This document shows positions 1 through 64,000 of a DNA stretch of 64,000 nucleotides, piece after piece. The stretch is taken from contig NC_092563.1 of NCBI RefSeq assembly GCF_037975245.1, positions 544,001 through 608,000 on the forward strand. Direction: 5' to 3'. Within the stretch, counting starts at the first letter, position 1. Each line of letters opens with the position of its first letter. The notes under the pieces are model-generated. The model ran no database searches. It had not been told where the DNA came from and saw only the letters and a program-made list of their open reading frames with translations. Source of the stretch: Apostichopus japonicus. Its lineage: Eukaryota > Echinodermata > Holothuroidea > Aspidochirotida > Stichopodidae. Position numbers and translations under genes: made by a program.

Positions 1-600
1 AGTAGGATGAACAGCAGATAAGTTTAAATTGCTAAATCCACTTTATGCCAATATAAGCCAATGTAAATGGAACTAACATTCCAGTATTGTGTTGCCATTT
101 TTAACATTCAGATACGTTAAAATCTGTTCAGCATAATTGGCTGAAATCTAACCAATGTATGTATGACACAGCTGACTAGTCTCATGATCAATTCATGTGC
201 ACCAGGAGTGTTGTCAATTAAAGAGTCTTCTGACTTCAATGGCAATGGGCCGTACTGTAATAGTTGTTGTCAATAACACATAATCATGTAGTAGCAAACT
301 GTACCATAAATAAGGTCACCAAATTGAGCAATGGTTTACAGATAGATAAAAAACTGAATAGTGCTAAACAGACCAAACTGGGACGGTTGATCTACCCTGG
401 AAAATCAATCATTTCCTACCAATATAAACCAAGGCGACTGTAGGTCCACTTATTTGATACAGTATGTGCTTACGAATTTTCCTGCAAAACAGGGTAAAGA
501 TCTCTCTCAGATTATGCCCTTCCATCATGGAATGCATCAATTATGAAAAGAAACTTCATACCACGCCTTACAACCCTGACAGCCAGACAGAACTACTTAC
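1..600. other. Intron 2 of the PEPCK gene (partial)
   Basis: This stretch follows the exon 2 donor on the minus strand. I looked for the next PEPCK exon (expected to begin with the CWLARTDP region) and did not find it, so it should lie outside the window. I see no other coding or repeat signal. Confidence 0.5.
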
Positions 601-3600
601 CAATTATCATGTTTCTTTAATTTCTTAATCATTCCCTCCTTCTCCAGTAATGACAACAACATATCATTCTCTGCCTCTGAACCATCACATATATGAATGT
701 TATCCGGTTGGCACAGCGACATCTTTTCCTGAACATATTTCCGCACATTCGGCTGTAGTGTATCCACGTTGGGTATCTTCAATGTAGCAGCTGCATGTGA
801 GTACAGCTGTCCATGAGTATGAATTCGGAATGCCGTCTGCTTCAAGGATTTGAAGGCACGATGGCTGTGCCTGTTAAGAAAACAACAAACACACATGTGG
901 CAAAATTAGTTGGCAATTCAAGATTGACACACTTTGTTTGTTAACTGTGTACTACTGAATATTAAAGAGGTAAAAGGGTTGTGAAATTTGAAGAGAAAAG
1001 TGCCTTGCAGAAGCATCAAGGGTATGGGCGTTGGGGAGGGGGGGGGGGCATGGCTAGGTCATGACCTACCATCATGATAAGACAAGTCTTAGTATGTTTA
1101 CTTTCATCCAATGCAACTGAAATAAACTTAAAACAGGTAATAATGTTACAGACCACAGTATCAATATTACTATAATATACTATACTATAATATAATATTA
1201 TTATTACATCTAGGGGGCATTCATCCATCCATCCACATTGGATGCAAATGAACGCGGCAACTCAGCTCACGACAGTACATTTCAAACATCATTTAACAAT
1301 TGATCAAGTGCACTCTGTCTACATTTGAGTATTTAAAGTATTAATACTCAACAATTCCTTCTTTCAATATAATTAAATTATAATGTTATAATAATATAAT
1401 AATTAAGTCGGATGACATTAGTCATCCTGGCACTGTATATTTTGTGTACAGTTTGTAAACAGTATGGTCATTACATGTTAACATTTGCAATTTAAATATA
1501 ACATACTTTCTACAGACAATGAAATGGTTAATACTGCTCCTACAGTGCCTACCCTGATGATGTTTCACATGTCAAACATACCTCACGTAATTGATATTTC
1601 ATGATACAACTCTTACCACTGTACCCTATTATCACCAAAGTTCTACTTCAGCTGAGGTTTCCAAGCACTGTAGTTGCTATGTAAGCTATATATTGACTAA
1701 CTCAGACACTGCCTGAATGAGCAATGCAGATTTTGAAATCAGTTTTTCACTGTTCCCATTGTTCAAGTGTTTTGTCATAAATCCAAGATCTGTTGATGCA
1801 ATCTCAATGTATTACACACTGTGCAGTACATGTCAGTGTTTCTGGTGTATATAGTAAAATGGTGGTGAGAATTTGTCTCAAGATTTAACTTCCTGTTTGG
1901 AAGGTTTTTAGGAAGAACGGCTCGACTCCGCCTTAAGTCAATATTAATCAGCTTTCCAACCAGTATACAGACCTCTAACATCAATTTTTAAATTATTGAA
2001 TAATTAATACAAACCACCTTATCTTCTGCCCTGAAGTAACTAACAGAGAACTGAAAACTTGGCAAACTATACAATTTCTTTTCATAGTTAAATTCATAAA
2101 TTAATATCTCTTGGCATGTAGGCCACATCATAGGCCACGGTTAGCATGACATTACCAAATTTATTTGTCCAGAATTTATAGAAGTTTGCAATAGAATCAA
2201 TCAACATTACATGTGTACCAGCTTCAGCATAGGCACTTACTTCCCCATTGATAATACGGCACAGATGCGGTGCTACTTTACTGAGCAATGGTTTTTTGCA
2301 ACACTTAAACTGTACTACTGTAGCATGAAGTAGCCTAACCTTTGTAATGAGCTTCTAAGGCAGTTCTTCTGTACAAAGCAGGTTTAATAAAAAATACCAA
2401 ATGTAATCTTGTCCACATATTGCCCACAAAATTGTTCTTTCCACTGGAGGATTATAACATGACAACCAACCATATTTAATGCAACAAATCTATTGGCGGT
2501 CAATTTTGTCACCAGTTGTTGGGGGCGTTTTGATCCAGCTCGAGAAGGGATAGAATTTGAAAAACCTACACAAAAAGCAATCAATCCGCTGTCTAAATCA
2601 CTAGCGCCTTCCCTCAACTAAAAAGTTTGTTATATTTTATCTTTCCAACTATCTTTGTTCAAGATATGTGATTGAAACTGTTCTAACTTATACATGTATC
2701 AAATTATCACACTCAATGATAACGAAGAAAAAAATAAAAAAGCAAATAAAATGTTATCTGATTCTACAAAATATGTTCATCAATGTGTTTTTTTTACAAT
2801 AAATAATAATAACATAGTGACACATACAAGACCACACAGGATTCACAAACACTATAAATCAAGCTATGCCAAGCAATGAAACACTTGAGATTAAACATTG
2901 CCAAAGTACTGTAACTGCCTTAAGTATATGACACAGATAACTATGTGATTGACAGACCAAAAATTTCACAATTTTGGCCACATAATAAAAAAAATATTCC
3001 GGTGCGTAAAAAATCCATGGGCTAAATTCTAATTTCCCTGAATTAATGCAAAGTCAACATTGATTTGCACCAGCAGAAAAATTCCAGTACATATTTTTTT
3101 CTTCTAATCGCCAATGACAAAATCCACTGGCATGTAGCCAGTAAATACAGAGCTTGAATTTTTAGGGCAGGCCTATTACATTGCAATTAGTATAGCTTGC
3201 AAAACTATTCTATTGATGAAAAGAAAGCTAAACCATTGTATGAAAGTTTGTAGCTTGATTAGTTAAGTAAACTAAAGCAAATTGTGTTAACAGATGATGA
3301 CCTTCCAATGATGAATACTGTTGCCACAGTGATATTTGCCAGCTGTTCAAAGAATTCATTTGCAGTGATCTGATTGGTTGATAAGGGCCACACCACTGAC
3401 ACACCTCTGGATGATGTCATAACTCTTGATGAAGGAGAGGGTGTGATTTACTGTGTGGTACATGTGATATTGTGGTAGGTGGTACATACTAGGGTAGTGA
3501 ATTGATACTTTATCAAGGACAGCTGAGAGCCAGATACAACAAAATCAAACATCTGTGGCACGGAACGGTTTGCTTTCTATTCACAATTGTGGCCAAACTT

Positions 3601-4878
3601 GTCATCAACATCAGAAAAGCACCAGGAAAAGACAGATACCTTGCATATAATTGACACTTTACATTGCAATGAGAATGATACGTTGGACAAAACAGGACTT
3701 ACAGTATTAAATCAAATGCTAACAGTGCATACGGATATAATCGCATTGAATAACCTTTCTATCTATATGAATCACAAAATATTTTATAGTACATGCCTGG
3801 TTTAAGATAAATTTATGTTCATGTGCCTAGAAAAGGAATCCTGTAACAGAAACCCTATATTGTTGGGGTTTTTTTTTTAGCAAAAAATGACTGAACATGT
3901 GTACATAGCATACTATTTTAACTGTGTAACTGCATGACCTTGGCATGGACTTAACCACAGAACATTCGAAAGGACTTTCAAGTAGCTATTATATGTATTT
4001 CAATAATGACACAATAAATGGTCAGAGGTTACACTTCCACTGGATCTAGGCACAAAAGTCAATCAGCTTTTGTTTCTCTTTGTTCCATGATGAGGTAGTT
4101 TGTCTGCTAATTGTTTTAAAACTTGTCAACAATTAAGTGTATTTTAATTCCTAGTTTTGCAGCATTGGCTTACTGCAATGCTTGAGCCAACAATCATTAG
4201 TATTTTTAACTTAAAATTTAATCCTTAAAAAATACTTTCTGCGGGATCATGGTTCAATCTGAGTACTGTAATCTAATATGTAAAACAAATCAACAACACA
4301 TTGAAAAGGATGAGTTTGATCCAAATAAAGTCAAAGCATAACACTACAGCAAAATGTTTCACCATGTTTCTTTTGAGATTTTCTCCAGAGTTCCATGGCG
4401 ATGTGGCAGTTTTCAAGTCATATGTACAGTAGCCTACTACTTCTATTAGTACTTCTACTAGTTAGTATATTATTTGTACCAACCTAGTTTCCAAAACAGC
4501 AGTAGCAAAAGTATCTGCAATGCACATGACTGGTTTGACTTCAGTACTAACAATATATCAATAACACACGTCTAACCGATCAATGTGAAATTGTGGCATC
4601 AAGCAAGATCAAATTTAACGTATTGCTGTCTGTTGTAAAAGTAAACTATTAACATACACTGAAAATGCTACCAGCGGCATAGTACAGAAAGGTACATAAT
4701 GTACTACACCTAGGGCCTAACCTATGCACTACTGTGGGCAGCAATCAGCTGATTTACTTACACTGACAGACGGCGCGAACAGTTGAAATGAAGGCGCGTC
4801 TCATATATAAAGGAGCTAAAGCAGAAAAATCTTGCAAATATATACATACCTTAATAGTTGATTATTTATTAACGTCAT
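601..4878 (-). CDS. PCK2: Phosphoenolpyruvate carboxykinase (GTP), mitochondrial-type, 5' exons only
   Basis: PEPCK converts oxaloacetate and GTP to phosphoenolpyruvate in gluconeogenesis. Two coding exons are visible on the minus strand: exon 1 at 4878-4850 (29 nt, starts at an ATG, ends TTAAG|gtatg) and exon 2 at 870-601 (after ttaacag, ends AATTG|gtaag). They join in frame to give 99 residues. Residues after about 50 match the start of the PEPCK fold: LCQPDNIHICDGSEAEN, then LLEKEGMIKKLKKHDN, where family members continue with CWLARTDP; the split codon TG|C fits that Cys. The first ~45 residues contain Arg, Lys and His but no Asp or Glu, as in a mitochondrial presequence. The catalytic part lies left of base 1. 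Exon 2 is very secure; exon 1 rests on phase, splice sites and presequence character. A cytosolic paralogue with a basic leader is the alternative. Confidence 0.85.
871..4849. other. Intron 1 of the PEPCK gene, about 4 kb
   Basis: AT-rich intronic sequence between the short leader exon and exon 2. It holds a poly-G run near 1036 and an AT-rich microsatellite-like patch at 1150-1205. Short open frames on the minus strand at 2094-2288 and 2384-2617 resemble no family I recognise and have no splice context. No gene is called here. Confidence 0.5.
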
Positions 4879-5933
4879 TTTGAATATGGGTCTTTCTTCC
4901 GATCGTTACTGCCGTCGACTGAAATTTGGCAAACGTTGCTGCTCTGTCGCCGGTAAATGCCGTGACAAGGGATGAGGCAATAACGCGTATTAATATTACA
5001 GATGCACTGTACAGTTATTCGACCCAAACGCCAAAGTGACCTTCCTTAGTGAAATAGTCAAAATAAAGCAATTTTTTAAGGTTTATGCTCAAAGCGAATT
5101 TGAAAAGTGAAAAGTTTGTTTTAAATTAGTTTATGTGATATGTTCTAAATATCGTGATAACTTTTTACACTTTACAACGAAGATGTAGAAACTATTTTTT
5201 TTCTGTGGAATGCAACAACAAGTCTTCGTGGCAATGAGTTGACACGGTCTCGGATGACGTTTCATGACGTATTGGGTGGATTCGGAGGTGTGACAACAAC
5301 ACTACATTTTGATTGGCTCTCGTAGTACCAACCCACGATCGTTTACTATTGTCTTCTAATATTGTTAAGGTCATTCAGTTCATGGAAGTTTCCATTGTAT
5401 GAGATTCGTGTAGGCGGAAATGCGTCAGGTACTACTGGTAAACGTGAGGAAATACCATGCGTTCATATTCCCCTTAACTCATTGTGGCTTGCGAAAAAAT
5501 TGCTTACGGATAGAATGATATGCAACTTTCCGTTACTATTCCGGACTCGAGAAGGATCTGGACACACGATCGTCATGATTAACTACCCTATGTGATGGAA
5601 ATTTCGCAGAAATCTGGAACGCTTCAGTGAAACTACGTTTGCCACCTTCTATTTCACTCTCATTGTCTTTAAAATAGAAATACCGGGATAATGTACCGAT
5701 GAAATGTAACGGTGACTAACGCAGCTAAAAGAAAACTGTAATGTTGAAGCAATACAACAAAACATAAACAAGTTAGAGATTGTACTGAACCAGATGATGA
5801 TCTTCCGCACTGCTTCCATAGATTAATGAAGTTTCTGAAGTTAATATTTATAACTCATTCTAAAACTAATCCCAATGGCTTTCAAATCGTCGCATCATGA
5901 CGTCAGTCTGGAAGTCTGAATGATTCTTACGTA

Positions 5934-6199
5934 CCCAGCAAGCACAAAAACGTTCTTAAAACGTTAATAAAACGTTTCGTTTTTTGTTTTGATAACGTTA
6001 TTTGTGGTGTAATAAATATGTCACGAAAACGTTTTCAGGCTATTATTTCAAAACATGTTTTCGTTAAACATTAATATAACATTAATATCTCATGAAAACG
6101 TCATATGCCGACGATTTTATAACACCACATTTAACGTTATAAAAACATATTTTAGAGGCTCGTTTAAAAATGTTATGATAACGTTTTGTGTTTGCTGGG
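5934..6199. mobile_element. MITE, Tc1/mariner-like, TA target duplication
   Basis: A 266-bp element with terminal inverted repeats. The left end reads CCCAGCAAGCACAAAA and the right end, reverse complemented, reads CCCAGCAAACACAAAA; both continue into AACGTT. It is flanked by TA on both sides (5932-5933 and 6200-6201). The interior is rich in AACGTT motifs and has no coding capacity, so it is non-autonomous. TA duplication is typical of Tc1/mariner and some other cut-and-paste families; the exact family cannot be fixed by eye. Confidence 0.75.
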
Positions 6200-6538
6200 T
6201 AGTGCTTAATAAAGTAACGAACACAATTAGAGCAGGCCTACAAATTGCACGTTAAATATATACATGCATGACACATTACTTTTGTCGCATAATTTCATCC
6301 ATCCTGGTTGTCGATCGCCCTTACATGATTTTTAGATATATTGTCAGACATTTCTCATTTTCACCATTCAATTCAAGATAACATGTAGTAATGTCAGTGC
6401 ATGAAGACGGCAGGACACGACGTAGAAGTACTTTAGTCATCACACTTTCAGAAGGGCATTTTTCCGGGCGTGCTTCCTGTTTGCTCAAAACAGCGAGGAG
6501 TTTACTGTCATTAGTCCTTGAATGTGCAACGGTAGGCC

Positions 6539-6906
6539 CAAGTGGCGGAGCGTCCATACAGTCAGGGGGCGGATGCCCCCCCCCCCTGACGGACTCAAAT
6601 GGACTGCTGGCGCCCTTTTCAGCTTTTTACCACTTTTTACTTATTCGCGATTATTGACTTTTTTATTGCGCTCTCATCTACATATTGACATTTGTCACAT
6701 TTTTTTTGGCGATGGCATCTATTTATTCTTCGTTTATCTGCAAATTAGCAAGGCCCGGAAAGGGTCATTTCCGGCGATCTATAGGGGCTCAAAAATTCCG
6801 GTACGCTCCGCGCCAACCCGTGGTGGCGCTCCGCTTAGATAGTTTCGGAAGCGCCCCCACAGACCATTCTCGCCCCCCTTGACCAATACCTCTCGCTCCG
6901 CCACTG
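6539..6906. mobile_element. hAT-like MITE (GTGGCGGAGCG family), copy 1
   Basis: A 368-bp element beginning CAAGTGGCGGAGCG and ending CGCTCCGCCACTG, flanked by the 8-bp direct repeat GGTAGGCC (6531-6538 and 6907-6914). Eight-base duplications are characteristic of hAT transposons. A clearly related full copy lies at 62704-63074 and a related inner fragment near 38140-38250. Poly-C and poly-G runs sit just inside the left end. It has no transposase. Confidence 0.85.
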
Positions 6907-8255
6907 GGTAGGCCTCTGTGTAAGTACGGGACTTATGGAGGAGGGCTCTAGTGATGTCTGCGATATCACCTGTGTTATATTTTCGGTGTTCCGCCTATAC
7001 TCAGGGAATTCACTCAAGAGTTCTTTGTAACATGACAAATAATCAATGTTTGGAATTCTTGTATATAAATCACGGCGCCCTACAGTTTCATGGGAGAGGC
7101 CACCCGTACCCTGCCCCGACTGATGAATGTTGCTAAGAGTGTGGTTATGTAGAATTGATAATAACCTAAGATATTGGCGAGGTGTGTGTCATGTTTCGGA
7201 TTCCAATCTAAAATATCAAGCATTGTTATGAAACATTGACCCATGCTCTTCATAACGTAGGTGTAAAGAAATATTGAGCTCCTCAACGGAAAAATTATGC
7301 TCAATATAAAATATAAATATGTACCCACCCGCCCCCCCCCCCCAAACCCAGTATTTGGAGTCAACCATGCAGTATGCCCGAGGAAATATTGTACGATGTT
7401 TAATACGTATACTCAGTCGAGAACTTCCTCGAACCTCCAATAGTCGTACAAACTGGGACTTAGGTGAGACGAAACCAGAGGACAGTAGAAAATGCAGCTT
7501 TTGTAATATTACTCTTAAAATGGAATGGAAGTGTTGACTTTTTTCGACAATCTATGTATGATACAACTTAAAGAGCAGATTCGCTACATCAGGGCCGCCG
7601 ATATGCGTTCTCCAGTCTCAATGTAACATGCTATAAAAAGTTATCGTGTGTAATCGTGTGTAACGGCCAATATTTTGTAAAGCGCTTTAGCAAATCTCTG
7701 GTAACAGTACGGTAGTCAAATGCTGTCAAAATATGTCGCGTTAGGTGGTCTCAGTGCCTCATAAAACATCACACACTCTAGGTTGTCTTTGACAGTAACA
7801 TGTATTTCGTGCATCTCAATGTACGCGCACCATAGAAATTTCTATGACGCGCACTCATCGAAATTTGTATATACGCCGACGCGCACACTCACAAGAATAT
7901 CGATAGCGTCGGTAATGTTGCAAAGTCATTGATTACATGTACATGTATCTAAATTAAAATTCAGAAAGACGCACACATTTTTCACGCGTGCATGAAATAT
8001 TTCTTTCACAATGAATTTGAGACAGTGTGACGTAACTTGAATTTACACCTTTTACGCGCGAGAGAAACTCCTTTGTTACGTAATTGGATTGCTTTTGTCG
8101 ACATATTTTCTATGTACATAGTTTATACAGTTGTGCATACTGAGAGGAAAGGCGTAAACGACAGGGTAAAATGTCCAAATGGTTTTCACTTCTTACTGAG
8201 CCGCTGTTTTAGTTCCCCGGGACAATGAAAGCAATACGGAAAGACTAGAGCTGGG

Positions 8256-9329
8256 ATGGCGAGTGAATCGTTGAGTAGTTCCGTCAATGCAAAGGACCGA
8301 GCTGCCAGTATCTTGGAAACGAACGGTTTCATATTATCGGCAACCATAGGCAGCGGCTCCTACGCGACCGTGAAGTCGGCTTACTCTCAGGTACACAAGA
8401 CCAAGGTGGCGATTAAAATAGTTTCTAAGAAGAAAGCACCGGATGATTACATCAGTAAGTTTTTACCGAGGGAGATTCAGGTGGTAAAGCTCTTGAAGCA
8501 CCCCAATCTGGTTTGCTTCATACAGAGTATTGAAACAACTAACCGTGTTTACATCGCAATGGAACTAGCGGAAAATGGGGATCTGTTAGATTTTATCAAA
8601 GGCCACGGTGCGGTACCTGAAGCCCAGACCGGTGTGTGGTTTCATCAGTTTGTTGACGGTATAGAATACTGCCATCAGCACGGCGTAGTACACCGAGATC
8701 TAAAATGCGAAAATCTTCTTCTCAACAAAAACAATGTCCTAAAAATAACGGATTTCGGATTTGCTAGGAATGGAATGCTTTCAGCTGATTCGAATCGTCC
8801 CAAGCTGAGCGAGACTTATTGCGGTAGTTACGCCTATGCACCACCTGAAATCTTGTGTGGGATACCATACAATCCTATGTTGAGCGATATTTGGAGTATG
8901 GGGGTAGTTTTATTTACCATGATGTTTGGTAGACTTCCCTATGACGATACAAATCACAAAATACTCCTACATCAAGTCCAGAAACCGCCAGTCTTTCCTC
9001 CTGGCAAAAATGTCACAGAGGACGCCAAAGACTTAATGTGTAGGATTTTATCGCCTGCGAAAAGGCGGATTCAAATGGACGAAATCAGAAAAGATCATTG
9101 GTTCAAGAGGATTGCGCCAAAAGTCAACAAAAAGTTATCTGTGCAAAATAAGAAAGAGAGCAAGGTGGAAGTCGTTGAGCCAGAGGCAATAAATAACGAC
9201 AGCACGAAGAGCAAGCAAGGAGGGACAGAGAAAGGAGCACTGGATTGGAAACCGGAGAAGAAGGAGAGTAAATCGAAAAACCAGCCGGACAATAAGACCA
9301 AGAAAGAGACAACTGCCACAGTAAAGTAG
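8256..9329 (+). CDS. Testis-specific serine/threonine kinase (TSSK family), intronless
   Basis: A 357-residue protein kinase in one exon. All core motifs are present: glycine loop IGSGSYATV (31-39), VAIK with Lys54, the helix-C Glu73 in FLPREI, catalytic loop HRDLKCEN (146-153, Asp148), DFG at 166-168, and activation segment SETYCGSYAYAPPE (185-198). HRDLKCEN and the TYCGS-type T-loop are hallmarks of TSSK kinases, which phosphorylate sperm proteins during spermiogenesis in mammals. The tail after about 295 is Lys/Glu-rich and low in complexity. Most TSSK genes are intronless, as here. The start is the first ATG of the frame and gives normal spacing to the glycine loop. Assignment to a TSSK subtype (1/2/4/6) is not attempted. 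Confidence 0.93.
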   Translation: MASESLSSSVNAKDRAASILETNGFILSATIGSGSYATVKSAYSQVHKTKVAIKIVSKKKAPDDYISKFLPREIQVVKLLKHPNLVCFIQSIETTNRVYIAMELAENGDLLDFIKGHGAVPEAQTGVWFHQFVDGIEYCHQHGVVHRDLKCENLLLNKNNVLKITDFGFARNGMLSADSNRPKLSETYCGSYAYAPPEILCGIPYNPMLSDIWSMGVVLFTMMFGRLPYDDTNHKILLHQVQKPPVFPPGKNVTEDAKDLMCRILSPAKRRIQMDEIRKDHWFKRIAPKVNKKLSVQNKKESKVEVVEPEAINNDSTKSKQGGTEKGALDWKPEKKESKSKNQPDNKTKKETTATVK

Positions 9330-11538
9330 GATCTTGAACTAAACATAATAGTTACTAAAATCATTTCCAAAAGCTGATTTGCATTTTCATTGCTGCTTTG
9401 AATGCATGTGAGTAATTTTAAGTACCAGTGTGATAAAACTATGAAGTGATTTATCAACACTGGTGATTTAAAACACTGTAACATCAAACTGTTATATACA
9501 ATTAATGAGTAAACTAAAATTTCCATACAAAAAAAATCTTTATCTTTATTGATTCAGTCTGATTTACAACAATTTTCTTACTTTCTAGGAGCAAAAGACA
9601 AGAAGCTGCAAGAAGTAAGATCTTCTATATGTAAAATTTATCAAACATATTTACATTATTTTATACGACTTCTGCTGAAGAGCATATTAACTAACCAAAC
9701 TTGATGTCATCAAGCAAATAATAAGTTTGCTCTGCCCCTCCCCAACGCTCAAAATCAGCCTTAACATCAAACGAAGGCTTCCCCACTTTTTGATGGAATA
9801 ATTTCCTTTAGTGCCAGCAATAAACCAGTACATAGTTGCAATGCATCGCTTGAATAAAAAGAATAAATTTTTGTTTTAAACACCTGCAACTTATCCAGCA
9901 AGAACTGAAACTGCCACGTATTTAACCTTTAATGATGTAGTCATCTTGCTTATATTTAAATCTTGTTTCCACCATGCAATAATGGGACATTTCTACATGT
10001 TTGATTTTCCTCCACAATACATTTAGAGAGATAAGACTTAGGGGTCTAAGTACTTGTAAATGTTACATGGAATACACATATAAGGTTTGTACACATAAAA
10101 CAACACAGTAAATAATAAAGGGGACAGACAAAAGCTGATTTTATCATAGCAATGTAGAGAAATAATTAAAGTCCCCAACTTCCAAACCTTCAATGTTTCT
10201 GTTACAAAAAAGTTTTCAAAATGTTTGTAAATTTGCAGAATATACCAAAAATAACCTATGAAATGTAATGACAAATACGACACTCTGAGTTCTACTTGGA
10301 TTAAGTAAATAAATGCTTGTTCATGTAAGTGGTCAAAAACAAAAAGGACAAATATCATTAAAATAAATTCTTCACCTGTTTATAATACTTGTCATACATG
10401 TTATGCTTTTATTTAAACTTAAGAGCTTTGGCAACTAACACTTCAGTATCAAGTCATTTAGAGGACAATTTAGAATTTATCACAGCATTGATAGACCAAA
10501 CATTGCTACATGAAACTATTATTACCGTTTGACACATGAAATGAAAATATACACTTAAGATTCTGGCAATTTACTAAATACACTCTATTAACTTGAGTAT
10601 GAATAACACAAACCAAAGTAGATGAAAACAAAGGACTAAAGTTTGCAAACATATCCTATCGCTGTTTATGCATAAATATGTTGGATATCACTCAAGTTGG
10701 GATATTTTTTTTCAATAGAAAGATAATATATATATATATAGATATGTTTTTACGTAGGGTACTCTCGGGAAACAATAAAACCCTACCGCACCCAATAATT
10801 ATACACATCGCTACTCGCAAATTTTGTTGTTTGCAAAGGAAATGCATTTTCTGACATGAATATTCATGTGAGAATTGTCCTATAAGAGTGCATTGATCTG
10901 AAAATGCAGTTAAATTGTAAAATTATGGGATGACCTTACTATCTCTCCAAATGCTACTTCCATTAAATCTCACACTAAAATTTCCTCACCGCTGGGTCAT
11001 AAATTTCATACACAAACATTAAGTCCAAAGCTCAGAGGTATAATTTTAAACTTCAACTCCAAGAGTTCATTTCTTAAAAAAATATTTCCCTGCAACCACT
11101 TCATACTTTGAAAGTGGAAATGCAAGTTGCTTACAGGAAGCTTTTCCTTTCAATATGGCAGAAGTTGGTACCAATACCACCTTAGTATAGAATTAAGATG
11201 CCTCTGTTTCTTTGGGGAAAGAGCATGCTTGGAGGTTAAGTTAATCTGTAAGTTCCCAAAACACTGCAACTCTCCTCTCAAGTTGATCTGGTCAGGGCTC
11301 TGACTGCCTCTAAGCAAACTAATATCGATGCTCTTTTATAAAACTTGTGAAAGCATCCACTGACAACTATTTTACTAAAGAAACTGTTTCCTCTTTAACA
11401 CAGACAATCCCAAAAGGGGTGATTTCTGCTTGTTATAGAAGAAACAGTTCTTTTGACATGGCAGTAAATGATCACACCATCCCCACCCAAGATCAATGGG
11501 ATATCTGGTTACTTAAATGGTGGTACAATTTCAGCCTG
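9330..11538. other. 3' sides of TSSK (+) and CHMP1A (-)
   Basis: The two genes are convergent. This AT-rich stretch contains their untranslated regions. A minus-strand AATAAA near 9545-9551 could end a roughly 2-kb CHMP1A 3'UTR. A TA dinucleotide run lies at about 10727-10741. I see no further coding sequence; short open frames such as 10038-10358 (-) have no recognisable product. Confidence 0.45.
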
Positions 11539-14500
11539 CTAGTTCCGTAAAGCTTGCAACCTCCTGTTGAGTTGATCTTCCTCTGCCAATGTCCTTGATG
11601 ATGATGCTAAAGAATCGCCAACCTCTGGAGCTGCCTGGAGGTCAGATATCATATCCAGGCCATTCTCATCTGCAACCTCTTTGATGAGTTGGTCAACCTG
11701 GTCAGTTGGTGTCGATAGTGTGGTGGCTGCACCCATGGAACTCTCCATTACCTGTGCGGGGAGGAGAGTGGGAAGTGAGGTCAGGATACAAACGGGAGAG
11801 TAAAGTGCAGCAAATTGGGCTTGTTTTATTGTTAGAATATGCTGGAAAAACTCAGATTTTAAATTTTGTCCTAGAATTAAGAGATTTACAGATATTTTAG
11901 GTAACAATATGAAAGACCCTTACATGAAAAAGCTTCAATTGTACCAAACATTCAAGGACTTGTCTTGTGAAATTGGTATTTTACGACAAACTTGTGTAGC
12001 CTAGATGTGGGACAAGTGTTTCTACTGTAAAAACGAACAAACTCAGCAATGTACAACCAATTTGAGTAATTACTCAAGCACATTGCAGTGTAACCAAGGA
12101 TATTGCAAATTAATTAATAAATTATTAAACAAATTTATGACTTTAATTCTTCAATATTCAGATCAGCGAAACTGTACAAAGTGACACTTATGTTGATACA
12201 TCTTTGTTTAATACAAGGAAAGATTGCAACAACATAAAAATAAATATTTCAGATAAATTTCCGGCAGTTTCAAGGATGACATCTGTAGCTTCAACAAGAC
12301 TCCAACTACATTTCTTTCATGAAATATAAAACCTTCTATAACACCACATAAGATACAGTATACTTGTTTATTACAATTGCTTAGTATATAACTGGCAAAT
12401 GATTGCAGTGACAACGTATGCACAACTGTCAAAGAAATGATAACTTCAATTTAAAGAAATTTCTTCTTTTAGTATTTGTCATACCTGTGTATGTACATCT
12501 AGATCTTCAAACTGCGATTCAAATTTCTCCATCACCGCGGAAATCTGAAGAGACGACAAAGAAACAAATATATTTAGAAAACTCTTTACTCGATGTAATG
12601 TAGAAAATCAAAGAATGAAATGTGGTTAACATAATTCCAGAAAGTGGATTGTTCCGAGTAAATTACAATGTACAGTAATGGCAGCAAAAACAATCCTGTT
12701 TTATTTCGAAACATAACAAAGATGTTGCTCCTGTGGTGAAACTGGAATTTGGAAGTCTTCTGTGTTCAGAAAACTTCACAGAAAACTGTGGAGATGTAGA
12801 ACCAACAGATGCAAAATTCTCACAAGAATACATGTTGTCAAATTTAAAATAGGTTGATTTAAGGAAGTGGAGAGTGACCAGGGGTAAAATGTAACCAATT
12901 TAGTCTTTAGGAGACTAAAATGATCAGGTTCAAAAGTTAAATATTTTATGGCATTCTTAAACAAGACAACGAACAAGATCTATTTTGGTTTGAACTTCAG
13001 AAAAAAAACATTAACTGGTGTTGGTCTACGATTCAATGTATTAAAGTACCTCTTTTTACTTTTGTTTTCAGTTTCAACCATTTCACAATTCCAACCAAGT
13101 ATTATTTAAAACATGATTCAGGGGATTAAGCAAACTAACGTCTTCATTATCTTTGTCAGCAAGTAAACGTTGCCTTGCTCACTCTTATTAAACAAAAGTT
13201 CAACGAATAGCTTATCCAGTGTCACAATACAAAATGCATTGCATAACTGGCGAATTGCTACACAAATGTAAATAGTATTTTATGAGAACCAAAATTCAGA
13301 ACCCTCCACATACCAACACACACTTTTACAACAGTGAACCCCTTGTTATTGGTAACTTGTCACCACCACACACCCAAGTGCCCACAATTCAAACAGTCTT
13401 TTGAGGGGCACTACAGTGTACCACATCCATGTGTCCCCCTGGGGAACTTGCCCATAGGGTGCAGCCACAAACCAGCACATGCAACTACATTGACAAGTTA
13501 CCTCGCAGGTCCCCATTTATACTGAGTAAAGAGAAGTAATGAAGGTAAAATGCCTTGCCCAAGGACAGATCATTACTGGAACCTGCTATCCCTAGTGCAT
13601 TGTCTTAGCCATTTGTCCATGATGCCCACAAGTGTACAAGCATGTAATGACATAAACTGTACACTGATTTTCAATAACTATCTTACCAAGCAAGCTGACT
13701 ATTAACAGGAAAGGGGACTGGAATGTTAATTGGCCAACCACCGCATTAACATGTGTTATATCCAGATAGATAACATTCACTTCTGGATCACATACAATAT
13801 AATTGCTGTAACTTTGCAGTACTGTTGTCATATTAGGGTCTGCACTTCACTCACCTTCTGAAGGTCCATTGATTGGAGAGCTTTATCTAAACCTTTAACT
13901 ACACTCCCCATGTCCTTGGTAACCTTTAAGAGGAAAAAAAAGAAGATAAATAAATAATTCAACCATCACAAAAGCAACATCCTTCCATGCAGCTATCATC
14001 TGACTACCCGATACTCAAAGGAGAGATTAATGAAGAAATCATTCATCCTATGCCTGGTACATAACCAGATTTTTCTTCTTCTTTTTATCTTTTGTAAACC
14101 TAGTTCATTTTCCACCAAGTTCACTCTAGTAAGCGGTACAGTTTTCTGTTAAAATTATGAAATATATCTTCTAGTCCAAAAGGGGCACCGAGCCCTCAAG
14201 TTGAATTGTTGGACTTGCACAAATGTTTTAAAATAAGATTTATGCAAGACCATTTTTCTCACAGTCATCTGTTTTTGTTGTGTGAAGGCTTATTTTGAAA
14301 TGTCCTCCTACATCATATCATGATAATCTCATTACCTTTAATTAATGAAACTCTTTTTAAGATCAGCAATGGCGATAACAGAGATGTCCTCATAATGAAT
14401 GACCGGGTAGTTACTTGACACTCCAAGATTTCTTGCTACTTTTCCATATAACATGTCATATTTGTTCAGCATTTCACAATTACCTGAGTCCCGAATACTA

Positions 14501-17056
14501 GATTCTGGGATAACAGATGAAACTATTCATGGTCCACTGTTGTCTTTTAACCTCTAACCACTCCCCCCCCCCTCCCACCTGCCCCTGCCCTACTCTCATA
14601 ATCTGCAAACCTGACTTTTCCCTTCATCAAGAAACCAAGAGGAATGCTTACTTGTTTCATTGTCATGGCAGACTGCACTCTAGAAGAAACAGCATCTATC
14701 CTGGAAGCCATTCGTAAGAAGTTAAGGCCTTCATTCTTTTTCCTTATTGCATTTTCAGCATATATCCTAGCTCCTTCAATATTTTTCTGTTGTATTGCCT
14801 GGTAAACGAGAAAAGAAAAAAAAGAACAGCCCAATGGCCATAAAACACCACAATGATGCAGACTTAAACTTAAAACAATGAAAATATCTTCCTTCAGATG
14901 ACTTTTAATGTTATTGTGATGATGGCTTACATCTGACACATCTGGTGAGATAAAAATATAACAACTATATTTGCTTTTCTTTCAGTATCTCCAAAGTGAT
15001 AGATTGTGATACCAATTTATCATTTTACCTATTTGAGGGTATTTAGTTACAATGGTGTCTGCCAGACCACCACCAAAGCTGATTCTGTATGTCTGACCAG
15101 AAATTTGTTTGTCACTGAGAACGGTACAGTATTTGCCAAGTTTGGCTATCATGCAATCCCTGGTTACATCATTTTCAAATTTCTGCAAATTTAAATTCAT
15201 GTCCAACAGCAACAGAAAACATGAATAAATTCCTGTCCAACAACAACAGACAACTTGAATGTCGATACAGATCTGCTGATTCCTTATGAGCATATAACAG
15301 TCGAAATCTACCTTTTTGACTTTAGCTTGTTGTGTCTTTTGATCCTTTTCAGATTTTTTAGAGAGCCTCTCTAATTGCTTGGCAGTGAACTGTGAAATGT
15401 AAACAAAAGCAAACAAAAACAGGGTGAATATTAGTAATATGCCTTCCTTCTTCCCTTCTTCACCACTGAAGAGAAATTCTGGGTTTCCCAACTTCCTGAT
15501 AATTTGTCTAGCTCATTAAGAATTTAAGATATTTATTCAACGTGGCCTGCGGAACAGATGATTGACAATTAAAGTAAATTTATGACATAATTCATACATA
15601 CATTGATATGGAGTGTACTCACAAGATACTGAAGGTATTAAACTGTTATGTACTGTCCTCTTCAAAAGTATTGCTTTGAAAGTCAATTTAGTTATCGAAA
15701 TAGTGATTCATCACAGTTCAAACTGCTGGTACAGGAAATGATTTAATTAATATTAAATGTTTTCTCCAGTAACAACAGACAATATCTTTCAAACATGTCC
15801 AGACTTGCAAATCTATATTCAGGTTAAACTTCCAAAGTGAGAGGGTTTTACTGTCAGAATGGTTCACCATGAAATACCTGAACGACAGACATTCAGTGTA
15901 AAACTACATGAGATGCAATACACCCAGTATACAGTAAATCTCATTCACGGTAGTCCACTTACATACTGCTTACTTATTTGAAAGTCACTAACCATAGCTG
16001 ATTACTTACTTTCAACTGGAACAAGGTATCTGACAGAGGAAAAAGGAAAAACAATTTTGGTAACAATGAAATTTAATAAACTTGCCTCTAATGAGTTGCA
16101 GTAAAGTAGACAATGTCTTTATAAAAGAAACACACCATTAGCAATCATGAGTTTTGGTAAATAATGTTAAGAACGTATTATAGATGGAAGGTTGCAAGAT
16201 TTCTCAACTCTAGTGTGCTAAAAGCCAACACAAACTAAATAAGAAGACTTATTGGGTTGCTAAAATTATGTAGCATTTTCATTGGATGCACAATGCAAGC
16301 AAATTGTTAAACATATATATTGAGTCAAATTATTGGAGAACGTTTCTAAGGTGAAGCATGTCTTTGTTCACTACAATTGTTCCCAGGTAAACCAAATCTT
16401 CTCATGTCCTTAAAATGTAAGCTTCTGTTTAAGCTTCTGCAGTAAAACATAATTCTTCCCCTAATCATAACAAAGATTCATGTCCTGTTACTTGATGTGT
16501 CATGTGCGTTTATGAAGTAGCATAGGCCATAACCTCATATTAATAATACTTTCCTTAGCCATGACTCCCATTGGCCTACAGCAAATAATAAGATTTTAGA
16601 AAAGTGTAGGGTATTCTATATAATTACTCCTTGATCTGCATGCCCCGGGCTAGCGCTGTAGGTTTGAATCTGGTATTGGTAACACAAAGTTTCAAGAAAA
16701 TACATAAGCTCCTAAAGTCCTAGTCCTACCCTAACTATAATTAGGCCTATGCCATGTAGCTTAACTTAGACCTAGACTAGGTTAATGCTGAACATGTCAA
16801 TACAGTCACTCTGTCTCAAGAGTTGAAATACAGTGTACTTCATAAGCCTACTACTAATACCAGTACAAGTAGAATACTAGGCCTAGGCTAGTACCGTGAT
16901 CCTAACTTAGGCTATACCTAGGCGTATTATTATAGCCTAGCCTAAGTTATGTCAAGACTAGTTCATCTTATCATTCACATAGGCCTAACCTAGTCGAAGT
17001 TTCGAAACGTTAGGAATTGTAACTTTACTGTTTGACAAACCTTCTAGCTTAGGCAT
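11539..17056 (-). CDS. CHMP1A: Charged multivesicular body protein 1A (ESCRT-III subunit)
   Basis: CHMP1 is an ESCRT-III protein that assembles on endosomal and midbody membranes and recruits VPS4 through its C-terminus. Six coding exons on the minus strand join without a frame break: 17056-17041, 16029-16010, 15389-15312, 14798-14652, 13923-13855, 12544-12485 and 11751-11539 are seven blocks, the first two being only 16 and 20 nt. The product is 200 residues, against 196 in human. It starts MPKLEDTLFQLK, continues [12 protein letters not shown] and [11 protein letters not shown] as in the ESCRT-III core helices, and ends [14 protein letters not shown], a good MIM1 motif for MIT domains. It matches CHMP1A more than CHMP1B (DTLFQLKFTAKQLE). 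The 16-nt first coding exon is the least certain part; it rests on its donor, phase and the conserved acidic-Asp-Thr-Leu join. Confidence 0.93.
13334..13600. repeat. Possible dispersed repeat in a CHMP1A intron
   Basis: GC-richer block within an AT-rich intron. It contains TCCCCATTTATAC followed by TGCCTTGCCCAAGGACA, a combination I recall from dispersed repeats in marine invertebrate genomes. There is no second copy in this window, so this is a weak call from memory of the motif. Confidence 0.3.
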
Positions 17057-19227
17057 TGTGACTGTTTTTTACCGAAATGCTGGATTTAACAGTAAAATTG
17101 TATCTATCCAACTCTGTGGTGACTTCTTAGTAACGTTCTTTGTCTTTCAATGTAAGCGAAATGAAGGAATATGGCCTGTGTTCTGTTCGTTACGTTTGTG
17201 TACGCATTTCAAAGTTATTGATACACTGTACTACCCAAACACTAACGAATAAGCCCATGATGAAATTGAGTCATTTGCTATTTTTGGCATTGATATAGTT
17301 TTACTGATATAGTTTTACTGATATAGTGAACAAAGCTATGTATGTGTATGTGTGTCTAGTGTAGAAATTACACTTCCTGCAGTCAGTTAACCGGCCAAGC
17401 AAAGGACAACAAACATGAAGAATTCTGATTTCTTATCAAATCTGGCCAAGTCTAAATTTCTTACCGTTAGAGGCATCGCGAGACATTGGGAAGTGGGGAT
17501 CGATCCACGGGGGACGGCAAATGACCGCAACGTTGGGAAAGTGGGGGGGGGGGATGGGTGAGAGTTGAGCATTAAGAAGGCCAACAAAATTTGCACATGT
17601 AGCCTACATATGAAGCCATGCAAGCGGCATCCTCTGCCTTCCACTCACTAATCCTGCATCCGCAATATGTGCGAAGATTCTGCGCAAAGGGGAGGGCGCG
17701 CGCGGGCCGTGGCCCCCACCTCCGATCTTCAGTCCGGGGAAATGGTTCACAATTTCACATTTGCACAAATAGTTCTTACGGGAAAGAATAGGACCACCAC
17801 TACTGGTGTATCCTCCCAGCCATTCTTCAACCTCACATAAAGTTGAATTGGCAATCACTTCCGCCAGAGCAATACACGTACCCCGCCCCCCCCCACCCCA
17901 TTATAAAATCCTTCACTTGCATCTGGGCGATCTGCCTTATTACCTTAATATATATTTAACACAACTTTCCAATTAGGGTTACTTATTAAGCCTAATTGAT
18001 TGACTAAATATTACTCAGAATGAACCATTTGATTTCTACATTTTTACATTTTGTCTGAGGGAGTCCCCCGAACCCCCATACATGAGAGTTGGTTCCAATG
18101 ACCCCACGGCAGCATCCCTTCCTTATAAAATACTTCACATATGGCCATCCTTAAGAGATTCTTTTCACTAACTATAAGCTTAGTCTGTCAGGGAAATTTG
18201 GAAGTTTAGTTTTATTTATTGTAAATCCAAGGCTTGCGTTAAGAGCTACACAATAGTATAGAAGAAATTTATTCCTCAGCTAGGATGAACCATTTGACGT
18301 TTATAACTTTATTTTCTGGACCCCAGACCCTCTATACATAGGGGTCGGCTACATTGACCCAAGTTCAGCCCCACTCCTAAGCTTGATAATATCTTTTTTA
18401 TCGCCTTTGGGGGCTTCCACAAAAGTTCAGCCACACCCCCTACGTCCTTAATAATACGTGCCCCCTCCCTCACACTTTTTAGTAATGTGGACGTCACGGG
18501 TGGTGCAAATAGAGTCAGACAAGAACTATGTTAACGGTTAAATTATGAGTGGTTGGCTATATGTACTTGCTTCGACTTTCGTGATCTGATGCTTAATTTA
18601 TATTGTAGGCTATGATAAAATTACCATTGGAATTTCTTCTTCTGGACCAAAAATGTGTATCAAGAAGTCAAAAATGGGCACGTACAAATGTTTAAATATC
18701 AAAAATCATTATATTAATATGTACTGCCACGCTCGATAGGTTTCTCTCTGGGAAATCCTATGTTCATAACGGTAACAATGTGCACTGCGGCAAGGGCATA
18801 GTTTGACAGATTATAGACTCCAGGTAAACCCTCTAAAACTTATTTGCAATGACTTAGCAACATAAAATTGGAGGCTGTAATGTTTGCTGCATGTTGACCT
18901 TCAATTCCGAAAAGTGGATGTTTTTATCGGTGCACAAAGGTCAATATGTAAGAATGGCGTTCCATAACTCACAAATAAATGTTTCCCTGAACGACTGGGA
19001 GACGTAGACTATACAGTACAAGCGGCAAACACAAAACAGATATATCACAGAACTCCATATCTTTGTGAAAGATACACACACGTACGTACGTACGCATATA
19101 TCTATACGAACAGAAACCCAATCAGTGCAAATTCCAATATCCTCAGCTCTTCTTTTGGATCAATTCGTGTGACATCTTTACTCAAATGTGATAGTCCAGG
19201 GTCAGCAATGACGACTGAAGTGAAACA
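17057..19227. other. Divergent promoter region between CHMP1A and CENPN
   Basis: About 2.2 kb separates the two start codons, which point away from each other, so both promoters should be here. The region includes poly-G/poly-C runs near 17541 and 17882, three short copies of TGATATAGTTTTAC near 17290, and a diverged duplication: 18010-18110 and 18270-18360 share GATGAACCATTTGA-like starts and end in TTGACCC or ATGACCC. An alternating CGTA run lies at 19081-19094. No TATA box is clear. Confidence 0.5.
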
Positions 19228-22200
19228 ATGTCACACAATAACCTGATTTCTCTTAAAAAGATACTAAACAGTTTGAAGACTGATCAATTCTCGTACATTT
19301 TCGAATCATGGGATTGCTTTACTATCACCACGAACCTCGTTGAAAAACTGAATCTGGGTATAACGTTAGGCCTAAGCTCAGATGCACTCAATAGGGTGAA
19401 CACATCTCTGTCTGCGAGTGCTGGCAATGCAGCAACCTTTCACGATACGCTCATTAAAGAAGGCGCCAGGCGAAAGCAGATTATCGATTTGATATGCGAA
19501 GCTTGCAAGGTACTGTAACTATGCTATCCTGTATTAATGCAAAGTTACCCCAAGGTTTTTACATTCTGACTTCTGAGAAATACTGTAGCCTGTCAGTAGT
19601 TTCAGTTTTCACTATCACTCAGTATCACAATTCACATGAAGGCTAGGTTCTGAATGATTCAAAGAAGACAAAGTAATAGTACTAGCTTAGTCCTAGCCTT
19701 AAATATTAGTTAAAGTTACTCCTTCTAGGCCAACTAACCTATCCCGATTGTATGTGCTACTCTTTGCTAAGTCCATTCTTAAAGGGGAAGAGTGTATATT
19801 CTTACCTGTGTAATTTTTTTTTATTTACATGAAGTCACTGAATAAAATGCAAATGCTAAGTTGTTTTCTGCAGCATTAACATTAATGATTTTAAATTTTG
19901 GCATTTTTAGTTAACTTTGTTAGTTAAACCCCTGGGTTTTTAACACAAGTTAAACTATGCTATTTGCTAACTTGTTTTAATTGGAATTTTGCCTTTTAGT
20001 ATGCATATTCCCCCAAGTTTTTGGGATGGAGAACTGTAAATCACTCTAAAAGAGAGCGGTTGTCAGGTCTGGTGGAAGTTCTCAAAAAGTACTATATAGT
20101 AGCAGTTAAACTGAGGTAGGAAACAACAACTGAAGGCCGAGCTCAATGTAACAAAAGTAGTTGTAGCTGGCTATGTCTTATACCTTCTACCAAAAGTTGG
20201 TTTGACTTGTTTTACATGTTCTGAGTGTTCTCTGTAATACAATTCTCAACATATCTATGAGGAAAATCCTGCGAAAAAGTTTGAGTTCCCATCTTCATTA
20301 TCAGGACTATTAATGGATCTTTATCAATGAAGCGCTGTCAAAAGTTGTATTTACTAAAAATGAAAACAATTATTGCTCTTGTAGTCTTATTGTATACAAT
20401 TAAACAGTTTGTATACACTCACATGTACACATATGGCTGACTTGAATAAAATTGCCTTATTTTCTTACAGGTTCAAGGAATACACAAGAAAGATATAGCA
20501 GATCTTGATTTATTGCGTAAGTTCCTTCCTCATTTATGAAATATATATATTTATATGTATGTAACTTACTATTTAGTTCTGAAATTTCAATTTTGCATGC
20601 CCTCAGTTATTAAAGATTAAAAACTAGGACATACTTCATTTTAACCTCTCTTACTCAACATAGGGCGGAGTGTATAGCCTAGTGGTTAACGCCGGCGTCT
20701 CCCAGTCATGAGATCCCCGGTTCGATTCCCCGCCGACAGCAATGTGTGTCGTCTGGCAAGGGTGTTGTTCAATAACAACTTCCCGACATGGACGTTAAAT
20801 GGATGTGTGCCGAGAGATTGGCTTCGGTCAGCTTGCGAGTCTAAAAGCCTCCATGGCTTCTTTCGCGAGTTCCTGCTTGCGGGAAGATCACATATACATA
20901 CATACATACATACATACATACATACATACATACATACATACATACTGATTAACATGTGATATCTGTTCATGTAGTTTCATTGCATGACACTATCATCAAT
21001 AAATTTACTTATTCCTCTGACAGGCACACAAGTTCACCCAGAGAAGAAAACATGGAGTGTTTTTCAAGTAGTGAGAGGAGATCATGGTACGTATAACTAT
21101 ATCGTGATTATGGTACAGTACGTATAACTGTACAGTGATAATGGTACGTATAACTATATAGTGATCATGGTACGATATAGTGATCATGGTATGTTTAACT
21201 ATATAGTGATCATGGTACTATAACTATATAGTGATCATGGTATGTATAACTACTCTATAGTGATCATGGTACATTTAACTATATAGTGATCATGGTACGA
21301 TATAGTGATCATGGTATGTATAACTATATAGTGATCATGGTACGTATAACTATATAGTGATCATGGTACGTATAACTATATAGTGATCATGGTACGATAT
21401 AGTGATCATGGTACGTGACTATATAGTGATCATGGTACGATATAGTGATCATGGTACGTATAACTATATACAGTAGTGATCATGGTACGATATAGTGATT
21501 ATGGTACTTGACTGTATAGTGAGCATGGTACGTATAACTATATTGTGATCATGGTACGTATAAATACTATATAGTGATCATGGTATGTATAACTATGTAG
21601 TGATCATGGTATGTATAACTATGTAGTGATTATGGTATCTATAACTATATCATGTTTAAAGAAACAGTTCCTATCCCTTGGTGTGTATTGCTATTTTACT
21701 GTTTGTACATAGCATTTATACCTCCTTTTTGTTTATAATGTACAGTATCTTGCAGATAGTCATATCTTGACTGTTGAAGAAACTGCACAAGACCCAGATT
21801 TGGTATATCATACAAGTGGCTATTAAAACTGAGATAACATTAAATATTTCTCTTTATCTTTGCTTGCCATTTTTGCCTTCTCTTACAGATGAATGGACAG
21901 AAATTACAGATCCCGAAGCATTATGTGAAAAGTTTGGTGCACAATTGTCACTGCATATAAATCATGTAAGTGAATTAGAAATGAGATAGCTTAAAGACAG
22001 AAATGATATGTAAATAATAGAATGAAGCCTTACTAGAGGTGCTATAGTACTAGTACATGATCACACATATGACAAGCACTGTCACGTAAGGTTATATCCT
22101 GGTAAAGCCAATTCTTATTCATTATATTTATTTGTCATCATTCTCAGTCCATATGTCTAGAACTCTAGATTTGTCGTGTCAAGTCATTTTGAAATTTGAA

Positions 22201-25200
22201 ACCGCCTTGAATACTTGCATTCTGGAAGCAAAATGTTTTGTCTTTCTTTATTGTCTTCACTCTATTATTTTGACCTCCGATTTCACCGGGTGTCAACTTA
22301 ATACTTTAAGGGATGTAAAGTCAACAAATTTTACATGTATCTCAAGTTTTGAAGGAGGAAACTGGATATAAATTTTAAAGAATAACATTTAACTGAAATT
22401 TGGCAGTGTAGTACTGCTAAGACATTACTCCTGTTTGCTTCAAGTTTACTTTGGTTCATAATGAGTCAACTTCAAGTGCTGGTTTTTTTAAAACAGTAGA
22501 TAGGAATTAATTGCAAACTTCAACATAATGCTTAGACTTTATCTAGTTAAACCAGATAAATGCTGTAAGCATAGTTTCATGTTTCATTGTGTTCCTAAAG
22601 TAAAGCAATACCCTCAGTGTGGAATTCTCATCCAATTGGTTGGTAACAGCTCAGCTAGACTATGACAACATGCTCCTCTACAATGTGCTTTATCTCTCGA
22701 CAACAATCTTCAGCTTATTTAGAATTCAGCAGCCCGCTTGATCACCAAAGCCATGCATTGTGACCATATAACATCAATTCTTACAGATCTCCATTGGGCT
22801 ACCTACTAAATAGCACATTGTTTTTCAAAAATCCATCTACTCACTTTCTGTTCTGTTCACAACATGGCTTAAATCTAAAATCTCTTTAATGTTATCAATG
22901 GATATGACCCTTGTCGTAATCTGCATTCCAGATTCGACCTTGCACAACGAGTCACAAGATCAGATTTCATCTGCAGCCTCTCATCTCTGCAACCTCTACC
23001 AATGTTAATAGAAACCTCTCCTTTGTATATATTATAATTATGTTTTATTAGAATACTTTCCTCTCGCATAAGCCAAAACTACATTTTGACCTGGACTATC
23101 CTTTTATGTAACTGGCAGACAGTCAATAATTCTGACTGAGTCACACACATCAAACACTTATCTTGCAGGACCTCAGTATGCGTGTGTATGGGAGAGCTAT
23201 TTGGCTCAGAATTGGATTCAAGTCTAAGACCGGTAGCATGCGGAGAAATAATGCAGTGTTCATCGTATTTCATCCTCATTCTCCATACCTCGTCACCACA
23301 CCGATGCGAAAGAAGGATAAAGAAGCTATATTTCAGGTAAATGCCAGAAACACTATTACATTTTTATTTTGTTCTAATACAAGTAAACACTGCAGTACTA
23401 CACAAAGGAAATGATGCGTTTTGGCTAAAAGGTACTTCTGTATTGCCCAAATATGCTAGATAGTCAATTAATGGTCACTCATTTGCTTCTGCAAGTATTT
23501 TTGTAGATCTTTTAATGGGGACACAAACCCAACCATCAAGTTTGTTTTATTTGACAGAGATCTTTGTGATGCATCACAACTCCCCGACACAGCTAAGCCT
23601 GTGTCTGGGAGCTGTGATTTTGTAATCTGTGATGTCATAGTGCCACTGACACCCTTTTTACTTTCTCTCTGTTCCCCTTTTAATATTTTCAAGGTTAATT
23701 GCCGACAGTGACTGTTGACACAACAACCAATGCCATCATTAGGTCATGTTTCAAAATCTTAGATTGAGCATTACAAAAAATGCAGCTGCATTACAGAAAA
23801 TAAAGATAATAATATAAATATAATATATCAAGAAAAAACATACTACACTGAACATAAGCACATTTGGCTTGATGATGTCACCTAGAGGCTTGCTCAGGTC
23901 TTCAGCCTTGTATGAGAAGGAACATTGAAACTCTGATATCTCCCAAATGGAATAAGATTTACTTTAGCTGTTTGTGTCAGTTGCTCATGAGAGTAATCTC
24001 TATCACTTAAACCTATTAATGATGGTTGGGTGTTGTTTCTCCTCTAAATGCAACATATGCTGATTTCAACATAACTTCATTTTAAATAGAATCACTCTTA
24101 AACAAAATGCCTGGTATGTTCCAAACAGTGAGCTGTTGTCCCTTTCTGTCAATGCCCTATCTGATATTGCATGTAGCAAAACTGCTATGTAAACAATTTT
24201 TTTACCTGAAAACAATGATATAACTGTGTTTTTACAGTATTTACAACTTTACTTTGCTTTTCATATAATTTGATAAGTTTGATTATTTTCATAGGCTGGT
24301 AATTACTCTGTATAAAATTCTCTCTGGGTAATACAGGACTGTCTCTATTATTTTGTCTTGTTTAACCTTGCCAGGCACTCTTGGATATGCTTGACGCTAC
24401 TGATATTCAGGAATGCTTCTTGTCGGGTAAGAACCTAGAATCTTTGCAGGAGCTCTCCCTGGACAAACATTCGCAGGGTGGATTTTCAAAGTATCGCCTG
24501 AATCAGGTTGATCAGAATCCATTGATCAGGACAAGAGGAAAGAAGAGGAAAGGTAAATATCTCTGTAAAAACCTTTTTGTTTACTACTGAGAAAGTTGGG
24601 AAATTTAATCTTTTTTTTTTTTGGCTTTAACACAATCACTTGCCTCCTATTTAGTTTTCAGGTGTACCAGAACTCTTGACATGTTATCAACATGTGTTTT
24701 CCTTTGATAAATGTACCATTTTCTTGTTTTTGTTTCTGTTTTTCCGAAGTTTGGTTAATTAGTCTCATGGATAAACAAGATGAAAAGCCGAATTATGAAT
24801 GTTTCTCATCTCTTTACAGGATCTGTTCTTGATGATTCCTGTAGCTTCACTTCTAATGAAAATCTTGATGAAAGCAGGCGCCAGCAAAACATGACAGATG
24901 ACGTTTTTGGTTGCAACCCTCAACCAAAATTACAGAAACTGGAATATAAGGTTAGTCAATTACAAGTGGTTTATTAAAACATAATGCAATTAAGCCCATT
25001 TTTACTTGGAGTGATGGCTAGATCAATGCCCATCTTTGATGAGAGATGAAATCTTTTGTGGAATTGTTCACCTTTTGCCAAGACAGTGTGAATTGATCAA
25101 TTTTATAGACAACCATAGCACCGAATAAGGCTGCAGCTCTAAAGGATGGTTCAATTCTTGGGTGCTAATGTGTAGTTCAAGTCAAGTACCAATTATCAGG

Positions 25201-25478
25201 TTACAATATAAATTCATATTTTAGTAACATTACAATTCATATTTGGCCAATTTTATTTTTTTCAGATGAAGACTCGTTTACGTGGTAGTTCGTTTGCCCC
25301 CTCCTCGGATATCAGCAAAGTTCCTTTCCGATGCAACGTACAGTTTGAGGGTGTCAGTGTCATAGATGGTATCAAGGAGTTAAGTCAAGCAGGTCTGGTC
25401 TCCTTGCCACTGCCTCATCCTCTGGCTAAAATACATTCAATGGCCAAAAATAGGTTTTTGTTAGCAGACAAAAATTAA
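19228..25478 (+). CDS. CENPN: Centromere protein N (inner kinetochore CCAN subunit)
   Basis: CENP-N reads the CENP-A nucleosome and, with CENP-L, anchors the constitutive centromere-associated network. Eight exons join in one frame to 385 residues (human 339): 19228-19509, 20471-20516, 21024-21086, 21889-21965, 23169-23336, 24375-24552, 24820-24950, 25266-25478. All have GT-AG borders. Residues 1-95 match the N-terminal pyrin-like domain; exon 3 gives KTWSVFQVVRG, like KVWDVFQMSKG in the human protein; exon 5 gives AIWLRIGF, like AVWIRIAW. The C-terminus has VFGCNPQPKLQKLEYK, then FRCNVQFEG and a closing series PLPHPLAKI that follow the human order. An upstream ATG at 19209 is out of frame and stops early, so 19228 is the start. 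Intron 2 holds a SINE, intron 3 a donor-derived minisatellite, intron 4 a LINE relic. Confidence 0.92.
20663..20945 (+). mobile_element. tRNA-derived SINE with (CATA)n tail
   Basis: The head resembles a tRNA gene: it starts GGGCGGAGTG, has an A box TAGCCTAGTGG and a B box GGTTCGATTCC, and closes with CCCCGCC complementary to the start. A tRNA-unrelated body of about 150 bp follows, then a CATA repeat tail at 20890-20944. Pol III boxes plus a simple-repeat tail are the standard SINE layout. It lies in CENPN intron 2, with the tail ending about 80 bp before exon 3. I could not define clear target duplications. Confidence 0.82.
21080..21655 (+). repeat. Minisatellite made from the CENPN exon 3 splice donor
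   Basis: About 22 imperfect copies of a roughly 25-bp unit, consensus GATCATGGTACGTATAACTA followed by TATAGT; some copies are shortened to about 19 bp. The first copy spans the real exon 3 end, GATCATG|gtacgt, so most later units repeat that donor-like string. The unit has in-frame stops and is not a multiple of three. Confidence 0.9.
22640..22990 (+). pseudogene. Relic of a CR1/L2-like non-LTR retrotransposon reverse transcriptase
   Basis: Across frame changes and stops, the translation follows the C-terminal region of CR1/L2-type reverse transcriptases in order: SARLDYDNMLL, then NSAARLITKA, CDHITSIL, DLHW, and later NGYDP before a degraded R/S-rich end. Known members read SSRLDYCN, QNAAARLV, DHITPVL, LHWLPV and LNGLAP at the same places. 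It lies in CENPN intron 4, is fragmentary and is certainly inactive. Confidence 0.75.
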
Positions 25479-28400
25479 TATTTGCTGATACACAAGAGAG
25501 TATGGTGGCTTAATAAGGACAAAAGAGATAAAAAATAATTGTCCCCAAATCTCAAAATTTGGCCTTTTATCTCAAAATTTTGAATTTCTATCTATCTCAA
25601 AACTGACTTTTTATCTTAAAATTTTGACTTTTTAGCTCAAAATGTTGACTTTTTATTTCAATTTTTTTCTTTCCTATGTCCCTATTAAGCCACTGTAAGA
25701 GAGAGAGAGATAGATAGAGAGAGGTGGAGAGAGAGAAGAAGAAACCATAGAAATATCTATGAATAGCATCTTTCATTCTGCATGATCTAGTCTTGGGAAA
25801 TTTAGCCCATCTTTGAGGTTATAGGAGGTGCTGGTTGTGATTGCTTATAAATGATATGTACCACAAACCGATTACAAGCGAGGTAACTATATTATTTATA
25901 GTCTGTTGCAATTATATCAAGGACACTTTAGTGACATTGTTAGATTAATCTATACTCTCAGATAAGATTACAACATTGATGTGCCTAGAAATAGTCTAAT
26001 TTCCAATACAAAAATAGGTATGTGGCTTTCAACAGATTACTTTAGGCCAATAAAAAAAACAAATCAATTTTGATATGTTGAAGACCATTTAAACTCAGTG
26101 TTGAATGCCAGTCAAAGGTGCCTCTACTGTTTACATGAATTTTAAAGAACACATGTTGGTTGAAATATTAGCATTAATAAAACAATGGCATAACATTTAC
26201 ATTTGTGCCTGCACTGAAAATCTGACATCATAAATTATGAATTTAAGCCTTAAAGGAGTATTTCAGAGATTTATCACATTTTAAAATTGAATGTTGTAAA
26301 ATAGGAAAGCTGTAGAAACATTGCTAGTGATCAAACTTTTTTGGACTCTTGATTTATCAAGACTACCAAGTTCTGGCTTCAGTCATCCTTTGAGTGTTTT
26401 TATTGTCATAAAATGATTACTTAGAGTGATTAAAATCAGCTGTTGAGGTCGTCTGGGGGACGACTAGTTGTATTCATCAAATGGAGATTGCATCGTAACA
26501 ATTAAATAACCTCAGATAGGTATAATGATAAATTGGTATCACCCAAAAGCTTGTACTCTATTCACATATTGGTCACTGTTTTGTTTCTCTGTTTTCTTTT
26601 GACAACCAAAATTTCTCTTCAGACAACCAAAATGTAAAGCCTAGTTTTCTGAGGGACAAGCAAAATAAATCCTTCAAACTTTTCCCTGAATGGGGCCCAC
26701 ATAACCAGCTATATCACTTCACCCAATACTGGTTACCATTTCACCATTTACGGGCCAGTTTTGGGGCAAATCACCAGTGTATTAGTTGGGATTGTAGTAA
26801 GCATGTATAGTTTATATTAGTAGGGAAATGCAACCCGGCTGCTTTAATGTAACGTCACTCTTTGGTTTACAGGAACGATATAGTGAGGCAAATTATGTAT
26901 CAATAAGTTATAAAATATCCCAAAGCAAACTTTTATGAAAACATTTTTCTTAGCAAGTACTAACATACTAGTAAGAACTAATCACTCTTTGGTTTGCAGG
27001 AACGATATAGTGAGGCAAATTATATATCAATAAGTTATAAAAAAAGCCCAAAGCAAACTTTTATGAAAACATTTTTTTTAGCAAGTACTAACACACTAGT
27101 AAGAACTAATCACTCTTTGGTTTACAGGAACGATATAGTGAGGCAAATTATATATCAATAAGTTATAAAAAAGCCCAAAGCAAACTTTTATGAAAGCACT
27201 TGTTTGTAGCAAGTACTAACATACTAGTAAGAAATTATCATTTTACATATACTTTTTCTTGTAAATATCATTTTAAACTTCTTAGACAATGTTTGAATAT
27301 CTCAATGAGGTGTTTTAAGTTTTTAATAAAATTTTATTACTTTGTTGATACACAAAAAAATGATGGATAAATAAAGCCTGCTACTGGATGTTTTAAGCTA
27401 ATTTGAAGAGTTTTTCCTTTTTTGACCATGAAAGTGGTAATATGAAAGTAAAAGAGGCTTAACTCAGCAATAGCAATTCTTTTAATGCAAACAATCATTA
27501 ACTGTATAGCTTGGTAGTACATATATTTGTGATTGATGTAATAGGATAATTCTATACATCTGGTTGAAGAAAAGATCAAAAGTGTCATCGTATGCATTCA
27601 GCCATGATGTTGAATTGTGTATTGACTTCCTGCATGCCATGCTCTAAATAATAACAGCTGAAGTTGATGTATTTGTACTCACAATTGCATATAATGAATG
27701 ATGTAATATCGCAGGTGCAGATTAGCAAGAATCTAAATTCTCATCAAAGATGACATCCAATTTTCTGCCTCATGGTTGGGGTGCATCACAATATTAATTC
27801 ACCCCCATTCGTTGGTATTGTGTTAAGTTCACATCTATTTGAAAGGATAGTCCAGATGAAAATATACTTCTTACTGACTAGAGTCATGTATTCTTAGCAT
27901 CCTGGTGAAATTTGGATTCAATTCATATGTAGCATTCTCCTCATAAGGAGTTGTCATGTTTTGAACTAAAAGTGAACTTGAAGCAAACAGGTGTGATGCT
28001 ATAAATGTACACTGGCAAATTTGTCTTTGTTTTTTTATGATGTACATCCAATATCTTCTTATTGGGATGAACAATATATGAACATGCTACAGTCACTGGG
28101 GTTTTGTTAATTTCACATCCCCTAGTGTAAACCTGCAACAATATCAAATCCAAGGTCAAAAGGATGAAGCCCATAAGGTAAAAACAAAACATTTTGACAT
28201 CACACCTGTTTGCTTAAAGTTCACTTTTAATTTAGTTATGGTAAAAGCTGATAATATCAGTATCTCAAAAATACAATTTCAGAATTGCAGTAAAAGTTGA
28301 AAACAATTGAGTGAACACAAGTGAGTCATTGAGCAACTGAAATAACTGTATCATCTTGAATACAGGGTGAAAGACAGACTGGAATTTACCAAGCTGCTTT

Positions 28401-29674
28401 GCAATTTCTTCCACCATTTTGTAAAGTAACATTTATAACTGGAGTGTCTATTCAAAGCAGCAGCTGGTTGTGATGTATCAAGTACAATATTCTAGGCTGT
28501 TGAAATTTGAGTTGTACAACTCTTGACCACTCAGAACCACAAAGTTGGCCTACTTTTTTCAAAGCAGAATCAAATTGTTTATCCGTATCAAACTTTGGAC
28601 AAGTTGCCATTATATCATAAAGTAATTATGCTGAATTGCTATTAACAGCCATTTTGGGGTGAAATCCTTCATATTTACAAATGGCATGAGTTACTAGAGG
28701 GAATGGCTAGAAAACACAAACCAACAACATATATGTTTCAAATCTATGTTTTGAATTTCAAACTTTATTTATGGAGTACAAAATTAGGACAAGACACTTT
28801 GGATGTATATCACAGAGTTGGATAGTTAACCACTTGTCTATGTACTAACTAATAAAACACAATGACACATAGGGTATATAGTAGCTGACTATTTATTAAT
28901 TTCAGAAGTTCCTCTCCTATTGTTGGATTCTGACTGAATTATTTTTTTTAAAAGAAATGAAATGCTTCAAGTACAAAGTGTATAAAATAGATTTCACAGA
29001 ATAGAAATGAACAACTCACTGGGCTAAGTAGTAAACTGAACTCTCAGCTAAGATATAGAGAAAACATAACATTTAGAAATTATTAAAACTTACACAGAAT
29101 GTATGGAATGAACCCTTGTGATATGTAACCACTGTTATAGTAACAGTATAAACAGAGATAAGTAATAGTGTCTAGATGAATAGTTTCAACACTTTCTAGA
29201 GCTGAACTAGAGTGACTACTGGCTTCCATACTGGGCTGGTGGGAAAGGTCTGTGAATACTTTTGCTTTTTATGTTAGGACTCTAAAAATTGGTAAAAATG
29301 ACTTATAATGACCATCTATTGCTAAGGTACAAGCTAATGCAGCCCTGAATCCTCCTTTTCAGGTTCAATTGTTAATATTAAAATAGTTTAAAAGGTATAG
29401 TAAGCTACACAACCATACTGATAAAATTGTAACAATGTAATGCACTTAATGGTTCAGTGTACTATTAAATTTTAGTATTCCAAGCAATTTCTTTTATTGA
29501 CCACTTAATTTTCAAAGTCTTCTACTAGAAGTCATCCTTCCAAAGTTAATTTACTGAACAAATAGATAATGCAATCTACAGTACCAATGTAAACTTTCAC
29601 AGCAGTGAGTGACTGATAAGTAATGGGCAACACATACCAAGTAGAGTACTATAAGCTATACTAAGTGCATACTG
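25479..29674. other. Region between CENPN and the F-box gene
   Basis: The genes are convergent; the CENPN 3'UTR starts here and the F-box 3'UTR ends here. A (GA)n-rich tract lies at 25698-25740, preceded by several TTTTATCTCAAAAT-like repeats at 25550-25670. A three-copy tandem repeat is listed separately. AATAAA at about 27325 is a possible CENPN polyadenylation signal. I see no further gene. Confidence 0.45.
26855..27235. repeat. 128-bp tandem repeat, three copies
   Basis: Copies begin CACTCTTTGGTTTACAGG or CACTCTTTGGTTTGCAGG at about 26855, 26983 and 27111 and each ends with ACTAGTAAGAA. They are nearly identical apart from small A/T-tract changes. Each carries a strong splice-acceptor-like TTTACAG or TTTGCAG followed by GAACGATATAG, but no linked exon is evident. 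Confidence 0.88.
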
Positions 29675-30835
29675 TCAAAAAAGGTCTCCCTTTTTGTGTC
29701 TAGGACAGTAGCAACTGGATTTTAATTCTGCTTCCAACAAAATAGTTGTATGCTCTCTCCAATGTTTGTTTAGTGGGTAACCATTATAGAATTGCAGGTT
29801 TTTGGCTCCGTCCCTGAGTACCGTGTGTAAACATGGAATGTTCAAGTGGTGCCAGGAGAGCACAGGTCCAGCCCAGTACTCCCTGTGGTTTACAAAAGAT
29901 CTCAGATTTGGCAGATTAACACTCAAGAGAAAGAATCCTGAACTTCTCTGGATGTCTAGCTCTTCCAGGGTGGAGGATCGAAGGGTATACAGAAGATGAG
30001 AAGTACCACGCTGAAAAGGCGTCACCATCTCTATACATAGTCGTTTCAAATTTGGTAGGCCTTCGAGGAGTGCATCAATGGATGACTGGGGAATTGTAAC
30101 AAATACCCAATATTTGGAAAGTTCCAGAGTGTGTATATTTTGGAATTTGCACAATAACTCAACTGAATTCATCGACCAATCAAACTGAATCCTGAAATGC
30201 TGGATGCATGGACTCACCTCGAAGAGCTTCTGCAAAAGTTTGTGAAACGATAACACCCTGCTGTATTTGTTGTCCAGAGATGGGGAGACAGATCTCCCCT
30301 GACAATGAGGCGTGAATGCCCAACGCCCAAAAACTTTCTCCATACCTGTGCAATTTGCCCCCGTCAACAGTTGTAATATCTGGCACAACCATTGCTCACT
30401 TTCTTCGATTAAATCAAATTCAAACGAAAGCAGTTTGAGTTGAGCATTTCCCTTTGACAAAAAATTCACATACCTTTCTACTCTTGTCTTCAGATTTTTG
30501 CAAAGTGTAGAGCAGGAGTTGAACGAAATTGTTCTCACTGCAGAGGGACGTTCCAATGTCTGCTGCTTGTATATATGATATCGACTTTCACAGCATAAAA
30601 GTGGAACAAAATTTGCATTCTGCCACAGACAGGGTGTACGGAGTATTTCTGCCCAAAGTTTACACGTCGTTGATGCATCACATTTGTCTTGTGAAGACAG
30701 AAAGGAGAAAATGTGAAGGCGGCATTCTAGAGGTAAATGGTCAAAAGTCAGTATCGTTCTCTGTTTCTTTTTACATCTTTGGGTGACAGGAGATTTTACA
30801 TGATCTCTTTCATGTTGTGCCCTCTTGCATGCCAT
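29675..30835 (-). CDS. F-box protein with leucine-rich C-terminal region, intronless
   Basis: A 386-residue protein in one exon. Residues 31-72 form an F-box (FDHLPLECRLHIFSFL, then CKLWAEILRTPCLW), which binds SKP1 and links substrates to SCF ubiquitin ligases. The rest has degenerate leucine-rich segments (LKRLCIEM, LEELDIQRSS, LPNLRSF), giving a probable substrate-binding surface. A basic stretch (CKKKQR, 21-26) lies before the F-box. The layout resembles FBXO33/FBXO39-type or FBXL proteins, but I cannot name an orthologue. The start is the first ATG of a long frame. A single exon among multi-exon neighbours suggests a retrogene or merely a compact gene. It is head to head with the NECAB upstream region. 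Confidence 0.85.
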   Translation of the reverse strand: MACKRAQHERDHVKSPVTQRCKKKQRTILTFDHLPLECRLHIFSFLSSQDKCDASTTCKLWAEILRTPCLWQNANFVPLLCCESRYHIYKQQTLERPSAVRTISFNSCSTLCKNLKTRVERYVNFLSKGNAQLKLLSFEFDLIEESEQWLCQILQLLTGANCTGMEKVFGRWAFTPHCQGRSVSPSLDNKYSRVLSFHKLLQKLFEVSPCIQHFRIQFDWSMNSVELLCKFQNIHTLELSKYWVFVTIPQSSIDALLEGLPNLKRLCIEMVTPFQRGTSHLLYTLRSSTLEELDIQRSSGFFLLSVNLPNLRSFVNHREYWAGPVLSWHHLNIPCLHTVLRDGAKNLQFYNGYPLNKHWREHTTILLEAELKSSCYCPRHKKGDLF

Positions 30836-31833
30836 AGTTTATATAGCAATATGTCAATCCTGGAGAAGAAAGATGCAATTGAAGGTGAAATTCACATGTG
30901 ATGTCAGTTACTTGTGCACAAAAGGCTGGTGAAAGGACTGATTCCTCTCTATGTCACATACCTACTGGCAACCTGTATTCTTGCATAAGGAAAGAGACGA
31001 AAGAATGCAACTTTTTCGTTGTAAAAAATAGTGCAGCTCAATACATTAATATGACACATTAGAAATTTCCTCAACATTTTTTAGTGGTAAATATAATATC
31101 TGCTTGACATGGAATGATGTGTTACCATTTCAGAATAACACTTAATTCCAATGTCTATTTAGGCTAACATTAGATAATTATGTAGGTAGTCCTAACGTTA
31201 GGTGTACCACCAGGGCCACAACATGATGTATTGATTGCAAGTTGCAGCACCTGTGGTATAAAAATGAGGTTTATTACAAATTCTAAGCAAGGCCTACAGT
31301 ACTACTACTTGTACTAGTTTACTATAGCTGTTGCCTACTCAAGTTTGGCCAAGGCCTAGATATACTGTCAGTCCATGAAAAATATAGATTCCAAAACAAA
31401 AGGTCAAATCTTGGAAAAGTATTAGTTGGTCCTATCGCTAGCAGGTGTAGGATGGCACAGACACCGCTCCCAACGTATGGGGGCCTAGACCGTTGGGCCA
31501 CAAAGTACTAATAATATGTTACAAACCAATGCCCGACTGAGTGAACCGTCTACTGCTTTCGAGTTCGTTTGTCATGTCCCGTTGACCTCAGAGTTATCAT
31601 CAAGAATATCGAAAGTTGTCTTGTAAATGTGTTTAAAATACACAATATGACTGTACAAGCGGCATCAGTAACGGTATATAACAGCAAAGCTTGTCCAACT
31701 TAGGGCCGAAGCATGTTGCTTGCTCAGCGTTAGAATTGTAGTTTACTTGAACATTGAAACGCTCCATTGTTTTGGAAGTGTCAATCTGGCTGGTTCTGTA
31801 GTGGCATTACGGTCACTGCAGTTCAAATTGAGG
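30836..31833. other. Upstream region of the F-box gene and, ancestrally, of NECAB
   Basis: About 1 kb between the F-box start codon and the left end of the large transposon. It contains TAGGCCTA-like motifs and moderately GC-richer sequence at 31560-31833, consistent with a promoter. Because the sequence to the right of the transposon runs straight into the NECAB start codon, this stretch probably supplied the NECAB promoter and 5'UTR before the insertion. No coding exon is recognised. Confidence 0.5.
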
Positions 31834-31843
31834 CCGGGTGGAC
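31834..31843. repeat. Left target-site duplication of the foldback element
   Basis: CCGGGTGGAC, identical to 41324-41333. The matching bases directly abut the inverted ends of the 9.5-kb element. Confidence 0.9.
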
Positions 31844-33214
31844 ACCGGTGTGAAGTTAGATACTTATTCCCCGTTCCTCGTTCGATATTCGCGAATGAGT
31901 AACTGAGCTGCCTATTCGGTTACGTATTCGACAATTGTATCGACGTAACACCTGTGGCAAGACAAAAGCTTTCTTACAAGATGTTCAACATTTGGTCGTG
32001 GAAAGAGGTTATCTATGGCCCATGGGTCATATGAACTCCAATGACTATGTAGAAGGGTACCATAATGCATCTTGCCCGGTCCAAATAGTTCTTGACCAAC
32101 TAAAATGACCAGTACTTTATCAGTTCTTAAATTAATGTAAAAAAATTACTTTAGGCCCTAATCAAGACTAGCACGCCTTGGACCACCTTACCAATGGGTC
32201 ATATGAATTCTTAACACATTGTAGAAGGATACCATAATGCGTCTTGCCCGGTCCAAAGAGTGCTTGGCCAATTAAAATGACCATTAAATAAACATTTTTT
32301 TTAAATAAATGTAACGGGAACTGAAATAAAAACATGTGGGCCCTAATCAAGACCAGCACGCCTTGGACCGCCCAACCAATGGGTCATAGGAAATCTAAGG
32401 ACCTTGTAGAAGGGTACCATAATGCGTCTTGCCCGGTCCAAAGAGTGCTTGACCAATTTAAATGACCACTAATTCATTACTTTTTTAATGAGTGTAACGG
32501 GACCACAAAAAAGCTTTGGGCCCTAATCCATGCAGCACGCTTTGGATCACCAAACTGATGGTTAACATGAACTCTAAGGACATTGCATAAGAGTACCATA
32601 ATGCGTCTTGCCCGGTCCAAAGAGTGCTTGACCAATTTAAATGACCACTAAATCCTTACTTTTTTAATGAACGTAACGGGACCACGAAAAAGCTTTGGGC
32701 CCTAATCCATGCAGCACGCTTTAGACCACCTAACCAATCGGTAACATGTACTCTAAGGACATTGTAGAAGAGTACCATAATGCGTCTTGCCCGGTCCAAA
32801 GAGTGCTTGACCAATTTAAATGACCACTAAATCATTACTTCTTCAATGAGTGTTAAGTGACCACGAAAAAGCTTTGGGCCCTAATCCATGCAGCACGCTT
32901 TGGACCACCTAACCAATGGGTAAAATTAACTCTAAGGACATTGTAGAAGAGTACCATAATGCGTCTTGCCCGGTCCAAAGAGTGCTTGACCAATTTAAAT
33001 GACCACTAAATCATTACTTCTTCAATGAGTGTTAAGGGACCACAAAAAAGCTTTGGGCCCTAATCCATGCAGCACGCCTTGGACTACCTAACCAATCGGT
33101 AGCATTAACTCTAAGGACATTGTAGAAGAGTACCATAATGCGTCTTGCCCGGTCCAAAGAGTGCTTGACCAATTTTAATGACCACTAAATCATTACTTCT
33201 TTAATGAGTGTAAC
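31844..33214 (+). repeat. Left arm of the foldback element: outer domain plus 7 tandem repeats
   Basis: The repeats carry CCATAATGCGTCTTGCCCGG at about 32060 (variant), 32232, 32417, 32596, 32774, 32953 and 33133, giving spacings of 172, 185, 179, 178, 179 and 180 bp. The unit also contains AAAGAGTGCTTGACCAATTT and GGGCCCTAATCCATGCAGCA. The outermost two units differ most from the rest and match the outermost units of the right arm. Confidence 0.93.
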
Positions 33215-33484
33215 CTTGATGTGATTCCTTGTCACAATGAGAAATTGTATCTCGCGATCTTTATACTCCACTATACAAAACTTCGTATGATTTTGAATAC
33301 TCTAAAAAAAATGCCTAATAGAACTTCTGTACAACATATACAATTAAAACGCTCAATGCTAATCTACGGAAGCTTAAAAATGCCATCAACATAAGAAAAA
33401 CTTTGCCCCATAAGGTGAAATTTTTCTGTAAATTGTTTAGATAACAAGATAAAATGTTATCAAAAAACAGAAAAATGTTGCTTT

Positions 33485-33840
33485 GCTTACATGCTTTTAA
33501 TGAGTAATTGAACAATTTTGTGAAAAATGTTTCATTGAAAACTAATCATATCTCGTCAATTAGTCATTTTTTGCTGCAAAATGTTCAATTGTTCACTTCA
33601 TTCCATATGAGCAATTGAAAAATGTTCTGAGAAATGTTTAATTGACAACTTATCTTATCTCGTCAATTGGACATTTTTGGCAAAATGTTCAATTGTTCAC
33701 TTCATTCCAATTGAGCAATTGGAAAAATTTCTGCAAAATGTTTAATTGACAACTTATCGTATATCGTCAACTCAACATTTTTCTGCAAAATGTTTAATTG
33801 TTCACATCATTCCAAATGCTCAGTTGGAATGAAGTGAACA
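33485..33840. repeat. About 105-bp AT-rich tandem repeat in the foldback loop
   Basis: Three to four diverged copies containing AATGTTCAATTGTTCACTTC (near 33580 and 33684, with a variant near 33789), alternating with TTTAATTGACAACTTATC. The array ends with an inverted AGTTGGAATGAAGTGAACA. It is non-coding. Confidence 0.8.
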
Positions 33841-35016
33841 TTTTTTTTTATTCATGTGAGTGATAAATAGCCCCACCCCCACCCCCAAGAAAATAATATT
33901 AAGCGCGCTAGGAAAAAGCACTGTATTTTGGGGTAATTCACTATGTCGTCGAATATAGTTTGTTGAAAAAAAAGTTTCCCCTTTGTAACATTAACATAGC
34001 TTTTTTAGTCAGTAGTCTATGTAGCTTATCAAGCAGATAACTTGTACTCAGTTGCTTACTCTCTTAACCAGAGTGATTAATAAGTTTGTGAAGTGAGGGC
34101 CAGTGGTACAAATGTACCGAGAAAAGTTTGGAACAAAAGTGCAGTCGCGAAAGATACGGTGTTCGACTGACACTGACCGTATCGTTGACGAGTATAGTGG
34201 GGGGGGGGGGGGTACAAGGCAGCAGTCGGAATTTTCTGGTTCCAAAACCCATCCAGTTGGAATTTCAGCCACTAAACCCCCAATCATCAGGCCTTAGCTA
34301 CGTCCCTGAATCTAGCTATACAAATTTTACACAAAACACATTCAATCCATTAGCAAAAGTGCTAGATTTAAGGTAAATTTCGCGTTTGTTAATTTAAGTC
34401 AAAATTGCACTTTCTAATCACTTACAATTGTATTTAATGTATTAATTCTTCGGTAAATATAAATTAGGCTATATGCTGAGTCAATAATGGAAGTATAGAA
34501 GTCAAGAGAATTGTTACATGCTTAATATCCACCCCCCCCTCCCCATTTATTCTCTGATTGGATTGAAATGTACTTGCAGAAGAGAAATTTTCATGCCAAA
34601 TTACTTTAATCTGGTAGAATTGATACACTTTTACCAATCTATGTGCAAAGATGTTCCATACACTATTACTCAATACTTCATAAGATAAATTTGAAGGAGC
34701 GGAACAAAGGACCATGCGTTCTGATTGTAATTGAATGATTCATTCAGGATGTTTCCTAGAAGATTTCTCTCGTAAAAGAGCGCTTGAACATTAGGCTCGC
34801 ACTAATTGATACCGATGTACGAGCTGACTTCCTACCGTCATTTAACGTCCATGGAATTACCTTTAAAAGGCTGAGAGTTCATATTAATCATAGCGTGATT
34901 GCGCCCTTGTGTCGAACCATTAAAATTGATAGATAACTGAAATAATCTGCAGCATGTTGACAGTTTAACTGCTTTTTCCCATTTGTATTCCCAAATGAAT
35001 GAAATATCGGAATATC
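33841..35016. other. Foldback loop, left non-repetitive part
   Basis: Unique sequence with a poly-G run at 34199-34211 and a poly-C run near 34533. GCTACGTCCCTGA at about 34299 looks like the end of another small element of the type listed next, but no partner end was found. No gene is seen. Confidence 0.4.
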
Positions 35017-35506
35017 TTTCCTTCCAGGGACGTAGCCAGGGGGGGAGCAGGGGGAGCGACCGCTCCCCCCCCCTTTCAGTGTCGATTTTTTTTTTTTAAA
35101 CTGTCGTTTTTTTAGCATGGTATTTTGTCAGTGCTCTTTTGATCTTGAATACTCGTCAGCTCCGTTAACTCGATTGTAATCGTAGTAACATTCACGCCTA
35201 CTGATTCAACTACTTACTTAGTTTGGCAGATGCAATTAGCTAAATTTAGCTTATAGCCAATTACAAGCCTACAGTTGGCCACTGCGTTATAAAATACATA
35301 CTGCCTACCTAACCGCACTCTATGGAATGTCACGAACTGTATGCACAACAACGTCGACAACGTTCGTTCAATGAGTCGTCCTAAGTTGTTGCACGAACAG
35401 CATGTTATGAAGCTAAGCTAGCAATCGTACGTGATACGCACTTCCTATAAATAATTATTACACTGCTAATACACTGCGATAACGATATTTGTTTTAGGCC
35501 ACTGCA

Positions 35507-35857
35507 CAGTGGCGTAGGAAGGTACTTTTGAGTGGGGGGGGGGGGGCTGAAGACTGATGGCCGGCCTGGGGGAGGGGTCTAAGGAATTTTTTGCATTTCC
35601 AGGTGGCCTCAGATGCAATTTGGTGCAATATAGCACACTTCAACACCCACTCCATTTTGTAAACTTAATTTTGTATTTTCACCTGGCCTTAGATGCAATT
35701 TGGTTCTCCAAATGAGATTTTTTTTCTCATTTGGAAATGAAAAAGGGGTTTTCTGACTTGCGAAGCGGGGGGGCGGAATGATACTTCCGCCCCTCCACAT
35801 TTTTCACTGGGGGGGGGGGGGCTGGCGCCCCCCAGCCCCCCGGTTCCTACGCCCTTG
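35507..35857 (+). mobile_element. hAT-like MITE (GGCGTAGGAA family), copy A
   Basis: Starts CAGTGGCGTAGGAA and ends TTCCTACGCCCTTG, flanked by CCACTGCA (35499-35506 and 35858-35865). It is 351 bp and shares its interior (GCAATTTGGTGCAATATAGC, then AATGAAAAAGGGGTTTTCTG) with copies B and C. Confidence 0.9.
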
Positions 35858-36431
35858 CCACTGCATATCTGGCTGTATTACAAAATATGAAAGTTTATAT
35901 TGTCCATCAGTTAAGTTCGTCAAATGTATTTAAGTCCAGACATTGACAGTAAACAAGAATCATCCTACTGGAAAACTTGTAAAAGAGCACTATGTTTGTC
36001 TTTCTGATATATTATGTAAAAGAACATGTAAAAGAATTTAAACAGGAAACAAAATCTGCTGATGCTGATATCATATGATCAGGGCGTAACCAGTATGTAG
36101 CACGATAGTTTCATTCAACACTCTACCAGCCGAAAAAGACTATAGGATCCGATCTTAATAATAATAATATTTCAGTTGAGAAAACACTTGAAAAATTTGT
36201 ATCAGAAGGCAATCGTCGGATAGCTCTCGCCTTCTCTTATTAGGCTAACTTAAACATTTACTAGCTACAGTTGTATCAAAGACATTTCTGGACTATCTTT
36301 GTATCTACAAGTATCAGAAGTTGAAAAGTAAGACTACTCTGTACATGTACCTTCAAGGGCGGCGGAACCGGGGGGCACAGGGGGCAAGTGCCCCCCTACT
36401 TTTCCTCAGGTTAAAAATGTGCCCTTTTTCT

Positions 36432-36808
36432 CAAGGGTGTAGGAACCGGGGGGCTGGGGGGCTCCAGCCCCCCCAGTGAAAAATATGGGGGCGGAAGTAT
36501 CATTCCGCCCCCCCCCCCCGCTCCGCGAGTCAGAAAACCCCTTTTTCATTTCCAAATGAGAAAAAAATCTCATTTGGAGCACCAAATTGCATCTATAAGG
36601 CCAGGTGAAAATGCAAAATTATTTACAAAATGGATTGGGTGTTGAAGTGTGCTATATTGCACCAAATTGCATCTGAGGCCACCTGGGAATGCAAAAAAAA
36701 ATCCAAAGGGGAGGGGGACACCCCCTCCCCTTAGACCCCTCCCCCAGGCCGGCCATCAGTCATCAGCCCCCCCCCCCCCACACTCAAAAGTACCTTCCTA
36801 CGCCACTG
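36432..36808 (-). mobile_element. hAT-like MITE (GGCGTAGGAA family), copy B, reversed
   Basis: Reverse orientation: begins CAAGGGTGTAGGAA and ends TTCCTACGCCACTG, flanked by CTTTTTCT (36424-36431 and 36809-36816). It is 377 bp. Confidence 0.9.
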
Positions 36809-37397
36809 CTTTTTCTACATAAAACTTGTACTCTTGATCACCTTATTAGGTCACCGATATTTCAGTAAGAGATTTAATCCTAATTTAGAGCTATCAGGGG
36901 CGTAGCCAGTATGTAGCACTGTAGGCCCTGGCCTACACTTTTTTGGCCAAGTTATCTTTTTTATTAAAACACCCATAATTCAGATCCATAAGCTTGCTGG
37001 ACGAGTTTAAGAGTCTAGACAGGAAAAACTATTGAAATGAACGTAGCAAGATTATGGCTAAATTAGGTGACCTATTCTTCTGTCATCTAGGCTGTCATTC
37101 ATATCGCGTGCCGTTTCATTCAATACTCTACCCGCCGAAAAAGACTAGGATACGATCTTGTCAGTTTTTTAACATCTACTTAAGAACCCGTTTACGCAGA
37201 TAAAATTTCAGTTGAGAACATTCCACAGTCAAATAAGCCTATCGTTGATTAACAGACTTTATATGTATAGAGCTGCAGCACTTTGTTGCCTGTTGTTGTC
37301 ACGATCGGCGTTCCAAGTTCCAAAACAGCCTTTTCGATAAACATTTACTAGCTACAGTTGTATCAAAGACAAATACTGGCTATGGTTGTATCAAAGA

Positions 37398-37766
37398 CAG
37401 TGGCGTAGGAAGGTACTTTTCAGTGGGGGGGGGGGCTGAAGACTGATGGCCGGCCTGGGGGAGGGGTCTAAGGGGAGGGGGTGTCCCCCTCCCCTTTGGA
37501 TTTTTTTTGCATTTCCAGGTGGCCTTAGATGCAATTTGGTGCAATATAGCACAATTCAACCCACCCACTCCATTTTGTAAAGAATTTTGCATTTTCACCT
37601 GGCCTTAGATGCAATTTGGTGCTTCAAATGAGATTTTTTTCTCATTTGGAAATGAAAAAGGGGTTTTCTGACTTGCGGAGCGGGGGGGGCGGAACGATAC
37701 TTCCGCCCCCCATATTTTTCACTGGGGGGGCTGGCGCCCCCAGCCCCCCCGGTTCCTACGCCCTTG
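37398..37766 (+). mobile_element. hAT-like MITE (GGCGTAGGAA family), copy C
   Basis: Begins CAGTGGCGTAGGAA and ends TTCCTACGCCCTTG, flanked by ATCAAAGA (37390-37397 and 37767-37774). It is 369 bp and very similar to copy B in reverse. Confidence 0.9.
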
Positions 37767-38328
37767 ATCAAAGACATTTCTGGCCTATCTTTGTATCTAC
37801 AAGTATCAGAAGTTGAAAAGTAAGACTACTAAGACGGGGGGGGGGGGGGGGCGTTGATGGAGTGATGTGTATACGCAAATAAGATAATACAATAAGATTT
37901 ATAAAGGGTACTAAATATCAGGCTGCATCATTCCAATCGAATTTCTGCAAAGTGCCCTTTAACGTCGGTGCCCCCCCCCCCCAGATTAAAAGTGCTTCCG
38001 CCGCCCTTGTGTAACTTGCTAATTTTAATACATTATGTATTATTGAATTACGTACTATTTTAACTCGTTTGTTTTTTGGGTTTAAAAGTGATATTGAATG
38101 AGGTGTCTCAAGTTAGCAAGAGGCCAGGGAACCAGAATGAACACTAGGGAAGGGCCGTTTCCGGCCATCTGGGGGGTTTGTAAAACCAAAAATTTTCTTG
38201 TACGCTCCGCGCCAACCGATGGTGGCGCTCCGCTCAGATAGTCGTGCCTACAACTTTGAAAATCCATATCAATCGCAAAAAGTGCTCCCCCCCCCTTTCA
38301 AATTCCTGGCTACGTCGCTGTTTCCTTC

Positions 38329-38877
38329 TACGAATGTCTCTGACCCACGTTAGGAGAGTTAAAGTGATATTGTTCAATGTTTGAACGTTACTGCATGTAC
38401 CATTAATGCATGGTACTTGGTAGGCCTATATAGGGGATGGTTTATTTCATTGTTTGTCCGGCTGTAAGCTTCATAAGCTTCATTGGGCTATCATGACAGT
38501 GCATGCCTGCTACAAGCCTGCTACAGCCTTGCTACGGCCTTGCTACAGCCCTAGAAAGATGCTGTCACTTTATGCCATCGTGTTCAAATAGCTGCCACAT
38601 TGCAATTTTCCCCTTTTGATTAGGCTGAAATTTCGTAAGTCATTTGAGCAAGTTAGAGTCTTATATGCTAACATATCGATGAATTCGGAAGTCATTTAGA
38701 GGCTTTCTTAAATTGTAAAAACTTTCCGACACAATTTGGCCATGTATATAGACATGCTGCCATTAATTAGAATGCACTTAAAACGAGTTCTCTCTTTTTC
38801 ATTCCTTGAGGTTCCAAAGTGCAATTTGTAATGCTACCGGTGGACACTAAACGCACGATACATAACATATGAGATGG
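38329..38877. other. Foldback loop, right non-repetitive part
   Basis: Unique sequence between the nested elements and the right arm. It has four short CTTGCTACAGCC/CCTGCTACAGCC-like repeats at 38506-38552. No gene is seen. Confidence 0.45.
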
Positions 38878-41323
38878 ACACTCATTTAAGAAGTGATGAT
38901 GTAGTGGTCATTTAAATTGGTCAAGCACTCTTTGGACCGGGCAAGACGCATTATGGTACTCTTCTACACTGTCTTAAAAAATCATATGACCCATCGGTTA
39001 GGTGGTCCAAGGCGTTCTGGTCTTGATTAGGGCCCAAATGCTTTTTATTCGTGATCCTGTTACATTAATTTAAGAAGTGATGATTTAATGGTCAGTTTAA
39101 TTGGTCAAGCACTCTTTGGACCGGGCAAGACGCATTATGGTACTTTTCTACAATGTCCTTAGAGTTCATGTTGACCATCGGTTTGGTGATCCAAGGCGTG
39201 CTGCTTTGATTAGGGCCCAAAGTTTTTTCGTGGTCCTGTTACACTTGATGATGTAGTAATGATTTAGTGGTCATTTAAATTGGTCAAGCACTCTTTGGAC
39301 CGGGCAAGACGCATTATGGTACTCTTCTACAATGTCCTTAGAGTTAATTTTACCCATTGGATAGGTGGTCCAAGGTGCGCTGCGTGGATTAGGGCCCAAA
39401 GCTTTTCGTTGTCCCGTTACACTCATTAAAGAAGTAATGATTTAGTGGTCATTTAAATTGGTCAAGCACTCTTTGGACCGGGCAAGACGCATTATGGTAC
39501 TCTTCTACAATGTCTTTAGAGTACATGTTACCGATTAATTTGTTGGTCCAAGGCGTGCTGCATGGATTAGGGCCCAAAGCTTTTTCGTGGTCCCGTTACA
39601 CTCATTGAAGAAGTAATGATTTAGTGGTCATTTAAATTTGGTCAAGCACTCTTTGGACCGGGCAAGAGGCATTATGTTACCCTTCTACAATGTCCTTCGA
39701 GTACATGTTACCGATTGGTTAGGTGTTCCAAGGCGTGCTGCATGGATTAGGGCCCAAAGTTTTTTCGTGGTCCCGTTACACTCATTAAAAAAGTAATGAT
39801 TTAGTGGTCATTTAAATTGGTCAAGCACTCTTTGGACCGGGCAAGACGCATTATGGTACTCTTCTACAATGTCCTTAGAGTTAATTTTACCCATTGGATA
39901 GGCGGTCCAAGGCGCGCTGCGTGGATTAGGGCCCAAAGTTTTTTCGTGGTCCCTTTACACTCATTAAAGAAGTAATGATTTAGTGGTCATTTAAATTGGT
40001 CAAGCACGCTTTGGACCGGGCAAGACGCATTATGGTACTCTTCTACAATGTCTTTAGAGTACATGTTACCGATTAATTTGTTGGTCCAAGGCGTGCTGCA
40101 TGGATTAGGGCCCAAAGCTTTTTCGTGGTCCCGTTACACTCATTGAAGAAGTAATGATTTAGTGGTCATTTAAATTGGTCAAGCACTCTTTGGACCGGGC
40201 AAGAGGCATTATGTTACCCTTCTACAATGTCCTTCGAGTACATGTTACCGATTGGTTAGGTGGTCCAAGGCGTGCTGCATGGATTAGGGCCCAAAGTTTT
40301 TTCGTGGTCCCGTTACACTCATTAAAAAAGTAATGATTTAGTGGTCATTTAAATTGGTCAAGCACTCTTTGGACCGGGCAAGACGCATTATGGTACTCTT
40401 CTACAATGTCTTTAGAGTTAATGTTACCCATTGGTTAGGTGGTCCAAGGCGTGCTGCATGGATTAGGGCCCAAAGCTTTTCGTGGTCCCGTTACACTCAT
40501 TAAAGAAGTAATGATTTAGTGGTCATTTAAATTGGTCAAGCACTCTTTGGACCGGGCAAGACGCATGATGGTACTCTTATGCAATGTCCTTAGAGTTAAT
40601 GTTAACCATCGGTTTGGTGATGCAATGCGTGCTGCATGGATTAGGGCCCAAAGCTTTTTCGTGGTCCCGTTACACTCATCGGAAAAAGTAATGAATTAGT
40701 GCTCATTTAAATTGGTCAAGCACTCTTTGGACCGGGCAAGCACATTATGGTACCCTTCTACAAGGTCCTTAGACTTCCTATGACCTATTGGTTGGGCGGT
40801 CCAAGGCGTGCTGGTCTTGATTAGGGCCCAAATGTTTTTATTTCAGTTCCCGTTACATTTATTTGAAAAAAAAATTATTTAATGGTCATTTTAATTGGCC
40901 AAGCACTCTTTGGACCGGGCAAGACGCATTATGGTATCCTTCTACAATGTGTTAAGAATTCATATGACCCATTGGTAAGGTGGTCCAAGGCGTGCTAGTC
41001 TTGATTAGGGCCTAAAGTAATTGTTTTACATTAATTTAAGAACTGATGAAGTACTGGTCATTTTAGTTGGTCAAGAACTATTTGGACCGGGCAAGATGCA
41101 TTATGGTACCCTTCTACATAGTCATTGGAGTTCATATGACCCATGGGCCATAGATAAACCTCTTTCCACGACCAAATGTTGAACATCTTGTAAGAAAGCT
41201 TTTGTCTTGCCACAGGTGTTACGTCGATACAATTGTCGAATACGTAACCGAATAGGCAGCTCAGTTACTCATTCGCGAATATCGAACGAGGAACGGGGAA
41301 TAAGTATCTAACTTCACACCGGT
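38878..41323 (-). repeat. Right arm of the foldback element: 13 tandem repeats plus outer domain
   Basis: Reverse-complement repeats carry GGGCAAGACGCATTATGG at spacings of about 179 bp, with GCATTATGG or a variant near 38948, 39132, 39311, 39489, 39669, 39848, 40027, 40206, 40385, 40563, 40742, 40926 and 41098. Units at 39311, 39489 and 39669 recur in the same order at 39848, 40027 and 40206, so a three-unit block of about 537 bp was itself duplicated. The outer 180 bp is unique and mirrors 31844-32020. Confidence 0.93.
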
Positions 41324-41333
41324 CCGGGTGGAC
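41324..41333. repeat. Right target-site duplication of the foldback element
   Basis: CCGGGTGGAC, identical to 31834-31843, followed directly by GCAAAACATCAC in the NECAB leader. Confidence 0.9.
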
Positions 41334-41359
41334 GCAAAACATCACAATCTGAAGTCAAA

Positions 41360-44300
41360 ATGTCTTCAACAGAGAGTGAAACTGGAAAGGGCATGTCAAT
41401 ATTTCTTGATGTGAGTATCTTACTTTATTGTTTCACATTTATTTGACGGTAGAATAGAAAAGGCATTCCGAAATCCATGTGACATTGTCAAACCTATGAT
41501 AGGTTTGTCCCAGTCCAGTCAGTGGGGATGGTAGTACTATTACTAATAGTAGCAAACCAACGCAAATTACAGTGTAGTATAGTGTATAGTGCTAGTAGTA
41601 GGGCCTATGTGGGAGCGTACTTTAAACTATACTAAATTTTCTAGTAAAAATTTAAATTTATATATAAAATATATAAATAATATATATAGCATAGGTTCAA
41701 ATGTTCACTTCCTGTTGCCAGAGTGCTCAATACACATGAGCAGAGCAAATAGTATATCTATATGGTAACTTTCAGCTTGTCCTACGCCCCAAAGATAAAA
41801 AAAAAGAAAAAAGCAGAGCTCATTTCAAAGTGTCGTAATGGTAACAAACCCCCAAACTGCGCCAGGAAGGAATAAGAACACGCTACCGTCTCCATTTCAT
41901 TCAGTTATATATGCTATTGTACTGGTTGCTGCCACTAATTTTGTCTTTCTGGTTACATTGGCAGGTCTTCCGTAGGGCAGATAAAAATGGTAAGTTCCTA
42001 GTTAAGCTAAATGGTTATTAATTATTATAAATCATAAAACAAAACTACAGTATGAAATGTTTCCCAGGAAGTGAATGAATACCGTATTGAAGAACTTAGT
42101 ATGCGAGACTCCGGATGTAAGGCGTTATTAAATTGCAGGGCCTCCCTTGTATCGCTTTCAGTTTGTAACAGGATTCTACTCATAATGTGTAAGGTTGATA
42201 CGTAATATACAGTTTTGGATAGTCAATTGAGAACTTAAAGGCAGAATACATACAAAAAACCTGTGTTCCGTATAAGTCTTCTGCTGTGCTAGAAGTTATT
42301 TTCTTTATAGATATATTTCCACTTTTGTTTTTATTTAAAGTTAACTTAATTAGCCCTATCGACATAATGGTACTAACCAAAGCTTCAGGTACATGGACTA
42401 TTGTATAGGGGGTTACTAATTTCTGTATCAAACGAAACATATCTTAACATTTAAAGACATGTTAAGCATGTACCAAGTACAATTTTAATGTTCCTTTAAT
42501 AATTTATTCTATTTGTTGAATGTTTTTTTCTAACATTGACAAATAGTGCAGACAGACCCTATGATTCTAGTAGTAGCAACCTTTCTGAGATATAACAGTC
42601 TGCCGAAAGGATTGTACCAAACAAAGTCTTCGGCTTTGAGTACAGTGTTTCAGTATGTTGCCGTTCTGGACGAATCAAATCGTAATTACCGACTTTGCGA
42701 TCCGTGTCATCGTCATTGCCGACTTTTTAATCCAAGGTGCCCCTCGCAATTTTGCAAGGTCGGTAAGAGTGACTCCACAGTACAAGCAAATTTTCACTAC
42801 TTTTCGATGATTGGATAAATGTAAGAATCATTAAAGATAAGAAAGTTATTACAACGTCAACATAAAATAATTAATTTGTCATTAAATGCATAAAATTACT
42901 TTACTATTGTAGGATCCTGTGTTAGTTTCCTTCATTGGTTTTCCCTATTTTTTTCTTTAGATGACAATTGCCTGTCCAGGGAGGAATTCCAATCTTTCTT
43001 CTCTGATGGAATTCTGAAACCTGATGAATTGGAGGAGCTGTTCAATAAGATTGACACACACAAGTCTAACAATATTGACACTGGAGAACTGAGCAGTAAG
43101 TTTACATTTGAAAAGTGTGTAGGTTTTTTGGTAACATGACATAACATAATAAAACATGACATAACATTATAAAACATGACATAACATAATAAAATATGAC
43201 ATAACATAATAAAACATGACACAAGCATGGACTTTGAGACACCAAGACCATCTTTAAATCACCTTACATTTAAGTTTTCAAATATTGCTCCCCAAAACAT
43301 GTAGCTGTCAACGTAAAAAATAATTGTAATCAACCATCTTATCAGTATTTACAAATTGGAAATGATTGAATGAGTGGTAAAATAGACCATTATCCTATAT
43401 GATAATTAAATTTGCTGTTTGTTTTGTTTATTTATTCATTTACAGCTTATTTCTCCAGTCAACTTGGACCCTTCAGGGCCATATTTGGGACCATTGAGGA
43501 ACTGTCTCAAGGAGTATCAAATGCTTTACAAGACACTGCTCAAGTAAGTAAAAATATGTGTTAATTTAGTACTGTTAACTAAAGCAAGATTTAGTGTATA
43601 AAACTTGTAATTGTGTTTATGTGTTATTACTAAATGGATGTATCTTCTGATGGGTTTTATTGTGGTTTGCTATATTACTTGGTGATGACAACAACTTTAA
43701 CAGTTGTTGATGTCGAACCAATTATTGTAGATATATTACTTCCCTGGCACTTTCTTGGCTTTCTTAAAATGAAACTGGAATGTGATTCTTTGTCATGGAG
43801 TTACACAATGGTATAATTGGTGATGGGTTCTACTTAAGCACATTACCAGGAGGGAACTAAGTTAAAATGATAAATGAAGAGCTCAGTTGGTAGAGTGTGC
43901 AAAGATCTTGAACCACTGGGTCACTAAGTTCCATGCCATAAAAATATAGATTGCTGATGCAAAATTTGGGTAGGATTTTGAAGTGAAATCTATATCATTG
44001 AATTTTCAGGGGTGCACGCTGGTAATAATCTGTACCATCAGTTACAGATGAAAGGAATGTGAAATTTGCAGAAAGAAAGAAACATTTCAATCTTTTCTTT
44101 TTGTTAAACTGTTTTTTTGTTTGATAGGAATATCCAAAGAAATCATTCTATGATCAATTTACTGTGAGGTTCATGATGAAAGAAATATCTACCCAGCTGG
44201 CTGCCGTACAGCAGAGTTTAGAAACAGCTGCGGACCATCTTGAGGCTGATGCACTGAAAGACAGGTAAATATGCCATTGGGCAGGAGAGTTATTTGAATG

Positions 44301-47300
44301 AGGGGTGATTATATTAAGAGAGTTACCTTACTGAGGGGTGATTATATTAAGAGAGTTACCTTATTGAGTTTTACAGTATCTTATCATCAAACCGTCTTTA
44401 TAGTTTGCTCAAACAAATTCATCACAGTGCATCACAATCACAATTGTCTAACAAGGTTTGCCTTTATTTCGTTGTCTCAATTTAGAGAATCGCAGACACT
44501 GCCTGTGGATGTATTAGGTCCTCCTACCAACAGCACTGCTGGATGGATTTGTCGTAGGGCCAGACGACAACTGTCTACCCAAACAAGCATTCCATTGGCT
44601 GGTGAGTCCCAAACAAGCATTTCATTGGCTGGTAAGTCCCAAACAAGCATTCCATTGGCTGGTGAGTCCCAGTATTTCTTGTTCCAGAGTTATTCAACCA
44701 CCTGCTCCCTAACAAGGTACAGGAGGGGGTCATATTCTGATATCTTTTTGTGGATTACAGTGAACCTCTAACTACAGTGATCCTAAGTCTGGATATACCA
44801 CATAGCATTAAAATAAAGTATTACCAGAGAAAGTCCTTTTAAAGGGATTGCTCTGAATTTTGTGGTAAGGTAGTGCACTTCAAACACTGGTTAGTCTGTT
44901 TCAAATCTCTTCATTAATGTGCAGCTTTTTCCCCCCGTGTTCCGTTTCTTCCTTTTTTCAAGTTGTTCATTGCTTGAATTTTATATCTCTGTTAATAACA
45001 TGACTACATAATTGTTTGCTTCTCTTGTAATATAACATTTTCCGTCTTCAAAGGATTAAGCGGTCTGACAGAACAAGTGGACCGATTAAAAGGATTCATT
45101 GATGAACTCGAAAATAAAGTCAAGATTGACCCTGTTGATGAGGAGCAAGTTTCCCTGGAGGACGATAACCTGGTAAAATAAATTAAACCATCCACATTGT
45201 TGACTCTTGAGATTGCAGTCAAAATGCAGTGTTTGGTCCTCCTTAGGATGTCTCTATTTCGCATATCAGCATCTTTAAGTCCCATTACGTACTCCACAAT
45301 GCCAAACAACTGATGGCCATTCTGTGAGATGTAAATTGAAGATTCTGACACAGACAGTTAGTATGTAATCACTTCTCCATCAATGTGGTACTTTAACGAC
45401 AACCATGGTTGTTGTAGATTCTGACACAGACAGTATGTAACCACTTCTCCATCAATGTGGTAATTTGGACATTTTGTTCCAATAAATGATTCTCAAAGGA
45501 TTATAATTATTTAGCAGATGTACAGCCATAAGATAATTGTTCAAACTGCTTCAGAGCTGAATTATCCCTTTAATTGTTCCAACTATTTGACATTTATGTT
45601 TCATGTTTGTTGTCCATGTCAATGATAGGTTACCGTAGTCAGCCGTAAGATGGATGTCTTGGAGGAACACGAGTCAACCTTCCGTGAACATCTCAGAACC
45701 TACATAGAGACTGCGGATAATGAACCGGGTTGTATCAGGTAAATATCCTAAAACTGAATGATAAATATAACTGTATATCTCACTTGACATATGTCTAGGT
45801 CATGTCTAGGGGATTGGAAAAGGTAAAAAATTTCTTAAAATAAGAAGAAAAAAGTATAAATAATAATGAAAATAAGAAACTGTAATTTTTTTGGTAATGT
45901 TCTTTTCATTATAGGTATCCAGCTTAATATTAATTGTCTGAAATATTACTGTTGTATATGATTTGTTAATTGAATTAAAGTTTAAGTGATTAATACCTTT
46001 TTTACATTGGTCATATATGATAGAACCTTAACCAGTCAGAATACTAAATATTTTTACCAAAACCATACATACTGTCTATTTTACCTTGTATAGTTTCATA
46101 TAACAATCAGTTATTTATGACTATGGCCGTTGAGGTAACAATTTATTGACTTGACAAACAAGGGGGGGGGGGGATATCAAAACGTCTTTAACAAATAACT
46201 TTTGCTTTTCCCTCCATAAAATGTCTTTGACTGAATATTGACATTTATCATAACTTGAGAAATGTACAGAGAGAGAGAGACAGAAAAAGGAAACAGTTCA
46301 CCAATGGGAAATACAAATTTACATGATATGCTAGTTTGACATTGCTGTACATCAGAGTTTTGGGCCAATTTCTGTGTCATTTACAGAAAATATGTGTCAT
46401 TTGAGAGGTATGATTTATGCAGTGGAAGTTCAGATTTCACGACATTGACAATTAAATTGATAACATGAAATTTTACCGCTGTTGTATTGGAAGGCTCCAA
46501 ACTGTGAAACGCTTTACTTTATTGTGAAACGATTTTTCTGCCTTTACAGTATTTCAGTTCGGTCTGTGAAGGATGGTAACTTGTTCACCATATTTGAAGT
46601 CTGGGCATCTCCTGAGAAAGCTAAGAGGTAACTAAACAAACCCCTTTCCACCTCTCTTCCAGAAACCTTTATTGCCCTATTAATTTGAATAATGTGATAT
46701 TTACTCCCACCATGTCACATATCTGGCAGTTAACCAATCTTGCTTCATATGTCCGAAACTCTTATTATGCTGGATTGATGTTTCCACTTGCACAAAGCTC
46801 TTGTGTGCATTATGATTAGCACAAAGTTATCTTCCTAACTCAATCATATATATGCCACAACATGCCTGCATATTTGGTTAAATAAACTTTAATATCAAGT
46901 TAATTCTAGTGAACAAGCTAATCTCAAGAGCTTACTTTGCTTCAGTTAATTTTGACTATTCAGATCTTTTCATTTATCGTTGTTGTCGAGAAAAAACTTG
47001 AGGCTCCATGAATGAACAAATTTTTCGATAAGGTCCAACACTAAATTTAGAAAGGATTTTCATCACAATTTACTGTTCTACTTTCTCTCAAGATTTTTAT
47101 CAATTTGGAAATATTGAAAGCTAATATTTGCATTGATTAGAAACTGTTTTTTTTTTTACTTTTAATTAATGATGGCAAACTGAAAGAAAGGATCATAGAA
47201 TAGTTAAACCAAGATTTCAATTTCAATTGCAAAAGGTTCTTTATAGTAGAATGTAGTACAGCAATAAAAGCCATGATAAAACTGAAAATATGAAATGCAT

Positions 47301-47942
47301 CATATTTTGTCGATTACATACTCATGCAACAAACATGTCCTTATTATTTTGTAGTCACATGACATCAGCAGTACTGACGACTTTGAAAGAGAAATGTGTC
47401 GGTCTCCTAGCCAAAGATGAGGAATGTAATTCGTTTAATATTCCAGGTAAGAAGGCGCTTTGAAAGCTGGGTCGGCCCCAGGGACAGTCATGTCAACTGT
47501 TCCCCTTTTTGAAGTCCTAATTTTTTTGATGAATTATGTTTAAAAATGAGAAAGATTATTTTCTATTCCATATTTCTAAAGGCGCCCTAATTGACCCTAA
47601 GTCTTGCAGCTGTACCCACCTGACCCCAGTCCAGGGTGTGTTCTTTTGGAGCTTGCTAGAAGATTTAAGTGATTAGTGCATCACCCTAGGGAGAGTGAGG
47701 GGGCAACGTGACAAGAATGTTCAGCATTTTAACCAGACTGGCAAGAGGCTTGAAAGATGTACATTGATAACTTGATTTGGGTTGTTAGCCAAGATTTTTC
47801 TAAGATTTTTGTTATTTCCAGCCTAGGGCATAAACATTATTACCATCACAGTATTTGACATCTTGGGTAAAGGATGCTTTGTGTTATTTATTTACTCTTT
47901 TCTTTCTCACCAGAAAAATGGATGTCAGGAACAGAAAGCTGA
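41360..47942 (+). CDS. NECAB: N-terminal EF-hand calcium-binding protein (NECAB family)
   Basis: NECABs are cytosolic, mainly neuronal, calcium-binding proteins. Eleven exons join in frame to 329 residues: 41360-41410, 41965-41989, 42961-43095, 43446-43543, 44128-44264, 44486-44601, 45054-45172, 45629-45738, 46550-46627, 47355-47446, 47914-47942. EF loop 1 is DKNDDNCLSREE (23-34) and is canonical; loop 2, DTHKSNNIDTGE (57-68), is complete but less typical. Next come the NECAB homology region (YDQFTVRFMMKEISTQL) and a coiled coil in exon 7 (188-227). A C-terminal ABM monooxygenase-like domain follows (from 228; includes FTIFEVWASPEKAKSHM). This is the order in vertebrate NECAB1-3 (351-396 residues). 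Exon 6 has three tandem in-frame donors. A transposon ends 36 bp before the start codon. Confidence 0.94.
41411..42960. other. NECAB introns 1 and 2
   Basis: AT-rich introns around the 25-nt exon 2 (41965-41989). A TATATAAA-rich microsatellite lies at 41658-41692. A 90-codon open frame at 42546-42818 in intron 2 matches nothing I recognise and is not called a gene. Confidence 0.5.
43131..43217. repeat. 19-bp tandem repeat after NECAB exon 3
   Basis: Four to five copies of ACATGACATAACATAATAA, starting 36 bp after the exon 3 donor. Confidence 0.85.
43874..43945 (+). other. Possible degenerate tRNA-like sequence in NECAB intron 4
   Basis: GAGCTCAGTTGGTAGAGTG resembles a tRNA D-arm/A-box region. 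The expected B box is degraded (GGTCACTAAGTTCCATGCC). It could be an old SINE head; there is no clear tail or target duplication. Confidence 0.3.
44298..44367. repeat. 33-bp tandem duplication after NECAB exon 5
   Basis: Two copies of TGAGGGGTGATTATATTAAG followed by AGAGTTACCTTA, starting 33 bp after the exon 5 donor. Confidence 0.88.
44580..44669 (+). repeat. Threefold 30-bp repeat carrying the NECAB exon 6 splice donor
   Basis: Units at 44580-44609, 44610-44639 and 44640-44669. Each reads CAAACAAGCATTCCATTGGC (one C-to-T change in unit 2) and then TG|GTGAGT or TG|GTAAGT. The possible exon ends are therefore 44601, 44631 and 44661. The 30-bp unit keeps frame and has no stop; later donors would add ESQTSISLAG and then KSQTSIPLAG. 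Confidence 0.9.
45341..45470. repeat. About 76-bp tandem duplication in NECAB intron 7
   Basis: GATTCTGACACAGACAG begins at 45341 and again at 45417; each copy continues through ACTTCTCCATCAATGTGGTA. Confidence 0.85.
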
Positions 47943-49460
47943 ATTTTGACTGAATGGACAACAATGATTATTTAGGTTAATTACGAGTCAGAAATAACAA
48001 CACTTCATTGTTGAAATGTAGAAAACATGTGAAATTCTAAGTAAATATAACAGATAGAACCAAAGTTGATTTTGAAACTGTGCATGGGAAGCAAATATAC
48101 TTCCGTGTAACATTAGTGGATTATTATGCACCATTACTTCAGGAAGTTATTTGCATTCCAGATTACCTATGTGTAGGTTTATGGTTACCTGCACACATAA
48201 CTTGATACTACCTTTGTGCATCGTAGTTACCTGTACATATAACTGCAGATTACCTACAGTATGTGTGGGTCATTTATTTAGTTACCCGCACACATAACTG
48301 CAGATTACCTGTTTGCATTGTTAGTTACCCGCACACATAGCGTTATACTTAAGTTTCCTTTTATTAATATCAACTGTTGAGATAACATGAAACACACTTC
48401 TGTCCATTTAAGGTTTTTGAATAGAGTGGGGTATGGTACAATGGCTTCAATTCAACAGTTAACCTGTGCCAGTGAACCATAAACAGTGGGCATGTCTCTT
48501 CAGTCCTTCATAGTCGGAACCATGGGGTCAATTATAATAAAGTGGTGCTTTTCCATTTTGGCAAATTTTGTCGAGTAAAGAAAGAAACCTCTCTTTATAT
48601 GTTTACTTTCTTTGCAATGGTGGAAATACCTGAAAACTGACCGTAGCAACCACTTCGCAGCCCTTTTCTGAAGCATAGTATCCTACCTTCCCCCATCTTT
48701 GTTCAAGGTAGCTGAGGAGCTGTGGTATTATTGCTTTATTAATTAGTTTTACACATTTCACATTTGCCACGATTCATTTATCTCTCTCCCGGGTTAAATT
48801 TACTACATTTAAGTAACGTATAATAAACAACATATAAATAAGTTCTTTATATATTTAAAATATATATGAAAATATAAATCTTAGCATCTTAAAACTCATT
48901 ATTGGACATAACTTTTCTTGAATTCATCAATATTAAGGCAATTAACAGATACAATATTACATAAACATGGAAGATTATGAACTAATGCCATCGCATACAA
49001 TTTTCTCTATAAATGAAAGTATATATTTTCATTTGTAACATTCTTCTTAGACTATTAAGATTTATAGATAGGCATTGATATGAAAAGAATAGATCAAATA
49101 CTGGCAAATCTTGCTTATTTGTGGAGTTTTGGAGTTGACAAAACTGTCACTTCCAGTCAACTTTAATAATGTTTGTATTTTTAGGAGGACGTTGATCATA
49201 GGTGGTTTGTTTGGGTGGTTAGTAGGGTGCAGTGGGAGGTAATATAATGACCTTTCATAAAAGGGAGAGAAGTTAAGTGGCCCAGAGCTGCGTTTACAAA
49301 TATGACACAGAGCACCAAGGTCTGATCCTCCCTGGATCCTGGTCTATCTGGGTCTGCAAATCCTGGTATTTACATCACAAATTTAACACCTTGTGCTGTG
49401 TTCAACACTATGCTGGCTGTCTAATGTAAACAGAGCCCAAGAGTATCAAAGTCCTTTGAC
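47943..49460 (+). other. NECAB 3' flank and probable 3'UTR
   Basis: AT-rich sequence after the stop codon. At 48160-48350 a motif TTACC(T/C)GCACACATAACT recurs three to four times about 60 bp apart, interleaved with GCAGATTACCT. A polyadenylation site cannot be fixed; AATAAA-like strings (for example near 48826) are common. No coding signal is seen. Confidence 0.45.
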
Positions 49461-52400
49461 TGTTTTGTCTACTTCATCAAGGCCAAAGCCCATTTTAAAA
49501 GAATGACTCTATGAACTATATATAGTGTTGTCCAGGTATAATCGATGTTGCCTTTAATTAGTATTTTGTCATGTGATTGTGCAACATACAGTGCAGTATC
49601 CACATTGAGATGGTTTCTTAAAATATTAATAAACATATTATTCCACATAGTATAACCTATATCACCTATACCACATTGTATTACCATGGTAATGTTTGCT
49701 TGCATGACTTCTATAGTTAGGCACAAATTCCTGGCACAAGGCAAAAAGCACACAATAATCTTGCATAAAGTTCAACTTCCATATATTATATTAAATATTG
49801 CCTTCTATCGGTTACATATCTTATATACAAAAATCTTAAGGTTTGTGATCTGTTATAGACATATTGCACTATAGATAGATATATTGGTATTTATATGTTT
49901 AATGATATGCATGATATACTGCTCTTGTTCATTGCATTTACTACAACTGTTCTATTTACACTATGCCTCTGTATTAGTATATTAAATATTATATATATAT
50001 ATATATATCAAATTATTCAAATCAACATCTTTAATAATTTCTTGTTGTATATCTGTAAAGCCACACGTGAGATATATACATACATAGAAATTTGTGTTGC
50101 TCATACGTCTAAATTTATTTTTATCGCACAAATTTGAATACATTATGAGGATAGTCAACCACATGTTAAATTGTGAGTGAACATATTTCTCTTACATTGC
50201 AAATAGTTATATTAATGGAAAGAATGACAATAATCAGCTAATATTCTTTCATTTTGTAAAGTCTATGCAAACATTTTTCAGGCAATATCGTAGTGGTTTA
50301 CCTAAAATACCAAAAATATATCAAATTTAACAGATTAGTTACATGACTTTTTTTTTTTTTTTCCTGATTAGTTTTTATTGTTTCAATGCCAAATATTTAT
50401 GTTATCAGTATTATTGCTCCTCTAAAGAGATAACAGACGTAAGGAATAAATATGGTGCAAAAACTCAAGGCTACCATTATGCTTGGTTACCTTGGTGACT
50501 GCATAATAATAAATGTAGCTGAGGGGTTATTTTTTAAGATATGTTGGGTTATGTTACAGCTTACAGCTTGATTTTGTTTGTTACATTTATTACAATTATC
50601 TTTCCTACTTGTTTTGCTGTATCATTACTTAACTGTGGCGTCATCTTGTGATATGTGATGCAAACAACTACATAGTATTAATTATAATTATTTGAGATCA
50701 GTAATCCATTGTAATCATAGATATAACAAAAAAGTGTAATAGAGACCTTTATCAGTTTGTGTTTCTCATGTACAATGTATTAACTATATGTGAATTGATA
50801 AGTGGGGCCTGCTACTAATAACTGTTATTGTTTGTCCTGATGTTCTGTATGTGAAAAAAAATATAGTGCAGTGATATCTAGTAGTACACAGGGACCCAGA
50901 CACAGGTTTGAGATTGGTGAGGGGGTTTGGGAGGGGAGGTGGTTTGGGAGGGGTGGGGGTTGGGAGCTTGAGTCAGACCAAGTTTATGTGGACATAGCAA
51001 CTGTCTGCTATAGCTGTACAATGCACAAAATGAAAGTTATTGCTCTGAAATCTATTGTGCAGAATCCCCCCCCCCCATCCCCCTCATCTATAGGTGTCAG
51101 GGATCATGGTACTTGTTGTGTTGCTGCATCAGTACTTCTAATGCCTGCAATAATCTTGATGGTACTCATAGTGACTTTATCAGAACTTATCATATTATTT
51201 AGCTATATGTGCTTCGTAAGCACAAAAAAAAAAATACTATTCAGTATAGAAAAAATGGACAGTTATAACCATACCCACCAGGAGTAACACAAAATAAAGA
51301 AGAAAGAAACAGTATAAACATGATGTTGGAAGAATACCTTGAGAAAGTTTCATTTACACATTTAGTCTCTATTAGGGATAGAGATATAGGAATGGACTTG
51401 TAACTACTGTAGTAAAAGTGATCCTTTAAATCATAGAACATGAAAGTTTATAACATTTATCAGTTTAAAATTCATCTTTATTGGCTCCAAGTTGGTAAAT
51501 TGTTCAAAGTTTTGCACACAAAAAAATCTTCTTCTAGTCCTCACAATCCTCCTGAACATGGAGCTATTTCATAAAATTTTCATTTACCCATCATTAAAAC
51601 ATCTCTGTAACTTAAAAAAAATTGATATGATTGGCAATAAAAGTGTAAAATTATGATCATTTCTGGCTATTATTAACTCTTTACAATCAGATAAGTCAGG
51701 TACCTTGAGGTGAACTCTTACATATCCTCCATATCTGTCCATTGCAAGGAACTTAAAATCAGCTCAATCATTGAACGAACAAAAATCCAAAAAGGAAATA
51801 AAATATATTAGCAAGGAGAGAAGACAGGAAGAGGAATTTCTTCCAAAGGATTGCTATGTTCCACCCACCCCCCTTTTTTATTTTTAGGCTTCAAATGCTA
51901 ATCCCCCTTCCCTGGCCCCTCTTACTCCCATTATTAATGCTTATCCTCTTCCCTGGGTGATCTTACTCCCATTATTAAGGTTTGCAGCTACAATCCCTAA
52001 AAGAAAGTTGGTATTTCTTGCCCTTATCTGGCGATTGATGTTGAAGACAATTAAAACAAGATTCATAACAATAAATTGAGGTGGGGGAGAGTTTACATTT
52101 CACAGCAGGGCCGGACTGGCCATATGGACAATGCCTGGTGGGCACGCCAGGTGGGTAAAACATGGGCTGGTTTACAGTACATTCAATGAATAATGAAGGT
52201 GAAGAATGCCAGGCCGGTCTTAAGGCCCAGTCCTGTCCTGCTACACATCACTAATAATTTAAAATGACCAGTGGTTGAAAGTAAGAAGACCAGTGGTCAA
52301 CAGAGAAGTATTGTAGGTGGAGATGGCAAGCATACTGCACTATGAACAATATCCCTTTCTGGATGCCTGGTATGGATATACAATGTCACATGTACAGAAA

Positions 52401-53370
52401 TTAAAGGCATTGAAGACTCGCCCCACACCGCGTTCTGAAAAAGTTAACTTTCCATTGCTTGCTAGTGAAGTTTTCTTCTTGTCGCTACAAAATGCAGACA
52501 GTATTGAAATGTGATACTTTGTTATCTTTTATCTGGACCTGAGATGTCAATCGCTGCTATGTACAGTGTTGTGGGAATTGACCGTAGCTGTATGTATTGA
52601 ATGTACACTAATGTCTAATTACCTACGGTGCACAAGTCTTCACTCCCTTTAAGGGACCTGGGTATATGCCAAGTGTCTTAAACCGAATACAGGAATCTCA
52701 CTGACATATGTCAAGTGGCTGCTACAAACAGTTCCGGAAGAGAATGAGGCAAACTCAGACTTTCCTGCATTAAATATCATTACTGCTATATTTAGTTATT
52801 AGCAATTATTAATTTATCACCTGCTATTATTATTGGACAGGGAGATGAAAAATAGGACACAATGATATATTGACTTTGTTTGCAGTATTTATATTTTGTA
52901 TCATTCTCTTTGAATACTGTATGTGCTAAACCTAATAGCACCATTTAGATATTAAAAGCTTAAGGGATAATTAACACCTTTTTGGTAAAAATTGGAATTT
53001 GGCAATAATCTTGATGCATAATTAATAAATTATCATTTCAATGTTATTTTACATTAAGTTCTATTATTACAGTGATTATATAGTAGACTTCATTCTCTTT
53101 AGGCACATACATTTGGTCATTATGAGCTGTTAATCTTTGGCAACCCTCCAAAAAATGTAAACACTGTTATTAATTAAAGACATATTCCGGCTGTGTCAAG
53201 ACACATATAGTTGCACAATATCAAGTCATTGTCTTCCACCAGCCCAAGGTATGGGTAATATTGGGCAACATAAAGAACTGTGTAATAGTAGATACATATA
53301 TATATTCACCAATTAAACAAGGAATACATATTGTGGATCAGGTAACCTTTTTAACCTTAACTTAAACCTG
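49461..53370. other. Intergenic sequence, no gene seen
   Basis: AT-rich DNA with a TA run at 49989-50008, a poly-T run near 50349, and a purine-rich GGGAGG patch near 50925-50960 facing a poly-C run near 51066. At about 52107-52245 GGGCCGGACTGG and GGCCCAGTCCTG look like the ends of a small hAT-type element, but no clean target duplication was found. Short open frames here are not convincing. Confidence 0.4.
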
Positions 53371-53378
53371 CCATATGC

Positions 53379-53847
53379 TAAGGTGACCAGACTTCCCCGA
53401 TTTTCGGGGACAGTCCCCGATTACAGTGTGCTGTCCCCGATGAACAAATGTCCCCGAAAATGTCCCCGATTCGTCAAAATGTTCAGGAATTTCGAAAATA
53501 TCCCACATTATTATTAAAATAATTGTAAGAACAAAATTTTGTCAAGTGTGTATTCGCAGAACTGAACTAACAGTAGTTCAGGTGGGCCAGTGTAGGTGGA
53601 AACACTGTTAAAATATGCTAGATCGATCTAGCCTAGCACTCTTTCTTAAAGTAAGTAAATTTCATCTAAGAAAAAGCTACATTTTTGAAAATAAAATTGA
53701 TTTAAAAAGTGCTTCTAAGTATCACCATTTTACATCTAAGCACCTTAGACACTTGAAAATTTTCCAAAGGGGAGGGGGTGTACCCCTCCCCATATCAGTC
53801 TTGCAATAAATGTCCCTGATTCCAGTCAGGAAAATATGGTCACCTTA
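53379..53847. mobile_element. hAT-like MITE with TAAGGTGACC ends
   Basis: A 469-bp element beginning TAAGGTGACCAGA and ending ATGGTCACCTTA, flanked by the perfect 8-bp repeat CCATATGC (53371-53378 and 53848-53855). The left side carries several GTCCCCGA motifs. It has no coding capacity. Confidence 0.88.
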
Positions 53848-53855
53848 CCATATGC

Positions 53856-56394
53856 ACATATTAAAACAATGTTCACAGCAGCTAGTATGGAATATACCCC
53901 CTGGCATCTTGTGACAATTTTCTAAAACCTACCAATTATTTTATTCAAAACATATTTGAAATCAAATTAAGATCAAATTAACCTTTTAATGAGCAAGCAA
54001 TTAATTAATTCTTGCAGTAATTTTGTTGTCTTTCTCAGACATTTGTTTCCATATGTAAGTATTAAGTCACATTCATAAGAGCCCATTTTGAAACTTTCAA
54101 ATGGTTGGGATTATTGGTTGTTATTGGACATGAAACAAGTTGATACAGAGCAGTTGTATGGTTCATATATTATGTTTATTTTAAAAAAAAAATCCAAAAT
54201 CAATAAAAGTACTTCTCATAAAGTCTGGTAAATTTTCATCATAGCACAGCTAGCCAGACGATTGGACTGCACATAGAGATAAAATGATAACACATCTCAA
54301 ATTACTTTTTATCTCTAATGGCTTCATGCAGTGAACAAATCTTTGCCAAATACCGCATGGGATATTCCAGGTAAAAATGCACAATTTGGTGGTTGCTTGG
54401 TGACATAATTGGGGCAACTTTTCTGGAAAAAGGGAAACTTCCATTTTACCACATTCTGGTTGATTGGTCCTTGAAAGATTCTTTGGCAAACAAACTGTGA
54501 ACTCAACATTTTATGACATTGCATATTTCATTTGTTTATTTATACTTAATATCTTCTTTTAGCAACTATTAAAGCTAAATGAAGGAAAGTACCAATAAAA
54601 ACAATATGATTTATGTCAATATCTCATTGAATTACTGCAATTGCTTACATTAGAATCTAAAAACTTGTAAACTTGAAGCTTGCAAGTTAAAATTCTTTGT
54701 GTATTTTACAAAATGATATCACACACTCCTCAAAATGATAAAAGCGACTTTAAATAATAGAAGCAGAAGATATAAAGATAAGTTCATTGCACTGAATCCA
54801 TCCTTCAATATTAGGACTGAAGAGAATAAGCATATAAAAGTCTGTAAAGTACTTGTCCAATAGCTAACATACAAACAAGTTAAAAACAACAACTTTAAAC
54901 TACAAATCCATCGTCAAAATATAAAATTAAGTGTATTGTTCAGAATTCATCCCGAAAACTTCATCCATTTAGATATTTTCATTTTGTACTGTTTGATTTA
55001 AAATATCATTATATTGATTAGATTTAATCAATAGCTACAATTTTAGTAGACATTTTTAAAGTTTTTTACTAGTCAATGTTCTCATTTACCCAAGCATGAC
55101 AGATGCGATTAAAAACATGTAAAGAAAATATATAAAATAATCCAAAACTGCTTTTGCTTAGTTTACTTTCTGTTAAAAAACTACTTATGTTTTTTTTTTG
55201 GGGGGGGGGGGGGTGCAACCAATTTGTTTTAAATTTCCATAGCTCTTGTTAGATAACCAGGAACAGAGCAGCAAACTTGATGAATATTCTGGATTCTCAT
55301 CCCAATTATGCAAAAGAGAAAATATCAGTTTCTCATTTGGCTTTAAAACTAGAGATCAAGTTCCTCTAATTACTCTCCATTTCTTAAACCCTACTACATG
55401 CCTGAAGCAAACAGGTTCGGAATTGTTCACAGGTTTACCAAGTGCTGCAACATACCATGGTAATTGTTGGTCAAACAAAATTTACCAGCATGGAAGTGAC
55501 CCTATTTTTTAATGCTCGTAATAAATTATACAATTAACAGTGATGGCTATCGGTAGGCTTGTTGAAGGATGACTGCTAATTGTCAAAAAGTTAAGTTACA
55601 TCTCTTGTTGTGGATTTAACATCTAAAGACGAGATCCCATTCTCGCAATTCAACGTAGTACTTTAACACGAAAGAAATCTTGCAGCATGACACAGGAAAT
55701 GGACTGTTAGGTTCAGTGTTTTATAGCTTTAGTTGTGTCAGGAAATTTGATTTTAACCTATTAGCTCTAGTAATATAACGTGAACTGTGTATTCAATATT
55801 CAATGTTACATACGAAAACTATTTCAGCAGAGGCAAGTAAAGTTAAAATGTTTCATAAGAAGTTTGCTGATCATACATTTAGAAAACCTTCAGAAAAATC
55901 TTTCTTTCCCGACTGTAAATTGACTTGTCTCATTTCCAGAACAGAAATTGACTTGTCTCAGAGATCACAGGACAAAGAAATGATTTAATTAAAAAAATTA
56001 AAATCTGTCCTGTAACATCTTATGAGACAAACAGAGTCCCCCCTCCCTCTCCCCCTCCAACACAACCCCAAACTCACCTTCCACACATTATGGCTCCAAA
56101 GAAATAAATGTTATAATTAAAATTGTACAACAGCTGTAACTACCTCATTGCGATAGGCATTATATTTCTATTTCAACAGTCTGTAAGACCATTGCACATT
56201 CCCTGGTCCAGGGATGGCATGCAGCCTCAAATAAACTTTAAAAAAATAAATCCCAAATCTTCTTTTCTTGTAAACTGATCATTGTGAATGTACCATTTCT
56301 CCTCATGATCATCTGATTCTGTAGTTGAAGGTTCCTCCTGCGGTCTGCTATGTGCTTAGCTATTATCTCTCTGATGTGCTGGTTGTGTTGTTTG
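53856..56394. other. Intergenic sequence before the sialyltransferase gene
   Basis: AT-rich, with a poly-G run at 55200-55213 and a poly-C-rich patch near 56040. No gene is recognised. An 88-codon frame at 55246-55512 (+) has no known similarity and no splice context. The left part of the minisatellite and this region could hold the sialyltransferase 3'UTR. Confidence 0.4.
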
Positions 56395-57660
56395 TCTCTC
56401 TGCTGTGAGTTGTATTTCTCTCTTTCTGCTGGTGTTAGTGTCCTTCTCTCTGCTATGGGTCATGTTATCTCCATGCTATGGGTCATGTTGTCTCTCTGCT
56501 ATGGGTCATGTTGTCTCTCTGCTATGGGTCATGTTGTCTCTCTGCTATGGGTCATGTTGTCTCTCTACTGTGGGTCATGTTGTCTCTCTACTGTGGGTCT
56601 TGTTGTTTGTCTCCATGCTATGGGTCATGTTGTCTCTCTGCTATGGGTCATGTTGTCTCTCTACTGTGGGTCATGTTGTCTCTCTACTGTGGGTCTTGTT
56701 GTTTGTCTCCATGCTATGGGTTGTGTTGTCTCTCTGCTATGGGTTGTGTTGTCTCTCTACTGTGGGTCTTGTTGTGTTGTATCTCTGCTATGGGTCGTGT
56801 TGTCTCTCTGCTATGGGTCGTGTCTCTCTACTGTGGGTCTTGTTGTGTTGTCTCTCTGCTATGGGTCATGTTGTCTCTCTACTGTGGGTCTTGTTGTGTT
56901 GTCTCTCTGCTATGGGTTGTGTTGTCTCTCTGCTATGGGTTGTGTTGTCTCTCTACTGTGGGTCTTGTTGTGTTGTCTCTCTGCTATGGGCTGTGTTGTC
57001 TCTCTGCTATGGGTCGTGTTGTCTCTCTACTGTGGGTCTTGTTGTTTGTCTCCATGCTATGGGTTGTGTTGTCTCTCTGCTATGGGTTGTGTTGTCTCTC
57101 TACTGTGGGTCTTGTTGTGTTGTATCTCTGCTATGGGTCGTGTTGTCTCTCTGCTATGGGTCGTGTCTCTCTACTGTGGGTCTTGTTGTGTTGTCTCTCT
57201 GCTATGGGTCGTGTTGTCTCTCTACTGTGGGTCTTGTTGTGTTGTCTCTCTGCTATGGGTTGTGTTGTCTCTCTACTGTGGGTCTTGTTGTTTGTCTCCA
57301 TTCTATGGGTCATGTTGTCTCTCTACTGTGGGTCTTGTTGTGTTGTCTCTCTGCTATGGGCTGTGTTGTCTCTCTGCTATGGGTCGTGTTGTCTCTCTAC
57401 TGTGGGTCTTGTTGTTTGTCTTCATGCTATGGGTTGTGTGGTCTCTCTGCTATGGGTCTTGTTGTGTTGTCTCTCTGCTATGGCCTGTGTTGTCTCTCTG
57501 CTATGGGTCATGTTGTCTCTCTACTGTGGGTCTTGTTGTGTTGTCTCTCTGCTATGGGTTGTGTTGTCTCTCTACTGTGGGTCTTGTTGTTTGTCTCCAT
57601 TCTATGGGTCGTGTTGTCTCTCTGCTGTGAGTCTTGTAGTTTTCCTCTCTGTTGTGGGTT
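56395..57660. repeat. 23-25-bp minisatellite, about 50 units, entering the sialyltransferase coding sequence
   Basis: On the plus strand the unit is TCTCTCTGCTATGGGTCATG plus TTG, with variants CTACTGTGGGTCTTGTTG, GGGTCGTG and GGGTTGTG, and longer joiners TTGTTTGTCTCCATGC. Units alternate in higher-order patterns such as a CTATGGGT unit followed by a CTGTGGGT unit. The right-hand part (57508-57660) is translated on the minus strand as the C-terminus of the sialyltransferase, and the array supplies its stop codon. Confidence 0.92.
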
Positions 57661-60600
57661 GTATACTTTTATAGCTCCAGTGATGTCATGAATAATACCT
57701 TGCTCCACCATTTTGTACATAATCTTGCTCTCCTGGTTGACATTGTGGGTAGAAAACCTCTTCATGACATCCATTGTGAGTCCATCGTAATAGTGTAAAT
57801 GACTCTTTGGTTTATCTATGTCGTAGCCGAACCCTGCCACTGACACCTCGTCACACATTTTAAGGGCCATAGTTATCCCGATGAAACCAGTGGTAGGTAC
57901 ATTCTGACATGGAGAAAAGTATTAATCATCCAATATTGTGATAGACTAATGTAAACGTAAATACTAAGGTCAACAAATAACAAGGTCAAATCTTATTGAA
58001 TTTAATTTTTTGGCATTGCAAATTGGCTCATTCTTTTGAGACAATGAAACTAATTTCAGAAAGGAAATGCATTTAAACTGGTCTTCACGTCACTGCTTTA
58101 AGCTATTCAGTACCGATGGAGATGATTTCTGATAATGGGATCAATTTCATGCAGGTATTCCTTGTTTATAAATTGATTGTTTCATACACAAGATGCATTT
58201 CGTGGAAAATTCAATTTATCATCGTAGTTCAGTTATCATCCAGCTGACATTTAGCTTCAAGACATACAGTCCTGTACAACATTAACCCTTCAAGCAACAA
58301 CATACTTTATCTTAAAGAATATTACCAAAATGAATGAAATATTTTAATTTGTAAGACTGCATTGTAAGTAAGACTACCAATATTTAACTTTCCATGATTT
58401 CGTCCAAGAAATAAGAACCCCAGAGAATCAATGCAGTTTAAGTGTAATGTTTATTATTTACTCTGTTCAACATCCTATGTAAACTTACATTTATCTGTTG
58501 TGGTTGTTGCTTAATAACCACTTTTAAGTGATTTAATCTGTTTGTAACTGAAATGATTGAATTCAATAAAATAAAATTGAATTTAAAAGCAATCATCTAC
58601 TCATGCAGGAATGGTGTAGCAGTTTGTTTGCTCCATGACCTCTGCGATCCTGGTTGACCTCTTCAAAAATATGGTTGTAATTACATCGATGATTGCGGGC
58701 TCTTTCATTAATTTACTATTTCTGGTTTGAATATAGGAAATGGAAGTCTTGTTCTGTTGTATTTTATATATAGATGTTATAAATACCTTGTTCTTGTTGT
58801 CTGCTTCTATTGTACTGCCAATCAGCTCTGCCCCTGTCTGTAAAACCTCAGGATTCAGGAGCCTAATCTCTTCTGGACTTTTGTGAACTGCTTTGGCAAT
58901 CTTCTTCCAGAATCCTTCTCCAGTTTTCTATTAACAAAAATATGACATCTTAGCTTGAAAAATTGCATCAAAAATGTCACAATTTTAGAACAACTTTACG
59001 GACCATAAATGACAATATAAACATTTTTTTTTAAAGTCCTTTCTTTGCTGAGATATACTAAATGCTGACAGGTGCTCATTCCACAATGAAATCATTCATG
59101 CCGTATGAAGAGACAACTTCTTGGTCATCGTTAATAACCACTATGGCCCTCGCATGGGGTCATTCATATTTTATTTCATGTACTTCTCAAGATGCATCAG
59201 GAAGTTGATATATTCCAGCTATAACACAGGTGTAAAATTTAATACTCAGCCGCAGCCTGTTTCCATAGAAAGAAAATATATCCTAGCTCCAACGGGCGGT
59301 GCGGGTGTAAAATTTATTACTCAGCAGCAGTCTGCATCCATAACAAGATGAAGAGAATTTTCATTTTTATCTTAATACATCTTGATCCTAGGCAATTATA
59401 GAATTTATTTTCCTAAATATATAAAACATCATTATTTGTGATATAAAGGTAAATGAGGGCTTTCTTGTTGTTTCCAGATTGCTTGGTTTAAACCTTGAGA
59501 ATTTGAATATTATTTTGTCTGCTTTGAAGAGGTATACAAAATATACCCTAATGAACCACCCAGAGTTTCCTTGATAATATTGTGAATTTAAATGCAATGT
59601 TTCCTTCAATAATGTGTGATATTTTACTTCGTAAGATACCACCACCACTGTTTAACCACCACCATGATCACCATCATCATAATCATGTCCACACCAGCAT
59701 CATGATCACCACCACCACTACTACTAATCCACCATGATCACCATCATGTCCACACCATCATCATCACCACCACCACTACTACTAATCCACCATGATCACC
59801 ATCATCATCATCATGTCCACACCATCATCATCATCATCACCACCACTACTACTAATCCACCATGATCACCATCATGTCCACACCATCATCAACATCTCCA
59901 CCACTACTACTAATCCACCATGATCACCATGATCATCATCATGTCCACACCATCATCATCACCACCACCACTACTACTAGTCCACCATGATAACCATCAT
60001 CATCATCATGTCCACACCATCATCATCATCATCACCACCATTACTGCTATTAGAGTGAATACCTTTACATTTTAAGACTTACCATGGTTTTACCTTGAAC
60101 AACCGTGTGGAGCCATATCAAGTCCATTGGTTTATATGCTATGATTACCATCTGCCAATTCGGTCCATAATTCTCCTTTTGTCTAAAAGCACTCTCAGGG
60201 TAGGCTAAACGAATTGTTGTTCTGCTTCCTACATCCTTCCCAAAGTGGGCAGTGGGGGCGTCATTCATTCTGTTTATGAATATAGAATTATTACAATCTT
60301 GACGTGGTTAATGGTTCTACTAACTTAAACAAGTACATAATAAGTTGACCGTGGTGCAGAAACTTTTACTCTTTGCTTTAATGTACTTCATATACTTTGA
60401 ATTGAGCCAATCCAGACGTTTGCATAACATGCATTGCATAAGTTAGTGGCTATTGTAAATGTGTGTTATGCCACAAACTACTAGTGAATGCAGTATAAAC
60501 GATTTGTGTACCGACAGGGGGAGGCATCTATCACATATTTGTAGGTTTCATCATACCTAGAGACAAATGTCTCTAGGGGATCACACAGGACCTCCGTGTG

Positions 60601-63600
60601 GGTCACAGATCCATACCCAATAAGACCAATAACCTCCTTAATTCTGCGCTTTAGGCCGGCCATCCATGATCCATGTGCTACATCCAAGAACAACAAGGAC
60701 CTCCTATGGGCTGCAGGTTGGTTGGTCTTGTCCTACAACCATTAACAACAAGGACCTCCTATGGGCTGCAGGTTGGTTAGTAATGTCCTACACCCATGAA
60801 CAACAAGGACCTCCTATGGGCTGCAGGTTGGTTAGTAATGTCCTACACCCATGAAAACCAGCAACCTCCTTGTCAGCTGCTAGTTGGCCTGCCAAGTCTT
60901 CCACACATCAGGCCCAAGGACCTCCTCTTTGTGGGTTGTAGAATAGCTATATCCTACACACATATTTACAACTCTTTCGCCCAGTTACATTGACTAGATG
61001 GAACTCTAATCATCTCATGTTATAAGATGACAGCTGGGTTCATTTCCTCACCTGATAATTACATCAAAATTGTCTATGACTTCCCCAAGTAATGAGTTTC
61101 TCAATATGCCACTGTTCCCTATCACCACACATCTCAGGCAGGATTTCCTGTGCGACAGAGAGAACAAAATGCATCAAGTAACCAATATTGATCTAAAATG
61201 AGTTTTATAAATGATTAGAGAATTAAATCACACCATGGAAAAATGCATAATACTTTTACTGATTGAGACTGTTTGATAAATACTTACGTTTCTAATTCCA
61301 ACGGCAAGCTTGACTGTGTCACATATTGCAAAACATGCATCACATGAGTATCTACATAGAAGAAGAGAAATACAACACCTGTCTGTAATCCCAATGAGGA
61401 CATACACAGGTATAACATTCTAATTCCATTTACTCTATATAGGTGCATATACAGGGGGAGGGGGTGTTGTGGGGGGAGCACACCCATCCTTTCAACCTCC
61501 CACAGAAAATTGAAAGTAGTTATCAGCACAATCTTGCATGTAAACCTAATTCTTGATCTAATTTATAGCCTACATATGCCTCAGAATTCACCATTTCATT
61601 TTAATTTTCTTTTAATTTTTTCTGGGGTTAACCCCACACCCCTCTACATCAGATCACATCCCCTTCTATTTTAGTCCTAGATTGGCTATGTTATTTGTAT
61701 GGGTGGGGAAAGGATAAAGATGGGGTTATTCTGAGGTAATGCTAGGGGAACCTGGTGTGGAGTGGGGGTGGGATGGGAGACATAGCATGGCCACTGCATT
61801 TCTCATGTTGCATTAATAATTATTACAGATATATTGATCTTTTTCAAATTTGTATATATGCTTAAGATACTTTCTTCAGTTTCCTGCATGCATGGCCGTG
61901 GTATTCTTAGTAATGTTAAAACTTTTTGCAATGGAGAAACTCTTACAAATTAGAGGCATAACAAAACATCACAGTGCAAATATTGACAGAAGATAAATGA
62001 TGGCAGGTTTCACTCAGAAACATCTAATTGGTGCATCAGGCAATTACACACTTGGTACAACTTACCAACTTCCTTGAAGCCAAATGGTTGGGCAAATTCC
62101 ATTAGCTTTTTATTCCTCAGGAAGTTTTTGTCAACATAAACTGGTAATTCTTTTATATTTCTGAAAGAAAACCAATAATCAATCACTTTAAAGTGTTTCA
62201 AATATTATGTTATGCCACAAGTGTAGAGGGTCTGTAGTATACATGTGAGATATGCAAATGATGGCCTTTACCGCGCTGGGGAAAAAAATTCGCTACCAGG
62301 AAAACCGACAACCAAATGTTCACATGTTTGCATCTTAAGACAAATATTTAAGCAAGCAGAGCATAGCCTACAATGTACACTGTATTAAAAGCCATACGCA
62401 TCACATAACACACACATTAGCATGCATCTTCATACTTAATTTTGCTTGTAGCAAGAAAAACAAGTTTAATTCAATTCAGATATATTTGGAAATTCAATTA
62501 TACTTATTTCTATAGTGATCACGGCATGCTGTAAATAACATGCTGGCCCATGTTGTCATGGTAATATGGGCTGAACTATGTATAAACAAGTTTTATTTTG
62601 AATTTCGATTTCACTGAATTGGATGTACTGCTTTCAATTCCTATTAAGTACCTCTGAGAGTATGTCCCTGCAGCATGTGTTTCCATTCTATGTGCAGTCT
62701 ACACAGTGGCGGAGCGTCCATACAGTCAGGGGGGGCGGATGCCCCCCCTGACGGACTCAAATGGACTGCTGGCTCCCTTTTCAGCTTTTTACCACTTTTT
62801 ACTTATTCGTGATTATCTACCTATCTACCTACCGCTCTCATCTACCTATTGACATTTGTCACATTTTTGACACCTATTTATACTTCGTTTATCTGCAAAT
62901 TATCCAGGAAAGGCCAGGAAAGGGTCATTTCCGGCGATCTAGGAAGTATCTTTACTCAAAAAATTTCTGTACGCTCCGCGCCAACCTGTGGTGGCACTCC
63001 GCTTAGATAGTGTCGAAAGCGCCCATACAGACCATCCTCGCCCCCCTTGACCAATACCCCTAGCTCCGCCACTGAGTCTACAATTTTTCCCCCATGTATT
63101 CTATAAAATGTATAGAAGTCCCAATCTACAGCATGGCATGTGAAATTCAATTCTTCATAGTAAAATAGAAATTCATGTATGTGCAAGATTTGTAATACAA
63201 TATATACAGTATGTAAAACTGTAAGAACACTCCAGAAATGTTGAAAGTGGTAAACATTTGCTGCCTGTGACATTCAATTTGGTACTCTTTATGATCCTGG
63301 GGATTGCCATTTTGCTATAAATTACAAACATTTTCCATATAAGTTGATCATCTGCGAAATGTTTTTTTCTTTTAATTCATAAACAACTTGAGGCAGATAT
63401 ATCTTCAAACACTTTCCCCAAAAATGATTTTGCAAATGTGCAAAAGTGTGGTTTCCAATGAGTAATGTTTACCTCATGCACTTTTAGTTGGAACAGAAAA
63501 ACTAAGAAAATGTTGACTCATATTGACAAGTAACATCTACTATTTCTACTGACAACTGCAAGAACGAAAAACAACAACAACAAAACAAAGAAACACATTT

Positions 63601-63726
63601 CCACTTATAATAAGAAACCTGGAAATTATGATTTAAACGTAAACTTACATTGCACCAAAAAAGTTTCTGAGTCGATTCCTGCTTTTGTTAAATGTACATT
63701 GAGGATTCTCCGAAAGCAAATCGGTT
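57508..63726 (-). CDS. ST3Gal-family sialyltransferase, 3' exons (5' end outside window)
   Basis: A Golgi type II enzyme moving sialic acid from CMP-Neu5Ac to galactose in alpha-2,3 linkage. Seven exons on the minus strand join in frame: 63726-63649, 62160-62066, 61351-61288, 61147-61052, 60269-60083, 58927-58787 and 57903-57508 (351 residues visible). Sialylmotif L spans CVVIGNSGILRNSLLGEVID to IIRMNDAP and ends in RLAYPESAF. Motif S is NVPTTGFIGIT...CDEVSVAGFGYD; motif III is HYYD; motif VS is HNVNQE. The order and spacing fit the ST3GAL3/4/5/6 group; ST3GAL5-like (GM3 synthase) or ST3GAL3-like cannot be separated here. The N-terminal cytoplasmic tail and membrane anchor lie to the right of the window. 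The usual C-terminus (near DITGAI) is followed by about 50 extra residues encoded by minisatellite DNA. Confidence 0.9.
57904..58786. other. Last intron of the sialyltransferase gene
   Basis: AT-rich intron with ordinary GT-AG borders on the minus strand. No repeat or gene is seen in it. Confidence 0.5.
59645..60050. repeat. CAT/CAC-rich minisatellite in a sialyltransferase intron
   Basis: About six copies of a 55-65-bp composite unit: CCACTACTACTAATCCACCA, then TGATCACCATCATGTCCACA and a variable CATCAT run. It ends about 30 bp before the donor of the exon at 60269-60083 as read on the minus strand. Confidence 0.9.
60675..60925. repeat. About 56-bp tandem repeat in a sialyltransferase intron
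   Basis: Four good and one degraded copy of CAACAAGGACCTCCTATGGG followed by CTGCAGGTTGGTTAG and GTCCTACACCCATGAA. The open frames on the plus strand across it are by-products of the repeat. Confidence 0.9.
62704..63074. mobile_element. hAT-like MITE (GTGGCGGAGCG family), copy 2
   Basis: A 371-bp element beginning CAGTGGCGGAGCG and ending AGCTCCGCCACTG, flanked by the perfect 8-bp repeat AGTCTACA (62696-62703 and 63075-63082). It is similar to 6539-6906 along its whole length, including TACGCTCCGCGCCAAC. It lies in a sialyltransferase intron. Confidence 0.92.
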
Positions 63727-64000
63727 CTAAAAGAAATTATAGGCAGAGTAGACAAGAAAGGGAAATAGTTGAGAAGATGAGATACATCACACTGTTAATG
63801 TTACAAACTTCAAATCAACATGGTTACCGATTCTTCAAAGAAATTGTAATGTCTTGTGTTACACAAACCCTTGCAGACATGTGCAAAGTATATACTGTAC
63901 TTATATCAACTAGGTAGGATTGTCAGCTAACAAGATCTTGTAAGGTTACATACACCCTCCAATCTGCATGACCATTCCCCAAAGTTAATTCTGGATGTTT
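63727..64000. other. Sialyltransferase intron continuing past the window
   Basis: This begins at the acceptor (ttttag on the minus strand) of the first visible exon. No upstream exon was recognised before the end of the window. Confidence 0.5.

Follow-up and report, generated by a model that had tools for sequence, protein, structure and literature searches.

Foldback elements have long been known, and little is understood of the transposases that move them or of the rules by which they choose targets. FB of Drosophila and TU of sea urchins share this architecture, their arms being built of tandem units much shorter than 179 bp, and TU makes a target duplication of 8 bp. In bacteria, Tn7 inserts at a set distance from a site that it recognises.

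Several further systems are described in the sections of published accounts drawn on here. Mutator-like elements (MULEs) generate target duplications of 8–11 bp, and Rehavkus combines 9-bp duplications, a PHD finger accompanying the transposase and an internal minisatellite located before the 3' end, its hosts being given in those sections as arthropods and annelids only (PMC6446971). Tetris, a foldback element of Drosophila virilis, consists of a tip, tandem units of about 220 bp and a geneless middle domain, with 8–10-bp duplications; it was assigned to Mutator partly from duplication length, and its authors found no transposase (PMC4079207). The nematode Mutator/foldback element Tm1 has long arms and duplications of 8–10 bp, mostly 9 bp, with no clear consensus (PMC3169594). 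Galileo, of the P superfamily, also has long arms, and its target motif, a palindrome of 15 bp, has the 7-bp duplication at its centre; in the same account, motifs at the target sites of transposable elements are stated to be always palindromes reaching beyond the duplication (PMC4168063).

The locus considered here lies in a window of 64,000 nucleotides on contig NC_092563.1 of Apostichopus japonicus, the window being the whole stretch of DNA analysed. A foldback element of 9,480 bp spans positions 31844-41323, in the 5' region of the NECAB gene. It is probably a non-autonomous member of a cut-and-paste foldback family whose likely transposase is decayed in two members, and whose targets are set by a motif close to TGGTCAC lying 23 bp away. 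The features of the region are as follows.

29675..30838, minus strand: F-box protein gene, divergent neighbour of NECAB
31811..31816, plus strand: GGTCAC, family target motif, starting 23 bp upstream of the left duplication
31834..31843, no strand: left target-site duplication CCGGGTGGAC
31844..32021, plus strand: left tip (flanking domain), 178 bp
32022..33214, plus strand: left array, 6.7 units of 179 bp
33215..38877, plus strand: middle domain
35025..38320, plus strand: nested 3.3-kb hAT-like element with 8-bp duplication TTTCCTTC, from its ends and duplication
35507..35857, plus strand: nested hAT-like MITE, duplication CCACTGCA
36432..36808, minus strand: nested hAT-like MITE, duplication CTTTTTCT
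37398..37766, plus strand: nested hAT-like MITE, duplication ATCAAAGA
38878..41145, minus strand: right array, inverted, 12.6 units of 179 bp (end at 41135 by the repeat finder)
41146..41323, minus strand: right tip (flanking domain)
41324..41333, no strand: right target-site duplication CCGGGTGGAC
41360..41410, plus strand: NECAB first coding exon, MSSTESETGKGMSIFLD

The first-pass annotation of this DNA had proposed inverted ends, inverted tandem arrays and a perfect 10-bp duplication, and sequence comparison confirms all three. The tips begin with ACCGGTGTGAAGTTAG, read from 31844 on the plus strand and from 41323 on the minus strand, and the element is bracketed by CCGGGTGGAC, which occurs at 31834 and 41324 only in the whole 64 kb; an exact 10-bp match at a fixed register has a chance of about 2e-6. 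The outermost 167 bp of the two ends are 100% complementary, and up to about position 430 they differ at three places, by a 1-bp indel and two substitutions, in agreement with the earlier count of about three in 400 bp. Over 1,370 bp, the inverted arms are 95.5% identical, each composed of a 178-bp tip and tandem 179-bp units, and together they flank the middle domain. This layout supports the reading of the element as a foldback transposon.

Removal of the element with one duplication rejoins the flanks, and the NECAB ATG at 41360 begins 26 bp past the duplication, exactly as had been annotated. The gene was identified with an approximate NECAB1 peptide sequence, which gave collinear matches, among many chance ones, at 41384, 41965, 42960, 43448, 44131, 45074 and 45629. 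Three of these seven stretches are individually strong (E 1e-12 to 1e-4), and the frame at 42894-43139 contains an EF-hand by Pfam. The first exon matches with an E value of 0.51, its identity being based on nine of ten identical residues and on its location. The insertion would have shifted the upstream DNA of NECAB 9.5 kb away, and the allele may, as proposed earlier, be silenced, lose the element by splicing or draw on an internal promoter. The CpG content of the upstream flank is equalled by 24 of 229 control windows, which makes it weak as proof of a NECAB promoter.

The family was searched in one genome, the element's own (671.6 Mb), where it comprises dozens of copies. A search with the tip gave at least 43 near-full-length ends, the two of the window copy included, among 40 scored of 439 candidates, and a third tip query added no further ends. 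The middle domain was found in all 40 scored places, the window among them (the best 40 of 1,454 candidates). Searching the genome for ends and collecting target duplications, as had been proposed, yielded 12 distinct insertions bounded by a duplication, counting the window copy; at least six adjacent end pairs had none. The duplication is exactly 9 bp in ten of the 12 and 9 bp plus an extra base in one, and the 10 bp of the window copy, once suggested as a mark of the family, turns out to be the exception. The suggestion that the family is undescribed holds within the open PubMed Central literature searched, with Repbase and Dfam lying outside it: no description was found there, and the family has its own copies, duplications and transposase.

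Set against the described systems, the duplication length and the long terminal inverted repeats both fit Mutator-like elements, and the long arms with mostly 9-bp duplications recall Tm1. The tip, tandem units and geneless middle domain are likened to those of Tetris by description, with no sequence relation implied; a remote target motif, in contrast, is absent from the Tetris account consulted. The family differs from TU, with 9–10-bp duplications and 179-bp units against 8 bp and short units. Galileo likewise combines long arms with a target motif, but the 7–8-bp duplication with a centred palindrome that marks the P superfamily is not found here.

The window copy is non-autonomous. A coding role for the middle domain was rejected, the plurality sequence of eight copies holding no frame longer than 109 aa, and eight frames of one family copy gave no Pfam match over the cut-off. 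Tips and 179-bp arrays are the parts common to the copies read, and they would serve as the substrate for a transposase made elsewhere. A decayed gene for a likely DDE-type transposase is present in two family copies, on C16 and C17, with cores 94% identical; the query and its one other copy above 90% identity both lie inside family members. Both copies are broken, and only one end was found for the C17 element. The candidate core shows the D, D and E residues that mark a DDE enzyme; the first and second D are invariant in alignment A1. It gave no Pfam match over the cut-off, the MULE domain PF10551 included, and matched no solved structure up to an E value of 1. Compared as a profile with MULE proteins, it aligned at the first two D residues without reaching significance (probability 1.6%, E 0.031).

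The C16 copy also holds a PHD finger (PF00628, 26.1 bits against a cut-off of 24), in a stretch that is missing from the C17 copy. This DDE-type gene, with a PHD finger in one copy, suggests a place among Mutator-like elements, on their Rehavkus/foldback side, Rehavkus being compared by description and not by sequence. The 9-bp duplication rule and the PHD finger are shared with Rehavkus, whereas the 179-bp units here fill both arms and the host is an echinoderm.

The position of the gene bears on whether it is the family's own. It lies about 7.9 and 7.3 kb deep from the family tip in its two copies, a similar depth, and on C16 the 7.9-kb stretch containing it sits exactly at the junction of middle domain and array of other copies, with none of the 25 longest of 49 inverted pairs framing it. 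These observations argue against a separate PHD/DDE transposon nested in two copies, with another gene, such as a standard MULE, as the true family transposase. Such nesting would explain why the other copies read lack the gene in their middle domains and why a PHD finger is seen in one copy only, and the genome does contain 38 MULE-domain matches, of which two lie at a distance of 3 to 7 kb from copies of the family; both of these nearby genes, however, lie outside the element parts seen and were rejected as the family transposase. Nesting is therefore judged unlikely, and the decayed gene is preferred as the family transposase, an enzyme that would usually make a 9-bp staggered cut, and one of 10 bp at NECAB.

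The age of the insertion can be approached through a near-sister copy on contig C13. The middle domain of the window copy lacks about 1.1 kb on its left side relative to other copies and carries a 3.3-kb insertion, which we take to be of hAT type from its ends and duplication, together with three smaller insertions; every one of the four has a duplication of 8 bp. The 3.3-kb element occupies the same site in the C13 sister, and this site is uninterrupted in three other copies (L019, L029 and L036). Since the sister shares this insertion and differs at only 9 of 2,350 aligned middle-domain bases, the NECAB insertion looks recent on sequence grounds. For comparison, the species' heterozygosity is reported as 1.59% (k-mers) or 0.73% (mapping) in the account consulted (PMC5638244). 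One parent already carrying the hAT-like insertion probably gave rise to both copies, and the MITE at 37398..37766, missing from the sister, where a single ATCAAAGA stands, would have entered the window copy after their split.

The arms behave differently. The arrays of window copy and sister diverge more (at 63 of 1,192 and 50 of 1,552 aligned bases, and also by one or two whole units), and the right arm of the window copy equals the left arm of the sister with zero substitutions over 440 bp. Both arms were nearer to arms of other copies in all eight other two-armed copies compared, so family arms have been exchanged or inherited separately, and arm identity is ruled out as a clock. The earlier claim of a young insertion thus retains its conclusion but loses its argument from matching arms. 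An old, fixed element kept like its sister by gene conversion, with NECAB long on a new promoter, would suit both the clear swapping of arm sequence and the time needed for a MITE to enter after the split; the middle domain and the hAT segment (17 of 2,887 aligned bases differing) are also little changed, however, and the duplication remains perfect, which makes this history improbable beside a recent insertion.

Target choice is the remaining aspect. In all 12 duplication-bounded insertions, GG (roughly GGTCAC) stands exactly 23 bp beyond the duplication on at least one side, or in nine of nine when one of four in a single repeat is counted; the best other GG offset reaches 5 of 12, or 3 of 9 after this reduction. 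With flank clusters sharing any 14-mer counted once, GG at -32 from the tip occurs in 20 of 53 against a background of 3.8% (p 2e-15), and 5,000 rotations gave no position above 12 clusters; about 60% of clusters are without it. Outside the 12 complete insertions, 11 of 37 clusters have GG at the same position, against about 4% in the background. The position was discovered on the first 45 flanks, which include every motif-bearing flank of the complete insertions; among later-fetched clusters only, the signal is weaker and still above background (4 of 21 at -32, 9 of 21 within -34 to -30). The hot-spot repeat, at four loci, gave no Rfam match at the gathering threshold. That GG is not read by the transposition machinery and marks a feature of older repeats entered by the family, shared repeats inflating the signal, is very improbable: a single repeat family does account for 11 of 72 flanks, and flanks are shared within six other groups, but the signal persists under both reductions just given, and the insertion at C16:5239161, within the shared repeat, has another GGT, located 13 bp farther outwards and likewise 23 bp from its duplication.

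Target choice would then be set by approximately TGGTCAC, with its first G 23 bp beyond the duplication, at one side or at both, and with the transposase or a partner binding the motif and placing the cut at a distance of about two helical turns. The likeness to Tn7 in set-distance insertion is an analogy only, the machinery being unrelated. More tentatively, and with somewhat less than even confidence, this may be an animal cut-and-paste transposon that reads a short directional motif and cuts 23 bp off, one motif sufficing and two facing inward around some insertions, with the 179-bp arms themselves forming arrays of GGTCA-like sites for the same protein. The stricter motif GG[TC][ACT]AC occurs twice in the 179-bp unit, a number equalled by 6.6% of shuffles and not significant.

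Among eukaryotic cut-and-paste elements, a set-distance target motif would, if true, be unusual. With this family, the range of PHD-type, Rehavkus-like transposons may come to include an echinoderm, and the family offers one system in which tips, arrays, transposase gene and target rule can be tested together. The insertion at NECAB, for its part, amounts to a natural experiment in a farmed animal, with a neuronal calcium-binding gene as its subject.

The foldback transposon in front of NECAB stands between perfect 10-bp duplications, as the first-pass annotation had described it. The features of the window that matter here are as follows.

31844-41323, foldback element of 9,480 bp with a perfect copy of CCGGGTGGAC on either side
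35025-38320, 3.3-kb hAT-like insertion in its middle domain, flanked by a separate 8-bp duplication, TTTCCTTC
8229-9329, protein kinase frame, long and free of interruptions (Pfam Pkinase), presumably of the testis-specific serine kinase type

Both arms consist of a 178-bp tip followed by tandem 179-bp units, 6.7 in the left arm and 12.6, in inverted orientation, in the right. The arm ends are completely identical across the outer 167 bp, and identity is 95.5% over 1,370 bp. Three smaller hAT-like MITEs are nested within the 3.3-kb insertion, each with an 8-bp duplication. Among the listed frames of the middle domain, the two longest of the non-nested part gave no Pfam match.

The element belongs to a family with copies elsewhere in the genome (671,581,487 bases, 35 contigs). 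A tip search, in which 40 of 439 candidates were scored, recovered at least 43 near-full-length ends, two being the window's own and the others showing 93-99% identity. Moreover, a middle-domain search gave matches in all 40 scored of 1,454 candidates, the window among them. In eight other copies compared, this domain measures 3.2-3.5 kb (mutual identity 96.4-99.4%), is free of the hAT-like insertion and includes about 1.1 kb absent from the window. At C15:13932872-13946152 (loci L022 and L023), the same 3.3-kb hAT-like element forms an independent insertion, inverted and at a different middle-domain site.

The proposal that a 10-bp duplication marks the family is not supported. The 72 flanks include matching duplications for 12 distinct insertions (two C2 copies with shared flanks being entered as one), exactly 9 bp long in ten; C7 has 9 bp plus one extra base, and the window alone has 10 bp. 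No duplication was found at six or more further adjacent end pairs (C16:45.4M, C9:35.5M, C15:5.7M, C1:16.9M, C20:28.6M, C8:39.7M).

Insertion probably follows a target rule, namely a GG placed 23 bp beyond the duplication, counted from its outer edge. The motif set comprised 72 flanks of 75 bp, four others having been dropped beforehand as element ends, and flanks with any common 14-mer were merged into 53 clusters. In 20 of 53 clusters, a GG starts precisely 32 bp from the tip, against a background of 3.8% (p 2e-15); the second-best position, -33, holds 8 of 53, and in 5,000 control rotations the best position always reached 12 or fewer. Each of the 12 duplication-bounded insertions has GG at 23 bp on one side or on both (both in C7, C10 and C12), and all of their motif-bearing flanks are among the first 45, on which the position was discovered. 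The count is 9/9 once four insertions in one repeat are reduced to one, and other offsets reach at most 5/12, or 3/9 after this reduction. The window conforms, with GGTCAC at 31811 and GG at -33 given its 10-bp duplication. Outside these 12 insertions, GG is at -32 in 11/37 clusters, and in clusters made up only of later-fetched flanks, it is at exactly -32 in 4/21 and at -34 to -30 in 9/21. The motif has a loose consensus, with GG followed by T or C, then C, A or T, then A and frequently a C. One 179-bp unit has three GGTCA on one strand, which 0.1% of 2,000 shuffles reach, and a stricter motif there is not significant (6.6% of shuffles as high), both counts being post hoc. Eleven of the 72 flanks (loci L023, L026, L027, L030, L033, L034, L042, L044, L046, L047, L048) lie at nearly one position in a repeat family of more than 420 bp, an insertion hot spot.

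Some copies are unusually arranged. Exact 9-bp duplications and family ends border a 35.2-kb stretch at C20:12259147-12294360 (L030, L053), with a further left end within, and this is a candidate macrotransposon; large FB-borne segments are a known parallel in Drosophila. At C8:39674578 and 39686723 (L024, L025), one 9-mer occurs in inverted orientation beside two ends, and two tips stand back to back with 3 bp between, signs of an inversion or of joined ends. Two ends near 5.149 Mb on C16 are likewise back to back, 9 bp apart. Additionally, two tip-like sequences at C20:25197840-25198100 (L082) are separated by 52 bp, the outer one diverged, as if an element had inserted into an older tip.

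A putative transposase gene, now decayed, is found in the C16 copy (5221871-5239161, duplication GTTTCAACT), within the 7.9 kb separating the middle domain from the right array. It encodes a PHD finger (PF00628, 26.1 bits against a cut-off of 24) and a core within a 368-aa frame, for which Pfam gave no match over cut-off. Above 90%, the core has a single further copy in the genome, which is 94% identical and is located on C17, about 7.3 kb inward of a family tip with 179-bp units next to it; this copy is without the PHD-finger stretch, and a second end of its element was not found. Distant relatives with long open frames show 22-36% identity to the C17 frame; in L089 (C20:28374139-28375209), the frame additionally contains a ubiquitin carboxyl-terminal hydrolase domain. 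Across a ten-sequence alignment, neither the first D nor the second varies, and we read an E in 8/8 rows reaching that position. Comparison with MULE proteins of the same genome was not significant, although the first two D residues were paired. The PHD finger, 9-bp duplication and minisatellite resemble what PMC6446971 describes for Rehavkus, a candidate relative.

Arm identity, previously read as a sign of youth, is ruled out as a clock. In 8/8 other two-armed copies compared (C10, C12, C15, C16:45.4M, C3:13.4M, C7, C9:35.5M, C20:12.3M), both arms are closer to other copies' arms, and over 440 bp the right arm of the window copy is the same as the left arm of C13. C8:39.7M and C20:28.6M, omitted as rearranged, have the identical pattern. 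The window and C13 copies most likely derive from one parent, the third MITE having entered afterwards, because the 3.3-kb insertion occupies the identical site, divergence is low, and C13 lacks 377 bp that correspond precisely to the third MITE and one duplication, with a single ATCAAAGA kept at that place. Substitutions number 4/1,808 and 5/542 aligned bases in the middle domain, 17/2,887 in the hAT-like segment and 0/355 in the tips, two 1-bp indels aside; the arrays diverge more (63/1,192 and 50/1,552, plus gain or loss of one or two units).

The NECAB ATG indeed lies 26 bp past the duplication, as first noted. By eye, this stretch holds no convincing splice acceptor, so that, judged from sequence, NECAB transcription must begin either within this stretch or in the element, or come through from further upstream. 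With the element removed, about 1.0 kb of upstream DNA separates NECAB from a divergent F-box gene, and the CpG ratio of this flank is not distinctive (24/229 windows equally high). For Apostichopus japonicus, PMC5638244 reports a heterozygosity of 1.59% from k-mers and 0.73% from mapping; therefore, the window insertion may well be polymorphic.
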